This document shows positions 1 to 64,000 of a stretch of DNA of 64,000 nucleotides, piece by piece. Where the stretch lies: positions 930,001-994,000 of the forward strand of contig NZ_CP064338.1 of NCBI RefSeq assembly GCF_015476235.1. The letters run 5' to 3'. This stretch comes from Caldimonas thermodepolymerans (GTDB taxonomy: Bacteria; Pseudomonadota; Gammaproteobacteria; Burkholderiales; Burkholderiaceae_C). The notes under the pieces are model-generated. The model was given only the letters and a program-made list of their open reading frames with translations. It ran no database searches and was not told where the DNA came from. Position 1 is the stretch's first letter. Each line of letters starts with the position of its first letter. The translations under genes were made by a program, and so were the position numbers.

Positions 1-713
1 AGTTTCCAGCGCTGCACGCTCTGGCTGCGGTTCCAGCCGCCGGCCAGCGTCAGCCCGCAGGCGACCGACAGGCGCGTGTCCGGCCGCAGGTGCGCGAGCA
101 GCGCCTGCATCAGCGCCGGGTTGCGGTAGGGCGTCTCGATCATCAGCTGGGTCTGCCCGGTGCGCCGCGCCAGCGCCTCCAGCTCGCGGATGCGCGCCGC
201 GCGGGCGCCGTCCTCGACCGGCAGGTAGCCCACGAAGGCGAAGCTCTGCCCGTTCATCCCGCTGGCCGCCAGCGCGAGCAGCAGCGAGGAGGGCCCCACG
301 AGCGGCACCACCGCGATGCCCAGCTCGTGGGCGCGCCGCACCACCTCCGCGCCGGGGTCGGCCACCGCCGGCATGCCCGCTTCCGACACCAGCCCGACGT
401 CCTGCCCCTGCACGGCCGGGGCCAGCAGCGCGTCCAGCACCTCGGGCGGGATCGTGCGGGTGCCCCCCTTGGGCGGGCGCGGCAGCTCGCGGATCGCCAG
501 CGTCTGCAGCGGCTGCTGCAGCGGCACGACCGCGTGCACGCGCTTGAGAAAGGCGCGTGCGGTCTTCGCGTTCTCGGCGATCCAGGCCGGCAGGCGCGCG
601 GCGGTCTCCAGCACCTGCTGCGGCAGCACCTCGGTCAGTGGCGGCGGGGACGCGTCGGCGCGCAGCGTCCCGAAGTCCAGCGGGACCGGCACCAGGTACA
701 GCCGCCCCGTCAT
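1..713 (-). CDS. SAM-dependent methyltransferase, RsmI/tetrapyrrole-methylase family (3' end outside window)
   Basis: The reading frame opens at an ATG at 713 and runs without a stop to the window edge, giving about 237 residues. It starts MTGRLYLVPVPLDFG and contains the family's VSEAGMPAVADPGAEVV stretch (SAM-site region), the VGPSSLLLALAASG loop and a FVGYLPVEDGARAARI segment, which resembles the FVGFLP region of RsmI. RsmI proper 2'-O-methylates C1402 of 16S rRNA; Burkholderiales carry this shorter paralogue beside maf, and its substrate is not established. The ATG overlaps the stop of maf by four bases, so the two are probably translationally coupled. The C-terminus lies outside the window. 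Confidence 0.8.
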   Translation of the reverse strand, partial: MTGRLYLVPVPLDFGTLRADASPPPLTEVLPQQVLETAARLPAWIAENAKTARAFLKRVHAVVPLQQPLQTLAIRELPRPPKGGTRTIPPEVLDALLAPAVQGQDVGLVSEAGMPAVADPGAEVVRRAHELGIAVVPLVGPSSLLLALAASGMNGQSFAFVGYLPVEDGARAARIRELEALARRTGQTQLMIETPYRNPALMQALLAHLRPDTRLSVACGLTLAGGWNRSQSVQRWK

Positions 714-1339
714 CGCGCGGCCGGGGCGGCGAGCGCGTCGATGCCCGCTTCGCGCAGCATCGCGCAGGTGCGGATCAGCGGCAGCCCGACCAGCGCGGTC
801 GGGTCGTCCGACTCGATCGCCTCGAGCAGCGCGACGCCCAGCCCTTCGGACTTGGCACTGCCCGCGCAGTCGTAGGGCTGCTCGGCGCGCAGGTAGTTCT
901 CGATCTCGGCGTCCGACAGCGCGCGAAAGCGCACCGTCACCGGTGCCAGCTGGACACGCTCGAAGCCGGTGGCCTGGCAGACCACCGCCACCGCGGTCTG
1001 GAACACCACCGCCTGGCCGCTCATCTCGCGCAGCTGGCGCACCGCGTTGTCGTGCGTGCCCGGCTTGCCGATCGGCCGGCCGGCGAGGTCGGCCACCTGG
1101 TCGGAGCCGATCACCACCGCATCGGGGTGCAGGGCCGCCACCGCGCGGGCCTTGGCCAGCGCAAGCCGCTGCGCCAGCGCCGCGGGCGCCTCGCCGTCGT
1201 CGGGGGTTTCGTCGACCTGCGGCGAGACCACGTCGAACGGCAGGCGCAGGCGCTCGAGCAGTTCGCGGCGGTAGCGCGAGGTCGAGCCGAGGATCAGGCG
1301 CCGCGGCGTCGCCGCGGCGGAAGCAGAGTGCAACACCAT
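710..1339 (-). CDS. maf: Maf/YceF-type nucleotide pyrophosphatase
   Basis: 209 residues. The Maf fold is shown by LILGSTSRYRRELLERL near the N-terminus (nucleotide-binding SxxR), the DETP motif, GSDQVADLAGRPIGKPG in the middle, and YDCAGSAKSEGLG. The position directly upstream of yceD-rpmF-plsX matches E. coli yceF, the Maf subfamily that hydrolyses 7-methyl-GTP and related modified nucleotides to monophosphates. It is divergent from yceD with only 57 bases between the two starts, so both promoters must lie in or near that gap. The subfamily assignment comes from synteny and resemblance, not from a tested activity. Confidence 0.88.
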   Translation of the reverse strand: MVLHSASAAATPRRLILGSTSRYRRELLERLRLPFDVVSPQVDETPDDGEAPAALAQRLALAKARAVAALHPDAVVIGSDQVADLAGRPIGKPGTHDNAVRQLREMSGQAVVFQTAVAVVCQATGFERVQLAPVTVRFRALSDAEIENYLRAEQPYDCAGSAKSEGLGVALLEAIESDDPTALVGLPLIRTCAMLREAGIDALAAPAAR

Positions 1340-1396
1340 GGCCGCGATTGTCTCGCACGGCCGCGGGGAAGGCGTCGCCCGCTACACTGCCCGGAC

Positions 1397-1975
1397 ATGA
1401 AAGCGAAGGAATTCAATCCGCTGCGGCTGGACGTGCAGGTGTTCGCCCGCGAGGGCGGCGCGCTGCAAGGTCAGTGGCCGCTGGAGGAACTGCCGCGGCT
1501 GGCCTCGTCGCAGCACGAGGAGGCCGCGCCTGCCGGCCGGCAGGTCGCCTGGTCGGCCGAGGGCGAGCGCGTCGAGCGGCTGGGGGCCGAGGCCCAGACC
1601 TGGCTGCACCTGAAGGCCCGAGCCACGGTGGCGCTCGAATGCCAGCGCTGCCTGCAGCCCGTGGAGGAAGCGCTCGAGGTCGAGCGCAGCTTCCGCTTCG
1701 TGCACGGCGAGGCCGAGGCCGAGGCGCAGGACAGCGACAGCGAGGAGGACGTGCTCGCGCTCACGCGCGCGCTGGACCTGCGCGAGCTGGTCGAGGACGA
1801 GCTGATCCTGGCGCTGCCGATCGTGCCACGCCACGACGCCTGCCCGGTGCCGCTGCCGATGGCGGCGGAGGATGACCCCGAGCCCGAGGCGCCTGCCGAA
1901 TCCGAGGCCCGGCCCGAACAGCCCAACCCGTTCGCGGTGCTGGCGCAGCTGAAGAAAGGCCGCTCGTCGTCCTGA
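1397..1975 (+). CDS. yceD: YceD/DUF177 family protein (23S rRNA accumulation protein)
   Basis: 192 residues from ATG 1397. An upstream in-frame extension exists but lies antisense to maf, so the ATG beginning MKAKEFNPLRLDVQVF is preferred. The protein has the DUF177 core, including LECQRCLQPVEEALEVERSF with its CxxC pair, and an acidic middle and tail rich in Glu and Asp, ending FAVLAQLKKGRSSS. YceD homologues influence 23S rRNA accumulation and are almost always found just before rpmF, as here. The role as a ribosome or rRNA maturation factor comes from that family knowledge. Confidence 0.88.
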   Translation: MKAKEFNPLRLDVQVFAREGGALQGQWPLEELPRLASSQHEEAAPAGRQVAWSAEGERVERLGAEAQTWLHLKARATVALECQRCLQPVEEALEVERSFRFVHGEAEAEAQDSDSEEDVLALTRALDLRELVEDELILALPIVPRHDACPVPLPMAAEDDPEPEAPAESEARPEQPNPFAVLAQLKKGRSSS

Positions 1976-2086
1976 GTCCTCGCCCCCGGGCCGGCAATGC
2001 CGGTCGTGACGAAGCGGGATGCGACTTTCGTCGCCGCCCCGCGCCGCACAGCAACCCCCGACTGGCCGGGCGCCCGCGCGCAATGC

Positions 2087-2092
2087 TAGAAT
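2087..2092 (+). promoter_or_regulatory. Candidate -10 element before rpmF
   Basis: TAGAAT differs from the sigma-70 consensus TATAAT at one position and lies 26 bases before the rpmF start, followed by CGCGGG. I see no good -35 hexamer at the usual distance, so this is a weak call. A very similar TAGAATCACGGG stretch precedes acpP at 6413, so the pattern recurs within this operon region. Confidence 0.35.
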
Positions 2093-2117
2093 CGCGGGTT
2101 TTCCCAAGGAGCGAGCC

Positions 2118-2300
2118 ATGGCCGTTCAACAGAACAAGAAGTCGCCGTCGAAGCGTGGTATGCACCGTGCCCACCAGCACCTGGTCAACCCGCCGACCGC
2201 GATTGAGCCCACCACCGGCGAAACCCACCTGCGTCATCACATCAGCCCGACCGGCTTCTACCGCGGTCGCAAGGTGCTGAAGACCAAGGCCGACGCCTGA
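2118..2300 (+). CDS. rpmF: 50S ribosomal protein L32
   Basis: 60 residues starting [19 protein letters not shown], the typical bL32 N-terminus, followed by the conserved [20 protein letters not shown] segment. The ATG at 2118 has an AAGGAG ribosome-binding site at 2106-2111. An in-frame upstream start is rejected because the leading residues do not resemble L32. The four-cysteine zinc site of some L32 proteins is absent, which is normal for this type. It sits in the widespread yceD-rpmF-plsX order, linking ribosome and membrane lipid synthesis. Confidence 0.97.
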
Positions 2301-2468
2301 CCGGTTCGTCCGTCGTGACGGCCGGGCGGCGCGCTGTCGCTGCCTCGCGATGCCGAGGAGGTTGCCGCGGTGCGGCCGCCTGCGCTGTCGTTGCCTGGCT
2401 GCGCCGGGCTGCCTTAAGCTGCGGCCCCGTCAGCGCCGGCAACGAGCGTCGGCCCTGCGTCACAAGCG

Positions 2469-3581
2469 ATGAATCTCTCTGCTGATCAGTCTGCGCGGGC
2501 GGCGTCGCGCGTCGTCCGCATCGCCGTCGATTGCATGGGTGGCGACCACGGTCCTTCCGTGACGCTGCCGGCCTGCCGGGCCTTCCTGGCCGCCCATCCC
2601 GAGGCGGAGCTGTTGCTCGTCGGTCGTCCCGAGGCCCTGGAGGCCGCGCGGGACTGGCCGCGCTGCACCATCGTGCCTGCCAGCGAGGTCGTCGAGATGG
2701 ACGACCCGGTCGAGATCGCCATGCGGCGCAAGAAGGATTCGTCCATGCGCGTGGCGATCAGCCAGGTCAAGCCGGGCGAGGACGGCACCGCTGCTGCCGA
2801 CGCCTGCGTCTCGGCCGGCAACACCGGCGCCCTGATGGCGGTGTCGCGCTACGTGCTCAAGACCCTGGACGGCATCGACCGCCCGGCGATCGCCACCGTG
2901 ATGCCGAACCAGAAGGACGGCTACACCACGGTGCTGGACCTCGGCGCCAACGTCGATTGCGAGCCGGAACACCTGCTGCAGTTCGCCCTGATGGGCAGCG
3001 CGCTGGTGTCGGCCGTGCAGGGCAAGTCCCAGCCCACGGTGGGCCTGCTCAACATCGGCGAAGAGGTCATCAAGGGCAACGACACCATCAAGAAGGCCGG
3101 CGAACTGCTGCGATCTGCGGCCAACCGCGGCCATCTGAACTTCTGCGGCAACGTCGAGGGCAACGACATCTTCACCGGCCGGGCCGACATCATCGTCTGC
3201 GACGGCTTCGTGGGGAACGTGGCGCTGAAGACCGCCGAGGGGCTGGCGGCGATGCTGTCCAGCTTCATCAAGCAGGAGTTCACCCGCAACATCTTCACCA
3301 AACTTGCGGCGATCGTTGCGCTTCCTGTCCTAAATCGCTTCAAAAACCGGGTTGACCACCGCCGCTACAACGGCGCCGCGCTGCTCGGCCTGCGCGGCCT
3401 GGTGTTCAAGAGCCACGGTTCGGCGGACGCGTTCGCGTTCGAGCAGGCCCTCAATCGGGCGTATGATGCGGCCCGAAACCGGTTGCTCGACCGGGTCCAT
3501 GACCGGATCGTCGAAACCCTGCAGGCCTTGCCCGCCGTGGCGCCTGCCGACTCCCAGATCCCGGTCGCCAAGACTGCATGA
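2469..3581 (+). CDS. plsX: Phosphate acyltransferase PlsX
   Basis: 370 residues. PlsX converts acyl-ACP and phosphate into acyl-phosphate, the donor for PlsY in phospholipid synthesis at the inner membrane surface. Visible signatures are [12 protein letters not shown] near residue 17, the [18 protein letters not shown] stretch, [36 protein letters not shown] and [13 protein letters not shown]. The length is close to E. coli PlsX (about 356). The last four bases overlap the fabH start in an ATGA arrangement, implying translational coupling. No strong ribosome-binding site is visible before the chosen ATG. Confidence 0.95.
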
Positions 3582-4567
3582 CCGATTTCACGCCCAGATA
3601 TTCCCGCATCACCGGGACCGGCAGCTACCTGCCCCCCCGGCGCGTGACCAACGCCGAATTCGCTGCCGAACTGGCCCAGCGCGGGATCGAGACGTCCGAC
3701 GCCTGGATCGTCGAGCGCACCGGCATCCGGGCGCGCCACTTCGCCGATGCGCACGTCACGTCCAGCGACCTGGCGTTGCAGGCCGCGCGCCATGCGCTGG
3801 AGGCGGCAGGCCGCCGCGCCGACGAGATCGACCTGATCATCGTTGCGACGTCCACCCCCGACATGGTGTTCCCGTCGACCGCCTGCCTGCTGCAGCAGAA
3901 GCTGGGCGTGCACGGCTGTCCGGCGTTCGACGTGCAGGCGGTGTGCTCGGGCTTCGTCTACGCGCTGACGGTCGCCGACGCGATGATCCGCACCGGGGCG
4001 GCCAGCAAGGCCCTGGTGGTCGGCGCCGAAGTGTTCTCCCGCATCCTGGATTTCAATGACCGCACCACCTGCGTGCTGTTCGGCGACGGGGCCGGCGCGG
4101 TCCTGCTGGAAGCCAGCGACACCCCCGGCATCCTGGCCACCGAGCTGCATGCCGACGGCCGCCATGTCGGCATCCTGTGCACCCCGGGCAACGTGTCCGG
4201 CGGCAAGGTGCTGGGCGATCCGCTGCTCAAGATGGACGGCCAGGCCGTGTTCAAGCTTGCGGTGCGCGTGCTCGAGGAAGCCGCCCGTGCGGTGCTCGCC
4301 AAGGCCGGCCGCAGCGACGCCGACATCGACTGGCTGATCCCCCACCAGGCCAACATCCGCATCATGCAGGGCACCGCGAAGAAGCTGCACCTGCCGCTGG
4401 AGAAGCTGGTGGTGACGGTGGACGAGCACGGCAACACCTCGGCCGCCTCGATCCCGCTGGCGCTCGACCAGGCCGTGCGCAGCGGCCGCATCCAGCGCGG
4501 CGACACCCTGATGCTCGAAGGCGTGGGCGGCGGCTTCACCTGGGGCGCCGTGCTGCTCGACTGGTGA
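3578..4567 (+). CDS. fabH: Beta-ketoacyl-ACP synthase III
   Basis: 329 residues. FabH starts fatty-acid chains by condensing acetyl-CoA with malonyl-ACP. The catalytic triad is visible: Cys123 in [12 protein letters not shown], His256 in [11 protein letters not shown] and Asn286 in [14 protein letters not shown]. The C-terminal [15 protein letters not shown] is typical. It overlaps plsX by four bases and is followed by fabD after 66 bases. Confidence 0.96.
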
Positions 4568-4633
4568 ACGCGGTGGCAGCCGCCCGCGCAGCGCCCTGAC
4601 TCCGATTTCCCATCCTCAGATCCGAAACCCGAG

Positions 4634-5572
4634 ATGAGTGCATTCGCGTTCGTGTTCCCCGGCCAGGGGTCCCAGTCGGTCGGCATGCTCGATGCCTGGG
4701 GCGACCATCCGGTCGTGCGCCAGACCCTGCAGGAGGCCTCCGAGGCGTTGGGGCAGGACGTCGCCCGCCTGATCGCCGAAGGTCCGAAGGAAGAGCTGGA
4801 CCTGACCACCAACACCCAGCCGGTGATGCTGGCCGCGGGCGTGGCCTGCTACCGTGCCTGGCTGGCGGAGACCGGCCGTGAGCCCGCGGTCGTGGCCGGC
4901 CATTCGCTCGGCGAGTACACCGCGCTGGTCGCCGCCGGCGCGCTGCGGTTCGCCGACGCGCTGCCGCTGGTGCGCTTCCGCGCCCAGGCGATGCAGGAAG
5001 CCGTGCCCGTGGGCGCCGGCGGCATGGCCGCGATCCTGGGCCTGGACGCCGCCGAGGTGCGTGCCGGCTGCGAGGAGGCCGCCGCCGCGGCCGGCGAGCC
5101 GGTGGAAGCCGTGAACTTCAACGATCCCAAGCAGACCGTGATCGCCGGCACCAAGGCCGCGGTCGAGAAGGCCTGCGAGGTGCTGAAGGCGCGCGGCGCC
5201 AAGCGCGCGCTGCCGCTGCCGGTGTCGGCGCCGTTCCACTCCAGCCTGATGAAGCCGGCCGCCGAGCGGCTGCGCGAGCGCCTGGCCATGACCGCCTTCG
5301 AGGCACCGCGCCTCCCGGTCGTCAACAACATCGACGTCAAGGTCGAGACCGATCCTGCGGCGATCCGCGACGCCCTGTACCGCCAGGCCTTCGGCCCGGT
5401 GCGCTGGGTCGAGACCGTGCAGGTGCTCAAGGCGCGCGGTGTCACGACGGTGGTCGAGTGCGGGCCGGGCAAGGTGCTGGCCGGCATGGTCAAGCGCATC
5501 GACGGCGAGCTGCAGGTCGGCAACGTGTTCGATCCGGCCTCGCTGGCCGAGGTGAAGGGGCTGCTGCAATGA
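4634..5572 (+). CDS. fabD: Malonyl-CoA:ACP transacylase
   Basis: 312 residues. FabD moves malonyl groups from CoA to acyl carrier protein. The N-terminal FVFPGQGSQSVGM motif, the nucleophile elbow GHSLGEYTAL with Ser91, and the second catalytic residue His202 in VSAPFHSSLMKPA are all present. The length matches the family (about 310). The stop overlaps the fabG start by four bases. Confidence 0.96.
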   Translation: MSAFAFVFPGQGSQSVGMLDAWGDHPVVRQTLQEASEALGQDVARLIAEGPKEELDLTTNTQPVMLAAGVACYRAWLAETGREPAVVAGHSLGEYTALVAAGALRFADALPLVRFRAQAMQEAVPVGAGGMAAILGLDAAEVRAGCEEAAAAAGEPVEAVNFNDPKQTVIAGTKAAVEKACEVLKARGAKRALPLPVSAPFHSSLMKPAAERLRERLAMTAFEAPRLPVVNNIDVKVETDPAAIRDALYRQAFGPVRWVETVQVLKARGVTTVVECGPGKVLAGMVKRIDGELQVGNVFDPASLAEVKGLLQ

Positions 5573-6318
5573 ACGAGATGCAATTCGAGGGACAGGTCGC
5601 GCTGGTCACCGGCGCGAGTCGCGGCATCGGCCGTGCCATCGCGCTTGAACTGGCGCGCAAGGGGCTGAAGGTCGTCGGCACCGCCACCACCGAGGCGGGC
5701 GCGCAGGCCATCAGCGAGGCGCTGGCCGCCCATCCGGGCTGCAAGGGGGCCTGCCTGAACGTCAACGACGCCGCCGGCGTCGAGGCGCTGGTCGAGGCGA
5801 TCGGCAAGGAGCACGGCGCGCTGCACGTGCTGGTCAACAATGCCGGCATCACGCGCGACACGCTGTCCATGCGCATGAAGGACGAGGACTGGGACGCGGT
5901 GCTCGACACCAACCTGAAGGCCGTGTTCCGCCTCAGCCGCGCCGTGATCCGCCTGATGATGAAGCAGCGCTACGGCCGCATCGTCAACATCACCTCGGTC
6001 GTCGGTGCCAGCGGCAACCCGGGCCAGGCCAACTACGCGGCGGCCAAGGCCGGCGTGGCCGGCATGACCCGCGCGCTGGCGCGCGAGCTGGGCAGCCGCG
6101 GCATCACCGTCAACTGCGTGGCGCCCGGCTTCATCGAGACCGACATGACCAAGGCGCTGTCGCAGCAGCAGACCGACGCCCTGATGGCGCAGATCCCGCT
6201 CGGCCGCCTGGGCCGCCCGGAAGACATCGCGCACGCCGTGGCCTACCTGGCCTCGCCGCAGGCCGGCTATGTCACCGGCGTCGAGCTGCACGTCAACGGC
6301 GGCATGTACATGAATTGA
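5569..6318 (+). CDS. fabG: 3-oxoacyl-ACP reductase
   Basis: 249 residues from the ATG overlapping the fabD stop; a second ATG three codons on is a possible alternative. It is a short-chain dehydrogenase with the Rossmann motif TGASRGIGRAIA, the NNAGITRD segment, and the catalytic Ser143 (NITSVVGASG), Tyr156 and Lys160 (NYAAAKAG). It ends with GVELHVNGGMYMN, typical of FabG. It performs the first reduction of each elongation cycle using NADPH. Confidence 0.96.
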   Translation: MNEMQFEGQVALVTGASRGIGRAIALELARKGLKVVGTATTEAGAQAISEALAAHPGCKGACLNVNDAAGVEALVEAIGKEHGALHVLVNNAGITRDTLSMRMKDEDWDAVLDTNLKAVFRLSRAVIRLMMKQRYGRIVNITSVVGASGNPGQANYAAAKAGVAGMTRALARELGSRGITVNCVAPGFIETDMTKALSQQQTDALMAQIPLGRLGRPEDIAHAVAYLASPQAGYVTGVELHVNGGMYMN

Positions 6319-6412
6319 TTCCCGAGGCCGCGATTTGCGCGGCATCGGCCGGTTGGTGCCCGTTCCGGAATGCCGGCAGGTGGGGGTTTAGAAGTTCGCT
6401 CCCCATCGGTCG

Positions 6413-6418
6413 TAGAAT
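6413..6418 (+). promoter_or_regulatory. Candidate -10 element before acpP
   Basis: TAGAAT lies in the 136-base gap between fabG and acpP, 37 bases before the acpP ribosome-binding site region. The gap and the high demand for acyl carrier protein make a private promoter likely, but the -35 region is not convincing. The sequence after the hexamer (CACGGG) resembles that at the rpmF candidate. Confidence 0.4.
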
Positions 6419-6454
6419 CACGGGCTGTTTTCTGAAACCCCTCCTGGAGGAGTC

Positions 6455-6694
6455 ATGAGCGATATCGAAGCACGCGTCAAGAAGATCATTGCCGAGCAAC
6501 TCGGCGTGGCCGAGTCGGAAGTCACCAACGAGAAGGCTTTCGTGGCCGATCTGGGCGCTGACTCGCTCGACACCGTCGAACTCGTGATGGCGCTGGAAGA
6601 TGAATTCGGCATCGAAATTCCCGACGAGGAAGCCGAAAAGATCACCACCGTCCAGCTCGCCATCGACTACGCCCTGAAGCACCAGAAGGCCTGA
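6455..6694 (+). CDS. acpP: Acyl carrier protein
   Basis: 79 residues. The phosphopantetheine attachment site is Ser37 in the [20 protein letters not shown] motif. The protein is strongly acidic, as expected for ACP, and starts [19 protein letters not shown] strong ribosome-binding site, GGAGGAG, lies just before the ATG. It carries growing acyl chains for FabH, FabD, FabG and FabF encoded around it, and is activated by AcpS, encoded at 19444. Confidence 0.98.
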
Positions 6695-6737
6695 TCGGCT
6701 TTCCTGGTTTCTCCCCGCTCCCTTTTCATCCCTTCGC

Positions 6738-7982
6738 ATGAGCCGTCGTCGTGTCGTCGTGACCGGCCTGGGACTCGTCACCCCTGTGGGCAACACGGTG
6801 GCGGAGTCCTGGTCGAACCTGCTTGCCGGCAAGTCCGGCATCGACCACATCACCAAGTTCGATGCATCGAACCTGGCCTGCCGCTTCGCCGGCGAGGTCA
6901 AGGGCTTCAACATCGAGGAGTACATCCCCGCCAAGGAAGCCCGGCACATGGACACCTTCATCCATTACGGGCTGGCGGCGTCCATCCAGGCGATCCGCGA
7001 CGCGGGCCTGCCGACCGGTGACGCGCTGAGCGAGGAGATGGCCGAGCGCATCGGCTGCCTGGTGGGCTCCGGGATCGGTGGCCTGCCGCTGATCGAGGAG
7101 ACGCATGCCGAACTGATGCAGCGCGGTCCGCGCCGCATCTCGCCCTTCTTCGTGCCGGCATCGATCATCAACATGATCTCCGGCCACGTGTCCATCATGT
7201 ACGGCTTCAAGGGGCCGAACCTCGCGATCGTGACGGCCTGCACGACGGGCCTGCATGCGATCGGCGAGGCGGGTCGCCTGATCGAATACGGCGACGCCGA
7301 CGTGATGATCGCGGGCGGGGCCGAATCCACCGTCTCGCCGCTGGGCATCGGCGGCTTTGCCGCGGCCCGCGCGCTGTCGACGCGCAACGACGATCCCAAG
7401 ACGGCCTCGCGCCCCTGGGACAAGGACCGCGACGGCTTCGTGCTCGGCGAGGGCGCCGGCGTGGTGGTCCTCGAGGAATACGAGCACGCGAAGAAGCGTG
7501 GCGCGAAGATCTACGCGGAGCTGGCCGGCTTCGGCATGAGCGCCGACGCCTACCACATGACCGCCCCCAACGTCGACGGCCCGCGCCGCTCGATGCAGGC
7601 GGCGCTGCGCAACGCCGGGGTCCATCCCGACCAGGTGCAGTACCTGAACGCACACGGCACGTCCACGCCGCTGGGCGACGTCAACGAGACCAACGCCATC
7701 AAGCTGGCCTTCGGCGACCATGCCCGCAAGCTGACCGTCAACTCGACCAAGTCCATGACCGGCCACCTGCTCGGCGGCGCGGGCGGCATCGAGTCGGTGT
7801 TCACGGTGCTGGCGGTGTATCACCAGGTCTCGCCGCCCACCATCAACATCTTCAACCAGGATCCGGAGTGCGATCTCGACTACTGCGCCAACACGGCGCG
7901 CGAGATGCGCATCGACGTGGCCCTGAAGAACAACTTCGGCTTCGGCGGCACGAACGGCTCGCTGGTCTTCAAGCGGGTCTGA
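6738..7982 (+). CDS. fabF: Beta-ketoacyl-ACP synthase II
   Basis: 414 residues. FabF elongates acyl-ACP chains with malonyl-ACP. The Cys-His-His triad is visible: Cys168 in [13 protein letters not shown], His306 in [11 protein letters not shown] and His343 in [13 protein letters not shown]. The C-terminal [17 protein letters not shown] is characteristic. It follows acpP after 43 bases. No clear Shine-Dalgarno sequence precedes the ATG. Confidence 0.96.
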
Positions 7983-8004
7983 TCCTTCCTTCTTCCGGCG
8001 CCGC

Positions 8005-8493
8005 ATGCGCACGGCCCCCGCTCTGCAGGTGACCGTCGCTCGCTACGGCCTCTGGCGCGGCGCGCTGCTGGGGCTGGCGGTGGCTGCGACCGCCGCGGTC
8101 GCCCTGTGGTGGGCCACGGCCGGCGTGCCGGCCGCCGCCGGCGCGTCCGTGCTGCTGGGCACGCTGCTGTTGTCCGGCTGGCTGCTGCGCGCCGAATGGC
8201 GCCGCCCGCCCTGCGTGCTGCGCTGGGACGGCCAGTGCTGGCACTGGGGGACGCCCGGCGCCCCGGCCGCCCGGCACGGCAGCGGCCGCGTCGTGGTGAC
8301 GCTGGACCTGGGATCCTGGATGCTGCTGCGGCTGGTCCCCGACGGGGCTGACCGCCGCCGGCGCGCCCGCGCTGCCTGGCTGCCGGTACAGGCCCGGGGC
8401 CTGGAGCCTCACTGGCACGCCCTGCGCTGTGCGGTATATTCGCCCACGCCCGCGGCCACCTCGGCCGGCCCCGCAACTTCCCCCCACGCATGA
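8005..8493 (+). CDS. Small membrane protein, YgfX-like, between fabF and rpoE
   Basis: 162 residues, with two hydrophobic helices near residues 15-60 and then a soluble part. Eleven tryptophans are present, including the pattern VLRWDGQCWHWG and SWMLLRLVPDG. The two-helix plus tryptophan-rich strand layout resembles the YgfX/DUF1434 family of inner-membrane proteins, but I cannot confirm that by alignment. It starts 22 bases after fabF, and its stop overlaps the rpoE start by four bases (ATGA), so rpoE translation is probably coupled to it. Function is not established. Confidence 0.6.
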   Translation: MRTAPALQVTVARYGLWRGALLGLAVAATAAVALWWATAGVPAAAGASVLLGTLLLSGWLLRAEWRRPPCVLRWDGQCWHWGTPGAPAARHGSGRVVVTLDLGSWMLLRLVPDGADRRRRARAAWLPVQARGLEPHWHALRCAVYSPTPAATSAGPATSPHA

Positions 8494-9095
8494 GCGCTGA
8501 CGCCGATGCCCTGCTGATTGAGCGCGTCAAGCGCGGTGACCAGAAAGCCTTCGAGCTGCTGGTGATCAAGTATCAGCGCAAGATCGAGCGTCTGATTGCC
8601 CGCATGGTGCGTGACACCGACCTGATCCAGGACATCGCCCAGGAGACCTTCCTGCGCGCGTACCGGGCCTTGCCGCAGTTCCGGGGGGACAGCGCCTTCT
8701 ACACCTGGCTGTACCGGATCGCCGTCAACACGGCCAAGAAAGCCCTGGTCGAGCTCAAGCGCGACCCGCTCGTGACGGAATCCGCACGTTCTGCCGGCGG
8801 CGACGAGGAGGAAACTTCCCGGGTGGAGCGCGAACTAAGCGATGGTGAAACGCCGGAGGCGGTGATGGCCAGCAAGGAGATCGCGGCCACCGTCAACGCG
8901 GCGATCGAAGCCCTGTCGGAGGACCTCCGCCAGGCCATCACGCTGCGCGAGATCGAAGGCCTGAGCTACGAAGAGATCGCGGAAGTGATGAATTGCCCGA
9001 TCGGCACGGTGCGCTCGCGCATCTTCCGCGCGCGGGAAGCCATTGCCGAGCGGCTGCGTCCCCTGCTGGACACGCCGGACGGCAAGCGTTGGTGA
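8490..9095 (+). CDS. rpoE: RNA polymerase sigma factor RpoE (ECF sigma-E)
   Basis: 201 residues. Region 2 is seen in FELLVIKYQRKIERLIARMV and DIAQETFLRAYRALPQFRGDSAFYTWLYRIAVN (split here), and region 4 in LREIEGLSYEEIAEVMNCPIGTVRSRIFRAREAI. This is the envelope-stress sigma factor (AlgU/RpoE type). Its order with an anti-sigma factor (rseA), a periplasmic regulator (rseB) and a protease (mucD) is the standard module. It starts within the end of the upstream membrane-protein gene. Confidence 0.96.
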   Translation: MSADADALLIERVKRGDQKAFELLVIKYQRKIERLIARMVRDTDLIQDIAQETFLRAYRALPQFRGDSAFYTWLYRIAVNTAKKALVELKRDPLVTESARSAGGDEEETSRVERELSDGETPEAVMASKEIAATVNAAIEALSEDLRQAITLREIEGLSYEEIAEVMNCPIGTVRSRIFRAREAIAERLRPLLDTPDGKRW

Positions 9096-9110
9096 CTTGA
9101 GGAGTTGGTG

Positions 9111-9791
9111 ATGACGACCGAACGGTGGGGTGATTCCGGTGTCGACCTGCAACGCAGGCAGCTGCTGTCGGCCCTGTGCGACGGCGAGGCTGGCGCCGAG
9201 GACCTCCAGGCCGTGCTGGCTGCCTGGCGCAACGATCCTGCGGCCCGGGCGGCCACCTGTGAAACCTGGCACGCCTACCACCTGATCGGCGACGTGATGC
9301 GTTCCGAAGACCTCGCGGGCACCGGACGTGACGACGTGTTCCTGAGCCGCCTGCGCGAACGCCTGGCGGACGAGCCGGTGGTGATCGCGCCGGCGGCGGC
9401 CGAGCGTGCGGCCGGCCGCACGGACGCTGCCGCGCGCGTGCGCCGCCGTGCATGGACGGCGCCGGTGGCGGCGGCTGCGGGCGTGGTCGCCGTGGCCGGC
9501 GTGCTGGTGGTGACCCGGATGGCGGACACGCCGACCGCAGCCCCGGCGGCCACGACCGTGGTGCAGGCCGCGCCCGCGGCCACCGCCGTGACGGCCGTCG
9601 CCGCGTCGGCGGCGGCCCCTGCGGCATCGAGCGGCGCCGAGCAGATCGTCGTGACGGCCAACGGGCCGCTGATCCGCGATGCCCGCCTGGAGCAGTACCT
9701 GACCGCGCACCGGCAGTTCGGTGGCAGCTCGGCCCTGGGCGTGCCGTCGGGCTTCCTGCGCGGCGCCACCTATGAAGGCCCGGATCGCTGA
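9111..9791 (+). CDS. rseA: Anti-sigma-E factor RseA
   Basis: 226 residues from ATG 9111, which has a GAGGAG site at 9099-9104; a TTG six bases upstream is less likely. The N-terminal cytoplasmic domain (LLSALCDGEAGAEDLQAVL, then WHAYHLIGDVMRSEDL) matches the RseA domain that clamps RpoE. A single hydrophobic segment around residues 115-133 spans the membrane. An Ala/Thr-rich periplasmic part follows. Regulated cleavage of such proteins releases sigma-E; that is family knowledge. Confidence 0.9.
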   Translation: MTTERWGDSGVDLQRRQLLSALCDGEAGAEDLQAVLAAWRNDPAARAATCETWHAYHLIGDVMRSEDLAGTGRDDVFLSRLRERLADEPVVIAPAAAERAAGRTDAAARVRRRAWTAPVAAAAGVVAVAGVLVVTRMADTPTAAPAATTVVQAAPAATAVTAVAASAAAPAASSGAEQIVVTANGPLIRDARLEQYLTAHRQFGGSSALGVPSGFLRGATYEGPDR

Positions 9792-9795
9792 TCGG

Positions 9796-10824
9796 ATGAA
9801 ATACATGCAATGGCGCTGGTTGGCCCCGTGGCTGGGGTGGGGGATGCTGGCCTTCGCGAGCTGCGCCGCGATCGCCCAGCCGCAGGAGCCGGCGGTGCTC
9901 GACGGCAACGAGGTGCGCACCTGGTTGCTGCGCATCCATGACGCCTCGCAGAAGCGTAACTTCCAGGGCACCTTCGTCGTCAGCGCCGGCGGGCAGGTGG
10001 CCAGTTCCCGCATCGCGCACTACTGCGAAGGGGCCAACCAGTACGAGCGCATCGAATCGCTCGACGGCCAGATGCGCCGCGTGTTCCGCCACAACGACCT
10101 GGTCGCGACGCTGTGGCCCAACTCCCGGGTCGCGGTGCTGGAGCACCGCGAGACGCTGGGCACCTTCCCGGCGCTGCTGCACCACGACGGCGACCGGCTG
10201 GCCGAGCACTATGAGGTGCGCCGGCTGGGCGTGGACCGCGTGGCCGGCCACGAGGCCGACGTGCTGCTGGTCAGCGCCCGCGACCCGTACCGCTACGGCT
10301 ACCGCCTGTGGGCCGAGAAGGGCAGCGGCCTGCTGCTGCGTGCCGAGGTGCTGGGCGAGGCCGACGAGGTGCTCGAATCCTCGGCCTTCTCGGAGGTGTC
10401 GATCGGCGTGAAGCCGCAGCCGCAGGCGGTGATCCGCTCGATGAAGAAGCTCGACGGCTACCGCGTCAACCGTCCGGTGCTGAGCAAGACCCACCACGAG
10501 GCCGAAGGCTGGACCTTCCGCCAGCAGGTGCCCGGGTTCCGCCACGTGCACTGCGTCAAGCGCACGCTGACGAGGCCGGATGCCGCCTCGGGCGAGGAGG
10601 TCGAGCGCGAGATCCTGCAGACCATCTTCTCCGACGGGCTGGCGCACGTCTCGGTGTTCGTGGAACCCTATGACCCCGCCCGGCATCGCAAGGAGATGCA
10701 GATGAGCATGGGCGCCACGCAGACCCTGATGCGCCGCCACGGGGACTGGTGGGTGACGGCGGTCGGGGAAGTGCCGCCGGCCACGCTGCGCATGCTGGTG
10801 CAGGGCCTGGAGCGCAAGCCCTGA
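9796..10824 (+). CDS. rseB: Sigma-E regulatory protein RseB/MucB
   Basis: 342 residues from ATG 9796, four bases after rseA; longer in-frame starts overlap rseA and do not look native. A signal peptide of about 30 residues ends near SCAAIAQ. The mature part shows the MucB/RseB domain (LLRIHDASQKRNFQGTFVV, YRYGYRLWAEKGSGLLL) and a C-terminal domain with SVFVEPYDP and MRRHGDWWVTAVGEVPP. In the periplasm RseB binds RseA and protects it from proteolysis until envelope signals displace it. Confidence 0.92.
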   Translation: MKYMQWRWLAPWLGWGMLAFASCAAIAQPQEPAVLDGNEVRTWLLRIHDASQKRNFQGTFVVSAGGQVASSRIAHYCEGANQYERIESLDGQMRRVFRHNDLVATLWPNSRVAVLEHRETLGTFPALLHHDGDRLAEHYEVRRLGVDRVAGHEADVLLVSARDPYRYGYRLWAEKGSGLLLRAEVLGEADEVLESSAFSEVSIGVKPQPQAVIRSMKKLDGYRVNRPVLSKTHHEAEGWTFRQQVPGFRHVHCVKRTLTRPDAASGEEVEREILQTIFSDGLAHVSVFVEPYDPARHRKEMQMSMGATQTLMRRHGDWWVTAVGEVPPATLRMLVQGLERKP

Positions 10825-10882
10825 GCCTGCCTGCGCATTCCGGTGCCGCGCTCGTCGCGGCATCTTTCCGTTGAGGTGATCG

Positions 10883-12352
10883 ATGACTGCAAGAATCCAT
10901 ACAACTGGACGGTTTCGTCATGTGCTGACCGCGCTGCTGGCCGGGGCCTGCCTCGCGCTGGCGCAGCCGGCGCCAGCCCAGTCCACCGGCCGCGACCTGC
11001 CCGACTTCACGGTGCTGGTCGAACAGGTGGGCCCCTCGGTCGTGAACATCCGCACCAGCGCGCGCGTGAGCACGCGGCAGTACCCGGGACCGCAGATGGA
11101 CGAGGAGATGCAGGAGTTCTTCCGGCGCTTCTTCGGCATCCCGTTTCCCGGCCCGCGGGTCGACCCGCGCCGCCAGCAGCGGCCCGAGCAGGAAGAGCTG
11201 GTGCCGCGCGGCGTGGGCTCCGGCTTCGTGATCACCTCCGACGGCTACATCATGACCAACGCCCACGTCATCGAGGGCGCCGACGAGGTCTACGTCACGC
11301 TGACCGACAAGCGCGAGTTCAAGGCCAAGGTGGTCGGCTCGGACAAGCGCACCGACGTGGCGGTCGTGAAGATCGACGCGACGGGCCTGCCGGCGGTGAA
11401 GATCGGTGACGTCGGCAAGCTCAAGGTCGGCGAGTGGGTGATGGCGATCGGCTCGCCGTTCGGGCTGGACAACACCGTCACGGCCGGCATCGTCAGCGCC
11501 AAGCAGCGCGAGACCGGCGACTACCTGCCGTTCATCCAGACCGACGTCGCGATCAACCCCGGCAACTCCGGCGGCCCGCTGATCAACCTGCGCGGCGAGG
11601 TGGTGGGCATCAACTCGCAGATCTACAGCCGCTCGGGCGGCTTCATGGGCATCTCGTTCGCGATCCCGATCGACGAGGCGATGCGCGTGGCCGACCAGCT
11701 GCGCACCACCGGCCGCGTGATCCGCGGACGCATCGGCGTGCAGATCGACCAGGTCACCAAGGAGGTGGCCGAATCCATCGGCCTGGGCAAGCCGGTCGGC
11801 GCCCTGGTGCGCAGCGTCGAGGACGACGGCCCGGCGGCCAAGGCCGGCCTCGAGGCAGGCGACATCATCACGCGCTTCGACGGCAAGACCATCGAGCGGG
11901 CCTCCGACCTGCCGCGCATCGTCGGCAACACCAAGCCGGGCAGCAAGGTCACGGTGCAGGTGTTCCGGCGCGGCAGCTACCGCGACATCCCGGTCACGGT
12001 CGGCGAGTTCGAGCCCGAGCGCAGCGCCAGCGCCGGCACGCCCGAGCCGCGCCCGGGGGGCGCGCCGCTGGCCGCGGCGCAGGACCTGGGCCTGGCAGTG
12101 GCCGACCTCACGCCCGCGGAGCGGCGCGAGCTGGGCCTCAAGGGCGGCGTGCGCGTCACCGCCGCCGACGGCCCCGCCGCGCGTGCCGGCCTGCGCGAGG
12201 GCGACGTGATCCTGGCGGTGGCCAACGTCGAGGTGCAGGACGTCAAGCAGCTCGAGGCCGTGCTGCGCAAGCTGGACAAGGGCAAGCCCTTCAACGTGCT
12301 GTTCCGGCGCGGGGAATGGGCCCAGTACGCCGTGATCCGGCCGGCGCGCTGA
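10883..12352 (+). CDS. mucD: Periplasmic serine endoprotease, DegP/MucD type
   Basis: 489 residues. A signal peptide (ALLAGACLALAQPAPAQS) is followed by a trypsin-like domain with His128 (TNAHVIEG), Asp158 (KRTDVAVV) and Ser229 (NPGNSGGPL). Two PDZ domains follow, near residues 285-375 and 400-480. It degrades or refolds damaged envelope proteins and, next to rseA-rseB, is the fourth gene of the sigma-E module. The ATG at 10883 has a GAGGTG site nearby. A strong terminator follows at 12389. Confidence 0.94.
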   Translation: MTARIHTTGRFRHVLTALLAGACLALAQPAPAQSTGRDLPDFTVLVEQVGPSVVNIRTSARVSTRQYPGPQMDEEMQEFFRRFFGIPFPGPRVDPRRQQRPEQEELVPRGVGSGFVITSDGYIMTNAHVIEGADEVYVTLTDKREFKAKVVGSDKRTDVAVVKIDATGLPAVKIGDVGKLKVGEWVMAIGSPFGLDNTVTAGIVSAKQRETGDYLPFIQTDVAINPGNSGGPLINLRGEVVGINSQIYSRSGGFMGISFAIPIDEAMRVADQLRTTGRVIRGRIGVQIDQVTKEVAESIGLGKPVGALVRSVEDDGPAAKAGLEAGDIITRFDGKTIERASDLPRIVGNTKPGSKVTVQVFRRGSYRDIPVTVGEFEPERSASAGTPEPRPGGAPLAAAQDLGLAVADLTPAERRELGLKGGVRVTAADGPAARAGLREGDVILAVANVEVQDVKQLEAVLRKLDKGKPFNVLFRRGEWAQYAVIRPAR

Positions 12353-12388
12353 CCGGTCCGCAAGGCCCCTGCGCAGGGGTCCCGGGAG

Positions 12389-12421
12389 AACCCGGCAACC
12401 AACTAGGTTGTCGGGTTTTTT
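12389..12421 (+). terminator. Rho-independent terminator after mucD
   Basis: A 12-base-pair stem (AACCCGGCAACC pairing with GGTTGTCGGGTT, one G-T pair) encloses the loop AACTA and runs into six T residues. It begins 37 bases after the mucD stop, so it probably ends the rpoE-rseA-rseB-mucD transcript. Confidence 0.9.
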
Positions 12422-12606
12422 CATGTGCCAAAAAGTGCGCGCGACAGGCGGGGTCTGGGCGGTGTTGATAAGTCTGTCCGTGAGCGCCCACAAACATCGG
12501 GTCGATGCCGGCGATTGCCGGTACATTTCGATAAAATCCGGGCGTCGCGCAGCCCTTTGTCGTTGGACCGCGACGGTAGTCCCGCCCGTTTGAAACTATC
12601 CCCAGG

Positions 12607-12641
12607 CCATCCACATGCGTCTGTGGATAAACTGTGGAAAG
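12607..12641 (+). promoter_or_regulatory. Cluster of DnaA-box-like sequences
   Basis: TGTGGATAA at 12622-12630 is an exact match to the consensus DnaA box (TTATCCACA on the other strand). It is flanked by CCATCCACA at 12607-12615 and TGTGGAAAG at 12633-12641, each with two mismatches. All three lie in a relatively AT-rich stretch between the mucD terminator and the candidate small RNA. The match is direct; binding by DnaA and any regulatory role are inference. Confidence 0.5.
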
Positions 12642-12690
12642 TTTTCCCTGTTGGCACGGTGCAACGTCGGCGAAGCAAGCACTGGTGCGG

Positions 12691-12718
12691 TTTTCAGCGG
12701 GGGGTATTTGGCTACAAT
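12691..12718 (+). promoter_or_regulatory. Sigma-70-type promoter for candidate small RNA
   Basis: TTTTCA (12691-12696, four of six consensus bases) and TACAAT (12713-12718, five of six) are separated by 16 bases. The expected start is near 12725, right at the first hairpin of the candidate RNA. Confidence 0.6.
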
Positions 12719-12723
12719 GGAGG

Positions 12724-12789
12724 TCCAACAAAGCAGTTGCCATACCTTTTTGTTGGAAGGCGCGTCGCCGGTTGACGCGCCTTTTTTTT
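12724..12789 (+). ncRNA. Candidate intergenic small RNA with intrinsic terminator
   Basis: About 66 nucleotides in a gene-free stretch. The first hairpin pairs TCCAACAAA (12724-12732) with TTTGTTGGA (12749-12757) around a 16-base loop that contains CCATACC. The second is a terminator: GGCGCGTC (12759-12766) pairs with GACGCGCC (12774-12781), followed by eight T residues. A credible promoter ends seven bases upstream. No open reading frame is needed to explain it. It could instead be an attenuated leader of lepA, whose ATG is 116 bases further on. I do not recognise a named RNA family. Confidence 0.6.
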
Positions 12790-12845
12790 AGGCTCCGGCC
12801 CGCCTGTGGCGCGAAGGCAGGGCAGGGGCCGCACGGCATGGCGCA

Positions 12846-12884
12846 CCGCCGCGGCCGCATCGACGATCGATGCCGCAGCGGCGG
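12846..12884 (+). promoter_or_regulatory. Stem-loop in lepA leader
   Basis: CCGCCGC (12846-12852) pairs with GCGGCGG (12878-12884), and inside it GCATCGA (12857-12863) pairs with TCGATGC (12867-12873) around the triloop CGA, with a four-by-four internal loop between. It ends 21 bases before the lepA ATG and lacks a T tract, so it is more likely a translational or stability element than a terminator. Confidence 0.4.
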
Positions 12885-12905
12885 TGGAGCACTCGACCCG
12901 CTTTC

Positions 12906-14714
12906 ATGAACCACATCCGCAACTTCTCCATCATTGCCCACATCGACCATGGCAAGTCGACGCTCGCCGATCGCCTGATCCAGCGCTGCGGGGGCTTGAG
13001 CGACCGCGAGATGGAAGCGCAGGTGCTCGACTCGATGGACATCGAGCGCGAACGCGGCATCACGATCAAGGCACAGACCGCGGCGCTGCAGTACACCGCA
13101 CGCGACGGCAAGGTCTACAACCTGAACCTGATCGACACGCCGGGGCACGTGGACTTCAGCTACGAGGTCAGCCGCTCGCTGTCGGCCTGCGAGGGCGCGC
13201 TGCTGGTGGTCGACGCCAGCCAGGGCGTCGAGGCGCAGACGGTGGCCAACTGCTACACCGCGATCGAGCTCGGCGTCGAGGTGGTGCCGGTGCTCAACAA
13301 GATGGACCTGCCCCAGGCCGACCCGGACCGGGCCAAGGGCGAGATCGAGGACGTCATCGGCATCGACGCGAGCGACGCCATCCCCTGCTCGGCCAAGACC
13401 GGCGAGGGCATCGACGAGATCCTGGAGGCCATCGTCACGCGCATGCCGCCGCCGCGCGGCAACCCGGACGCCCCGCTGCGCGCGGTGATCATCGACTCCT
13501 GGTTCGACAACTACGTCGGCGTCGTGATGCTGGTGCGGGTGGTCGACGGCCAGCTGAAGAAGGGCGACCGCATCAAGATGATGGCGACCAACGCCGCCTA
13601 CAACGCCGAGCAGCTGGGGGTGTTCACGCCCAAGTCGGTGCAGCGCGAGTCGCTGCAGGCCGGGGAGGTGGGCTTCGTGATCGCCGGCATCAAGGAGCTG
13701 CAGGCGGCCAAGGTGGGCGACACCCTCACCCACGAGAAGAAGACGCCCAACTGCCTGGGACCGGCCAGCGAGCCGCTGCCCGGCTTCAAGGAGATCCAGC
13801 CGCAGGTGTTCGCAGGCCTGTACCCGACCGAGGCGAGCGAGTACGACCAGCTGCGCGACGCGCTGGAGAAGCTCAAGCTCAACGACGCCTCGCTGCGCTT
13901 CGAGCCGGAGGTCTCGCAGGCGCTGGGCTTCGGCTTCCGCTGCGGCTTCCTGGGCCTGCTGCACATGGAGATCGTGCAGGAGCGCCTGGAGCGCGAGTTC
14001 GACCAGGACCTGATCACCACCGCGCCCAGCGTGGTCTACGAGGTCGAGCTCAACGACGGCACGGTGATGCAGGTCGAGAACCCGTCGAAGATGCCCGACC
14101 CGGGCCGCATCCGCGAGATCCGCGAACCCATCGTCACGGTGCACCTGTACATGCCGCAGGAGTACGTCGGCCCGGTGATGACGCTGGTCAACCAGAAGCG
14201 CGGGGTGCAGGTCAACATGGCCTACCACGGCCGCCAGGTCATGCTGACCTACGACATGCCGCTGGCGGAGATCGTGCTGGACTTCTTCGACAAGCTCAAG
14301 AGCGTCTCGCGCGGCTACGCCTCGATGGACTACGAGTTCAAGGAGTACCGTGCGGCCGACGTCGTCAAGGTCGACATGCTGATCAACGGCGAGCGCGTCG
14401 ACGCGTTGTCGCTGATCGTGCACCGCAGCCAGGCCCAGCACCGCGGCCGCGAGGTGGCGGTCAAGATGCGCGAGATCATCCCGCGCCAGATGTTCGACGT
14501 GGCCATCCAGGCCGCCATCGGGGCGAACATCATCGCCCGGGAGACCATCAAGGCGCTGCGCAAGAACGTGCTGGCAAAATGCTACGGCGGTGACATCACC
14601 CGCAAGCGCAAGTTGCTGGAAAAACAAAAAGCCGGCAAGAAACGGATGAAGCAGATCGGCACCGTGGAAGTGCCGCAGGAAGCCTTCCTGGCCATCCTTC
14701 AAGTCGACGACTGA
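12906..14714 (+). CDS. lepA: Elongation factor 4 (LepA), ribosomal GTPase
   Basis: 602 residues from the ATG that gives [19 protein letters not shown]; an upstream in-frame start would add 12 unmatched residues. GTPase motifs are [28 protein letters not shown] and NKMD. The family-specific C-terminus is present ([19 protein letters not shown], then [18 protein letters not shown]). E. coli LepA has 599 residues. LepA acts on elongating or assembling ribosomes. It heads the lepA-lepB-rnc-era-recO-pdxJ-acpS-nagZ run, and no strong ribosome-binding site is visible. Confidence 0.97.
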
Positions 14715-14734
14715 TCCCCTTCACTGGAGTCCGG

Positions 14735-15700
14735 ATGGGACTGCTGACTGCAGCTTTGTATGCCTGCCTGATCGTTTACCTGGGCGGCTGGTATGTGGAC
14801 GCGTGGCACGGCAACTTCTCGCTGCTGCTGTTCCTGCTCACGCTGGTGACCTTCGCCTTCTGGCTGGCCGAGCGGTTCCATTTCCTGCCGGCGCGCCGGC
14901 GCGCCGCGGCGCAGCTGGAGGCGCAGCACGCCGCCCGCCGCGAGGAGCTGGCCCGCCAGGGCATCACGCAGGTGGACGGCGACGTGCAGGCCGCGCGCGA
15001 GAAGATCCTGATGCAGCCCTGGTGGCTGGACTGGACCGCCGGCCTGTTCCCGGTGATCTGCATCGTCTTCCTGCTGCGCTCGTTCCTGTTCGAGCCGTTC
15101 AAGATCCCGTCCGGCTCGATGGTGCCGACGCTGCTGGTGGGCGACCTGATCCTGGTGAACAAGTTCCACTACGGCGTGCGCCTGCCGGTGCTCAACACCA
15201 AGATCATCGAGAACCACACCCCGCAGCGCGGCGACGTGGTGGTGTTCCGCTACCCCAAGGACACCCGCATCGACTACATCAAGCGGGTGGTCGGGGTGCC
15301 GGGCGACGAGGTGGCCTACCTCAACAAGCGCCTGACGATCAACGGCCAGCCGGTCGAGATGGCGCCGCTGGGCGAGTACTACAACGAGGACCGGCGCCGC
15401 TATGCCCAGATGTATTCCGAGAAGCTCGGCAACGTCGAGCACCGGGTGCTGAACTACAAGGAGGCGCCGCCGTTCATCATCGCGGCCGACGACTTCCCGT
15501 TCCGGGAGAACTGCCGCTACAGCGCCGAAGGCGTGACCTGCAAGGTGCCCGAAGGTCACTACTTCATGATGGGTGACAACCGTGACGATTCCCAGGATTC
15601 GCGCTACTGGGGCTTCGTGCCGGACGAGAACATCGTCGGGAAGGCCTTTTTGATCTGGATGAATTTGGGTAATCTCGGCCGTATCGGTTCGTTTCAGTGA
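14735..15700 (+). CDS. lepB: Signal peptidase I
   Basis: 321 residues. Two membrane helices (about residues 4-40, and a second around 100-115) anchor the enzyme, with the active site outside. The catalytic Ser128 is in FKIPSGSMVPTLLVGD and Lys183 in YIKRVVGVPGDEV. The box GDNRDDSQDSRYWG is also present. It removes signal peptides from exported proteins. It follows lepA after 20 bases with a TGGAGT ribosome-binding site. Confidence 0.96.
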   Translation: MGLLTAALYACLIVYLGGWYVDAWHGNFSLLLFLLTLVTFAFWLAERFHFLPARRRAAAQLEAQHAARREELARQGITQVDGDVQAAREKILMQPWWLDWTAGLFPVICIVFLLRSFLFEPFKIPSGSMVPTLLVGDLILVNKFHYGVRLPVLNTKIIENHTPQRGDVVVFRYPKDTRIDYIKRVVGVPGDEVAYLNKRLTINGQPVEMAPLGEYYNEDRRRYAQMYSEKLGNVEHRVLNYKEAPPFIIAADDFPFRENCRYSAEGVTCKVPEGHYFMMGDNRDDSQDSRYWGFVPDENIVGKAFLIWMNLGNLGRIGSFQ

Positions 15701-15740
15701 ATAGCAGGCGATGACTTTCATTGGATCCAGGAGCTATGCG

Positions 15741-16106
15741 ATGACCCCCGTTTCCCGGCGCGCCCAGCGCGGCATCACCCTGATCGGTCTGCTGTTCTGG
15801 GCCGTCGTCGTGGGTGCCGTGGCGCTGGTGGCGATGAAGGTCTTCCCCACCCTGAACGAGTACTGGACCATCCAGCGCACGGTCAACAAGATCGCGATGG
15901 AAGGCGGCACCACGGTGCCGGAGATCCGCGCGGCCTTCGAGCGGCAGAAGCAGATCGAATATTCGATCACCTCGATCTCGGGCCAGGACCTCGAGATCAC
16001 CAAGGAGAACGACCGCATCGTCGTCAGCTTTGCCTACGACAAGGAAATCCCGCTGATCGAGCCGGTCTACCTGCTGATCAAGTACTCCGGCAGCTCGCGG
16101 CGATGA
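15741..16106 (+). CDS. DUF4845 single-pass membrane protein
   Basis: 121 residues from ATG 15741, which has an AGGAG site at 15729-15733; an in-frame ATG at 15711 is the alternative. A basic N-terminus, RRAQRGITLIGLLFWAVVVG, looks like a type IV pilin-like hydrophobic start. A small soluble domain (SISGQDLEITKENDRIVVSFAYDKEIPLIEPVY, split) follows. DUF4845 proteins are conserved between lepB and rnc in betaproteobacteria. Their function is not established. Confidence 0.8.
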   Translation: MTPVSRRAQRGITLIGLLFWAVVVGAVALVAMKVFPTLNEYWTIQRTVNKIAMEGGTTVPEIRAAFERQKQIEYSITSISGQDLEITKENDRIVVSFAYDKEIPLIEPVYLLIKYSGSSRR

Positions 16107-16148
16107 CGGGCCGCGGTGCCGGGCGGTCGGCCCGTTGAAGATGTCGGC

Positions 16149-16838
16149 GTGAGCAGCGATTCCTCCTTGCGGGCGCTGGAGCAGCGGCTCCGGTACCGCT
16201 TCCACAATCCCTCGCTGCTGCGGCGGGCGCTGACCCACCGCAGCTTCGGCGCGGACCACAACGAGCGGCTCGAGTTCCTGGGCGACTCGGTGCTGGGCCT
16301 GGCGATCTCGGGCCTGCTGTACGAGCGCTTCGCCGGCTCGGACGAGGGCGACCTCTCGCGCGTGCGTGCCAACCTGGTCAAGCAGGGCTCGCTGCACCGC
16401 ATCGCGCTGGCGCTGGAGCTGCCGGCCTGCCTGCGCCTGGGCGAGGGCGAGGCGCGCAGTGGCGGGGCGCAGCGCCCGTCCATCCTGGCCGACGCGCTGG
16501 AGGCGGTGTTCGGCGCGGTCTACCTGGACGGAGGCTTCGAGGCCGCCCGCGCGCTGGTGCAGCGGCTGTTCGGCCCGGCGCTGGACGAACCCGAGCTGCA
16601 CAGCAGCGCCAAGGACGCCAAGACCGAGTTGCAGGAATGGCTGCAGGCGCGCAAGCTGCCGGTGCCGGTCTACGCCATCGTCGAGACCCGCGGCCACGCC
16701 CACCAGCAGCAGTTCCTGGTCAGCTGCAGCGTGCCGGCCCTGTCGGCCAGCGAGCAGGGGCTGGGGCCGTCGCGCCGTGCCGCCGAGCAGGTGGCGGCCC
16801 AGGCGATGCTGGCTAAACTCAAGGCCATGGGCCGCTGA
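16149..16838 (+). CDS. rnc: Ribonuclease III
   Basis: 229 residues from GTG 16149; an in-frame GTG at 16116 would add 11 residues. The RNase III signature [18 protein letters not shown] and the second metal-binding region [18 protein letters not shown] are present, followed by a double-stranded RNA-binding domain from about residue 155 ([20 protein letters not shown]). The length matches E. coli (226). It cleaves double-stranded RNA in rRNA and mRNA processing. The GTG start may limit expression; rnc mRNA is often self-regulated. Confidence 0.94.
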
Positions 16839-16894
16839 GCGCGGCGGCTTCCGTATTGCGATGCAGCATCCGCTGCGAGGGAAGAAAACTGAAC

Positions 16895-17824
16895 GTGGAC
16901 GCCACCCCCATGCCGCCCGAGGAGTCTGGCGCGGCGCCTGAAGGCCCGCAGCGCTGCGGGCTGATCGCCATCGTCGGCCGCCCCAATGTCGGCAAGTCGA
17001 CCCTGCTCAACGCCCTGGTGGGGCAGAAGGTCAGCATCACCTCGCGCAAGGCGCAGACCACGCGCCACCGCATCACCGGCATCCGCACGCTGGGGGACAC
17101 GCAGTACGTCTTCGTCGACACCCCGGGCTTCCAGACCCGCCACAGCAACGCGCTGAACCGCACGCTCAACCGCACCGTGCTGTCCTCGGTCAGCGACGTC
17201 GACCTGGTGCTGTTCGTCGTCGAGGCCGGCCGCTTCGGGCTCGACGATGCCAAGGTGCTGGCGCTGATCCCGCCGGACAAGCCCACCGTGCTGGTGGCCA
17301 ACAAGCTGGACAAGGTGGTGCGCCGCGCCGAGCTGGCGCCCTGGCTCAAGAGCATGCAGGAGCGCCACCCGTTCGTGGAGTTCGTGCCGCTGTCGGCCAA
17401 GCGCCCGGACCAGGTCAAGCGCCTGCTGGAGATCGTGCGCCCCTACCTGCCCGAGCAGCCGTGGTGGTACGAGGAAGACGCGCTGACCGACCGCAGCGAG
17501 CGGTTCCTGGCCAGCGAGATCGTGCGCGAGAAGCTGTTCCGCCTCACCGGCGACGAGCTGCCCTACAGCTCGACGGTGATGATCGAGAAGTTCGAGGAAG
17601 AGGGCCGGCTGCGCCGCATCGCGGCGACCATCATCGTCGAGCGCGAGTCGCACAAGGCCATCGTGATCGGCGACGGCGGCGAGCGCCTCAAGCGCATCGG
17701 CACCGAGGCGCGCCAGGAGCTGGAGAAGCTGCTCGACGCCAAGGTGTTCCTCGAGCTGTGGGTCAAGGTGCGCTCCGGCTGGGCCGACGACGAGGAGCGC
17801 CTGCGCAGCTATGGCTACGAGTGA
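16895..17824 (+). CDS. era: GTPase Era
   Basis: 309 residues from GTG 16895, preceded by a GAGGGAAG site at 16877-16884; ATG 16910 is the alternative. GTPase motifs are [22 protein letters not shown] and ANKLDK. The C-terminal KH domain shows the [16 protein letters not shown] stretch and ends [24 protein letters not shown] (split). Era binds the 3' end of 16S rRNA in 30S assembly. It follows rnc, as in most proteobacteria. Confidence 0.95.
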
Positions 17825-17840
17825 GCCGGGCTGAACGACG

Positions 17841-18656
17841 ATGGCGACCTCCCGCGGACGCGGGCCGGGCGCGCGCGCGGCGCACCGCGTGCAGGGCGAG
17901 CCGGCCTATGTGCTGCACCGCTACGACTGGAGCGAATCCAGCCTGATCCTGGACCTGTTCACGCGCGACCACGGCCGCGTCGCGGTGGTCGCCAAGGGGG
18001 CCAAGCGCCCCTATTCTCAGCTGCGCCCGGTGCTGCTGCCGTTCCAGCGCCTGGTCGTGGGCTACAGCAGCCGCGAGGAAGAGGGCGGCGAGGTGCACAC
18101 GCTCAAGAGCGCCGAATGGGCGGGCGGCAGCGCGATGCTGACCGGCGCGCCGCTGCTGACCGGCTTCTACCTCAACGAGCTGCTGATGAAGCTGCTCGCG
18201 CGCGCCGACCCGCACCCGGTGCTGTTCGACGTCTACGCGCGCACGCTGCCGTACCTGTCGGCGGCGGACGACCTGCGGGTGCAGGCCGCGCTGCGCGCCT
18301 TCGAGCTGCTGCTGCTGCGCGAGCTGGGCGTGCTGCCGCAGCTGGACCTCGCGACGCTGACGCACACGCCGGTGCAGCCCGAGGCGCGTTACCTGCTGCA
18401 CGGCGAGGCGGGGGTGGTGGAGGCCGACCGGCCGGAAGGGGCGCTGTCCGGGCGCACGCTGCTGGCGCTGCAGCGCGCGCTGGAGGCCGACGGCCTGGAG
18501 CCGCTGCAGGCCGCCTGCGCGACCGCCTTGCCCGAGCTGAGGACGGCGCTGCGTGCCCTGCTTCACTATCATGTCGGTACGCCGCAGCTGCGCACGCGCC
18601 AGATGATGATGGACGTGCAGCGGCTGCTCGACCGCAACCAGCCGCCTGCCCGATGA
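17841..18656 (+). CDS. recO: DNA repair protein RecO
   Basis: 271 residues. The N-terminal OB-fold region is seen in [37 protein letters not shown] (split) and the C-terminal helical part in [20 protein letters not shown]. The zinc-binding cysteines of some RecO proteins are absent. RecO helps RecR load RecA at gaps. Its stop overlaps the pdxJ ATG by four bases. Confidence 0.92.
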
Positions 18657-19447
18657 ACCCGCTCGTCGCTCCCGAACCGTCCGCCCGCCACGGCGTGACC
18701 GCCTTGTCGGTCAACCTCAACAAGGTGGCGCTGCTGCGCAACACGCGCCACCTGGGCATCCCCAGCGTGACCCGCGCCGCCACCCTGGTGCTGGAAGCCG
18801 GGGCCCAGGGCCTGACCGTGCATCCGCGTCCCGACGGGCGGCACATCCGCGCGCACGACGTGCACGAGCTGGCCGAGCTGCTGCAGGACTGGCCGCACGT
18901 CGAGTTCAACATCGAGGGCAACCCCTTCCACAACCTGATGGACTTCGTGCGCGCGGTACGGCCGCACCAGTGCACCTTCGTGCCCGACGACGTCGGCCAG
19001 TTCACCTCCGACCACGGCTGGAGCTTCCCGCAGGACGCCGAGCGGCTCAAGCCGCTGATCGCCGAGGCCCAGGCGCTGGGCGTGCGGGTGAGCCTGTTCA
19101 TGGACCCGGTGCCCGAGGCGATGGCCGCCGCGGCCGCCTGCGGTGCCGACCGCATCGAGCTCTACACCGAGGGCTATGCGCGTGCCCACCTGAACGGCCA
19201 GGCCGCGCAGGCGCTGCCGGCCTACGTTGCCGCGGCCGAGGCGGCGATGGCCAGCGGGCTGGGGGTCAACGCCGGGCACGACCTGAACCGCGACAACCTG
19301 ACCGACTTCCTGCGCGCCGTGCCCGGCGTGCAGGAGGTGTCCATCGGCCACGCCTTCATCGCCGACGCGCTCGAGCTGGGCTATGCCGGGACGGTGCGCG
19401 ACTACCTGCGCTGCATCCAGCGGGCCTACGCGCCCCAGGCGCGATGA
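18653..19447 (+). CDS. pdxJ: Pyridoxine 5'-phosphate synthase
   Basis: 264 residues from ATG 18653, overlapping the recO stop. PdxJ condenses deoxyxylulose phosphate with 3-amino-2-oxopropyl phosphate to make PNP. Typical segments are [64 protein letters not shown] and [15 protein letters not shown]. It overlaps acpS by four bases. Confidence 0.96.
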
Positions 19448-19839
19448 TCTACGGCATCGGCACGGACGTCTGCGACATCCGCCGCATGCGCGAGACCTGG
19501 GAGCGCCGCGGCGAGCGCTTCGCGCTGAAGGTGCTGGGCCCGCACGAGATCGAGGTGTTCCGCACCCGCTACGCCAAGGTGCCCGCGCGCGGCATCGCCT
19601 ACCTGGCGACGCGCTTTTCCGCCAAGGAAGCGTTTTCCAAGGCCATCGGGCTGGGCATGCGCATGCCGATGACCTGGCGCGCCTGCGAGGTGGTCAAGGC
19701 GCCGAGCGGCAAGCCCGAGATCCGCCTGCACGGCGCGCTGGCCGAGTGGTTCGCGGCGCGCCGGCTGCGCGCGCACGTGAGCGTCACCGACGAATCCGAC
19801 TACGCGGCGAGCTTCGTCGTGGTCGAAACCGAGGATTGA
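19444..19839 (+). CDS. acpS: Holo-ACP synthase
   Basis: 131 residues. Metal-binding Asp8 in [12 protein letters not shown] and Glu62 in [13 protein letters not shown] are the family hallmarks. It attaches phosphopantetheine to the acyl carrier protein encoded at 6455. It starts inside the pdxJ stop and is followed four bases later by nagZ. Confidence 0.95.
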
Positions 19840-19843
19840 TCCC

Positions 19844-20908
19844 ATGAGCAAGACCCATCATGCCGTGCACGCCCCGGTGGTGCTCGACATCGCCGGCACG
19901 GCGCTCAGCGACGACGACCGCCGGCGCCTGCAGCACCCGCTGACGGGCGGACTGATCCTGTTCTCGCGCAACTGGGAAAGCCGCCGCCAGCTCACCGAGC
20001 TGACCGCGGAGATCAAGTCGCTGCGCCCGGACGTGCTGATCTGCGTGGACCACGAGGGCGGCCGCGTGCAGCGCTTCCGCACCGACGGCTTCACGCACCT
20101 GCCGCCGATGCGGGTGCTCGGCGAGCTGTGGATGCAGGACGCGATGACGGCCACCGACGCCGCCACCGCCTGCGGCTACGTGCTGGCGGCCGAGCTGCGC
20201 GCCTGCGGCGTGGACTTCAGCTTCGCGCCGGTGCTGGACCTGGACCACGGGCCCAGCGGCGTGATCGGCGACCGCGCCTTCCACCGCGACGCGCGCGTGG
20301 CGACGCTGCTGGCCAAGAGCCTGATGCACGGCCTGCTGCTGGCGGGCATGCAGTCCTGCGGCAAGCATTTCCCCGGCCACGGGTATGTCGCGGCGGACTC
20401 CCACGTGGAGGTGCCGGTGGACCGCCGTGCGCTGAAGACCATCCTGGAAGACGACGCGCGTCCCTACGAGTGGCTCAGCACCTCGCTGGCCGCGGTGATG
20501 CCGGCGCACGTGATCTATCCCAAGGTGGACGACCGGCCCGCAGGCTTTTCCAGCCGCTGGCTGCAGGACATCCTGCGCACCCGGCTGGGCTTCACCGGCG
20601 CGATCTTCAGCGACGACCTCAGCATGCAGGGCGCGAGCGTGGCCGGCACCCCGGTGCAGGCGGCGATCGCCGCGCTCAACGCCGGCTGCGACCTGGTGCT
20701 GCTGTGCAACCAGTCGACCGTCGACGGCGGTGCGCCGTGCGATGCGCTGCTCGAAGGCCTGGAGCGCGCCCTGCGTGACGGGCAGTGGCAGGCCAGCGAG
20801 GCCAGCGAAGCCCGGCGCCTGGACCTGCTGCCGCAGACCGCGCCGCTGGCCTGGGACGAGCTGATGATGCACGCGCCCTACCAGCAGGCCCTGGCGCGGT
20901 TGCCCTGA
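19844..20908 (+). CDS. nagZ: Beta-N-acetylhexosaminidase (NagZ)
   Basis: 354 residues of glycoside hydrolase family 3. The LILFSRNWESR, CVDHEGGRVQRF and CGKHFPGHGYVAADSH motifs are diagnostic; the last supplies the mobile histidine loop, and Asp in IFSDDLSMQGA is the expected nucleophile. NagZ acts in the cytoplasm on peptidoglycan fragments during wall recycling. It ends the lepA-nagZ run and converges on rne. Confidence 0.95.
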   Translation: MSKTHHAVHAPVVLDIAGTALSDDDRRRLQHPLTGGLILFSRNWESRRQLTELTAEIKSLRPDVLICVDHEGGRVQRFRTDGFTHLPPMRVLGELWMQDAMTATDAATACGYVLAAELRACGVDFSFAPVLDLDHGPSGVIGDRAFHRDARVATLLAKSLMHGLLLAGMQSCGKHFPGHGYVAADSHVEVPVDRRALKTILEDDARPYEWLSTSLAAVMPAHVIYPKVDDRPAGFSSRWLQDILRTRLGFTGAIFSDDLSMQGASVAGTPVQAAIAALNAGCDLVLLCNQSTVDGGAPCDALLEGLERALRDGQWQASEASEARRLDLLPQTAPLAWDELMMHAPYQQALARLP

Positions 20909-20936
20909 ACGCCGGCGCGGGCAGGCGCCGGCCCCG

Positions 20937-20979
20937 AAAAAACACAAGGCCGTTGCGGGCATCGCCTGCAACGGCCTTG
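20937..20979 (-). terminator. Terminator between nagZ and rne
   Basis: CAAGGCCGTTGC (20945-20956) pairs perfectly over 12 bases with GCAACGGCCTTG (20968-20979). On the minus strand the stem is followed, after two bases, by a run of six T residues (A tract 20937-20942). This suits the end of rne. The hairpin may also stop nagZ transcripts from the other side, but that side lacks a T tract. Confidence 0.8.
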
Positions 20980-21029
20980 CTGTCGGGCCTTCGGGTGGCG
21001 GCCGCGTTCCCGGCGGCCGCCTGCGGGGA

Positions 21030-23948
21030 TCAGGCCACCGGACGGGCGGTGTCGGCCTGGCCGCCTTCCAGCGGCAGCGCGAACTGGGCGAGGTCCTTGC
21101 GGGTCTCGACCAGCACCAGCGGGCCGTCGTCGATCGCGGCCACGGGCTTGGGCTCGCGCGGCACGCGCACCGGCGGCGGCTCGGCCGCGATGGCGGCCTG
21201 CGCGGCGCGCACCTTCTCGTCATCCGACTGGATCCACTCCAGGCCGGCATTGCTGGCGACCTGGCGCAGCTCGTCGCAAGGCAGCACGTAGGGCGCCACA
21301 GCGGCCGGCTCGGCTGCGGCCTCGGCGACCGCTTCGACCGGCGCGGCCACGGGCTCGGGCTGGACCTGGGGTTGCACCTCGGGCGTGGCCAGCGGTAGCG
21401 GCGTGGCGGCGCCTTCGACGACGGCCGCCTCGGAGACGAAGTCCTCGCCCGCAGCAGGGGCGGCACCGTTGGCGTCGCGTTCGCGGCGGTCGCGACGGTA
21501 GCGGTCGCGGCCGCGCCGGCGGCGGCCTTCGCCTTCGCGCGGCGCCTCGGCGTCGCTGGCGGCATCCCCGGCGGTCGAGCCCAGGTTGTCATCACCTTCG
21601 GCGGCCACGGCGGCGGTCTCCACTGGCACCACGGCGTCGGTCACCGGCGGCTCGGCGCGTGGCTCGACCGGTGCGGCTTCAGCCGCGGCCTCGGCCGGCG
21701 CGGTGTCGGGCGTGCCCTCCTGGCCGGTCACGGCTTCGGCGGCGGTGTCGCGGTCACGGCGTCCACGGCCGCCGCGGCGGCGGCGGCGACCCTCGCGCTG
21801 TTGCTGCTGGCCTTCGCCGGCGTCGCCGCCGTCCTGCGGCACGGTGTCGGCAAACCCGACGTCGGCCGGCGCCTCGTTGGCCACCGCGGCCGCAGCGGCC
21901 AGGGCGGCCGCCTCGGCGCGTTCAGGACGCGGGCGGCGTTCCTGGCGCTGGCGGTTGTCCTGGCTGCCGGCCTCGCGCTGCTGCGCGTCGCGTGGCTCGC
22001 GTTCCTTGCGCGGCGTCTCGGCGCGGGCTTCGGTCGTGGCGGCCTCGCCCTGCCTGTTCGCGCCGCGGTTGCGCTCGCGGCCGTCCTTGCGGCCGTCGCG
22101 GTTGCCGTCGCGGCCGTTGCGGCGCTGTTCGCCTCGGCGGCGTCCCTCCTGGCCCTCGCGGGCGGCCGGCGTGGCCGGCGCAGGCGCCGGGGCGGGCGCG
22201 GGCACCGGTTGCGGCTCGCCGACGAACAGGCGCTTGAGCCAGGCGAAGAAGCCGCCGCTCGCGGGCGCGGCAGGCGCCGGCGCGGGCGCCGGGGCCGCCA
22301 CCGGGGCGGGCGCGGGTTCGGGCTTGGGCGGGGCGACCGGGGCCGGCTGGTCGGGCAGGATGCCCTTGATCACCGGCTCCTGCTTGGGCTTGCTGCTGCG
22401 GTCGCGCCGGGTGATGCCGACCTCGTCGTCCGGCTCCTCGATCATCGTGTAGCTGGCCTGCAGGTTCTCCAGGCGCGGGTCGTCGTGGCGCAGGCGTTCC
22501 AGCTTGTAGTTCGGGGTCTCGAGGTGCTTGTTCGGCACCAGCAGCACCGTGACGCGCTGCTTGAGCTCGATCTTGGTGATCTCGGTGCGCTTCTCGTTGA
22601 GCAGGTAGGAGGTCACTTCGACCGGCACCTGCACGTGCACGGCGGCGGTGTTCTCCTTCATCGCCTCTTCCTGCACCATGCGCAGGATCTGCAGCGCCGA
22701 GGACTCGGTGTCGCGGATGTGGCCCGTGCCGTTGCAGCGCGGGCAGGTGATGTGGCTGCCTTCCGAGAGGGCCGGGCGCAGGCGCTGGCGGCTCAGTTCG
22801 AGCAGGCCGAACTTGCTGATCGAGCTGAACTGCACGCGCGCGCGGTCCTGGCGCAGCGCCTCGCGCAGCCGCTGCTCGACCTCGCGGCGGTTCTTGGACT
22901 CCTCCATGTCGATGAAGTCCACGACGATCAGGCCGCCCAGGTCGCGCAGGCGCATCTGGCGGGCGATCTCGTCGGCCGCCTCCAGGTTGGTGCGGGTGGC
23001 GGTTTCCTCGATGTCGCCGCCGCGCGTGGCGCGGGCGGAGTTGACGTCGATGGACACCAGCGCCTCGGTGTGGTCGATCACGATGGCGCCACCCGAGGGC
23101 AGCTGCACGGTGCGCGAGTAGGCCGACTCGATCTGGTGTTCGATCTGGAAGCGCGAGAACAGCGGCGCGTCGTCGCGGTAGCGCTTCACGCGATGCTCGT
23201 TGTCGGGCATCACGTGGTGCATGAACTGCTTGGCCTGCTCGTAGATGTCGTCGGTGTCGATCAGGATCTCGCCGATGTCCGCGGTGAAGTAGTCGCGGAT
23301 CGCGCGGATCACCAGCGAGGATTCCTGGTAGATCAGGAAAGCACCCTTGCCGGCGTTGGCCGCGTTCTCGATCGCGGCCCACAGCTGCAGCATGTAGTTC
23401 AGGTCCCACTGCAGCTCGGCGACGCTGCGGCCGATGCCCGCGGTGCGGGCGATCAGGCTCATGCCCTTGGGGTACTGCAGCTGGTCCAGCGCTTCCTTGA
23501 GCTCCTCGCGGTCCTCGCCCTCGATGCGGCGCGAGACGCCGCCGCCGCGCGGGTTGTTGGGCATCAGCACCAGGTAGCGGCCGGCCAGCGAGATGAAGGT
23601 GGTCAGCGCCGCACCCTTGTTGCCGCGCTCTTCCTTCTCGACCTGGACCAGCAGTTCCTGGCCCTCGCGGATCACGTCGGAGATCTTGGCGTTGCGGACG
23701 TCGACGCCTTCACGGAAGTACTGGCGCGAGATTTCCTTGAAGGGCAGGAAGCCGTGGCGGTCCTCGCCGTAGTCGACGAAGCAGGCTTCCAGCGAGGGCT
23801 CGACGCGCGTGACGACGGCCTTGTAGATGTTGCCCTTGCGTTGTTCGCGACCCTCGATCTCGGTCTCGAAGTCGAGCAGCTTCTGGCCGTCGACGATGGC
23901 CAGGCGCCGCTCTTCCTGCTGGGTCGCATTGATCAGCATGCGTTTCAT
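21030..23948 (-). CDS. rne: Ribonuclease E
   Basis: 972 residues from ATG 23948, which has an AGGAG ribosome-binding site; longer frames add an unmatched leader. It starts [21 protein letters not shown]. The S1 domain lies around residues 35-125, the catalytic DNase I-like region includes [20 protein letters not shown] and VVDFIDM, and the zinc link is [10 protein letters not shown]. From about residue 510 to the end it is Pro/Ala/Glu/Arg-rich and low in complexity, the expected scaffold for the degradosome and RNA binding. It is monocistronic, with a long upstream leader. Confidence 0.96.
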
Positions 23949-24686
23949 GTGCACTCCTTCGCCCGCGCCCCTGCCCGGGGGCGGGCGTACCAACACGTCA
24001 CCCGGAAAAGCCGTGGCTTCAGGGGCGACTCATCGATGCACGAGAAACGAGGAGGAACCGGAAGGAATCGCCCTGGACTGCCGTGATCGCGACGGATCAG
24101 TACGGCAGCGTTGGCGCGTGCGCCACCATGGCCGCGCCCTTCGGACGAAGGGCTGCCCTTGCCAGCTGCCAGGTCCGCAGCGTGCCGCCGGCGCCGGGCG
24201 CCGCGGCACGTCCAGGCTGGCAGGCTGCCGGTCGGCGTCGGGCCGGACGGGCAGGCGATGCCAGCGATCGCGCGGGGGAAAAGGGCAACAGCCGCAGGGG
24301 GGTCATGGGACGCGGACAACAGGCTCGGCCGGGGTGAGGGACAGACGACGAAGTGCGCCTGCATGTCTCCGGACAAGGACGGCCTGTTGCCTTGAAACCT
24401 TGTTCTATGGTTCTTTCGACGTTTGCTCTTCCACCAGCCCTGCCACCCTGCCGCCTCACCTTGGGAAGCGGCCCGAGCCACCGGACCGGCGTTGCATCAC
24501 CGTTGGCCGTCCCGTCGCGCGCTCTGTACCACCTGGCGCCACGGACCGGCCGCTCCCACCTTGCTCGTTCGTGTTGCCGTCACTCCTTCGATCAGGGTCG
24601 GAGGGTGCCGGGTAAACTCTTGCAAATCAAACACTTACAACGCAAACGTGGTGCAACGGATTATAGGTGCGAAAAGGGCCCGACAG
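23949..24686. other. Long gene-free region between rne and rluC (probable rne leader)
   Basis: About 740 bases without a convincing gene; open frames here have no recognisable product. The rne side ends in a good ribosome-binding site. RNase E genes elsewhere have long leaders by which the enzyme controls its own mRNA, so most of this stretch may be transcribed leader. I did not find a leader structure I could identify with confidence. Confidence 0.55.
24660..24665 (-). promoter_or_regulatory. Candidate -10 element for rne
   Basis: The minus strand reads TATAAT, an exact -10 hexamer, in an otherwise GC-rich region. The corresponding -35 region is poor. If used, the rne leader would be about 700 nucleotides long. 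Confidence 0.4.
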
Positions 24687-25706
24687 GTGGATCCGCTTGA
24701 AACTGCCCGTCGCCGGCCCGGCACCGATCCGGGAAAGCAGACGAAGTCAGTGGTTGCTTCTGCGCAGCCCACGGTCCGGCGCGTGGTGATCGACGAAGCC
24801 TCGGCCGGACAGCGGCTCGACAACTTCCTCCTGAAAATCCTCAAGGGCGTGCCGAAGACGCATGTCTACCGCATCGTGCGCAGCGGCGAGGTGCGGGTGA
24901 ACAAGGGGCGCGCCTCGGCCGACACCCGGCTGGCGGCCGGCGACGAGGTGCGCGTGCCGCCGGTGCGCGTGTCCGAGGCGCCGGCCCCGGCGCCGGTGCC
25001 GGCGCGCGAGTTCCCGGTGCTGTTCGAGGACGACCATGTGCTTGCCGTGGACAAGCCGGCGGGCGTGGCGGTGCACGGCGGCAGCGGGGTCAGCTTCGGG
25101 GTGATCGAGCAGCTGCGCCGCGCCCGCCCGCAGGCGCGCTTCCTGGAGCTGGTGCACCGGCTCGACAAGGAAACCTCGGGCATCCTGCTGCTGGCCAAGA
25201 AGCGCAGCGCGCTGACCGCGCTGCAGGACCAGTTCCGCCAGCGCCAGACCGGCAAGACCTACGCGGCGCTGGTCACCGGCACCTGGCCGGCCAACCGCAA
25301 GGTGATCGACCTGCCGCTGTACAAGTACCTGGATGCCGAGGGCGAGCGCCGCGTGCGCGTCGTGGCGCCCGGCACCGAGGAGGCGCGGCGCTCGATCACG
25401 CTGGTCAAGGTGGTGCGCAGCTACGCCGGCTTCACGCTGCTGGACGTGACGATCAAGACCGGGCGCACGCACCAGATCCGCGTGCACCTGGCGCACGAGG
25501 GGCATCCGATCGTCGGCGACCCCAAGTACGGCGACTTCGCGCTCAACAAGGCGCTGGCGCGCGGCGAGCGGCTGGGCGGCCACCGCTTCTCGCGCATGTT
25601 CCTGCATGCCCGCCGGCTGAGCTTCCTGCACCCGGCCACCGGCGACACCATCGAGCTCGAGGCGCCGCTGCCGCCCGAGTGCACTGAACTCCTGGACCAT
25701 CTATGA
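24687..25706 (+). CDS. rluC: 23S rRNA pseudouridine synthase RluC
   Basis: 339 residues from GTG 24687; GTG 24750 is an equally possible start, and neither has a strong ribosome-binding site. An S4 RNA-binding domain (SAGQRLDNFLLKILKGVPK and VYRIVRSGEVRVNKGR) precedes the synthase domain. The catalytic Asp is in ELVHRLDKETSGILLLAK, and TGRTHQIRVHLAHEGHPIVGD (one residue trimmed at either end would still identify it) is the second signature. RluC modifies positions 955, 2504 and 2580 of 23S rRNA in E. coli. It is divergent from rne, as is common. Confidence 0.92.
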   Translation: MDPLETARRRPGTDPGKQTKSVVASAQPTVRRVVIDEASAGQRLDNFLLKILKGVPKTHVYRIVRSGEVRVNKGRASADTRLAAGDEVRVPPVRVSEAPAPAPVPAREFPVLFEDDHVLAVDKPAGVAVHGGSGVSFGVIEQLRRARPQARFLELVHRLDKETSGILLLAKKRSALTALQDQFRQRQTGKTYAALVTGTWPANRKVIDLPLYKYLDAEGERRVRVVAPGTEEARRSITLVKVVRSYAGFTLLDVTIKTGRTHQIRVHLAHEGHPIVGDPKYGDFALNKALARGERLGGHRFSRMFLHARRLSFLHPATGDTIELEAPLPPECTELLDHL

Positions 25707-26368
25707 CCCTGCGACCCCGCCAGTTCGACCTGGTCGTCTTCGACTGGGACGGCACGCTGTTCGATTCGACCGCGCTGATCGTGCGCTGCATCCAGTCGGC
25801 CTGCGCCGACCTGGGCCTGGCGGTGCCGAGCGACCGCGACGCGTCCTACGTGATCGGCATGGGACTGCACGAGGCGCTCGCGCATTGCGTGCCGGGCCTG
25901 CCGACCGAGCGCGTGGGCGAGCTGGCGCTGCGCTACCGCCACCACTATTTCAACCGCCAGCATGAGCTGACGCTGTTCGAGGGCGTGCTGCCGATGCTGG
26001 ACGACCTCAAGCGCCGCCACCACTGGCTGGGCGTGGCCACCGGCAAGTCGCGCCGGGGGCTGGACGAGGCGCTGGCCACCGTGCAGCTGCGCGGGCTGTT
26101 CGACGGCACGCGTACCGCCGACGAGACCCGGCCCAAGCCGCACCCGCTGATGCTGCAGGAGCTGATGGCCGAGTTCGGCGTCGAGCCCGAGCGCACGCTG
26201 ATGATCGGCGACACCACGCACGACCTGCAGCTGGCGGCCAACGCCGGCGCGGCCAGCCTGGCGGTCAGCTACGGGGCGCACGAACCGGCGGCCTTCGGCG
26301 AGTTCGCCCCGCAGGCGGTGGTGCATTCGGTCGCCGAGCTGCACCGCTGGCTGGAGGATCACGCATGA
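25703..26368 (+). CDS. HAD-family hydrolase, phosphoglycolate phosphatase-like
   Basis: 221 residues. HAD motif I is VVFDWDGTLFDS with Asp14 and Asp16. The motif II/III area includes GVATGKSRRGLDEAL and KPHPLMLQELM, and motif IV is MIGDTTHDLQLAANAG. This belongs to subfamily IA near Gph. The actual substrate cannot be read from sequence. It overlaps rluC by four bases and the Rieske gene by four, so all three are probably co-translated. Confidence 0.88.
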   Translation: MTLRPRQFDLVVFDWDGTLFDSTALIVRCIQSACADLGLAVPSDRDASYVIGMGLHEALAHCVPGLPTERVGELALRYRHHYFNRQHELTLFEGVLPMLDDLKRRHHWLGVATGKSRRGLDEALATVQLRGLFDGTRTADETRPKPHPLMLQELMAEFGVEPERTLMIGDTTHDLQLAANAGAASLAVSYGAHEPAAFGEFAPQAVVHSVAELHRWLEDHA

Positions 26369-26736
26369 GTGCCGGGGTGGAGCTGTGCGCCGCGACGGCG
26401 CTGGAGGAGCGTGGCTCGGCGGTGGGCTTCGACGTGCTGCTGTGGGGCGAGACCGCGCGCGCCTTCGTGCTGCGCTTCGACGGCCGGCCGGTGGCCTACG
26501 TCAACCGCTGCGCGCACGTGCCGGCCGAGATGGACTGGCAGCCTGGCGAGTTCCTCGACGACAGCCGCGAGTGGATCGTCTGCTCGATCCATGGCGCGGT
26601 CTACGACCCGCGCGACGGCCAGTGCGTCGGCGGTCCCTGCATGGGGCAGCGGTTGATCCCGTTGCAGGTCGAGGAGCGGGACGGCAAGGTCTATTGGTAT
26701 CCTTCCGAGGACGTCCGGCCCGCGTTCGGCGACTGA
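26365..26736 (+). CDS. Rieske [2Fe-2S] domain protein
   Basis: 123 residues, essentially one Rieske domain. The cluster ligands are Cys49 and His51 (NRCAHVP) and Cys73 and His76 (IVCSIHGA). It is a small soluble electron-transfer or assembly-type protein; its partner is unknown. It lies in a coupled run rluC-HAD-Rieske-S49 peptidase that is common in Burkholderiales. A GGAGG site precedes the ATG. Confidence 0.9.
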   Translation: MSAGVELCAATALEERGSAVGFDVLLWGETARAFVLRFDGRPVAYVNRCAHVPAEMDWQPGEFLDDSREWIVCSIHGAVYDPRDGQCVGGPCMGQRLIPLQVEERDGKVYWYPSEDVRPAFGD

Positions 26737-26790
26737 GCGGGCATCGCGCCTGCGGCCCCGCGGCCCTCTCTACCCGATTCGATCCGTTCC

Positions 26791-27786
26791 ATGAGCTCCA
26801 TCGATCCCGGCCAGCCGTCCGGCCTGCGCGACGGCACCCCGGGCGCGCCCGCGCCCGCCGCTGCCGACACTGCGGTGCTGGCGCAGCTGATGCGCGCCTA
26901 CCTTGACGAGCGCCGGCGCGAGCGGCGCTGGCGCATCTTCTTCCGCTTCCTGTGGCTGCTGGTGGCCGTGGCGGTCGCCTCGGTGCTGCTGTCGCAGCGC
27001 GCGGCGACCAGCGCGCCGGCCGGCCCGCATACCGCGCTGGTCGAAGTGCGTGGCGAGATCGCGCTCGATGCCGAGGCCAGCGCCGAGAACCTGCTGTCCG
27101 CGCTGCGCAACGCCTTCGAGGACCCGGGGTCGCAGGCGGTGGTGCTGCGCATCAACTCGCCGGGCGGCAGCCCGGTGCAGGCGGGCATCATCAACGACGA
27201 GATCCGCCGCCTGAAGGCCCTGCATGGCAAGAAGGTCTACGCGGTGGTCGAGGAGATGTGCGCCTCGGGCGCCTACTACATCGCGGTGGCGGCCGACGCG
27301 ATCTACGTCGACAAGGCGTCCATCGTCGGCTCGATCGGCGTGCTGATGGACAGCTTCGGCTTCACCGAGCTGATGCAGCGCCTGGGCATCGAGCGCCGGC
27401 TGCTGACCGCAGGCGAGCACAAGGGCTTCCTCGACCCGTTCTCGCCGCAGTCGCCGCAGCAGCGCGCGCACGCCCAGGCCCTGCTGGACCAGATCCACCG
27501 GCAGTTCATCGCGGTCGTGAAGCAGGGCCGCGAGGGCCGGCTGAAGGACGAATCGCCCGAGCTGTTCTCCGGGCTGTTCTGGAACGGCGAGCAGGCGGTC
27601 GAGCTGGGCCTGGCCGACGACTTCGGCACGCTCGACTACGTCGCGCGCGAGGTGGTCCAGGCCGAGGAGGTCATCGACTACACGCCGCGCGAGAACGTGG
27701 CCGAGCGCCTGATCAAGCGGCTGGGGGCCTCGATCGGCGAGGGCGCGGTGCGCTCGCTGCGCGCCGCCGGCGTCTCGCTGCGCTGA
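26791..27786 (+). CDS. sppA: S49 family signal peptide peptidase (SppA-like)
   Basis: 331 residues, the short single-domain form. One membrane helix lies at about residues 47-69. The ClpP-like fold shows VVLRINSPGGSPVQAG and the nucleophile Ser159 in EEMCASGAYYIAVAADAIY. SVGSIGVLMDS-type sequence follows as IVGSIGVLMDSFGF. Such enzymes cut leftover signal peptides or membrane proteins. The gene converges on the binding-protein gene at 27791, with four bases between the stop codons. Confidence 0.9.
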   Translation: MSSIDPGQPSGLRDGTPGAPAPAAADTAVLAQLMRAYLDERRRERRWRIFFRFLWLLVAVAVASVLLSQRAATSAPAGPHTALVEVRGEIALDAEASAENLLSALRNAFEDPGSQAVVLRINSPGGSPVQAGIINDEIRRLKALHGKKVYAVVEEMCASGAYYIAVAADAIYVDKASIVGSIGVLMDSFGFTELMQRLGIERRLLTAGEHKGFLDPFSPQSPQQRAHAQALLDQIHRQFIAVVKQGREGRLKDESPELFSGLFWNGEQAVELGLADDFGTLDYVAREVVQAEEVIDYTPRENVAERLIKRLGASIGEGAVRSLRAAGVSLR

Positions 27787-27796
27787 GCGCTCAGCG
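27781..27796. repeat. Perfect 16-base palindrome over two convergent stops
   Basis: CGCTGAGCGCTCAGCG is its own reverse complement. It contains the TGA of the S49 peptidase on the plus strand and the TGA of the binding protein on the minus strand. There is no T tract, so a terminator role is unproven. Confidence 0.6.
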
Positions 27797-28933
27797 GCGG
27801 AAGCGCTCGCCGTTGTAGTAGGTGAGCTCGACGAAGCTCGAGCCGTCGTGCTGGTTCGGGCCGAAGTTGAACTCGAAGCCGCCGAGGTCGTAGGGCCGCA
27901 TCGTGTGGAACGCGGCGATGAAGCGTTCGCGGCTGGCGCCGCGCCCGGCGCGGCGCAGCCCCTCGATCAGCAGCCGGGCACTGATGTAGCCCTCCAGCGA
28001 CGAATAGCTGGCCTCGGCGAAGCCCGCCTTCTGCATCGCCTGCCGGTAGGCCTTGACCACCGGCAGCGCGAGGTTCTCCGGATGCGGCACCACCTGCGCC
28101 ACCGCGATGCCGCGCGCCGCGTCGCCCAAGGCGTCGAGCAGCGGCTTGGTGCCGAGGAACGAGATCGAGAACGGCGCCGCCCCCGCCACGCGCGGGCGCA
28201 GGCCGCGGTAGAACGGGATGCCGTTGGCGCCGATCGCGAACGAGATCAGCGAGTTGGGCCGCCAGCGTGCGATCTCCTCGATCAGCGCCGCCATGTCTTC
28301 GGGCGCGTCGCCCAGGCGGAACGCCTTCCAGTCGGCGTTGCCGTAGTGCCTGGCCGCGGCGTCGAACGCGGAGAGCGCCGCCTGGCCGAAGGGATTGTCG
28401 GCATAGGCCACCGCACAGCGCGTCTGGCCGGTGGTGCGCAGGTGCTGCACGATCTTCGCGATCTCCTGCGCGTAGCTGGCGCGGGCGTGGATCACCAGCG
28501 GGTTGTGCGCGCGCAGCGCATCCGCGCCGGAGGCCGGCGCGATCAGCGGCACCTTGGCCTGCATCGCCACCGGCAGCATGCCCAGCACGCTGGTCGTGCC
28601 GCCGCAGGCGAAGAAGGTGAACACGTCGGCGGCCACCAGCTGCCTTGCGTTCTCGGTGGCGCGCGGCGGCTCGCCGGCATCGTCGAGGCTGCGCAGCTCC
28701 AGCGGCCGGCCGTCGACGCCGCCGCGCTCGTTGGCCTCGTCGAAGGCGGCCTGGATGCCCTTGTTCATCTCGACGAAGGGGTAGGCCAGCGGCCCGGACA
28801 GCGCGGCGGTCTGTCCGATCAGCCAGGGGGCGGATTGCGCGCGCAGCCAGCGCGGGGCCGCCAGTGCAGTTGTCGAGGCGACGGCGGCCTGCAGCAGCAG
28901 CCGTCGGGAGGCCAGGCGGGGCGGTCGGTTCAT
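27791..28933 (-). CDS. Periplasmic binding protein, branched-chain amino acid ABC type
   Basis: 380 residues from the ATG giving MNRPPRLASRRLLLQAAVAS, which has a GAGGAG ribosome-binding site; an ATG five codons upstream is less likely. A Tat-like or Sec signal with two arginines precedes a type I periplasmic binding fold: IGQTAALSGPLAYPFVEMNKG, then FTFFACGGTTSVLGMLPVA and AYADNPFGQAAL. This resembles the LivK/amide-binding family. No permease or ATPase genes adjoin it, so it is an orphan receptor here, and its ligand is unknown. Confidence 0.85.
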   Translation of the reverse strand: MNRPPRLASRRLLLQAAVASTTALAAPRWLRAQSAPWLIGQTAALSGPLAYPFVEMNKGIQAAFDEANERGGVDGRPLELRSLDDAGEPPRATENARQLVAADVFTFFACGGTTSVLGMLPVAMQAKVPLIAPASGADALRAHNPLVIHARASYAQEIAKIVQHLRTTGQTRCAVAYADNPFGQAALSAFDAAARHYGNADWKAFRLGDAPEDMAALIEEIARWRPNSLISFAIGANGIPFYRGLRPRVAGAAPFSISFLGTKPLLDALGDAARGIAVAQVVPHPENLALPVVKAYRQAMQKAGFAEASYSSLEGYISARLLIEGLRRAGRGASRERFIAAFHTMRPYDLGGFEFNFGPNQHDGSSFVELTYYNGERFRR

Positions 28934-29054
28934 CGCGCGTCTCCTCACGAAGGGCCGGGAACAGCACCCTTGCGGGGTGTCGCACTAGACTAGGTGGCTG
29001 CTGCAAGCCGCCACTGTCCTTTGCGTGACAGACACGCCCCGGGAAAACGCTCAA

Positions 29055-29076
29055 CGGCGTGAGGGATGTCACGCCG
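29055..29076 (-). terminator. Possible terminator after ureG
   Basis: CGGCGTGA (29055-29062) pairs with TCACGCCG (29069-29076) around a six-base loop, just beyond the ureG stop. On the minus strand a short GTTTT follows some bases later. The T tract is weak, so this is a moderate call for the end of the ure operon. Confidence 0.5.
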
Positions 29077-29079
29077 CGC

Positions 29080-29726
<647 letters not shown>

Positions 29727-29730
<4 letters not shown>

Positions 29731-30407
29731 GATCGGAACAGTCGGGAGTATTGGGTTTCGTGGCGGGACGACAGGATCGCCAGCATCGGCGTGAAGGCCT
29801 GCCGTTGCGTGGCGGGCAGGCGCAGCGCCTGCAACACGGCGTGGGGGATCTCCGCCGCCAGCGCTGCGAGGATGCGCTGGCCGGCGCTCTGGCCGAGCGG
29901 CACGGCCTTGATCGCGGCCTGCACCATGTTCTCCGCCCAGCCGAAGGCATAGGCGAGCAGCGTTTCCTCGGGCGTGGCCTGGGTCTGCGCCGCGGCCAGG
30001 GCGTAGGCGACGGGGTAGGTGGGGGCCGGCTTCAGCGCGGCCAGCACGGCCAGCCGCGCGTCGTCGCTGCGGTTGCGCAGCCACTCGAGCAGCGAGCGGC
30101 CCATCTGCTCGGCCTGCTGGCGCAGCTCGGCCGATTCGCGGGTCCGCACGACCCAGTCGTTCAATGCCGTGATCCGGGCGGCGTCCCCGTCACGCCAGGC
30201 CTCGACGGCCTGGGCCAGCACCGCGAGCTCACCGCGCCCGAGGCCGAGCGCGAGCTGGTCGAGCAGCCAGGCCTGGGCCTGGGCCTCGGAGGTGATGCGG
30301 CCGTGGTCGACGGCGGCTTCCAGTCCTTCGGAGTAGCTGAAGCCGCCCACCGGCAGGGCCGGCGAGGCCAGCCACATCAGCTGCAGCAGCGTCGCGGAGG
30401 AGGTCAT
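29727..30407 (-). CDS. ureF: Urease accessory protein UreF
   Basis: 226 residues, mainly helical. It shows [24 protein letters not shown] near the start (split here), then MGRSLLEWL and [22 protein letters not shown], all typical of UreF. UreF works with UreD and UreG in the complex that loads nickel. It overlaps both ureG and ureE by four bases, so the three are translated together. Confidence 0.94.
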
Positions 30408-31003
30408 CGGTGCTCGTGCTTTCGGCCCGGCGCGTGGTCGTGGTGGTGATGGCCGTGCCCGTGGTCGTGGTCATGTCCGCGACCATGGTCGTGCGCGTGG
30501 CCGTGCCTATGGTCATGCCCGTGTCCATGGCCATGGTGGTGGCCGTGGCCGCCGGCGTACGCGCCGGCCTCGGGTTCGAACGGCGCCTGCGTCTCGGTGA
30601 CGACCAGGTGCATCTGCCGCAGCATGTCGGCCAGCACGTGGTCGGGCTCGAGCTTGAGGTGGTCGGGCTGCAGCTCCAGCTGCACGTGGCGGTTGCCGAG
30701 GTGGTAGGCCGCGCGCAGCAGGTCGAACGGCGAGCCGTGCTCGGTGCAGTGGCGCACCACCAGCACCGGCTGGGGCGCGGCGATCACGCGGACCAGCGAG
30801 CCGTCCTCGGCGACCAGCACGTCGCTGCCTCGCACGACGCTGCCGCGCGGCAGGAACACGCCCAGCGTGCGGCCGGTGCTGTCGGTGGCGTCGAAGCGGC
30901 TCTTCTGGCGCACGTCCCAGTCGAGCTCGACGGTGGCGGCGCGCTTGAGCAGCACGGAGGCCAGGCCCTGGCCCCGGGGCAGGAGTTTGTTGACGGTCAG
31001 CAT
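30404..31003 (-). CDS. ureE: Urease accessory nickel chaperone UreE with histidine-rich tail
   Basis: 199 residues. The peptide-binding and metal-binding domains span about residues 1-145, with the conserved His101 and His106 in [11 protein letters not shown]. From residue 151 the protein is a His/Gly/Asp tail with about 23 histidines in 49 residues, longer than in many UreE proteins and able to bind several nickel ions by analogy with the Klebsiella protein. It lies between ureC and ureF in the operon. Confidence 0.95.
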
Positions 31004-31055
31004 GCGGTTCAGCCTGTCCTGATGGAAGGGCGGGGCCGGGCGGCCCCGCCGGGTG

Positions 31056-32783
<1,728 letters not shown>

Positions 32784-32784
32784 C

Positions 32785-33090
32785 TCACAACGCTCCCTGG
32801 ACTTGTGCACGGAAGCCGTAGACCACGCGGTCGCCAGCGTAATCGACCAGCTCGACGGTGCGCTGCTGGCCGGGTTCGAAACGCACCGCGGTGCCCGAGG
32901 CGATGTTCAGCCGCATGCCGCGCGCGGCCTCGCGGTCGAACTTCAGGGCGCCGTTGGTTTCGGCAAAGTGGTAGTGCGAGCCGACCTGGATCGGCCGGTC
33001 GCCGGTGTTCTCGACCACCAGCGTGATCGTGCGGCGCCCGGGGTTGAGCACGTGGTCGGGGCCGTCGGTGAGCAGTTCGCCCGGAATCAT
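32785..33090 (-). CDS. ureB: Urease subunit beta
   Basis: 101 residues from ATG 33090, preceded by an AGGAGG site. It starts [19 protein letters not shown] and has [17 protein letters not shown] and [14 protein letters not shown], typical of UreB. It packs against UreA and UreC. It lies between hupE and ureC. Confidence 0.97.
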
Positions 33091-33104
33091 CGCGTCCTCC
33101 TGGC

Positions 33105-33707
33105 TCAGCCGAGCAGCATCGGCGCAAGCAGCACCGCCCCGAAACCCGCCACCGCCGCACCGGCGGCGCGGGGCCACCAGGCGCTGCGCGTGCGCACCGC
33201 GGAGCCCGCCGCCATGCCGGCCAGGTGCAGCACGACGGTGCCGGCCAGCATGCCGGCCAGCGCCGCGGCCGCGCCGTCGCCGGCCAGCTCGACGCCGTGT
33301 GCCGCGCCGTGGAACAGCGCGAACAGGCCGACCAGCGCCGCCGCGGCCGCTGCCGGCAGCTGCGGGCGCGCGGCCACCAGCAGCCCGACGGCCACCAGCG
33401 AGGCGGCGATCATCGGCTCGATGGCCGGCACGGCGATGCCGGTCAGGCCCAGCAGGGCGCCGACCAGCAGCATCGCGGCGAACGCCAGGGGGGCGGCCCA
33501 GGGACGGCGGCCGCCCAGCACGCTCCAGAAGCCGATGGCCAGCATCGCGGCCAGGTGGTCCAGCCCGGTGAACGGGTGCGCCAGTCCGGCGGCGAAGCCA
33601 TGATGGACGCCGGCATCGGCGCCGGCATGGGCCCAGGCAGCGCCGCTGGCGAGTGTCAACGCGGCGGCGGCCAGGGACGGCAGGGTCTTGGAGGGGGTCG
33701 TCTTCAT
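33105..33707 (-). CDS. ureJ: HupE/UreJ family membrane protein (probable nickel transporter)
   Basis: 200 residues from the ATG giving [17 protein letters not shown] signal-like N-terminus ends near [10 protein letters not shown], followed by the HupE/UreJ signature [19 protein letters not shown] and about six membrane segments, with [13 protein letters not shown] near the middle. HupE/UreJ proteins are thought to bring nickel into the cell for hydrogenase or urease. Its location between ureA and ureB supports this. Another metal cannot be excluded. Confidence 0.85.
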
Positions 33708-33727
33708 CTCAGCTCTCGTCAGGGTGC

Positions 33728-33754
33728 TGGTGCGCGATGCACCAAAGTGGTGTC
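33728..33754. promoter_or_regulatory. NtrC-like half-site cluster between hupE and ureA
   Basis: TGCACCAAAGTGGTGTC (33738-33754) matches the enteric NtrC consensus TGCACCA-N3-TGGTGCA at 12 of 14 fixed positions. An extra TGGTGC half at 33728-33733 forms a second inverted repeat with GCACCA at 33739-33744. Binding by NtrC is inference; the repeats themselves are plain in the sequence. Confidence 0.45.
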
Positions 33755-33775
33755 TTTCGTGGAGGTGTGGCGAAG

Positions 33776-34078
33776 TCATGCAATGGGTTGGTGCACGGTC
33801 ACCAACTTGGTGCCATCGGGGAACGTGGCTTCGACCTGGATCTCGGGGATCATTTCGGCGACGCCTTCCATCACGTCGGCGCGCGTGAGCACGGTCTTGC
33901 CCTCGCTCATCAGCTCGGCGACGCTCTTGCCGTCGCGCGCGCCTTCCATGATCGCGGCGGTGATCAGTGCCACCGCCTCCGGGTAATTGAGCTTCAGCCC
34001 GCGGGCCTTGCGGCGCTCGGCCAGCAAGGCGGCGGTGAAGATCAGCAGCTTGTCTTTCTCTCGGGGCGTCAGTTCCAT
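33776..34078 (-). CDS. ureA: Urease subunit gamma
   Basis: 100 residues from ATG 34078 ([21 protein letters not shown]). The [22 protein letters not shown] and [18 protein letters not shown] segments are standard for UreA. It is the first gene of the urease operon and is divergent from the transporter-kinase gene, with 57 bases between the two start codons. Confidence 0.97.
33798..33814. promoter_or_regulatory. Second NtrC-like repeat inside the 3' end of ureA
   Basis: GTCACCAACTTGGTGCC shares the core CACCA-N3-TGGTG with the site at 33738 and lies 60 bases from it, centre to centre. Being within coding sequence, it could be accidental. Confidence 0.3.
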
Positions 34079-34092
34079 GGTCCGTCCTGGCA

Positions 34093-34108
34093 AGGCATCG
34101 AAATTGCG
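34093..34108 (+). promoter_or_regulatory. Sigma-54-like promoter for the transporter-kinase gene
   Basis: AGGCATC-GAAA-TTGCG has the invariant GG and GC of sigma-54 promoters exactly ten bases apart and keeps GGCA and TTGC of the TGGCACG-N4-TTGCW consensus. Transcription would start near 34119, about 17 bases before the ATG at 34136. NtrC-like sites lie some 310-375 bases upstream. Confidence 0.5.
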
Positions 34109-34135
34109 AAAAGTCCGCGCCTATTGCCGGACTCA

Positions 34136-37100
34136 ATGCAAAAGATGGACCCGATGACTTCCGCCGCTTCCGCCGCCGTGCCGCCCCCGGCCGGCGAGGC
34201 GCCGCAGCGCGTCATCAAGGTCCGGCGCGACTACAACAGCTGGGTGGCCAGCGAGACGCTGGAGGACTACGCGCTGCGTTTCACGCCGCGCTCGTTCCGG
34301 AAATGGTCGGAGCTGCGCGTCGCGCAGACCGGCTTCGGCGGGGCGGCCTCGTTCCTGGTGCTGGAGGCGGTGGGGGCGACCTTGCTGGTGGAGTACGGCT
34401 TCCTCAACGCCTTCTGGGCCATCATCGCCACCGGCCTGATCATCTTCCTGGCTGGCCTGCCGATCAGCCTGTACGCCGCGCGCCACGGCGTGGACATGGA
34501 CCTGCTGACCCGCGGGGCGGGCTTCGGCTACATCGGCTCGACGATCACCTCGCTGATCTACGCGAGCTTCACCTTCATCTTCTTCGCGCTCGAGGCGGCC
34601 ATCATGGCCTACGCGCTGGAGCTGGCCTTCGACATCCCGCCGGCCTGGGGCTACCTGGTCTGCGCGCTGCTGGTGATCCCGCTGGTCACGCACGGGGTGA
34701 CGATGATCAGCCGGCTGCAGGTGTGGACCCAGCCGCTGTGGCTGGTGCTGCTGGTGCTGCCGTTCGTCTACGTGTTCCGCGAGGAGCCGGACGTGCTGCG
34801 TGGCCTGGTGCAGTACGGCGGCCAGGAGGGCGGGCCGGCGCGCTTCGACCTGCTGCGGTTCGGCGCGGCGATGACGGTGGGCATCGCGCTGATGACGCAG
34901 ATGGGCGAGCAGGCAGACTACCTGCGCTTCATGCCCGAGAAGACCGCGCGCAACCGCGGCCGCTGGTGGGCCGGCGTGCTGCTGGGCGGGCCGGGCTGGG
35001 TGGTGCCGGGCATCGTGAAGATGCTGGGCGGCGCGCTGCTGGCGTACCTGGCGATCAGCCATTCGGTGCCGGTGGACCGCGCGGTCGACCCCAACCAGAT
35101 GTACCTGGTGGCCTACGGCTACGTGTCCTCCAACGTCGGCTGGGCGGTGGCGGCCACCGCGGTGTTCGTCGTGATCTCGCAGCTCAAGATCAACGTCACC
35201 AACGCCTACGCGGGCTCGCTGGCCTGGTCCAACTTCTTCGCGCGCGTCACCCACAGCCACCCGGGGCGGGTCGTGTGGGTGGTGTTCAACACGCTGATCG
35301 CGCTGATGCTGATGGAGCTCAACGTGTTCCAGGCGCTGGGCAAGGTGCTGGGGCTGTACTCCAACATCGCGATCTCGTGGATGATGGCCGTGGTGGCCGA
35401 CCTGGTGGTCAACAAGCCGCTGGGGCTGTCGCCGCCGGGCATCGAGTTCAAGCGCGCGCACCTGTACGACGTGAATCCGGTGGGCGTGGGCGCGATGGGC
35501 ATCGCCTCGGTGCTGTCGGTGGCGGCCAACCTGGGCTACTTCGGCCCGACGCTGGAGGCCTTCTCGGCCCTGATCGCGCTGGTTACCGCCTTCGTCGCGG
35601 CGCCGACCATCGCCTGGCTGACGCGCGGGCGCTACTACCTGGCGCGTCCACCCGAGCCGCCGCAGCCGCAGCGGCAGGGCCTGAAGGCGGTGTACCGCTG
35701 CACCGTCTGCGAGGGCGAGTACGAGCGCGACGACATGGCGCGCTGCCCGGCCTACCAGGGAATGATCTGCTCGCTGTGCTGCTCGCTGGACGCGCGCTGC
35801 CACGACCTGTGCAAGTCGCACGCGCACTGGTCGGCGCAATGGCTGGCCGCGGCGAAGGCGCTGCTGCCGCGGCCGGTGTGGGCGCGGCTGAACACCGAGC
35901 TGGGGCACTTCCTGCTGCTGATGATGGCCATCGTGCCGGCGCTCGGGGTGCTGCTGATGCTGGTGTACCACCAGGAGCTGCGCGGGCTGGGGCCGAGTGC
36001 CGCCGAGCTGGAGCCGGTGCTGCGGCTGGCCTTCGTGAAGGTGTATGCGGCGCTGGTGGTGGTCAGCGGCGTGGTCGCGTGGTGGCTGGTGCTGGCGCAC
36101 AAGAGCCGCCAGGTCGCGCAGGAGGAATCCAACCGCCAGACGCACCTGCTGATGCGCGAGATCGAGTCGCACCGCCGCACCGACGAGCAGCTGCAGCAGG
36201 CCAAGCGCCAGGCCGAGCAGGCCAACCAGGCCAAGAGCCGCTACATCTCGGCGATCAGCCACGAGCTGCGCACGCCGCTCAACAGCATCCTGGGCTATGC
36301 GCAGCTGCTCGACGAGGATGCCAGCCTGCCGCCGCACCGCCGCCAGGCCGTGACCGTGATCCGCCGCGCCGGCGACCACCTGCTGTCGCTGATCGAGGGC
36401 ACGCTGGACATTGCCCGCATCGAAAGCGGCAAGCTGACGCTGGAGGTGCGGCCGATGCGTTTTGCCGAGTGCGTGCAGCAGATCGCGCGCATGTTCGAGC
36501 TGCAGGCCGCGGGCAAGGGCATCGCCTTCGAGACCGAGTTCGTCGGCACGGTGCCCGAGGTGGTGCGCGCCGACGAGAAGCGGCTGCGCCAGATCCTGCT
36601 CAACGTGCTGGGCAACGCGGTCAAGTTCACGCGCACCGGGCGGGTGGTGTTCCGCCTGAAGTACGCGCGCGAGATCGCGCTGTTCGAGATCGAGGACACC
36701 GGCCCCGGCATCGCGCCGGAGGAGATCGGCCGCATCTTCGAGCCCTTCGCGCGCGGCTCGGCCGCCGGCACCGGCCCGAGCGGCGGCACCGGCCTGGGCC
36801 TGACGATCAGCAAGATGCTTACCGACCTGATGGGCGGCGAGATGACGGTCAGCAGCGAGGTCGGGCGCGGCACGCTGTTCCGCATCCGCCTGTTCCTGCC
36901 GCAGCTGCACGCGGCGGTGGCCGAGCAGGTGCTGCCGCCGCCGCGCACCGGCTACCTCGGCGCGCGCCGCCGCATCCTGGTGGTCGACAACGAGGAGGAC
37001 GACCGCGGCCTGCTGCTGCACCTGCTGCAGCCGCTCGGCTTCGAGCTGGCGCAGGCCGAAAGCGGCGACGCGTGCCTGGCGCTGCTGCGCCGCGGCGACT

Positions 37101-37609
37101 TCGCGCCGGACGCGATCTTCATGGACCTCGCGATGCCCGGCATCGACGGCTGGGAAACGATCCGCACCATCCGCCGCGAGGGGCTGAGCGACGCGCATGT
37201 CGCGATCGTCTCGGCCAATGCCTTCGACCAGGGGCTGGACAACGACGTCGGCATCACGCCGGCCGACTTCTTCGTCAAGCCGGTGCGCATCGGCGAGCTG
37301 CTCGACTGGCTCGGCCGGCGGCTGCAGCTCGAGTGGACCGAGGCGCCGCGGGTGGAGGGGCCGGGCGCACCCGCCCCCGCGGCCGCCGCGCAGCCGGTGG
37401 TGCCGCCGGAGCCCAGGCTGCTTGCCCTGCAGGAGGCGATCGACCTCGGCTACTTCCGCGGCATCCTGAAACTGCTCGACGAGATCGAGGCCGAAGATGC
37501 GCGCCATGCCCCCTTCGTGCAACGCCTGCGCGAGCTGGCCCGGCAGTTCCAGCTCGACGCGATGACCCACGTCCTGAGACAGGCCCGCCATGACCGTCTT
37601 GCTGCCTGA
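34136..37609 (+). CDS. NCS1-type transporter fused to hybrid histidine kinase
   Basis: 1157 residues from ATG 34136; ATGs at 34145 and 34154 are alternatives. Residues about 35-500 resemble nucleobase-cation symporter-1 permeases (EDYALRFTPRSFRKWSEL, then about 12 membrane helices). Residues 522-564 hold eight cysteines (CTVC, CSLCC, CHDLC) plus histidines, a probable metal-binding segment. Two more helices, a coiled stretch, and a HisKA domain with His709 (ISHELRTPLNSILGYAQLL) follow. The ATPase domain has N-box RQILLNVLGNAVKF and GGTGLGLTISKML. A receiver has Asp997, and a helical tail ends the protein. It probably senses a substrate of its transporter part and signals to the overlapping response-regulator gene. 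Confidence 0.88.
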   Translation: MQKMDPMTSAASAAVPPPAGEAPQRVIKVRRDYNSWVASETLEDYALRFTPRSFRKWSELRVAQTGFGGAASFLVLEAVGATLLVEYGFLNAFWAIIATGLIIFLAGLPISLYAARHGVDMDLLTRGAGFGYIGSTITSLIYASFTFIFFALEAAIMAYALELAFDIPPAWGYLVCALLVIPLVTHGVTMISRLQVWTQPLWLVLLVLPFVYVFREEPDVLRGLVQYGGQEGGPARFDLLRFGAAMTVGIALMTQMGEQADYLRFMPEKTARNRGRWWAGVLLGGPGWVVPGIVKMLGGALLAYLAISHSVPVDRAVDPNQMYLVAYGYVSSNVGWAVAATAVFVVISQLKINVTNAYAGSLAWSNFFARVTHSHPGRVVWVVFNTLIALMLMELNVFQALGKVLGLYSNIAISWMMAVVADLVVNKPLGLSPPGIEFKRAHLYDVNPVGVGAMGIASVLSVAANLGYFGPTLEAFSALIALVTAFVAAPTIAWLTRGRYYLARPPEPPQPQRQGLKAVYRCTVCEGEYERDDMARCPAYQGMICSLCCSLDARCHDLCKSHAHWSAQWLAAAKALLPRPVWARLNTELGHFLLLMMAIVPALGVLLMLVYHQELRGLGPSAAELEPVLRLAFVKVYAALVVVSGVVAWWLVLAHKSRQVAQEESNRQTHLLMREIESHRRTDEQLQQAKRQAEQANQAKSRYISAISHELRTPLNSILGYAQLLDEDASLPPHRRQAVTVIRRAGDHLLSLIEGTLDIARIESGKLTLEVRPMRFAECVQQIARMFELQAAGKGIAFETEFVGTVPEVVRADEKRLRQILLNVLGNAVKFTRTGRVVFRLKYAREIALFEIEDTGPGIAPEEIGRIFEPFARGSAAGTGPSGGTGLGLTISKMLTDLMGGEMTVSSEVGRGTLFRIRLFLPQLHAAVAEQVLPPPRTGYLGARRRILVVDNEEDDRGLLLHLLQPLGFELAQAESGDACLALLRRGDFAPDAIFMDLAMPGIDGWETIRTIRREGLSDAHVAIVSANAFDQGLDNDVGITPADFFVKPVRIGELLDWLGRRLQLEWTEAPRVEGPGAPAPAAAAQPVVPPEPRLLALQEAIDLGYFRGILKLLDEIEAEDARHAPFVQRLRELARQFQLDAMTHVLRQARHDRLAA

Positions 37610-38549
37610 ACCCGCCATCCGCATCGACCGCAGTGCGAGCGACGTGGTGCTGATCGTCGACGACGTCCCCGACAACCTGTCGGTGCTGCACGACGCGCTG
37701 GACGAATCCGGCTACACGGTGCTGGTCGCCACCAACGGCGACGGCGCCCTGCAGCGCGCCGCCCAGGCCGTGCCGGACATCATCCTGCTCGACGCGGTGA
37801 TGCCCGGCATGGACGGCTTCGAGGTGGCGCGCCGCCTCAAGGCGCAGCCCGAGACGGCGCACATCCCCATCGTCTTCATGACCGGCCTGACCGAGACCGA
37901 GCACGTGGTGGCCGCCTTCCAGGCCGGCGGCGTGGACTATGTCACCAAGCCGATCAAGCCCAAGGAAGTGCTGGCGCGCATCACCACCCACGTGCAGGGG
38001 GCACGGCTGGCGCGCCAGGCGCGCAACGCGCTGGACGCCTTCGGCCACGCGACCATGGTGGTGCGCCTGGCCGACGGGCGCGTGGTCTGGCAGACGCCGC
38101 TGGCGCGCCGCTTCCTGCAGGACTACCTGGGCTGCGCCGAGCCCGTGGTGCCGGCCTCGGTGCTCGAGTGGGTGCGCGCGCACGCGGCGGCGCCGGCCGG
38201 GGCGCAGGAGCCGCCGAAGATGAGCATCGTGCAGGGGCCGCGCCGGCTGGTGCTGGCGCTGCACGAGCCGACCGGCGACGACGAATGGCTGCTGGTGATG
38301 CGCGAGACCTCGGACGCCGCCGCGATCGAGGCGCTGACGCACGCCTTCCGGCTCACGGCCCGCGAGGCCGAGGTGCTGTACTGGGTGGTCAAGGGCAAGA
38401 CCAACCGCGACATCGCCGACATCCTCGGCGCCAGCCCCGCGACGGTGAAGAAGCACCTGGAGCACGTGTTCGAGAAGCTGGGCGTGGAGACGCGCACCGC
38501 GGCCGCGGGCCTGGCGATCAGCCGGGTGGGGCAGCTGGGGCACCGCTAG
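37590..38549 (+). CDS. Response regulator with receiver and LuxR-type HTH
   Basis: 319 residues. The receiver (about 18-135) has DD at 24-25, the phospho-acceptor Asp68 in IILLDAVMPGMDGFEV and the Lys in DYVTKPIKPKE. A middle region (about 140-245) looks like a small PAS-like sensor. The C-terminus has a LuxR/FixJ HTH (LTAREAEVLYWVVKGKTNRDIADILG, split, then SPATVKKHLEHVFEKLGV). It starts 20 bases inside the kinase gene, so the two form a cognate pair. Likely targets are the flanking ure or urt operons; see the palindrome at 41107. Confidence 0.9.
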   Translation: MTVLLPEPAIRIDRSASDVVLIVDDVPDNLSVLHDALDESGYTVLVATNGDGALQRAAQAVPDIILLDAVMPGMDGFEVARRLKAQPETAHIPIVFMTGLTETEHVVAAFQAGGVDYVTKPIKPKEVLARITTHVQGARLARQARNALDAFGHATMVVRLADGRVVWQTPLARRFLQDYLGCAEPVVPASVLEWVRAHAAAPAGAQEPPKMSIVQGPRRLVLALHEPTGDDEWLLVMRETSDAAAIEALTHAFRLTAREAEVLYWVVKGKTNRDIADILGASPATVKKHLEHVFEKLGVETRTAAAGLAISRVGQLGHR

Positions 38550-38639
38550 GGCCGCCGCGCCGGCGCCGGCCCCACAATGCCGCCAGGACCGTGACCGCTT
38601 CCCCCCGGTCGTTCTGCCGATGCGTCGCACCTCCGTGCC

Positions 38640-39861
38640 ATGGATGCCCTGATCGCCGCTGCGGCCCGCGCGCTGGCCGCGGGCGACGTGCTGGGCGCGC
38701 TGCAGCGCGTGGCGCTGCGCGAGGCGCCGGCGGCGCTGGCCCTGCGCGGCATCGCGATGGCGCAGCTGGGCGAGTACGCACGCTCGCGCGAGCTGCTGCG
38801 CCGTGCGGCCCGGGCCTTCGGTGCCCGCGAGGCGCTGGCGCGGGCGCGTTGCGTGGTGGCCGAGGCCGAGGTGGCGCTGGCGATGCGCGACCTGGCCGGT
38901 GCCCCGCGCACGCTGGCGGCGGCCGTCGCGGTGCTGGAGGCGCACGGCGACCGCGCCAACGCCTTGCAGGCGCGCCTGGTCGCGTTGCGGCGCCTGCTGC
39001 TGCTCGGCCGGCTGGTGCCTGCGGCGCAGGCCCTGGCCGCGCTCGACCTGCGCGGCGCCCCGCCGGCGCTGCTCGCGGTGGCCGAGCTGGCAGCCGCCGA
39101 GCTGGCCTTGCGGGGCCTGCGTCCTGCGGTGGCGCAGGCGGCCCTGGCGCGGGCCGAGGCCGCCGCGCAGCGCGCCGGCATCGTCGCCTTGCAGCGCGAG
39201 GTTGCCGCTGCCAGGGCGGCGCTGGAGCATCCTGCGGCGCGCCGCGTGCAGGCCGGGGAAGAGCAGCCCTTGCGGCTGGCCGAGGTGGTTGGCGTGGATG
39301 GCTTCCGACGCGCTGGTGGTCGACGGCTGCCGGCGTGCCGTGGTCGTGGGCGGTCGCCGGGTGTCGCTTGCGCGCCGGCCGGTGCTGTTCGTGCTGCCGC
39401 AGGCGCTGGCGCGCGCCTGGCCGGGCGATGTCGACCGGCGCGTGCTGATCGAGGCGGCATTCCGGCTGCGCGATCCCGACGCGACACATCGCGCCCGGCT
39501 GCGCGTGGAGATCGGCCGGCTGCGGGCGCTGGTGGCCGGGCTGGCCGGCATCGAGGCCACCGCGCGGGGCTACCGCTGGCAGCCGCCGGCCGGGCGCGAG
39601 GTCGTGCTGCTGGCCCCGCCGGTCGACGGGGCGCAGGGCGCGCTGCTGGCCCTGCTGGCCGACGGGATGGCCTGGTCCACGTCGGCGCTGGCGCTGGCCA
39701 CGGGGCGCAGCCAGCGCAGCGTGCAGTGCGCGCTGGCGGAGCTGGCCGCCGCCGGCCGGGTGCATGCGGCAGGGCAGGCCCGCGCGCGGCGCTGGCTGGC
39801 GCCGGGGCCGGCGGGTTTCGCGACGATCTTGTTACTCCCGGTCGTGGCGTCGCCTGACTAG
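38640..39861 (+). pseudogene. HTH regulator gene broken by an apparent one-base insertion
   Basis: The first frame (38640 to about 39287) encodes an Ala/Leu/Arg-rich helical-repeat protein starting MDALIAAAARALAAGDVLGAL. Its continuation switches to the +1 frame at about 39288. From there SDALVVDGCRRAV runs on to LRVEIGRLRALVAGLAGIEA and a winged-helix-like AWSTSALALATGRSQRSVQ segment, ending at 39861. Removing one G in GGTGGTTGG near 39285-39291 would join both halves as LAEVLAWMASDALVVDG. Either the gene is inactivated or the assembly has an error. Intact relatives look like transcription regulators with a repeat domain. Confidence 0.7.
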
Positions 39862-39918
39862 AGTGGCCGTGACGGGCACGCCGACGGGCGGCGTGCCGCA
39901 GCCCTGAAGGAGCAGGCC

Positions 39919-40584
39919 ATGACCCTCGACACCTCACTGGATGCCACCGTGCCGACCGCCGAGATCGTGCGCGAGTACGGACCTTTCCCCGACGCCGACG
40001 GCGTGCACGGCGTCTCGTACGACGGCCGGTGCATCTGGGCCGCGTTGGGCACCGCGCTGGTGGCCGTCGACCCGCACAGCGGAGACGTCGTCCGCACGCT
40101 GGAGCGGGCCTGCCGCGCCGGCACCGCGTACGACGGCCGGCACCTCTACCAGATCCACGGCACGCGCATCGACAAGATCGACCCGCAGACCGGCGAGGTG
40201 TGCGCCTCCATCCCGACGCCGGGCCCCGACAACTCGGGGCTGGCCTGGGCCGAAGGCAGCCTGTGGCTGGGGCAGTGGAGCGAGCGCCGCATCCTGCAGC
40301 TCGACCCGCAGACCGGGCGCGTGCTGCGCACCATCGAGTCCGACCGCTACGTCACCGGCGTGACCTGGGTCGACGGCGAGCTGTGGCACGGCACCTGGGA
40401 AGGCGAGGCCAGCGACCTGCGCCGCGTCGATCCCGCCACCGGCGAGGTCGTCGAGCGCGTGCAGATGCCGGCGGGCACCGGCGTCAGCGGGCTGGAGGCC
40501 GACGGCAACGGGCTGTTCTATTGCGGCGGCGGTCCCAGCGGCATGGTGCGGGCGGTGCGCCGCCCGCAGCGCCGGCGCGCCTGA
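39919..40584 (+). CDS. Beta-propeller protein, glutamine cyclotransferase/YncE-like
   Basis: 221 residues without a signal peptide. Repeated blades can be seen: GVSYDGRCIWAALGTALVAVDPHSG, HGTRIDKIDPQTGEV, GSLWLGQWSERRILQLDPQTG and GELWHGTWEG followed by RRVDPATGEV (first item split in two parts here). Each ends in a VDP-type turn. This suits a small beta-propeller related to glutaminyl cyclotransferase-like or quinoprotein-like proteins. Activity and ligand are unknown. A ribosome-binding site (AAGGAG) precedes it, and it lies just after the broken regulator, which may have controlled it. Confidence 0.7.
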   Translation: MTLDTSLDATVPTAEIVREYGPFPDADGVHGVSYDGRCIWAALGTALVAVDPHSGDVVRTLERACRAGTAYDGRHLYQIHGTRIDKIDPQTGEVCASIPTPGPDNSGLAWAEGSLWLGQWSERRILQLDPQTGRVLRTIESDRYVTGVTWVDGELWHGTWEGEASDLRRVDPATGEVVERVQMPAGTGVSGLEADGNGLFYCGGGPSGMVRAVRRPQRRRA

Positions 40585-40591
40585 GCGGCGT

Positions 40592-41017
40592 TCAGGGCTG
40601 CTCCCCGCCCGTCGCGGCAGGCGGCTGGCGGCGGATCACCAGCTCGGGGTGGCCGGTCGCATGGTCCATCATGCGCCGGAACTCCCATTCCGGCAGCAGC
40701 CCGAGCAGCACCTCGGCGGTGGTGCGCACGGTGCAGCCCGGTGCGACATGGCCGCCGATGACGCGGCCGTCGGCCAGCGCGATCGTCGCGTGCAGGTGCG
40801 ACTCGCGGTCGGAGAGGCTGCCGGCCAGCGTGAGGACCTCGATCGGCCCCTCGAAGGTGTCCGGCCGCTCCCTGCCGGCCAGGCGCAGCTGCGCGCCCGA
40901 CAGGCTGCCGATGCCCGACAGCACGAAGGCCGCGCGTGCACCCTCCACCGCGAGCGCGGCTTCCAGGGCCCGGCGCAGGTCCTGGCCGGGGCTCAGGCGT
41001 AGCGGTAGTGTCTCCAT
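40592..41017 (-). CDS. PPC/DUF296 domain protein
   Basis: 141 residues, a single PPC (DUF296) domain. FVLSGIGSLSGAQLRL, FEGPIEVLTLAGSLSD and LADGRVIGGHVAPGCTV match the pattern found in plant AT-hook proteins and bacterial stand-alone PPC proteins. Bacterial versions form trimers; their role is poorly known, and without an AT-hook this one need not bind DNA. It converges on the propeller gene (7-base gap) and points away from urtA. Confidence 0.82.
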   Translation of the reverse strand: METLPLRLSPGQDLRRALEAALAVEGARAAFVLSGIGSLSGAQLRLAGRERPDTFEGPIEVLTLAGSLSDRESHLHATIALADGRVIGGHVAPGCTVRTTAEVLLGLLPEWEFRRMMDHATGHPELVIRRQPPAATGGEQP

Positions 41018-41106
41018 GGGCCCACAGGGTAGCCGATCCCGGCGCGTTTGCCACCCTCCAGATCAACCCGGCGCCATCCGGCGGTGGCCATCGCCTTCGC
41101 CCGGCC

Positions 41107-41122
41107 TACGCCACTTGGCGTA
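41107..41122 (+). promoter_or_regulatory. Palindrome upstream of urtA, candidate activator site
   Basis: TACGCC-ACTT-GGCGTA is a perfect inverted repeat in the 223-base gap before urtA. A possible -10 (TAACCT, 41146-41151) would place the palindrome near position -42, where LuxR-type activators overlap the -35 element. The adjacent response regulator has such an HTH. The regulator-site match is inference. Confidence 0.45.
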
Positions 41123-41240
41123 TTTCTCGTTCGGGCCGCGCTCCGTAACCTGCGTCCATCCGTCGGGCCCGTGTGCCGGCGGAGACGACACCGGTCGCAC
41201 CTTCGTTCATTCCTCAGTCCCCTTACCAGGAGCGCAACCC

Positions 41241-42518
41241 ATGAGCCTTTCCCGCCGCAGCGTCGTCAAGACGCTTTCCGCCGTCGCCCTCGGCGTGGCT
41301 GCCCTCGGCCTGCCGTCGGCTTATGCCGCCGACACGATCAAGGTCGGCATCCTGCACTCGCTGTCCGGCACGATGGCGATCTCCGAGACCGTGCTGAAGG
41401 ACGTCGCGCTGATGACCATCGAGGAAATCAACGCGCAAGGCGGGGTGCTCGGCAAGAAGCTGGAGCCGGTGGTGGTCGACCCGGCGTCCAACTGGCCGCT
41501 GTTCGCCGAGAAGGCCAAGCAGCTGATCTCCCAGGACAAGGTCGCCGTCGTGTTCGGCTGCTGGACCAGCGTCTCGCGCAAGTCCGTGCTGCCGGTGTTC
41601 GAGGAGCTCAACGGTCTGCTGTTCTACCCGGTGCAGTACGAAGGCGAGGAGTTGTCCAAGAACGTCTTCTACACCGGCGCCGCGCCCAACCAGCAGGCCA
41701 TTCCCGCGGTCGAGTACCTGATGAGCAAGGACGGCGGCTCGGCCAAGCGCTTCGTGCTGCTGGGCACCGACTACGTCTACCCGCGCACGACGAACAAGAT
41801 CCTGCGTGCCTTCCTGAAGTCCAAGGGCATCCCCGACGAGGACATCATGGAGGAGTACACCCCGTTCGGCCACAGCGACTACCAGACCATCATCGCCAAG
41901 ATCAAGAAGTTCGCCTCCGAAGGCAAGAAGACCGCGGTGGTCTCGACGATCAACGGCGACTCCAACGTGCCGTTCTACAAGGAGCTGGGCAACCAGGGCC
42001 TGAAGGCCACCGACGTGCCGGTGGTGGCGTTCTCCGTGGGCGAGGAAGAGCTGCGCGGCGTGGACACCAAGCCGCTGGTCGGCCACCTGGCGGCATGGAA
42101 CTACTTCATGAGCGTCAAGAACCCGACCAACGACGAGTTCATCAAGAAGTGGAGCGCCTACGCCAAGGCCAAGAACATCCCGGGCCACAAGGACAAGCCG
42201 CTGACCAACGACCCGATGGAAGCCACCTACATCGGCATCCACATGTGGAAGCAGGCGGTCGAGAAGGCCCAGAGCACCGACACCGACAAGGTGATCGCCG
42301 CGATGGCCGGCCAGACCTTCAAGGCGCCGTCGGGATTCGTCGCCAAGATGGACGAGAAGAACCACCACCTGCACAAGCCGGTGTTCATCGGCGAGGTCAA
42401 GGCCGACGGCCAGTTCAACATCGTCTGGAAGACCAAGGGCCCGATCAAGGCCCAGCCGTGGAGCCCGTACATCCCCGGCAACGAGAAGAAGAAGGACGAG
42501 CCCGAGAAGGCGCTCTGA
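41241..42518 (+). CDS. urtA: Urea ABC transporter, substrate-binding protein UrtA
   Basis: 425 residues. An RR-containing signal peptide (MSLSRRSVVKTLSAVALGVA) is followed by a type I binding fold: IKVGILHSLSGTMAISET, VVFGCWTSVSRKSVLPVFEE, LLFYPVQYEGEELSKNVFYTG and YVYPRTTNKILRAFLKSKG. These are highly characteristic of UrtA. It captures urea in the periplasm for UrtBCDE. The ATG has a CAGGAG site. Hairpins follow the gene, consistent with higher expression of the binding protein than of the permeases. Confidence 0.97.
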   Translation: MSLSRRSVVKTLSAVALGVAALGLPSAYAADTIKVGILHSLSGTMAISETVLKDVALMTIEEINAQGGVLGKKLEPVVVDPASNWPLFAEKAKQLISQDKVAVVFGCWTSVSRKSVLPVFEELNGLLFYPVQYEGEELSKNVFYTGAAPNQQAIPAVEYLMSKDGGSAKRFVLLGTDYVYPRTTNKILRAFLKSKGIPDEDIMEEYTPFGHSDYQTIIAKIKKFASEGKKTAVVSTINGDSNVPFYKELGNQGLKATDVPVVAFSVGEEELRGVDTKPLVGHLAAWNYFMSVKNPTNDEFIKKWSAYAKAKNIPGHKDKPLTNDPMEATYIGIHMWKQAVEKAQSTDTDKVIAAMAGQTFKAPSGFVAKMDEKNHHLHKPVFIGEVKADGQFNIVWKTKGPIKAQPWSPYIPGNEKKKDEPEKAL

Positions 42519-42524
42519 GCTGAA

Positions 42525-42541
42525 GGGGGCATGTCGCCCCC
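42525..42541 (+). promoter_or_regulatory. Short GC hairpin after urtA
   Basis: GGGGGC pairs with GCCCCC around ATGTC, six bases after the urtA stop. It has no T tract, so it more likely protects the urtA message from 3' decay than terminates transcription. Confidence 0.4.
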
Positions 42542-42562
42542 GACCATCGTCGCGGGGCCTGC

Positions 42563-42597
42563 CCGGCCGGTGCTGCGCGTCCGCGCAGCCAGGCCGG
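42563..42597 (+). promoter_or_regulatory. Larger hairpin in the urtA-urtB gap
   Basis: CCGGCC pairs with GGCCGG and, inside, GCTGCGC pairs with GCGCAGC around GTCC, with a small internal loop. It lies 44 bases before the urtB start. It probably acts as an mRNA stability or partial-termination element setting the urtA to urtB ratio. Confidence 0.4.
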
Positions 42598-42640
42598 TCG
42601 GCCACGGACCCGGTACGAGTCGTTGCTGAGGGACCCGAGA

Positions 42641-44263
42641 GTGAGATTCCCCCCTTCCTGGATGCGGCTGGGCGCCGCCTTGCTGTGGCTGTCGTGCCTG
42701 CTGGCCGGCGCCGGCACGGCCCGGGCCCTGACGCCCGAACAGGTCCGGGTGCTGGCCACCGGCGACAACGATGAACGCATCGAGGTGCTCAATGCAGCGG
42801 TGGCGGCGGCCGATCCGGCGCTGCAGCCGCTGGTCGAGGCGCTGCTCGGCGACGAGGTGAAGACCTCCGGCGAGCAGGTCTACATCGTGCGCGGCGATGC
42901 GGTCACCGATGCCGTGACCGGCGCGCCGGCGACGCTGCCCGACGACGCCGAGGACGTGGTCAACAGCAACCGCATGCGCCGTGCGTTGCAGGGCGCGCTG
43001 GCGGGGCTGAAGCTGCTGTCGACGCAGGTCGACGAGCGCCGCCGCGCGGTCGCGCAGTTGCGCGACGACCTGGACGAGGAGCAGCTGCCGCTGATCGAGC
43101 GCGCCTACCAGGCCGAGACCGATGCCGGCCTGAAGGACGAGCTGGCGCGGCTGAGGGCCACGCTGCTGATCGCCTCCGACGACAGGGCGCAGCGGCTGGA
43201 GGCTGCGCAGGCGCTGGGCGGCAGCGCCCAGCCCGCGGTCAAGTCGCTGCTGCTGGCGCGGCTGGCCCGCGAGGGCGACGCCTACGTCGAGCCTGACGCC
43301 GAGGTGCGTGCGGCGCTGCAGGCGTCGTTGCGCGCGGTCGAGTCGCGCCTGGCATGGGGCGAGCGGCTGGGCGTGGTGTTTTCCGGCGTCAGCCTGGGCT
43401 CCATCCTGCTGCTGGTCGCGCTGGGCCTGGCCATCACCTACGGGCTGATGGGCGTGATCAACATGGCGCATGGCGAGCTGATGATGATCGGCGCCTATGC
43501 GACCTACGTGGTGCAGAACCTGTTCCGCGCGTACCTGCCGGCGGCCTGGTTCGACTGGTACATCGTCGCCGCGGTGCCGGTGGCGTTTGCCGCCTCCTTC
43601 GCCGTGGGCGCGGTGCTCGAGCGCAGCGTGATCCGCTGGCTGTACGGCCGCCCGCTCGAGACGCTGCTGGCGACCTGGGGCATCAGTCTGGTGCTGATGC
43701 AGGCCGTGCGTTCGATCTTCGGCGCGCAGAACGTGCAGGTCGAGAACCCGTCATGGCTGAGCGGCGGCGTCAGCGTGATGAGCAACCTCACGCTGCCGTA
43801 CAACCGCATCGCGATCATCGCGTTTGCCGGCCTCGTGCTGCTGGGCGTGACGCTGCTGATCGCGCGCACCCGCCTGGGCCTGTTCGTGCGCGGCGTGACG
43901 CAGAACCGCCCGATGGCCGCCTGCATGGGCGTCAACACCGCCCGCGTGGACATGTACGCCTTCGCGCTCGGCGCCGGCATCGCCGGCCTGGCGGGCTGTG
44001 CGCTGTCCCAGGTCGGCAACGTGGGGCCGGACCTCGGCCAGAGCTACATCGTCGATTCCTTCCTGGTGGTCGTGACCGGCGGGGTCGGCCAGCTGGCCGG
44101 CACGGTCTACGCCGCGCTGGGCCTGGGCGTGATCAACAAGATCCTCGAGGGCTGGCAGGGCGCGGTGCTCGCCAAGATCATGGTGCTGCTGTTCATCGTC
44201 GCCTTCATCCAGAAGCGGCCGCAGGGGCTGTTCGCGATGAAGGGTCGCAGCGCGGAGGCATGA
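42641..44263 (+). CDS. urtB: Urea ABC transporter permease UrtB
   Basis: 540 residues from GTG 42641, which has a GAGGGA site; ATG 42662 is the alternative. A signal peptide and a helical extracytoplasmic domain (about residues 30-240) precede the LivH-like permease. The permease has GVSLGSILLLVALGLAITYG, MGVINMAHGELMMIGAYATY and LATWGISLVLMQAVRSIFG. The long N-terminal extension is a regular feature of UrtB. It pairs with UrtC to form the channel. Confidence 0.94.
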   Translation: MRFPPSWMRLGAALLWLSCLLAGAGTARALTPEQVRVLATGDNDERIEVLNAAVAAADPALQPLVEALLGDEVKTSGEQVYIVRGDAVTDAVTGAPATLPDDAEDVVNSNRMRRALQGALAGLKLLSTQVDERRRAVAQLRDDLDEEQLPLIERAYQAETDAGLKDELARLRATLLIASDDRAQRLEAAQALGGSAQPAVKSLLLARLAREGDAYVEPDAEVRAALQASLRAVESRLAWGERLGVVFSGVSLGSILLLVALGLAITYGLMGVINMAHGELMMIGAYATYVVQNLFRAYLPAAWFDWYIVAAVPVAFAASFAVGAVLERSVIRWLYGRPLETLLATWGISLVLMQAVRSIFGAQNVQVENPSWLSGGVSVMSNLTLPYNRIAIIAFAGLVLLGVTLLIARTRLGLFVRGVTQNRPMAACMGVNTARVDMYAFALGAGIAGLAGCALSQVGNVGPDLGQSYIVDSFLVVVTGGVGQLAGTVYAALGLGVINKILEGWQGAVLAKIMVLLFIVAFIQKRPQGLFAMKGRSAEA

Positions 44264-44382
44264 GCATGCGCACCTCCTGCGACCACATGCTGCCGCACGG
44301 TGCGGCTACCCGCGTGATCCCCCACCCGACCCGGGCGTTCCTCCTGCCGCGACGCCCTGCCCTGAATGGAGTGCCTGCATGA
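44260..44382 (+). CDS. Possible 40-residue linker ORF between urtB and urtC
   Basis: An ORF of 40 codons starts in an ATGA overlap with the urtB stop and ends in an ATGA overlap with the urtC start, with GGAGGC just upstream. The product (MSMRTSCDHMLPHGAATRVI onward) has no recognisable domain. Its role may be only to carry ribosomes across the 115-base gap. Whether the peptide is made or conserved is unknown. Confidence 0.35.
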   Translation: MSMRTSCDHMLPHGAATRVIPHPTRAFLLPRRPALNGVPA

Positions 44383-45545
44383 GCGCCGTCCTTCCGACGC
44401 CGACCTCCACACCGACCCTGTCGATGCCGGCTGCCCGCCGCCCGTCCTTCCTCGGCGCGCGGGGCCGCATCGGCCTGCTGGCGGCGCTGATCGCCGTCAC
44501 CGTCGTCGTGCCCGTGCTCAACCTGGCGGTGGCGCCGGGCAGCGCGCTGCACCTGCCCGAGTACTACGTGACCCTGATCGGCAAGATCATGTGCTACGCG
44601 ATCTGCGCGCTGGCGATGGACCTGATCTGGGGTTACACCGGCATCCTGTCGCTGGGCCACGGCCTGTTCTTCGCGCTGGGCGGCTACGGCATGGGCATGT
44701 ACCTGATGCGCCAGATCGGCCGGGACGGCAACTACCAGTCGGACCTGCCGGACTTCATGGTCTTCCTCGACTGGAAGGAACTGCCCTGGCACTGGGCGCT
44801 GAGCGATTCCTTCGTCGCACAGATGCTGCTGGTGGTGCTGGTGCCGGGGCTGCTGGCCTTCGTGTTCGGCTATTTCGCGTTCCGCTCGCGCATCAAGGGC
44901 GTGTACTTCTCGATCATCACGCAGGCGATGACGTTCGCCGCGATGCTGCTGTTCTTCCGCAACGAGACCGGCTTCGGCGGCAACAACGGCTTCACCGACT
45001 TCAAGCGCATCCTCGGCATCCCGATCGCCACCCCGACCACGCGCGTGGCGCTGTTCGTGATCACCGGGCTGACGCTGATCGGCTGCTACCTGCTCGCGCG
45101 CTGGCTGGTCAACACCAAGTACGGGCGCGTGCTGCAGGCGATCCGCGATGCCGAGTCGCGCGTGATGTTCTCCGGCTACGACCCGCTCTGGTACAAGCTG
45201 AGCATCTGGGTGATCTCGGCGGTGATGTGCGCGATCGCGGGTGCTTTGTACGTGCCGCAGGTCGGCATCATCAACCCGAGCGAGATGTCGCCGGCCGCGA
45301 GCATCGAGATCGCGATCTGGACCGCGGTGGGAGGGCGCGCGACGCTGATCGGCCCGATCGTCGGCGCTTTCTTCGTCAACGGCGCCAAGAGCTGGTTCAC
45401 CGTGGCGTTCCCCGAGTTCTGGCTGTACTTCCTCGGCGCGCTGTTCATCGCGGTGACGCTGTTCCTGCCGCAGGGCATCGTCGGGCTGTTCCGTCAGCGG
45501 CGCCGCGACGACGACGCGCAAGCAGGCAAGGAGGAGCGGGCATGA
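44379..45545 (+). CDS. urtC: Urea ABC transporter permease UrtC
   Basis: 388 residues with about ten membrane segments of the LivM type. Characteristic stretches are MDLIWGYTGILSLGHGLFFALGGYGMGMY (split in use), NETGFGGNNGFTDFKRILG and AVGGRATLIGPIVGAFFVNG. It is the second permease subunit for urea. Its stop overlaps the urtD start by four bases. Confidence 0.95.
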   Translation: MSAVLPTPTSTPTLSMPAARRPSFLGARGRIGLLAALIAVTVVVPVLNLAVAPGSALHLPEYYVTLIGKIMCYAICALAMDLIWGYTGILSLGHGLFFALGGYGMGMYLMRQIGRDGNYQSDLPDFMVFLDWKELPWHWALSDSFVAQMLLVVLVPGLLAFVFGYFAFRSRIKGVYFSIITQAMTFAAMLLFFRNETGFGGNNGFTDFKRILGIPIATPTTRVALFVITGLTLIGCYLLARWLVNTKYGRVLQAIRDAESRVMFSGYDPLWYKLSIWVISAVMCAIAGALYVPQVGIINPSEMSPAASIEIAIWTAVGGRATLIGPIVGAFFVNGAKSWFTVAFPEFWLYFLGALFIAVTLFLPQGIVGLFRQRRRDDDAQAGKEERA

Positions 45546-46432
45546 CCCCCGAACTGATGGAGCAGGGCGCCCGGCTGCGCCGCCGGCACGAGGCCCGCGA
45601 GGCCGGGCTGCAGGGCTCGGGCGACCGCGGGGCGAGCTACGGCCGCGTGGTGCGGCCCGGCGAGGTGGACACGGCGCACGGCGCGATCCTGTACCTGGAG
45701 GACATCACGGTCAGCTTCGACGGCTTCCGCGCGCTGAACCGGCTGTCGCTGAGCATCAGCGCCGGCGAGCTGCGCTGCATCATCGGGCCCAACGGCGCGG
45801 GCAAGACCACGATGATGGACGTCATCACCGGCAAGACCCGCCCCGACGAGGGCAAGGCCTGGTTCGGCTCGACCATCGACCTGCTGCGCCTGCGCGAAAG
45901 CGAGATCGCGCAGATCGGCATCGGCCGCAAGTTCCAGAAGCCCACCGTCTACGAGCAGCTGACGGTGTTCGAGAACCTGGAGCTGGCGCTCAAGGCCGAC
46001 CGGCGCGTGCGCGCGTCGATGTTCTCGCGCCTCGGCGGTGAGCAGCTCGACCGAATCGGCGAGGTGCTGGCGCTGATCCACCTGAAGGACCACGCGCAGC
46101 GCACCGCGGGCAACCTCTCGCACGGCCAGAAACAGTGGCTGGAGATCGGCATGCTGCTGATGCAGGACCCCAAGCTCCTGCTGCTGGACGAGCCGGTGGC
46201 CGGCATGACCGACGAGGAAACCGAGCGCACCGCGGAGCTGTTCCTCTCGCTCGAGGGCAGCCACTCGCTGGTGGTGGTCGAGCACGACATGAAGTTCATC
46301 GGCGAGCTGACGCAAGGCGGCCGCAACGGCAAGCGCGTGACGGTGCTGCACGAGGGCAGCGTGCTGGCCGAAGGGACGCTGGCCGACGTGCAGGCCAACG
46401 AGAAGGTCGTCGAGGTCTACCTGGGCAGGTGA
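45542..46432 (+). CDS. urtD: Urea ABC transporter ATPase UrtD
   Basis: 296 residues. After a roughly 45-residue charged N-terminal extension comes a LivG-type ATPase: Walker A GPNGAGKTTMMDVITG, signature NLSHGQKQWLEIGMLL, Walker B LLLLDEPVAGMT and the switch histidine in VVVEHDMKFI. It is one of the two energising subunits. It overlaps urtC and lies six bases before urtE. Confidence 0.95.
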   Translation: MTPELMEQGARLRRRHEAREAGLQGSGDRGASYGRVVRPGEVDTAHGAILYLEDITVSFDGFRALNRLSLSISAGELRCIIGPNGAGKTTMMDVITGKTRPDEGKAWFGSTIDLLRLRESEIAQIGIGRKFQKPTVYEQLTVFENLELALKADRRVRASMFSRLGGEQLDRIGEVLALIHLKDHAQRTAGNLSHGQKQWLEIGMLLMQDPKLLLLDEPVAGMTDEETERTAELFLSLEGSHSLVVVEHDMKFIGELTQGGRNGKRVTVLHEGSVLAEGTLADVQANEKVVEVYLGR

Positions 46433-46438
46433 GCCATC

Positions 46439-47131
46439 ATGCTGAAAGTCGAAGGCGTCAACCAGTATTACGGCGGCTCGCACATCCTGCGCGACGTGAG
46501 CCTGGACGCGAAACAGGGTGAGGTCACGGTGATCCTCGGGCGCAACGGCGTGGGCAAGACCACGCTGCTCAAGAGCCTGATGGGGCTGGTGCCGGTCAAG
46601 ACCGGCACGATCACGCTCGACGGCCAGCCCATCACGCGCGACACGCCCTACGAGCGGGTGCGCAAGGGCATCGGCTACGTGCCGCAGGGGCGCGAGATCT
46701 TCGGCCGCCTGACGGTGGAGGAGAACCTGCGCATGGGGCTGGCCTACAAGCCGGCCAGCACGCCGATCCCGGCGGAGCTGTACGAGCTGTTCCCGGTGCT
46801 CAAGCAGATGCTGCATCGCCGGGGCGGCGACCTCTCAGGCGGCCAGCAGCAGCAGCTCGCGATTGCGCGCGCGCTCGCGGCCGGCCCCAAGCTGCTGATC
46901 CTGGACGAGCCGACCGAGGGCATCCAGCCCTCCATCATCAAGGACATCGGCCGCGTGATCCGCATGCTGGCCGACCGCGGCGACATGGCCATCGTGCTGG
47001 TCGAGCAGTACTACGACTTCGCCGCCGAGCTGGCCGACCAGTACCTGGTGATGGAGCGCGGCGAGGTGATCCGGCGCGGGCGCGGCAAGGACATGGAAGC
47101 CGACGGCGTGCGGCGCCTGATGTCGATCTGA
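46439..47131 (+). CDS. urtE: Urea ABC transporter ATPase UrtE
   Basis: 230 residues of the LivF type: it starts MLKVEGVNQYYGGSHILRDV, with Walker A GRNGVGKTTLLKSLMG, signature LSGGQQQQLAIARAL, Walker B LLILDEPTEGIQPSII and LVEQYYDFAAELADQY. The EGIQPSII motif is typical of UrtE. It ends the urtABCDE operon. Confidence 0.96.
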   Translation: MLKVEGVNQYYGGSHILRDVSLDAKQGEVTVILGRNGVGKTTLLKSLMGLVPVKTGTITLDGQPITRDTPYERVRKGIGYVPQGREIFGRLTVEENLRMGLAYKPASTPIPAELYELFPVLKQMLHRRGGDLSGGQQQQLAIARALAAGPKLLILDEPTEGIQPSIIKDIGRVIRMLADRGDMAIVLVEQYYDFAAELADQYLVMERGEVIRRGRGKDMEADGVRRLMSI

Positions 47132-47252
47132 CCCGCGCCGCCGCGGCGGCTGCAGGCCATGCCCTGGCGGCATACCCTGCGCCGCATTCGGCAATCGACA
47201 GGCACTCCCGGGCTGCCTAGACTGGGCTTTTGCCGTTTCGGGGAGTGATGTC

Positions 47253-48545
47253 ATGCATGTGGTGGTGATCGGTGCCGGGATCGTCGGCCTGGCGACGGCA
47301 CGCACGCTCCTCGATGCCGGCCACCAGGTCACGCTGGTGGACCGAGCCGACCAGCCGGCCTCGGGCACCAGCGGGCAGAACGGCGCGCAGCTGAGCTACG
47401 CCTACGTCGCGCCGCTGGCCAACCCCTCGGTGCTGAAGGACCTGCCCAAGCTGCTGCTCGACGCCGAGTCGCCGCTGCGCCTGCAGCTGCGCGCCTCGCC
47501 GGCGTTCCTCTCGTGGGGCCTGCGCTTCCTGTGGGCCTGCCGCAGCGCGCAGGTCGAGCGCACCACCGAGGCCCTGCTGCAGCTGGCCGAGCTGAGCCGC
47601 GAACGCCTGCACCGCTGGCTGCAGGGCGGCAGCGCCGCGGCGATCGAGCACCGCGGCAACGGCAAGCTGGTCGTCTACCGTTCCCGGGCCGCCTTCGAGG
47701 GCGCGCTGGAGCAGCTCGCCCTGCAGGCGCGCTACGGCAGCCGCCAACAGGCACTGGACGCCGCCGCCTGCATCGAGCGCGAGCCGGCGCTGGCGGGGCA
47801 GTCGCTGGTCGGCGGCATCTGGACGCCGGACGAGGAGGTGGCCGACTGCCGCAAGCTGTGCCACGTGTTGTTCGAGGAGCTGCGCGAGCACCCGCAGTGC
47901 ACGCTGCGCATGTCCACCGAGGTGATGCGCTGGGAGACCGGCGAGGGCCGGGTGCGCCGGCTGGTGCTGCGCAGCGGCGAGACGCTGCACGACGTGCAGC
48001 CCGATGCGGTGGTGGTCGCCGCCGGCATCGGCAGCAATGCCTTGCTCGCGCCCCTGGGGGTGCGGCTGCCGGTCGAGGCGCTCAAGGGCTACAGCCTGGA
48101 GATCCCGCGCGCGGCGCTGCAGCGCTTCCCGGAGTGCAGCGTGACCGACAGCGCCCGCAAGGTGGTGTTCGCGCCGCTGGGCGAGGGCGCCCAGGCGCGG
48201 CTGCGCGTGGCGGGCATCGCCGAGCTGGGCCGGCGCGACCTGTCGCTCGACGCCGAGCACCTGCAGCGGCTGCGCCGTGCGGCCGACGATGTGTTCGGCC
48301 TGGACCCGGCGCTGGACGTCGCGGCCCTGCAGCCCTGGGCCGGGCTGCGCCCGATGACGCCCACCGGGCTGCCGTGCATCGGCCGGGTGCGGCGCTGGGG
48401 CAATGTCTACGCCAACACCGGGCACGGCGCGCTGGGCTTCACCCTGGCGTTCGGTTCCGCCGCGCTGCTGGCCGGGGCGCTGGCGACGCGGGAGCCGGCG
48501 CCGCTGCTGCGCCCCTTTGCGCATGGTCCGCTGGCTGCGGCGTGA
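47253..48545 (+). CDS. dadA: FAD-dependent D-amino acid dehydrogenase-like protein
   Basis: 430 residues. The FAD-binding motif is VVVIGAGIVGLATARTLLDAG, and the C-terminus has PWAGLRPMTPTGLPCIG and GHGALGFTLAFGSA, as in DadA. Such enzymes oxidise D-amino acids to 2-oxo acids and ammonia at the membrane. That would add to the nitrogen theme of the area, but the substrate is uncertain, and the symbol is by similarity. Its 3' end overlaps the LysR gene on the other strand by 107 bases. Confidence 0.82.
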   Translation: MHVVVIGAGIVGLATARTLLDAGHQVTLVDRADQPASGTSGQNGAQLSYAYVAPLANPSVLKDLPKLLLDAESPLRLQLRASPAFLSWGLRFLWACRSAQVERTTEALLQLAELSRERLHRWLQGGSAAAIEHRGNGKLVVYRSRAAFEGALEQLALQARYGSRQQALDAAACIEREPALAGQSLVGGIWTPDEEVADCRKLCHVLFEELREHPQCTLRMSTEVMRWETGEGRVRRLVLRSGETLHDVQPDAVVVAAGIGSNALLAPLGVRLPVEALKGYSLEIPRAALQRFPECSVTDSARKVVFAPLGEGAQARLRVAGIAELGRRDLSLDAEHLQRLRRAADDVFGLDPALDVAALQPWAGLRPMTPTGLPCIGRVRRWGNVYANTGHGALGFTLAFGSAALLAGALATREPAPLLRPFAHGPLAAA

Positions 48546-49425
48546 GGCTGGCGGCCGTCGCGAGCACGCGGCCCATCGCGTCGACCAGGTGCCGCACCAG
48601 CGCGCTGCCGGGGGCATCGTGCAGCCGCATCGCGTGCACGGTGACCGGGATCTCCGGCTCCACCACCGCCATCTCCAGCGGCAGCGTCGCCCGGGCTGCG
48701 CTGCCGGTGAAGGAATCCACCAGCGCCAGCCCGATGCCCTCGCGCGCCAGCGCGATCGCCGCGTGATGGCTGTGCGCCAGCATGCGCGGCGCCCACTGGA
48801 TGTCGTGCAGCTCGCGCGCGTGGTGCAGGCGGCGCCCGAGCGGGTCCGAGGCATCCAGGTCGATCACCGGCAGCGTCGCCAGCTCGGCCAGCGGCAGCTG
48901 GCTGCGGCCCAGCCTGGGGCCGACGCACACCAGGCGCGCCTGCGCCAGCGGCTCGGCCAGCAGCGCCGGGTGCTCGGGCGCGTCGAAGGCGAAGCCGATG
49001 TCGGTTTCGCGCAGCACCAGGCTGTCGACGATCTGCCGCGAATGCAGCGTGCGCACCGACAACCGCAGGTGCGGGTGGCGCTGCATCAGCGGCGCCAGTG
49101 CCTTGGGCAGCCAGTCCTGCGCGAGGCTGGGCACGCAGGCCACGCGCAGCATGTCGCCCTGGCCGTGCGCGAGGTTGTCGACCAGCTGCCGGATGCCGTC
49201 GAGCCGCACGTACAGCTGCTCGACCTCGGGGTACAGCGCACGCGCCTCGCGCGTCGGCACCAGGCGGCCCTTGACGCGCTGGAACAGCGGGAAGCCGGCC
49301 TGGCGCTCGGCCTGCTGCAGCAGCCGGGTGGCGGCGGGCTGGGTGATGTGCAGCATGTCGGCGGCGCCCTTGACCGTGCCGCACTGCATCACGGCGTGGA
49401 AGATCTCGATCGAGCGGATGCGCAT
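48439..49425 (-). CDS. LysR-family transcriptional regulator
   Basis: 328 residues from the ATG giving MRIRSIEIFHAVMQCGTVKGAA, with the LysR helix-turn-helix (AADMLHITQPAATRLLQQAE) at the N-terminus. The effector-binding domain follows, with LRVACVPSLAQDWLPKALAPL. The last 35 or so residues are Ala/Pro/Arg-rich and read antisense to the dadA end, so a shorter native protein is possible elsewhere. It is divergent from the RpiR gene and could control either that cluster or dadA. Confidence 0.88.
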   Translation of the reverse strand: MRIRSIEIFHAVMQCGTVKGAADMLHITQPAATRLLQQAERQAGFPLFQRVKGRLVPTREARALYPEVEQLYVRLDGIRQLVDNLAHGQGDMLRVACVPSLAQDWLPKALAPLMQRHPHLRLSVRTLHSRQIVDSLVLRETDIGFAFDAPEHPALLAEPLAQARLVCVGPRLGRSQLPLAELATLPVIDLDASDPLGRRLHHARELHDIQWAPRMLAHSHHAAIALAREGIGLALVDSFTGSAARATLPLEMAVVEPEIPVTVHAMRLHDAPGSALVRHLVDAMGRVLATAASLTPQPADHAQRGAAAAPAPASPAPRPAARRNRTPG

Positions 49426-49508
49426 GCGCCGATGGTAGCGGCGCGCGTCATGTGCGGGCCGATGCACGGTTTGCATGCCGTCCCCGGGAAAACCCGGCGG
49501 CGCAGCGA

Positions 49509-49553
49509 TTGAAACGAGTGATTCACGGCGCCTAGAATGAAACAATCGTTTCA
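49509..49553 (+). promoter_or_regulatory. RpiR promoter with two tandem operator-like repeats
   Basis: TTGAAA (49509-49514) and TAGAAT (49533-49538) form a good sigma-70 promoter with an 18-base spacer. Two 16-base repeats overlap it: TGAAAC-GAGT-GATTCA (49510-49525) on the -35 and TGAAAC-AATC-GTTTCA (49538-49553) at the -10 and start point, 28 bases apart. Self-repression by the RpiR protein is the natural reading. Confidence 0.6.
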
Positions 49554-49560
49554 TGCCTGC

Positions 49561-50466
49561 ATGCCCTTCGCGTCTCGCGCCGTGACCCCCCGCGACATCA
49601 CCCGCCTGATCGACCGCCACTTCGATGCCCTGAGCCCAGAGCTACAGCGCGCGGCGCGCTGGGCCCGGCAGCATCCGACCGAGCTGGGGCTGCAATCGAT
49701 GCGCGCCTCGGCCAAGCGCGCCGGCGTGGCGCCGGCGACCATGACGCGGCTGGCGCAGACGCTCGGCTTCGACGGCTTCGAGGGCTTCCGCCAGCCGTTC
49801 CGCCGTGCGCTGGCGCGCGCCGGGCGCGACACCTACGTCGAGCGCCTGGCGCTGCAGCAGCAGGGGGGCGGCGAGGGCAACCGCCTGGCGCGCCTGAACG
49901 CGGCGCAGCGCAGCAACGTCGAGTCGGTGCAGACGGCCAACGACGGCGCCCGCATCGACGCCGCGGCCGACGCGATGCTGGCCGCGCGCACCGTGCTGTT
50001 CATCGGGCTGCGCGCCAGCCTCGGGGTGGCCCACCACCTGCACTACACCTACGGCATGCTGATGCACAACGGCGTGCTGGCCTCCGACTCCGGCGGCACC
50101 CTGGTCGACCAGCTGGTGCAGCTGGGCCCCGAGGACGTGCTGGTCGCCGTCGGGCAGGCACCCTACACGCGGCAGACCGTCGAGGCCGTGGCGCAGGCGC
50201 GTGCGGCCGGCGTGCCGGTGGTTGCGCTGACCGACAGCCCCTTGTCGCCGATCGCGCGCGGCGCGCGGCACGTGCTGCTGTTCCAGTCCGATTCCCCTTC
50301 CTTTTTCCAGTCCATGACCGGTGCGCAGGCCATGGCCGAAGCCCTGGTCGCCGCCGTGGCCGTGCGCGGCGGCGAGCGGGTGCAGCAGCGCCTGGCCGCC
50401 AGGCAGGAGCAGCTGCGGGCCGTGCGTGCGTACTGGGAGCGTCCCCTGCAGAAGGCCCAACCGTGA
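49561..50466 (+). CDS. MurR/RpiR-family transcriptional regulator
   Basis: 301 residues from ATG 49561; GTG 49582 is an alternative. The upstream in-frame ATG at 49537 lies inside the promoter and operator, ahead of the predicted transcription start, so it is rejected. The N-terminal HTH_6 domain (GLQSMRASAKRAGVAPATMTRLAQTLGF, split) precedes a SIS domain with VLFIGLRASLGVAHHLHYTYG and VLVAVGQAPYTRQTVEA. SIS domains usually bind phosphosugars, yet RpiR proteins also control amine and amino-acid catabolism. It overlaps the aminotransferase gene by four bases. Confidence 0.9.
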   Translation: MPFASRAVTPRDITRLIDRHFDALSPELQRAARWARQHPTELGLQSMRASAKRAGVAPATMTRLAQTLGFDGFEGFRQPFRRALARAGRDTYVERLALQQQGGGEGNRLARLNAAQRSNVESVQTANDGARIDAAADAMLAARTVLFIGLRASLGVAHHLHYTYGMLMHNGVLASDSGGTLVDQLVQLGPEDVLVAVGQAPYTRQTVEAVAQARAAGVPVVALTDSPLSPIARGARHVLLFQSDSPSFFQSMTGAQAMAEALVAAVAVRGGERVQQRLAARQEQLRAVRAYWERPLQKAQP

Positions 50467-51806
50467 CACACGTCTTCCATCGCCAGCTCAACACCACCTA
50501 CCCGCGGGCGGTCGCCGCCCAGGGCGTCACGATCACCGACGCCGACGGCCGCACCTACATCGACGCCTCGGGCGGGGCGGCCGTCTCCTGCCTGGGACAC
50601 GGCCATCCCGACGTGCTCGCGGCCATGCACCGGCAGATCGACCGCATGGCCTATGCGCACACCAGCTTCTTCACCACCGACGTGGCCGAGGAACTGGCTG
50701 ACGAGCTGGTCGCCCGTGCCCCCGCTGGCATGGGCCGTGCTTACTTCGTCTCCGGCGGCTCCGAAGCAGTGGAGGCCGCCCTCAAGATGGCGCGCCAGTA
50801 CTTCGTCGAGATCGGCCAGCCACAGCGGCGGCACTTCATCGCACGCCGCCAGAGCTACCACGGCAACACGCTGGGGGCGCTCGCGGTGGGCGGCAACGAG
50901 TGGCGCCGCCGCCAGTTCGCGCCGCTGCTGATCGACGTCACGCACGTCTCGCCCTGCTACGAATACCGCGACCGACGCGCCGACGAGACGCCCGAGCAGT
51001 ACGGCGCGCGGCTGGTGCGGGAGCTGTCCGAGGCGATTGACCGCCTGGGCGGCGAGAACGTCATCGCCTTCGTCGCCGAGACCGTGGTCGGCGCCACGGC
51101 CGGCGCGCTGGTGCCGGTGCCCGGCTACCTGAAGGGCGTGCGCGAGCTGTGTGACCGGCACGGCATCCTGCTGATCCTCGACGAGGTGATGTGCGGCATG
51201 GGCCGCACCGGCACGCTCTACGCGTGCGAGCAGGAAGGCGTGGTGCCCGACCTCGTGACCATCGCCAAGGGCCTGGGCGGCGGCTACCAGCCGATCGGCG
51301 CGGTGCTGGCGCAGCAGCGCCTGGTCGAGGCCTTCGAGCGCGGCAGCGGCCTGTTCCAGCACGGCCACACCTACATCGGCCACCCCGTGGCCTGCGCCGC
51401 GGCGCTGGCGGTGCAGCGCGTGATCCAGCGCGACGGGCTGCTGGAGGCAGTGCGCCGCCAGGGCGCCGGGCTGCGCGAGCGCCTGCAGGCCGCCTTCGGA
51501 GCACACCCCCACGTGGGCGACATCCGCGGCCGCGGCCTGTTCCAGGCGCTCGAACTGGTGCGCGAGCGCACCAGCAAGGCGCCGTTCGACCCGCAGTGGA
51601 AGCTGCATGCGCGCATCAAGCGCGAGGCGATGGCGCAGGGCCTGATGGTCTACCCGATGGGCGGCACGATCGACGGCCAGCAGGGTGACCACGTGCTGCT
51701 CGCGCCGCCCTTCATCGTCGGTGATGCCGACCTGGATGCCATCGTCGAGCGGCTGTCGAGGGCCGTCGACAACGCGCTGGCCTCGCTGCCGGCCGGGAGC
51801 CGTTGA
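50463..51806 (+). CDS. Class III PLP-dependent aminotransferase
   Basis: 447 residues from a GTG overlapping the rpiR stop. The PLP lysine is Lys269 in VTIAKGLGGGYQPIGAV, and the preceding LLILDEVMCGMGRTG supplies the ring-binding Asp. FVSGGSEAVEAALKMARQY and HGHTYIGHPVACAAAL are standard for the class, which moves distal amino groups (omega- or beta-amino acids, diamines). With BKACE next, a beta-amino acid is an attractive substrate, by inference. It is followed by the next gene after two bases. Confidence 0.9.
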   Translation: MTHVFHRQLNTTYPRAVAAQGVTITDADGRTYIDASGGAAVSCLGHGHPDVLAAMHRQIDRMAYAHTSFFTTDVAEELADELVARAPAGMGRAYFVSGGSEAVEAALKMARQYFVEIGQPQRRHFIARRQSYHGNTLGALAVGGNEWRRRQFAPLLIDVTHVSPCYEYRDRRADETPEQYGARLVRELSEAIDRLGGENVIAFVAETVVGATAGALVPVPGYLKGVRELCDRHGILLILDEVMCGMGRTGTLYACEQEGVVPDLVTIAKGLGGGYQPIGAVLAQQRLVEAFERGSGLFQHGHTYIGHPVACAAALAVQRVIQRDGLLEAVRRQGAGLRERLQAAFGAHPHVGDIRGRGLFQALELVRERTSKAPFDPQWKLHARIKREAMAQGLMVYPMGGTIDGQQGDHVLLAPPFIVGDADLDAIVERLSRAVDNALASLPAGSR

Positions 51807-51808
51807 CG

Positions 51809-52669
51809 ATGGACGCGACCACGCCTGCCACCTGGCCCGACGCGACGCGCGTGATCGCGCCGGTGCCGATCGGCGTCGCGCCCAACGGCGCGCGCCGCAC
51901 GCAGCGCGACCATCCGGCGCTGCCGATGACCGCGGCCGAGCTGGCCGAGTGCGCCGCCGCCTGCGAGGCCGCCGGCGCGAGCTGGTTCCACGTGCACGTG
52001 CGCGATGACGCCGGTGCCCACACGCTGGACGCCGCACGCTACCGCGAGGCCTTTGCGGCGATCCGTGAACGCGTCGGCACGGGCATGGTCCTGCAGATGA
52101 CCACCGAGGCCGTGGGCCGCTACAGTCCGCAGGAGCAGATCGCCGCGGTCGAGGCGGTGCAGCCCGAGGCGGTGTCGGTCGCGGTGCGCGAGCTGCTCGC
52201 CGACGACGCCCTGCTGCCGCGCGCCTGTGCCTTCCTCGAGGCGCAGCGCGAGGCAGGCACCGCGGTGCAGTTCATCGTCTACGACCCGGCCGACCTGCAA
52301 CGCCTGGTCGCGCTGCACGGGCCGCAGGGGCGCCTGCACGGCGCGCCGGAGGTGCTGTTCGTGCTCGGCTCCTACGCGCAGCGCCGCGCCGGCGATCCGC
52401 GCGAGCTGCTTGCGATGCTGGCGGTGCTGCCGCCCGGGTGGGGTTGGTCGGTGTGCGCGTTCGGCCCGACCGAGTTCGCCTGCCTGACGGCCGCCGCGGC
52501 GCTGGGCGGCGGCGTGCGCATCGGCTTCGAGAACAACGTGCACCTGCCCGACGGCAGCCCCGCCACGGACAACGCCATGCAGGTGAGTCGCATGGCGCAA
52601 ACGCTCGACGCCCTGGGCATCCCCCGGGCATCATGGCGTCAGGCGCGCGAGAGGTTCTTTCGCCGCTGA
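51809..52669 (+). CDS. Beta-keto acid cleavage enzyme (BKACE, DUF849)
   Basis: 286 residues from ATG 51809. The family marks are IAPVPIGVAPNGARRT near the start, ASWFHVHVRDDAGAHTLDA with zinc-binding histidines, and the C-terminal GGGVRIGFENNVHLPDG. BKACE enzymes use acetyl-CoA to split a beta-keto acid into acetoacetate and an acyl-CoA. The aminotransferase directly upstream could make the beta-keto acid. Confidence 0.88.
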   Translation: MDATTPATWPDATRVIAPVPIGVAPNGARRTQRDHPALPMTAAELAECAAACEAAGASWFHVHVRDDAGAHTLDAARYREAFAAIRERVGTGMVLQMTTEAVGRYSPQEQIAAVEAVQPEAVSVAVRELLADDALLPRACAFLEAQREAGTAVQFIVYDPADLQRLVALHGPQGRLHGAPEVLFVLGSYAQRRAGDPRELLAMLAVLPPGWGWSVCAFGPTEFACLTAAAALGGGVRIGFENNVHLPDGSPATDNAMQVSRMAQTLDALGIPRASWRQARERFFRR

Positions 52670-52711
52670 CACTTCCGTTCCTCTTGTTCCACCAACCACC
52701 AGGAGACTCAA

Positions 52712-53701
52712 GTGGCTCTGCAACACAAGAAACTGCTACGCAACACGCTGGCCACCGTTGCACTGGCATCGCTGGCGATGCCGTGGAGCGGCGCGATGGC
52801 CCAGCAGAAGTTCGTGACCATCGGCACCGGCGGTGTCACGGGGGTGTACTACGCGGCAGGCGGTGCGATCTGCCGTCTCGTCAACAAGGACCGCGCCAAG
52901 CACAACATCCGCTGTTCGGTGGAGTCCACCGGAGGTTCGGTGTTCAACGTCAACACCATCAAGGCGGGCGAGCTGGACATGGGCGTCGCGCAGAGCGACG
53001 TGCAGTACAACGCGATCAAGGGCGTGGGCCAGTTCAAGGACAGCGGCGCCTATGCCGACCTGCGCGCGGTGTTCTCGCTGCACCCCGAGCCGATGACCGT
53101 CGTGGCGCGCAAGGAAGCCAACATCAAGAAGTTCGAGGACTTCAAGGGCAAGCGCTTCAACGTCGGCAACCCGGGTTCCGGCACGCGCTCGTCGATGGAG
53201 GAGCTGCTCGACGCGATGGGCTGGAAGCTGAGCGACTTCGGCCTGGCCGCCGAGCTGAAGGCCGACGAGCACGGCCCGGCGCTGTGTGACGGCAAGATCG
53301 ACGGCTTCCTCTACGCCGTGGGCCACCCGTCGGCCAACATCCAGGACCCGACCACCAGCTGCGGCGCGCAACTGGTGCCGCTGACCGGCCCGGCGGTGGA
53401 CAAGCTGGTCGCCGAGAAGCCGTACTACGCCAAGGTCTCGATCCCGGGCGGCCTGTACCCCGGCAACCCGAACGACACCCCGACCTACGGCGTGCTGGCC
53501 ACCTTCGTCACCTCGGCCAAGGTGCCGGCCGACACGATCTATGCGGTCGTGAAGGCGGTGTTCGACAACTTCGAGGACTTCAAGAAGCTGCATCCGGCGC
53601 TGGCCAACCTGAACCCGGAAAACATGATCAAGGACGGCCTGTCCGCGCCGCTGCACGAAGGCGCCGTGCGCTACTACAAGGAACGCGGCTGGATCAAGTG
53701 A
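52712..53701 (+). CDS. TAXI-type TRAP transporter substrate-binding protein
   Basis: 329 residues from GTG 52712 with an AGGAGA site. A signal peptide ends near SGAMAQQ, and the mature part starts [20 protein letters not shown], the hallmark of the TAXI family. [26 protein letters not shown] (split) and [20 protein letters not shown] are also typical. It binds the compound imported by the permease encoded next and processed by the aminotransferase-BKACE pair. Confidence 0.93.
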
Positions 53702-53814
53702 CCGGCAGCGACGCCTTGTGACCTCCTGGGGCGACGCCGCGTGCCGGCGTTGCCCGGGGGCACGTTCCTGGCCGGCCCGCCGAGGCCGGCCGCCCCTCCC
53801 TCCAAGGAACGATC

Positions 53815-56403
53815 ATGAGTGATCTCGACAAAGCGTCGCCGGAGCTGCAGCAGCTGGTGGCCGACGCTGACACGGGCGGGCGAGACGCGCGCGGCTTCGG
53901 CGGCAAGGTGGTGTTCGGCGTCGCGCTGCTGTGGGCGCTGTTCCAGCTCTGGTACGCCTCGCCGCTGCCGTTTGCGCTGGGCTTCGGCTTGCTCAACGAC
54001 ACCGAGGCGCGCGCCACCCACCTGGGACTGGCGCTGCTGCTGGCCTTCCTCGCGTATCCGGCGAGCAGGCGCGCCGCGCGCGACCGGATTCCGCTGGTCG
54101 ACTGGGTGCTGGCGATCGCCGCCGCCTTCGCCGGCGCCTACCTGCTGCTGTTCTACCGCGAGCTCGCGACCCGGCCGGGACAGCCCACGACCTTCGACGT
54201 GGTGACCGCCAGCGTCGGCCTGGTGCTGCTGCTCGAAGCCACCCGCCGCGCCGTCGGCCTGCCGATGGCCATCCTGGCGGTGGTCTTCCTCGGCTACGCC
54301 TTCCTCGGGCCGTACCTGCCCGACGTGATCGCGCACAAGGGGGCGTCGCTGGAGCGCCTGGTGTCGCACATGTGGCTGACGACCGAAGGCGTGTACGGCG
54401 TCGCGCTGGGCGTGTCGGTCTCGTACATCTTCATCTTCGTGCTGTTCGGCTCGCTGCTCGACCGCGCCGGCGCCGGCAACTACATGATGCAGGTGTCGTT
54501 CGCGCTGCTGGGTCACCTGCGCGGTGGTCCCGCCAAGGTGGCGGTGGTCTCGTCGGGGCTGAACGGCCTGATCTCCGGTTCGTCCGTCTCCAACGTCGTC
54601 TCGGGCGGCATCTTCACGATCCCGCTGATGAAGAAGGCCGGCTACGGCGGCGTCAAGGCCGGCGCGATCGAGACGGCCTCCTCGGTCAACGGCCAGATCA
54701 TGCCGCCGGTGATGGGCGCGGCGGCCTTCCTGATGGTCGAGTATGTCGGCATCCCGTACACCGACATCGTCAAGCACGCCTTCCTGCCGGCGTTGATCTC
54801 CTACATCGCGCTGTTCTACATCGTGCACCTGGAGGCGCTGCGCCTGGGCCTGGAGCCGATGGCGCGCGCGCGCGACCGCACCGTGCGGCAGAAGCTGACC
54901 GCGTGGGGGCTGGGCATCTCCGGCACCATCGTCGTCTGCAGCCTGATCTACTGGGTGGCGCTCGCCACGCGCCACGTGTTCGGTGCGGCGGCGCCCTGGA
55001 TCCTCGGCGTGCTGCTGGTTGCAGGCTACGTGTGGCTGGTGCGCGTCGCGAGCCGCTACCCGGACCTGCCGGACGAGATCGACGTCAACAACCCGGTGCT
55101 GCCGCCCACCTGGCCGACGGTGCGCGCGGGCCTGCACTTCCTGATCCCGATCGGCATCCTGATCTGGTGCCTGATGATCGAGGAGATGTCGCCCGCGCTG
55201 TCGGCCTTCTGGGCCACGGTGACGCTGATCGGGCTGATGCTCACGCAACGGCCGCTGCTGCGCTGGTTCCGCGGGCAGGGCGACATCGCGCAGGCTTGGC
55301 GGCAGGGCTGGAACGAGCTGGTCGAGGGCCTGCACAGCGGCTCGCGCAACATGATCGGCATCGGCATCGCCACCGGCACCGCGGGCATCATCGTCGGCGG
55401 CATCACGCTCACCGGCCTGGGCCTGCGCATGACCGACTTCGTCGAGGTCGTGTCGCAGGGCAACGTGGTGCTGATGCTGCTGTTCACGGCCTTCGTGTGC
55501 CTGGTGCTGGGCCTGGGCGTGCCGACCACCGCCAACTACATCCTGGTCGCGTCGCTGATGGCGCCGGTGATCGTCGAGCTGGGCGCGCAGTCCGGGCTGG
55601 TGATCCCGCTGATCGCGGTGCACCTGTTCGTCTTCTACTTCGGGATCATGGGCGACATCACCCCGCCGGTGGGGCTGGCGTCGTTCGCGGCGGCGGCCAT
55701 CTCGGGCGAGGACGCGATCAAGACCGGCGTCCAGGGTTCGATCTACGCGCTGCGCACGGTGGTGCTGCCGTTCGTGTTCATCTTCAACCCGGTGCTGCTG
55801 CTGATCGACGTGCACGGCTGGTGGGAGGTGGCAGTGGTCGCGTTTGCCTCGACGGTGGCGTCGCTCGCCTTCGCCGCGGCGACGATGCGCCACTTCCGCA
55901 TCCGCTGCCGCTGGTGGGAGACGCTGCTGCTGCTGCTGGCGACCTTCATGCTGTTCCGGCCCGACTGGTTCATGGACCGCATGTATGACCCGTACCAGGA
56001 GGCGCCCGCCAGCGACATCTACAAGGTGGCCGAGCAGCTGGGCGAGGGGGACCGGCTGGTGCTGCAGATCGCCGGCACCAACATCGAGGGCGACGAGATC
56101 CGCAAGACCGTCGCGGTGCAGCTGCAGGAGCCCGGCCCCGGGCGCGAGCGGCTGCAGAAGGCGGGCCTGACCATCACCGCGCTGGGCGACATGGTGCAGG
56201 TCGCCAACGTGCGCTTCGGCAGCCCGGCGAAGAAGGCGGGTTTCGAGGTCGGATGGGACGTGGTGGCCGTGATGGTGCCGGCCGACCGGCCGTCGAAGCA
56301 CTGGATCTACCTGCCCGGGCTGGCGCTGGTCGCGTTCGTGTGGTTCATGCAGCGCGCTCGCGCCGGGCGCGAGGCGCGACGGCTCGCGGCCGCGGCACCC
56401 TGA
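53815..56403 (+). CDS. TRAP transporter fused permease (4TM/12TM)
   Basis: 862 residues with many hydrophobic helices. The N-terminal part acts as the DctQ-like subunit and the rest as DctM-like: GSLLDRAGAGNYMMQVSFALLG, SGSSVSNVVSGGIFTIPLMKK, NGQIMPPVMGAAAFLM and LGLGVPTTANYILVASLMAP. A C-terminal soluble or PDZ-like extension (about 690-862) matches the domain often found on TAXI permeases. It uses an ion gradient for uptake. It is the last gene of the RpiR cluster and converges on ureD. Confidence 0.93.
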   Translation: MSDLDKASPELQQLVADADTGGRDARGFGGKVVFGVALLWALFQLWYASPLPFALGFGLLNDTEARATHLGLALLLAFLAYPASRRAARDRIPLVDWVLAIAAAFAGAYLLLFYRELATRPGQPTTFDVVTASVGLVLLLEATRRAVGLPMAILAVVFLGYAFLGPYLPDVIAHKGASLERLVSHMWLTTEGVYGVALGVSVSYIFIFVLFGSLLDRAGAGNYMMQVSFALLGHLRGGPAKVAVVSSGLNGLISGSSVSNVVSGGIFTIPLMKKAGYGGVKAGAIETASSVNGQIMPPVMGAAAFLMVEYVGIPYTDIVKHAFLPALISYIALFYIVHLEALRLGLEPMARARDRTVRQKLTAWGLGISGTIVVCSLIYWVALATRHVFGAAAPWILGVLLVAGYVWLVRVASRYPDLPDEIDVNNPVLPPTWPTVRAGLHFLIPIGILIWCLMIEEMSPALSAFWATVTLIGLMLTQRPLLRWFRGQGDIAQAWRQGWNELVEGLHSGSRNMIGIGIATGTAGIIVGGITLTGLGLRMTDFVEVVSQGNVVLMLLFTAFVCLVLGLGVPTTANYILVASLMAPVIVELGAQSGLVIPLIAVHLFVFYFGIMGDITPPVGLASFAAAAISGEDAIKTGVQGSIYALRTVVLPFVFIFNPVLLLIDVHGWWEVAVVAFASTVASLAFAAATMRHFRIRCRWWETLLLLLATFMLFRPDWFMDRMYDPYQEAPASDIYKVAEQLGEGDRLVLQIAGTNIEGDEIRKTVAVQLQEPGPGRERLQKAGLTITALGDMVQVANVRFGSPAKKAGFEVGWDVVAVMVPADRPSKHWIYLPGLALVAFVWFMQRARAGREARRLAAAAP

Positions 56404-56413
56404 AGGCGCGCCT

Positions 56414-57259
56414 TCAGGTGCGCCAGACCCGCGGCGGGCAGGCCGGCCGTGCCCAGGCCGCCTGCCGCCAGCGCGCCCAGGCATCGGCCAGCAGCGCGAA
56501 GGCCGGCTCGGTGCGCCGGGCCAGGGCGCGCAGCACCACGACCCGCCCGTCGGGCGAGGTGGCGCCGGCCGCGAGCGTCGCATCGGCCGCCTCGATCGCC
56601 TCGCGCGCTGCCGCCAGCAGCGCGTCGCGGCGCGCCGGCGTCATCGCGCTGCCGCTCGCGAACCACAGGGTCGCCAGCGTGCTGCGGCCGTCCCAGCCCA
56701 GGGGGCTGGCGAGCAGGCGGGCGGACAGCGGGTCGTCCATGTCCAGGAGGCCGCGTTCCAGCCAGGCGCCGGGCAGCTCGATCTGCTGCTCGAAGCGCCC
56801 GCGGCGTAGCGGCTCGCCGGCCGCGGGCAGCCCCAGCGCCAGCAGGTCCCAGCCGATCATCTCGGCGCCGTCGTCCAGCTCGAAGCGCATCGCGTTGACG
56901 GCACGCACGCCGTCGTAGGCGATGGTCTCGAGCGGCAGCCACTCGAGCCGTGCGCCAGAGGCCACGCGCGCGCGCAGGTGCTGCCGTGCGGTGGGGCCGG
57001 CGCTGCGGTAGAAGCGCGTCGCCCCGGGCGTGCTGATGAGCGCGTGCGCCCCTGCTTGCACCTCCACGTCGATCTCCAGCACGTCGCCGCCGACGATGCC
57101 GCCCGGCGGGTGCACCAGCACGTGGTGGCACACGCCGGGGCCCTCGGGATGCAGGCTGGCGAGCACGCGCAGCGGGCCGTCGTGGCGGTCGTGGCCGACG
57201 GTGCGCCGGCCTTCGGGATCGTGGCGGTAGCGGAGTTCGAGGCGGCCGTGCCAGCTCAT
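56414..57259 (-). CDS. ureD: Urease accessory protein UreD
   Basis: 281 residues from the ATG giving MSWHGRLELRYRHDPEGR. VCHHVLVHPPGGIVGGDVLEIDV, ALISTPGATRFYRS and RLEWLPLETIAYDGVRA are the UreD hallmarks. UreD scaffolds UreF and UreG on the urease apoenzyme. It normally heads the ure operon; here it lies about 22 kb away, downstream of ABC transporter genes on the same strand, with 89 bases to the permease gene. Confidence 0.93.
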   Translation of the reverse strand: MSWHGRLELRYRHDPEGRRTVGHDRHDGPLRVLASLHPEGPGVCHHVLVHPPGGIVGGDVLEIDVEVQAGAHALISTPGATRFYRSAGPTARQHLRARVASGARLEWLPLETIAYDGVRAVNAMRFELDDGAEMIGWDLLALGLPAAGEPLRRGRFEQQIELPGAWLERGLLDMDDPLSARLLASPLGWDGRSTLATLWFASGSAMTPARRDALLAAAREAIEAADATLAAGATSPDGRVVVLRALARRTEPAFALLADAWARWRQAAWARPACPPRVWRT

Positions 57260-57348
57260 GGGGGACGTGCCGGCACCAGGCCCGGCCGTGGCAGTGGATA
57301 GGCCGCCAGTGTAGCGACGGGCCGGGCGGTCCCGGACGGGGATGCCGT

Positions 57349-58119
57349 TCATGCCGCGTGCGAGCCGCGATGCGCCCAGGCGGTGGTGCGCTTCTCGATC
57401 CAGGCGAACAGCTCGTACATCACCATCGCCATGATGCCCACCGCGACCAGGCCGGCGAAGGCCAGCCCCATCTGCATGGCCGAGCCGGCCGACACCAGCA
57501 GGTAGCCGATGCCCTCGTTGGCCGCGTTCATCTCGGACACCGTGGTGCCGACGAAGGCCAGCGTGATCGCCACCTTCAGCGAGCCGTAGAAGTGCGGCAG
57601 CGAGCGCGGCAGCCCGACCTTGACCAGCACGTCCCAGCGCTTCGCGCCCAGCACGCGTAGCACGTCCTCCAGCTCCGGCTCCAGCGTCGCCAGCCCGGTG
57701 GCGATGTTGACCGTGATCGGGAAGAACGAGATCAGGAAGGCGGTCAGCACCGCCGGACCCACGCCGATGCCGAACCACACCACCAGGATGGGCACGAAGG
57801 CCGCCTTGGGCAGCGCGTTGAAGGCGGTCATCAGCGGGTACATCGCGGCATAGGCCAGCCGCGAGCTGCCGATCACGAAGCCGAGCAGCACGCCGACCAC
57901 GATGGCCAGCCCGAAGCCCACCATCGTGACCCAGAAGGTGCGCCACGAGTGCCGCAGGATCTCGCCGCGGAACTCGAGGAACTGGTCCCAGATGCGCAGC
58001 GGGCTCGGGAAGATGAACTCCGACACCTCGAAGGCCGAGCACACCACCTGCCAGACGATCACCACCGCCAGCAGCAGCACCCACGGCGCCCAGCGCTCCA
58101 GTCGTTTCTGATGCTTCAT
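57349..58119 (-). CDS. ABC transporter permease, nitrate/taurine/NMT1 type
   Basis: 256 residues with about six membrane helices. It belongs to the SsuC/TauC-like group: FGLAIVVGVLLGFVIGSSRLA, FNALPKAAFVPILVVWFGIG and the EAA-loop region LGAKRWDVLVKVGLPRSLPHF (one more residue in the gene). It works with the ATPase and binding protein encoded upstream. Location beside ureide genes and ureD suggests a ureide or other nitrogen compound as substrate, which is inference. Confidence 0.9.
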   Translation of the reverse strand: MKHQKRLERWAPWVLLLAVVIVWQVVCSAFEVSEFIFPSPLRIWDQFLEFRGEILRHSWRTFWVTMVGFGLAIVVGVLLGFVIGSSRLAYAAMYPLMTAFNALPKAAFVPILVVWFGIGVGPAVLTAFLISFFPITVNIATGLATLEPELEDVLRVLGAKRWDVLVKVGLPRSLPHFYGSLKVAITLAFVGTTVSEMNAANEGIGYLLVSAGSAMQMGLAFAGLVAVGIMAMVMYELFAWIEKRTTAWAHRGSHAA

Positions 58120-58122
58120 GGT

Positions 58123-58950
58123 TCAGCCGCCCCGCACGGCGCCGATGTGCGAGCGCAGTTCGTGCACGATGTTCACGAAAGGTTCGGTGTAGGTGATGTC
58201 CAGGTCGCGTGGGCGCGGCAGGTCGATCTCGCGCCGCATCAGGATGCGCCCGGGGCTCTTGCTCATCACGTAGACCGTGTCGGCGAGGTACACCGCCTCG
58301 CGCAGGTCATGCGTGACCAGGATCACGTTGAATTGCTGCTGCGTCCACAGGTCGCGCAGCGTGTTCCACAGCTCCTCGCGCGTGAAGGCGTCCAGCGCGC
58401 CGAACGGCTCGTCCAGCAGCAGCATGCGCGGCTCGTGGATCAGCGCGCGGCAGATCGAGGCGCGCTGCTGCATGCCGCCGGACAGCTGCCAGGGGTACTT
58501 GTCCTCGTAGCCGGCCAGGCCGACGCTCTGCAGCAGCGCGCGGGCGCGGGCCTCGTACTCGGCGCGCTTGGCGCGGAAGTTCGAACGGTAGGGCTCGACG
58601 ATTTCCAGCGGCAGGAGCACGTTGTCCACCGTGGTGCGCCACGGCAGCAGCGAGGGCGCCTGGAAGGCCATGCCGGTGAACTTCAGCGGGCCGGTGACGC
58701 GCTCGCCGCCGATGCGGATGCTGCCCATCGAGGGCAGCTTCAATCCGGTGGCGAGCTTCATGAAGGTCGACTTGCCGCAGCCCGAGGGGCCGACGATGGC
58801 GATGAACTCGCCCTCGCGCACCGACAGCGTGATGTCCTCGACCGCGAACTGGTTCTTCGCCAGCAACTCCTCGTTGTAGGCGAGCCAGACGCGGTCGAAC
58901 TCGACGAAGCCCTGCGGGGCGCCGGCCGTCATCTGCTGCGCCGTGCTCAC
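58123..58950 (-). CDS. ABC transporter ATPase, nitrate/taurine type
   Basis: 275 residues from GTG 58950, which overlaps the binding-protein stop; ATG 58932 is the alternative. Walker A is VGPSGCGKSTFMKLATG, the signature QLSGGMQQRASICRAL, Walker B MLLLDEPFGALD, and the switch histidine lies in VTHDLREAVYLAD. These match the SsuB/TauB group. Three bases separate it from the permease gene. Confidence 0.93.
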   Translation of the reverse strand: MSTAQQMTAGAPQGFVEFDRVWLAYNEELLAKNQFAVEDITLSVREGEFIAIVGPSGCGKSTFMKLATGLKLPSMGSIRIGGERVTGPLKFTGMAFQAPSLLPWRTTVDNVLLPLEIVEPYRSNFRAKRAEYEARARALLQSVGLAGYEDKYPWQLSGGMQQRASICRALIHEPRMLLLDEPFGALDAFTREELWNTLRDLWTQQQFNVILVTHDLREAVYLADTVYVMSKSPGRILMRREIDLPRPRDLDITYTEPFVNIVHELRSHIGAVRGG

Positions 58951-59993
58951 TTGCCGGCCGGGAAGATGTCGCGCTCGGCCGCCGGAGGCAGGAAGGCCGG
59001 GGTCCACACCGCGTCCGGGTCGATGCGCGACTTGGTCGCGAAGGCATCGGCCACCTGGCTGGCCATCAGCGCCAGGCGCGGCGGGTGCACGGCGCCGAAG
59101 CCTTCGGCGCGCGCGTCGGGCGTGGCCACAGCCGAGTCGATCGCCAGGCGCAGGCGGCGCTCCTCCAGCGCGACGTTGATGATGCCGTCACGCTGCTTGA
59201 CGTAGGCGATTGCGGCCTTGGGGTCGGCGATCACTTCCCGAGCGCCCTTGGTGAAGGCGCGCAGGAAGGCCTTCACGGCTTCCGGGTTCTTCTTCAGGAA
59301 CTCCTGCGAGGCGATGATCGCGTTGCCGTACATGCGCACGCCGTGCTGCGGGTAGAGCATCACCGAGATGTCCGCAGGCTTCACGCCGCGCGCCTCGAGG
59401 TTGAGCAACGAGGTGAAGTAGAAGCCGGTGATCGCGTCGACGTCGCCGCGTGCGAGCATGGTCTCGCGCAGCGCCGGCTCCATGCTGACCCATTCGACGG
59501 CGCCGACGCCGTTGGCCTTCTGGAAGATCGGGAAGGCGCGGCGGCCCGCGTCGAAGGCCGGGGCGCCGAGCTTCTTGCCGGCCAGGTCCGCCGGCGCCTT
59601 GATGCCGCTCTTCTTGAGCGAGAACACCGCCGCCGGCGAATGGTTGTAGACCATCATCACCGCCACCGGCTTGTTCGGCGCAGTCGGGTTGTTGGCGTGG
59701 AACTCCATCAGCGCCGCCATGTCGGCGAAGCCCATGTCGTAGGCGCCCGAGGCGACCCGGTTCACCGCATTGCCCGAGCCGTTGCCGGCATCGACCGTCA
59801 CGGCCAGCTTCTCGGCATGGAAGTAGCCCTTGGCCACCGGCAGCAGGAAGAAGGCCGACGGCCCTTCGAAGCGCCAGTCGAGCTGGAACTTGATCGGCGT
59901 TTCCTGCGCATGCGCCAGGGGGGCGGCCAGGGCGCAGGTGGCGGCAAGAGCCGCGGCCAGGAAGCCGCGGCGCGGGGACAGGGACAGCGTCAT
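58947..59993 (-). CDS. ABC transporter substrate-binding protein, NMT1/SsuA-like
   Basis: 348 residues. A signal peptide ends at LAHAQE, followed by IKFQLDWRFEGPSAFFLLPVAKGYF, the NMT1/SsuA-like start (split), and SGAYDMGFADMAALMEFHA. The family binds taurine, nitrate, thiamine precursors or similar small molecules. A GGAGG ribosome-binding site lies just before the ATG. No TPP riboswitch motif is visible in the leader. The site at 60141 and promoter at 60028 suggest nitrogen control. Confidence 0.9.
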   Translation of the reverse strand: MTLSLSPRRGFLAAALAATCALAAPLAHAQETPIKFQLDWRFEGPSAFFLLPVAKGYFHAEKLAVTVDAGNGSGNAVNRVASGAYDMGFADMAALMEFHANNPTAPNKPVAVMMVYNHSPAAVFSLKKSGIKAPADLAGKKLGAPAFDAGRRAFPIFQKANGVGAVEWVSMEPALRETMLARGDVDAITGFYFTSLLNLEARGVKPADISVMLYPQHGVRMYGNAIIASQEFLKKNPEAVKAFLRAFTKGAREVIADPKAAIAYVKQRDGIINVALEERRLRLAIDSAVATPDARAEGFGAVHPPRLALMASQVADAFATKSRIDPDAVWTPAFLPPAAERDIFPAGK

Positions 59994-60027
59994 GGGATCC
60001 TCCAGTCAACAGACGGAGGCCCCAGGC

Positions 60028-60043
60028 AGCAAGATCCGTGCGC
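60028..60043 (-). promoter_or_regulatory. Sigma-54-like promoter for the ABC transporter-ureD operon
   Basis: The minus strand reads GCGCACG-GATC-TTGCT: the -12 box is perfect and the -24 box keeps GCACG, though the first G of the invariant GG is C. The start would be near 60017, about 24 bases before the ATG. Confidence 0.5.
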
Positions 60044-60140
60044 AGCGTTCCGGCAGCGCCGTGTCGGCGCGCGTTGCCGCCGGCCGAGGTGCAGGCGGCC
60101 GCGCCCCGGGCTGGCGCATGCCGGTGCGCCGCCCGGCGGA

Positions 60141-60159
60141 TTGCACCGTTGCGGTGCAA
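60141..60159. promoter_or_regulatory. NtrC-type enhancer site
   Basis: TTGCACCG-TTG-CGGTGCAA is a perfect inverted repeat that contains TGCACC-N5-GGTGCA, the form of the enteric NtrC site. Its centre is about 133 bases before the predicted sigma-54 start, a usual enhancer distance. A further half-site lies at 60088-60093. It also lies just after the M20 gene stop. Confidence 0.6.
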
Positions 60160-60164
60160 CCGGT

Positions 60165-61409
60165 TCAGGACAGCAGGTCCAACAGCGTGCGCGCCACCAC
60201 CTTGGTCGCGCGGCGCAGGTCCTCCAGCACCAGGTGCTCGTCGGCGCGCTTGGCGTTGCTCTCGCGCACCGTGCGCGGGCCGGCGCCGTAGATCGCGGCC
60301 GGGATGCCGCGCGCACCGAACAGGCGCACGTCGGTGTACAGCGGCGTGCCCGAGGTGGGGATGGGCTCGCCGAACACCGCCTCGCCGTGGCGCTGCAGCG
60401 CCTGCACCAGCGGCGCGTTGCGCTCGTCGGGCTTCCAGGCGTCGGCCAGCAGCAGGCGCCTGACTTCCACGGTGATGCCGGGGAAGCCCGACGCCGCGTC
60501 GGCGATGGTGCGCCGGATCGAGGCCTCGACCTCGGCCGGGTTCTCCTCGGGGATCATGCGCCGGTCGAGCCTGAACACCACCTTGCCGGGCACGACGTTG
60601 GTGTTCGTGCCGCCCTCGATGCGCCCGACGTTGAGGTAGGGGTGGTTGATGCCCGGCACCTGCGAGCGCACCTGGCGGTAGCCCTCGTTGAGCGCGTACA
60701 GCGCGTCGAGGATGCGCACCGCGCCCTGCAGCGCGTCGATGCCGGTGTCGGGGATCGCCGCGTGCGCCATCACGCCGTGCACCGTCACTTCCATCTGGAG
60801 GCAGCCGTTGTGCGCCGTGACCACCTGGTAGCTGAAGCCCGCGGCGAGCAGGTAGTCGGGGTGCGTGAGACCCTGCTGCAGCAGCCAGCCGGGGCCCAGC
60901 TCGCCGCCGAACTCCTCGTCGTAGGTGAACATCAGCTCGACGCCGCCCTTGAGCGGGGCGCCCAGGGCCTCCAGCGCGCGCACCGCGAAGGTGTAGGTCG
61001 CGAAGTCGCTCTTGCTGACCGCCGAGGCGCGGCCGTAGAGCTTGCCGTCGACCACCTCGCCGCCGTACGGGTCGTGGATCCAGCCCTCGCCGGGCGGCAC
61101 CACGTCGCCGTGCGCGTTGAGGCCGACCACCGGACCACCCTCGCCGTAGCGGCGCCGCACGATCAGGTTGGTGATCGACTGCAGGCCGTAGTCGCGCACC
61201 GCGTCGGCGGGCACCGGGTGCTTCTCGGCGGGCAGGCCGAAGCCGGCGAGCAGCTCGGCGGTGCGCTCGGCGTGCGGGGCGTTGTTGCCCGGCGGCGTGT
61301 CGGTGGGCACGCGCACCAGCTCCTGCAGGAAGCGCACCTCCTCGTCGAAGTGCTGGTCGATCCAGGCGTCGAGCGCCTGGTAGCGGTCGGGGTGGGAAGT
61401 CGTCGTCAT
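60165..61409 (-). CDS. M20 family metallohydrolase (ArgE/DapE-like)
   Basis: 414 residues from the ATG giving MTTTSHPDRYQALDAWIDQH. Zinc-site motifs are LNAHGDVVPPG and MFTYDEEFGGELG, and dimerisation-domain features are HGVMAHAAIPDTGIDAL and NTNVVPGKVVFRLDRRM. The family cuts amide bonds of N-acyl or N-carbamoyl compounds. In this cluster a step in ureide or N-carbamoyl amino acid breakdown is likely, but the substrate cannot be read from sequence. It overlaps the uraD-allC fusion gene by four bases. Confidence 0.86.
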   Translation of the reverse strand: MTTTSHPDRYQALDAWIDQHFDEEVRFLQELVRVPTDTPPGNNAPHAERTAELLAGFGLPAEKHPVPADAVRDYGLQSITNLIVRRRYGEGGPVVGLNAHGDVVPPGEGWIHDPYGGEVVDGKLYGRASAVSKSDFATYTFAVRALEALGAPLKGGVELMFTYDEEFGGELGPGWLLQQGLTHPDYLLAAGFSYQVVTAHNGCLQMEVTVHGVMAHAAIPDTGIDALQGAVRILDALYALNEGYRQVRSQVPGINHPYLNVGRIEGGTNTNVVPGKVVFRLDRRMIPEENPAEVEASIRRTIADAASGFPGITVEVRRLLLADAWKPDERNAPLVQALQRHGEAVFGEPIPTSGTPLYTDVRLFGARGIPAAIYGAGPRTVRESNAKRADEHLVLEDLRRATKVVARTLLDLLS

Positions 61410-63187
61410 GGCTGCGGCTCTGCGGCTAGCTGCTCGAGCAGCTGGGTGTAGGCGTCGACGCACAGCTGCGCGTCGTCGGCGGTGATGGTTTCCAGGGGGT
61501 TGTGGCTGATGCCGGCGTTGCCGCCGCGCACGAACAGCATGGCCTGCGGCATGACCTCGTGCAGCTTCATCGCGTCATGCCCGGCGCCGCTGGGCATGCG
61601 GTACACCGGCAGGCCCAGCGCTTCGACGGCACGCTCCCAGCGCGCCTGCCATGGCGGCGCGCTCGGTGCGGCGGCGGCGCGCATCGCTTCCTCGATGCGG
61701 TACTGCACGCCGCGCCGCTCGCAGATGCGTGCCAGCTCGGCCAGCACGTCGGCCGCGAGCCGGTCGCGCTGCGCGTCGTTGGGCGCGCGCAGGTCCAGGC
61801 TGAAGCGGCAGCGCCCGGGCACGACGTTGATCGAGCCGCCGGGCACCTCCAGCATGCCGACGGTGCCGACCGAGTCGCCGTCCTGCGCGGCGCGGCGCTC
61901 GACGTACAGGCACAGCTCGGCCGCGGCGGCGGCCGCGTCGCGGCGGCTGCCCATCGGCGTGGTGCCGGCGTGGCTGGCCATGCCGACGATCTCGCCGAGG
62001 TAGCGCACCCCGCCGTTGATCGAGGTGACCACGCCGAGCGGCAGGTCCAGCTCGTCCAGCACCGGGCCCTGTTCGATGTGCACCTCGACGAAGCCGAGGT
62101 AGCGTGCCGGGTCGCGGCGCAGCGCCGGGATGTCCTCGATGCGCAGGCCGGCCTGGGTCATCGCCTCGTGCAGCGTGATGCCGTCGGCGTCGGTCTGGTC
62201 CAGCCAGGCCATGTCGAACTGGCCCACCAGCGCGCCCGAGCCGAGGAAGGTCGCCTTGTAGCGCTGGCCTTCCTCCTCGGAGAAGGCCACCACCTCGATG
62301 CCGAACGGCAGCCGCCGCCCGGCGCGGTGCAGCGCCTGCACGCAGGCCATCGGCACGAAGATGCCGAGCCGCCCGTCGTAGCGGCCGCCGTTGCGCACCG
62401 TGTCGTAGTGGCTGCCGGTCAGCAGCATGCGCGCGTCCGGGTCGGTGCCGTGGTAGCGTCCGACGACGTTGCCCACCGCGTCCTGGTGCACCTCGTCGAA
62501 GCCGCACTCGCGCATCCAGACTTCCAGCTGGCGCGCGCAGGCGCGGTGCGCCGCGGTCAGGTAGGTGACGGTGAGCTGCCCCTGCTCCGCGAAGCCGGGG
62601 TCGGAGTGCCGGGCCAGCTGCTCGGCCCAGTCCCACACCTGCTCGCCCTGGCGCGGCACGAAACCGAACCGGTCGTTGAGGCGGATCTCGGCGATGCGGT
62701 GGATGTTGCGCAGGCACTCGGCGAACTCGAAGTCCGGGTGGTTGGCCAGCCGCCGCTCGAAGGTCGCGATGATCTCGGCGCGCGTGAGCCCCGTGCCGCG
62801 CGGCCCGCGCACGGCCAGGATGAAGGGCCAGCCGAACTTCGCGTTGTAGTCGGCGTTGAGCTGCTGGAGCCTGGCGAACTCTTCCGGGGTGCAGTGGGTC
62901 AGCCCGGCGCGCGACTGCTCGCCGGTCGACTCGGCGGTGAGCTCGCCGGCGACGGCGGCCTTGCCGGCCAGTTCCGGGTGGGCGCGGATCAGCGCCAGCT
63001 GGCGCTCGCGCCCGGCCTCGCGCACCGCCACCACCAGCGCGCGCTTGAGCTGCGCCAGCGTGCGGAAGGGCCGCATCGGCGCGGCGGCCTGCGCGACCCA
63101 CGGCGAGTGCTCGTAGATGCCGTCCAGCAGCGCGACGAACTCGTCGGGTGCGGCGGCGTTGAGGCGGTCCAGGGTCAGCACGATCAC
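61406..63187 (-). CDS. Fused OHCU decarboxylase (UraD) and allantoate amidohydrolase (AllC)
   Basis: 593 residues from GTG 63187, which overlaps the puuE stop. Residues 1-172 are UraD-like, with catalytic His70 in RAHPELAGKAA and SRAGLTHCTPEEF and FGWPFILAVRG. Residues about 180-593 are an M20 ureidohydrolase: His260 in LTGSHYDTVRNGGRYDG, AFSEEEGQRYKATFLGSGA, EVHIEQGPVLDEL and PSGAGHDAMKLHEVMPQAM. UraD makes S-allantoin from OHCU; AllC splits allantoate to ureidoglycine, ammonia and CO2. The step between, allantoinase, is probably PuuE. Confidence 0.9.
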   Translation of the reverse strand: MIVLTLDRLNAAAPDEFVALLDGIYEHSPWVAQAAAPMRPFRTLAQLKRALVVAVREAGRERQLALIRAHPELAGKAAVAGELTAESTGEQSRAGLTHCTPEEFARLQQLNADYNAKFGWPFILAVRGPRGTGLTRAEIIATFERRLANHPDFEFAECLRNIHRIAEIRLNDRFGFVPRQGEQVWDWAEQLARHSDPGFAEQGQLTVTYLTAAHRACARQLEVWMRECGFDEVHQDAVGNVVGRYHGTDPDARMLLTGSHYDTVRNGGRYDGRLGIFVPMACVQALHRAGRRLPFGIEVVAFSEEEGQRYKATFLGSGALVGQFDMAWLDQTDADGITLHEAMTQAGLRIEDIPALRRDPARYLGFVEVHIEQGPVLDELDLPLGVVTSINGGVRYLGEIVGMASHAGTTPMGSRRDAAAAAAELCLYVERRAAQDGDSVGTVGMLEVPGGSINVVPGRCRFSLDLRAPNDAQRDRLAADVLAELARICERRGVQYRIEEAMRAAAAPSAPPWQARWERAVEALGLPVYRMPSGAGHDAMKLHEVMPQAMLFVRGGNAGISHNPLETITADDAQLCVDAYTQLLEQLAAEPQP

Positions 63188-64000
63188 TCCCAGGTGAAGG
63201 CGGTGTTCGGGTCGAACGGGTGCACCTGCTTCCAGTGCCGCGCGATGTCGATGCGCCGCGTCACCCACACGCGGTCGTGCGCCTCGATGTGGTCGAGGAA
63301 CTTCTGCAGCGCCTTGAAGCGGCCCGGGCGGCCCAGCAGCCGGCAGTGCATGCCGATCGACATCATGCGCGGGGTTTCCTCGCCCTCGGCGTACAGGACG
63401 TCGAAGGTGTCGCGCAGGTAGGTGAAGAAGTCCTCGCCCTGCGAGTAGCCCTGCGGCAGCGCGAAGCGCATGTCGTTGACGTCCAGCGTGTACGGCACGA
63501 CCAGGTGCGGCTTGAGCTCGCCGGCGCTGGTGCGCACCTGCATCCAGAAGGGCAGGTCGTCCCCGTAGTAGTCGCTGTCGTACTCGAAGCCGCCGTAGTC
63601 GGCCACCAGGCGGCGGGTGCTGGGGCTGTCGCGGCCGGTGTACCAGCCCAGCGGCCGCTCGCCGGTCAGGCGCTCGATGATCTCCATGCCGATGCGCATG
63701 TGCTCGCGCTCGGTGGCCTCGTCGATGTTCTGGTAGTGGATCCAGCGCCAGCCGTGGCAGGCGATCTCGTGGCCCAGCTCGACGAAGGCCTGCGTGACCT
63801 CGGGGTGGCGCTCCAGCGCCATCGAGACGCCGAACACCGTCAGCGGCAGCGCACGGCGCTCGAACTCGCGCAGGATGCGCCACACCCCCACGCGCGAGCC
63901 GTACTCGTAGATCGACTCCATGCTGAGGTGGCGCGCCGGGTACGACGCCGGGTTGAACATCTCGCTGAGGAACTGCTCGCTGCCGGGGTCGCCGTGCAGC
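63184..64000 (-). CDS. puuE: Allantoinase PuuE (5' end outside window)
   Basis: A polysaccharide-deacetylase-like frame runs off the right edge; about 271 residues are present, with the extra 13 upstream of the first ATG reading LHGDPGSEQFLSE, as expected for the family's N-terminal part. SMESIYEYGSRVGVWRILREF, GHEIACHGWRWIHYQ, GWYTGRDSPSTRRLVADYGG and SIGMHCRLLGRPGRF identify cofactor-independent PuuE-type allantoinase. It opens allantoin to allantoate for AllC, encoded next with a four-base overlap. Confidence 0.93.
   Translation of the reverse strand, partial: LHGDPGSEQFLSEMFNPASYPARHLSMESIYEYGSRVGVWRILREFERRALPLTVFGVSMALERHPEVTQAFVELGHEIACHGWRWIHYQNIDEATEREHMRIGMEIIERLTGERPLGWYTGRDSPSTRRLVADYGGFEYDSDYYGDDLPFWMQVRTSAGELKPHLVVPYTLDVNDMRFALPQGYSQGEDFFTYLRDTFDVLYAEGEETPRMMSIGMHCRLLGRPGRFKALQKFLDHIEAHDRVWVTRRIDIARHWKQVHPFDPNTAFTWE

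Follow-up and report, generated by a model that had tools for sequence, protein, structure and literature searches.

A hybrid sensor kinase with an N-terminal NCS1-type permease domain is encoded between the urease genes and the urea importer genes of Caldimonas thermodepolymerans. This protein is probably a transceptor that senses urea and drives expression of the importer UrtABCDE through a co-encoded LuxR-type response regulator and a palindromic site upstream of urtA, and its paralogues at amide operons probably act likewise. The gene was analyzed within a stretch of 64,000 nucleotides (hereafter the window) of the source genome, which comprises 3.86 Mb in one contig. In the proposed mechanism, the permease domain, situated in the inner membrane, would bind urea and may also carry it. 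The resulting conformational change would reach the kinase by way of an eight-cysteine segment and two additional hydrophobic helices. The kinase would then phosphorylate the regulator either directly or via its own receiver. The regulator would bind the palindrome before urtA and, once bound, would switch on the high-affinity importer rather than repress it. Members of a paralogous clade, encoded at fmd/ami operons, would play the same role with formamide or another short amide as the signal.

Architecture of the kinase gene and its neighborhood

The kinase gene (34136..37609, + strand) encodes a transporter-type hybrid sensor kinase of 1157 amino acids, with ATG codons at 34136, 34145, or 34154 as candidate starts. 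Translation, Pfam matches, alignment, and a structure model divide the product, in order, into an NCS1-fold permease domain (34256..35629, residues about 41–498), an eight-cysteine segment running from C522 to C559 (35699..35812), two long helices 3' of that segment (35897..36202, with hydropathy peaks at residues 601 and 645), a HisKA and HATPase_c kinase core containing His709 (36230..36898), and a receiver domain containing Asp997 (36974..37306), all on the + strand. In the model, the second long helix continues toward HisKA. HisKA, HATPase_c, and the receiver all scored above the Pfam cut-offs, and both H709 and D997 are kept in 164 of 164 aligned rows, which represent 163 distinct sequences because one contig is counted twice, as L098 and as L141. 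Pfam identified no Hpt domain in the kinase, and no SLC5 (SSF) carrier domain was found in the window protein. The stretch between permease and kinase (35651-36193) matched no Pfam family in a library for which the presence of a STAC model was not established.

The response regulator gene (37590..38549, + strand) begins within the last codons of the kinase gene and encodes a receiver (PF00072, E 7e-29) and a LuxR/GerE domain (PF00196, E 1e-17), placing the protein in the LuxR/NarL type with its phosphorylation residues intact. Of 151 rows, 149 to 151 keep Asp24, Asp25, Thr98, and Lys120; the acceptor Asp68 was read from the LLDA stretch and lies outside this residue count. Divergent from the kinase gene is ureA, encoding urease gamma (33776..34078, − strand, PF00547, E 4e-49, start codon at 34076-34078), which is followed by UreJ-like, ureB, ureC, ureE, ureF, and ureG genes in that order (29080..33670, − strand, Pfam matches). 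Downstream of the regulator are urtA, encoding the urea ABC transporter binding protein (41241..42518, + strand; TIGR03407, 604.9 bits, contig 971337-972464), and urtB, urtC, urtD, and urtE (42623..47131, + strand; PF02653 twice and PF00005 twice), whose order matches that in relatives. The fusion gene, the overlapping regulator, and the position divergent from ureA and upstream of urtABCDE were thus all as an earlier note on this DNA had described them from the letters alone.

The permease domain and the eight-cysteine segment

The window protein gave no direct match to PF02133 at E values up to 1, nor did its isolated permease part at E values up to 10 or 27 relatives at E values up to 1, and searches of Pfam, NCBIfam, and PDB sequences with the permease part returned nothing useful. 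Because these searches were uninformative, profile chains and fold comparison were needed. A profile of the permease domain matched the protein L230 (E 4e-33), which in turn matched PF02133 (E 3.6e-9); in a second chain, the same profile matched L001, an NCS1 protein of the source genome (E 1.3e-6), which matched the hydantoin carrier Mhp1 (E 5e-48). The best fold matches of the predicted structure were CodB, the cytosine carrier, at the top and Mhp1, at identities of 14 to 18%. By profile chain and predicted fold, the domain is thus assignable to the NCS1 family, which upholds the NCS1-type sensor of the earlier note in spite of the missing PF02133 match.

CodB and Mhp1 are free-standing sodium-coupled carriers, and the permease domain resembles them in fold but differs at the aligned sodium-site and substrate residues. 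Kinase residues were placed on Mhp1 through the L001 alignment, using Trp117, Trp220, Asn318, and Gln121 as what we take to be the hydantoin contacts of Mhp1 and Ser312 as its presumed sodium-site residue. In the kinase, Phe, Leu, and Ala stand at the positions of Trp117, Trp220, and Asn318, respectively; Glu153 (163 of 164 rows) aligns with Gln121, and Lys351 (164 of 164 rows) aligns with Ser312. An amide-linked free-standing permease aligns Glu and Arg with kinase positions 153 and 351. These replacements suggest that the pocket is remodeled and small and that sodium coupling has been lost. A lysine is also reported in the Na2 site of the CbrA transceptor in the preprint PMC13022988, a parallel in kind to K351. 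Residue 318 of the kinase was considered as a specificity position, since it is Asp in urea-linked and Glu in amide-linked proteins, with Asp in two nested urea-linked groups. It was rejected: Asp occurs at six amide loci as well, and the starred branches offer only 4 independent pairs, so the contrast is not significant.

NCS1 proteins are carriers, and the protein could be a true transporter that reports flux through the permease or an ion gradient instead of occupancy. Histidine uptake reported for CbrA (PMC13022988) agrees with such an arrangement, whereas the transporter-kinase Ks-Amt5 binds without translocating, according to a section heading in PMC5764959. The invariant K351 at the position of Ser312 makes sodium coupling doubtful, and proton coupling is possible. 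Taken as a whole, we find signaling by flux rather unlikely.

None of the 164 aligned rows, amide-linked ones included, deviates at any of the eight cysteines of the segment that follows the permease, and the structure model folds the segment into short strands plus a helix. The window copy matches no family; Prok-RING_1 was matched weakly by 6 of 70 members (lowest E value, 0.002). Searching the class for the segment resulted in matches in 14 of 229 genomes (15 places), and the frames carrying it exceed 1000 residues except for a 661-residue frame (G704) and a short fragment (G823). One relative, L231, lacks the permease and retains part of the segment. Given the strict conservation and the weak RING-like match, we favor a structural zinc-type fold for this segment, which the earlier note had suggested as a metal or redox switch, and read it as a structural coupling element, probably zinc-bound. 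It could instead be the sensor itself, with the kinase responding to nickel or zinc and serving the metal supply of urease: urease needs nickel, a UreJ-like gene is nearby, and the cysteines are invariant. The same invariance in amide-linked proteins, most of whose loci have no urease within 9 kb, speaks against metal sensing, as does the structural role suggested by the RING-type match, and we consider it highly improbable.

Gene linkage and the palindrome upstream of urtA

In the order, 53 of 300 genomes yielded the permease–cysteine part, 3 of them only through weak free-standing NCS1 matches; in the phylum, the profile matched 55 of 398 genomes, of which 3 contain only short or permease-less pieces. 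The best 80 loci, from Caldimonas, Rhizobacter, Variovorax, Hydrogenophaga, Zoogloea, Azonexus, and others, were surveyed together with up to 10 kb of flanking sequence, in some cases less. Among them, the regulator was matched in 77 and adjoins the kinase in 74, ureA is present in 56, and urtA is present in 30 (29 at ≥60% identity). In 91 loci from the order and phylum samples, the regulator was matched in 88, urease genes were found in 25, UrtA at ≥60% identity in 15, and FmdA or AmiE in 54, such that 78 loci carry at least one of these partners. Nine of the remaining 13 loci are clipped by a contig end and four (L139, L142, L179, and L181) are unclipped. The linkage to urea genes survives a refuting condition that the earlier note had set, namely no association with urea or ureide genes in relatives. 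We estimate chance linkage at a few percent at most from the size of the genomes alone. Across the order sample, urease beta is encoded in 48 of 50 kinase-bearing genomes (absent from G061 and G068) versus 78 of 250 others, a hand count in which 123 of 126 matches were above the cut-off. The species are related, so these counts cannot be read as independent.

A quick maximum-likelihood tree of 114 rows contains a supported clade of 50 rows, mostly amide-linked, nested among urea-linked rows. Within this clade, two groups are again located at urt or ure genes, and a small group outside it has both urease and FmdA. These groups suggest several switches of partner pathway between urea and short amides; the number of switches is not firm, given the long branches and unresolved forks of the tree.

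The neighbor clusters comprise FmdA_AmdA, Zn_ribbon_8 (FmdB-like), CN_hydrolase (AmiE-like), Peripla_BP_5, BPD_transp_2, ABC_tran, and the urease parts, and none of the 16 largest, named clusters corresponds to purine or ureide catabolism. These clusters bear on the possibility that the permease senses a ureide or pyrimidine, such as allantoin, hydantoin, or uracil, with urease and Urt only as downstream partners. CodB as the best structural match and the resemblance of L001 to Mhp1 are in keeping with such a ligand; the predominance of urease, Urt, FmdA, FmdB, AmiE, and ABC transporter genes and the replacement of the presumed hydantoin contacts argue against it, and we regard it as unlikely. 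Of the ligands that the earlier note had listed, the loci favor urea, joined by short amides, over purines and ureides.

A candidate site for the regulator, TACGCCACTTGGCGTA (41107..41122, no strand assigned), is centered about 126 bp before urtA. It follows the pattern TACGCCA-NN-TGGCGTA, in which two 7-base half sites are separated by a 2-base gap, a 7-2-7 spacing known for NarL-type regulators. The core TACG-N8-CGTA was found upstream of urtA in 39 of 43 distinct kinase-bearing loci (40 of 44 rows, L098 and L141 again being one contig) versus 0.3 expected in resampled sequence; the shuffled controls here and below resample first-order transitions only. The 40 copies are centered 65 to 145 bp before the urtA start codon. 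It is absent at the kinase-linked urtA of L077, L218, L221, and L223, the latter three of which group in the tree. In the source genome, the window palindrome is the sole mismatch-free match, and no match has one mismatch. Two mismatches gave 11 matches versus 76 per strand for a backward control pattern, and allowing three mismatches within the window gave 1 match versus 1.89 expected. Because these looser matches are not above chance, the window site is supported by its exactness and position only.

Across genomes, the palindrome co-occurs with the kinase. It was absent from 40 of 40 urtA promoters in genomes of the order without the kinase and from urtA in 11 of 11 genomes with only an amide-type kinase, whereas 7 of 9 genomes with a urea-type kinase have it at urtA. 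Six of these nine have their urtA at least 60 kb away or on another contig, and the palindrome is present at 4 of the 6, including G111 and G205, whose kinase loci have no linked nitrogen gene, and absent in G047 and G091. At 39 of 52 amide loci, it occurs in promoter zones of the gene for the kinase, the binding protein, FmdA, or AmiE; the tested zones of the other 13 contain no copy. Of the 55 copies at amide loci, 51 fall inside the zones. All flanks together (3.30 Mb) contain 111 copies, 19 near no called gene start and 6 near unnamed ORFs. Regulators of the urea and amide groups are alike in the recognition-helix region; position 5 of the half site is C in 50 of 80 urtA half sites versus T in 69 of 106 amide half sites. 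The site could instead belong to another regulator of urt and fmd genes and merely co-occur with the kinase. Its absence from kinase-lacking and amide-only genomes, its presence at distant urtA genes, and the NarL-type spacing all count against a different regulator. So does CrbR, the LuxR-type partner of a transporter-kinase, which needs an inverted repeat (PMC5715377). A different regulator is, in our estimation, quite improbable.

Assuming that the co-encoded regulator recognizes this site, its targets can be predicted. Of 59 gaps between ureA and the kinase gene, 14 contain a weaker copy (score ≥5), versus 0.1 expected; the window is not among these 14, and a site sought in its own gap was not found. 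By this distribution, the direct target in the source genome is more likely the Urt importer than urease. The earlier proposal that the kinase sets both urease and Urt expression is thus kept as likely for urt, with the palindrome at urtA, and is not supported for direct control of urease in the source genome, where the mismatch-free site occurs only at urtA.

Urease and kinase expression may be subject to a different input. With a threshold of at least 9 of 11 consensus positions, sigma-54 elements were identified before the kinase gene in 93 of 167 cases (shuffles 7.0) and before ureA in 57 of 79 (shuffles 3.5), whereas urtA, with 1 of 44 versus 1.6 in shuffles, is not beyond chance. Opposite-strand scores of 49 of 167 for the kinase and 41 of 79 for ureA are expected because the divergent promoters share one gap, and the two counts are therefore not independent. 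At some of the amide loci the signal is weaker: such elements precede the kinase in 7 of 24 fmdA+ABC loci and 14 of 18 fmdA+amiE+ABC loci. The window has weak sigma-54-like elements that score 8, including one before the kinase gene (34093..34108, + strand, 8/11 positions), and many relatives have stronger ones. From these relatives, kinase expression is probably nitrogen-controlled, which fits a two-tier logic in which nitrogen status would set kinase and urease expression and the kinase would add a substrate signal at urtA.

Relation to known systems and significance

Amidase control by AmiC/AmiR is not known to use a histidine kinase, and the UrtABCDE and FmdDEF-type importers found with urease or FmdA are partner genes, effectors rather than sensors. 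The nearest precedents are transporter-kinases. CbrA of Pseudomonas, an SLC5-STAC histidine kinase with partner CbrB, ties nutrient sensing to uptake genes (PMC13022988). It shares with the present kinase a LeuT-type transporter fold fused to a histidine kinase and the coupling of sensing to uptake genes; it differs in having an SLC5 carrier, STAC and PAS domains, histidine as ligand, and a sigma-54-dependent regulator in place of an NCS1 fold, an eight-cysteine segment with two long helices, and a LuxR-type regulator. Closest in logic is CrbS/CrbR (MxtR/ErdR), likewise a hybrid transporter-kinase with a LuxR-type regulator and an inverted repeat. Its imperfect inverted repeat precedes uptake and utilization genes and was not found where CrbS/R is missing (PMC5715377); the system has an SLC5-STAC module, responds to acetate, and uses the repeat TACTACCATCGTCGAAT at acs, which is unlike the present palindrome. 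RpuS/RpuR also controls the carrier of its own substrate (PMC9100948), in this case pyruvate, with an SLC5-STAC kinase and a direct repeat. Ks-Amt5 is an ammonium sensor histidine kinase (PMC5764959) and likewise turns a nitrogen-compound carrier into a sensor, there an Amt/Rh module.

Compared with the SLC5-STAC and Amt transporter-kinases, the present proteins have another carrier family, coupling element, predicted ligand, and DNA site. Among the matches listed in literature searches, which leave subscription journals mostly outside, there was no NCS1-type sensor kinase or such two-component system for urea or amides, nor a membrane receptor kinase for urea or formamide. We consider the chances evenly balanced that these proteins form a new family of NCS1-fold transceptor kinases across Proteobacteria. 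Members would be specific receptors for the smallest amides (urea, formamide, and kin) that have lost sodium coupling through the invariant Lys in the cation site and become ligand-gated switches, with an eight-cysteine coupler that in the samples is nearly confined to this architecture and a single conserved palindrome at urt or fmd genes that follows the partner pathway by clade.

Bacteria that use urea would profit from sensing its presence. If the proposal is true, one promoter site suffices to test a nitrogen-source receptor, and NCS1 becomes, after SLC5, the second LeuT-fold carrier family in transceptor signaling and brings a new coupling element. The urea and amide clades lend themselves to comparing how one fold separates urea from formamide, and such sensors could serve as urea biosensors.

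Two copies of the kinase in one genome

Urea-linked copies of the sensor kinase, encoded near urease or urt genes, and amide-linked copies, encoded near FmdA or AmiE genes, were found together in three genomes (loci L137/L161, L138/L171, and L186/L191). Predicted regulator sites of both kinds were identified in two of these three genomes (L137/L161 and L309/L171), in which position 5 of the half site is mostly C in the urea-type sites versus T in the amide-type sites.

Sequences flanking the kinase and regulator genes in the window

In some relatives urtA directly follows the regulator gene, whereas in the window the two are separated by a 2.7 kb spacer (38550-41100). A domain-family search of the ORFs within this spacer returned no clear family, a weak TPR match being among the results, and beta-propeller-type matches at 39919-40584. 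A pattern scan for NtrC-like palindromes (TGCACCA-N3-TGGTGCA) resulted in 9 matches in the whole window versus 3.7 expected, including a cluster of three, with 2 to 3 mismatches, that covers the 3' terminus of ureA and the sequence immediately following it (33738-33814).

Relatives of altered architecture

The diverged members at L179 and L181 are each approximately 1400 residues long, and no urea or amide genes linked to the kinase were found at either locus. The C-terminus of the L181 member is longer and contains an HTLKG stretch that looks like an Hpt domain. Members of approximately 890 residues, seemingly too short to include a receiver, are encoded at L226 and L228, with FmdA downstream at both loci.

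A relative lacking the permease (L231:8857-10713) has the hydrophobic helices, kinase, and receiver, and retains several cysteines of the eight-cysteine segment. Judged from the translations, a similar regulator gene is oriented toward this kinase gene, and a neighboring gene looks like an iron-type alcohol dehydrogenase. At L230:8953-13377, genes for a CN_hydrolase (amidase/nitrilase) and a Peripla_BP_5 binding protein follow the gene of an NCS1 permease that is free-standing and a distant relative of the kinase's sensor domain, making this permease a candidate short-amide carrier.
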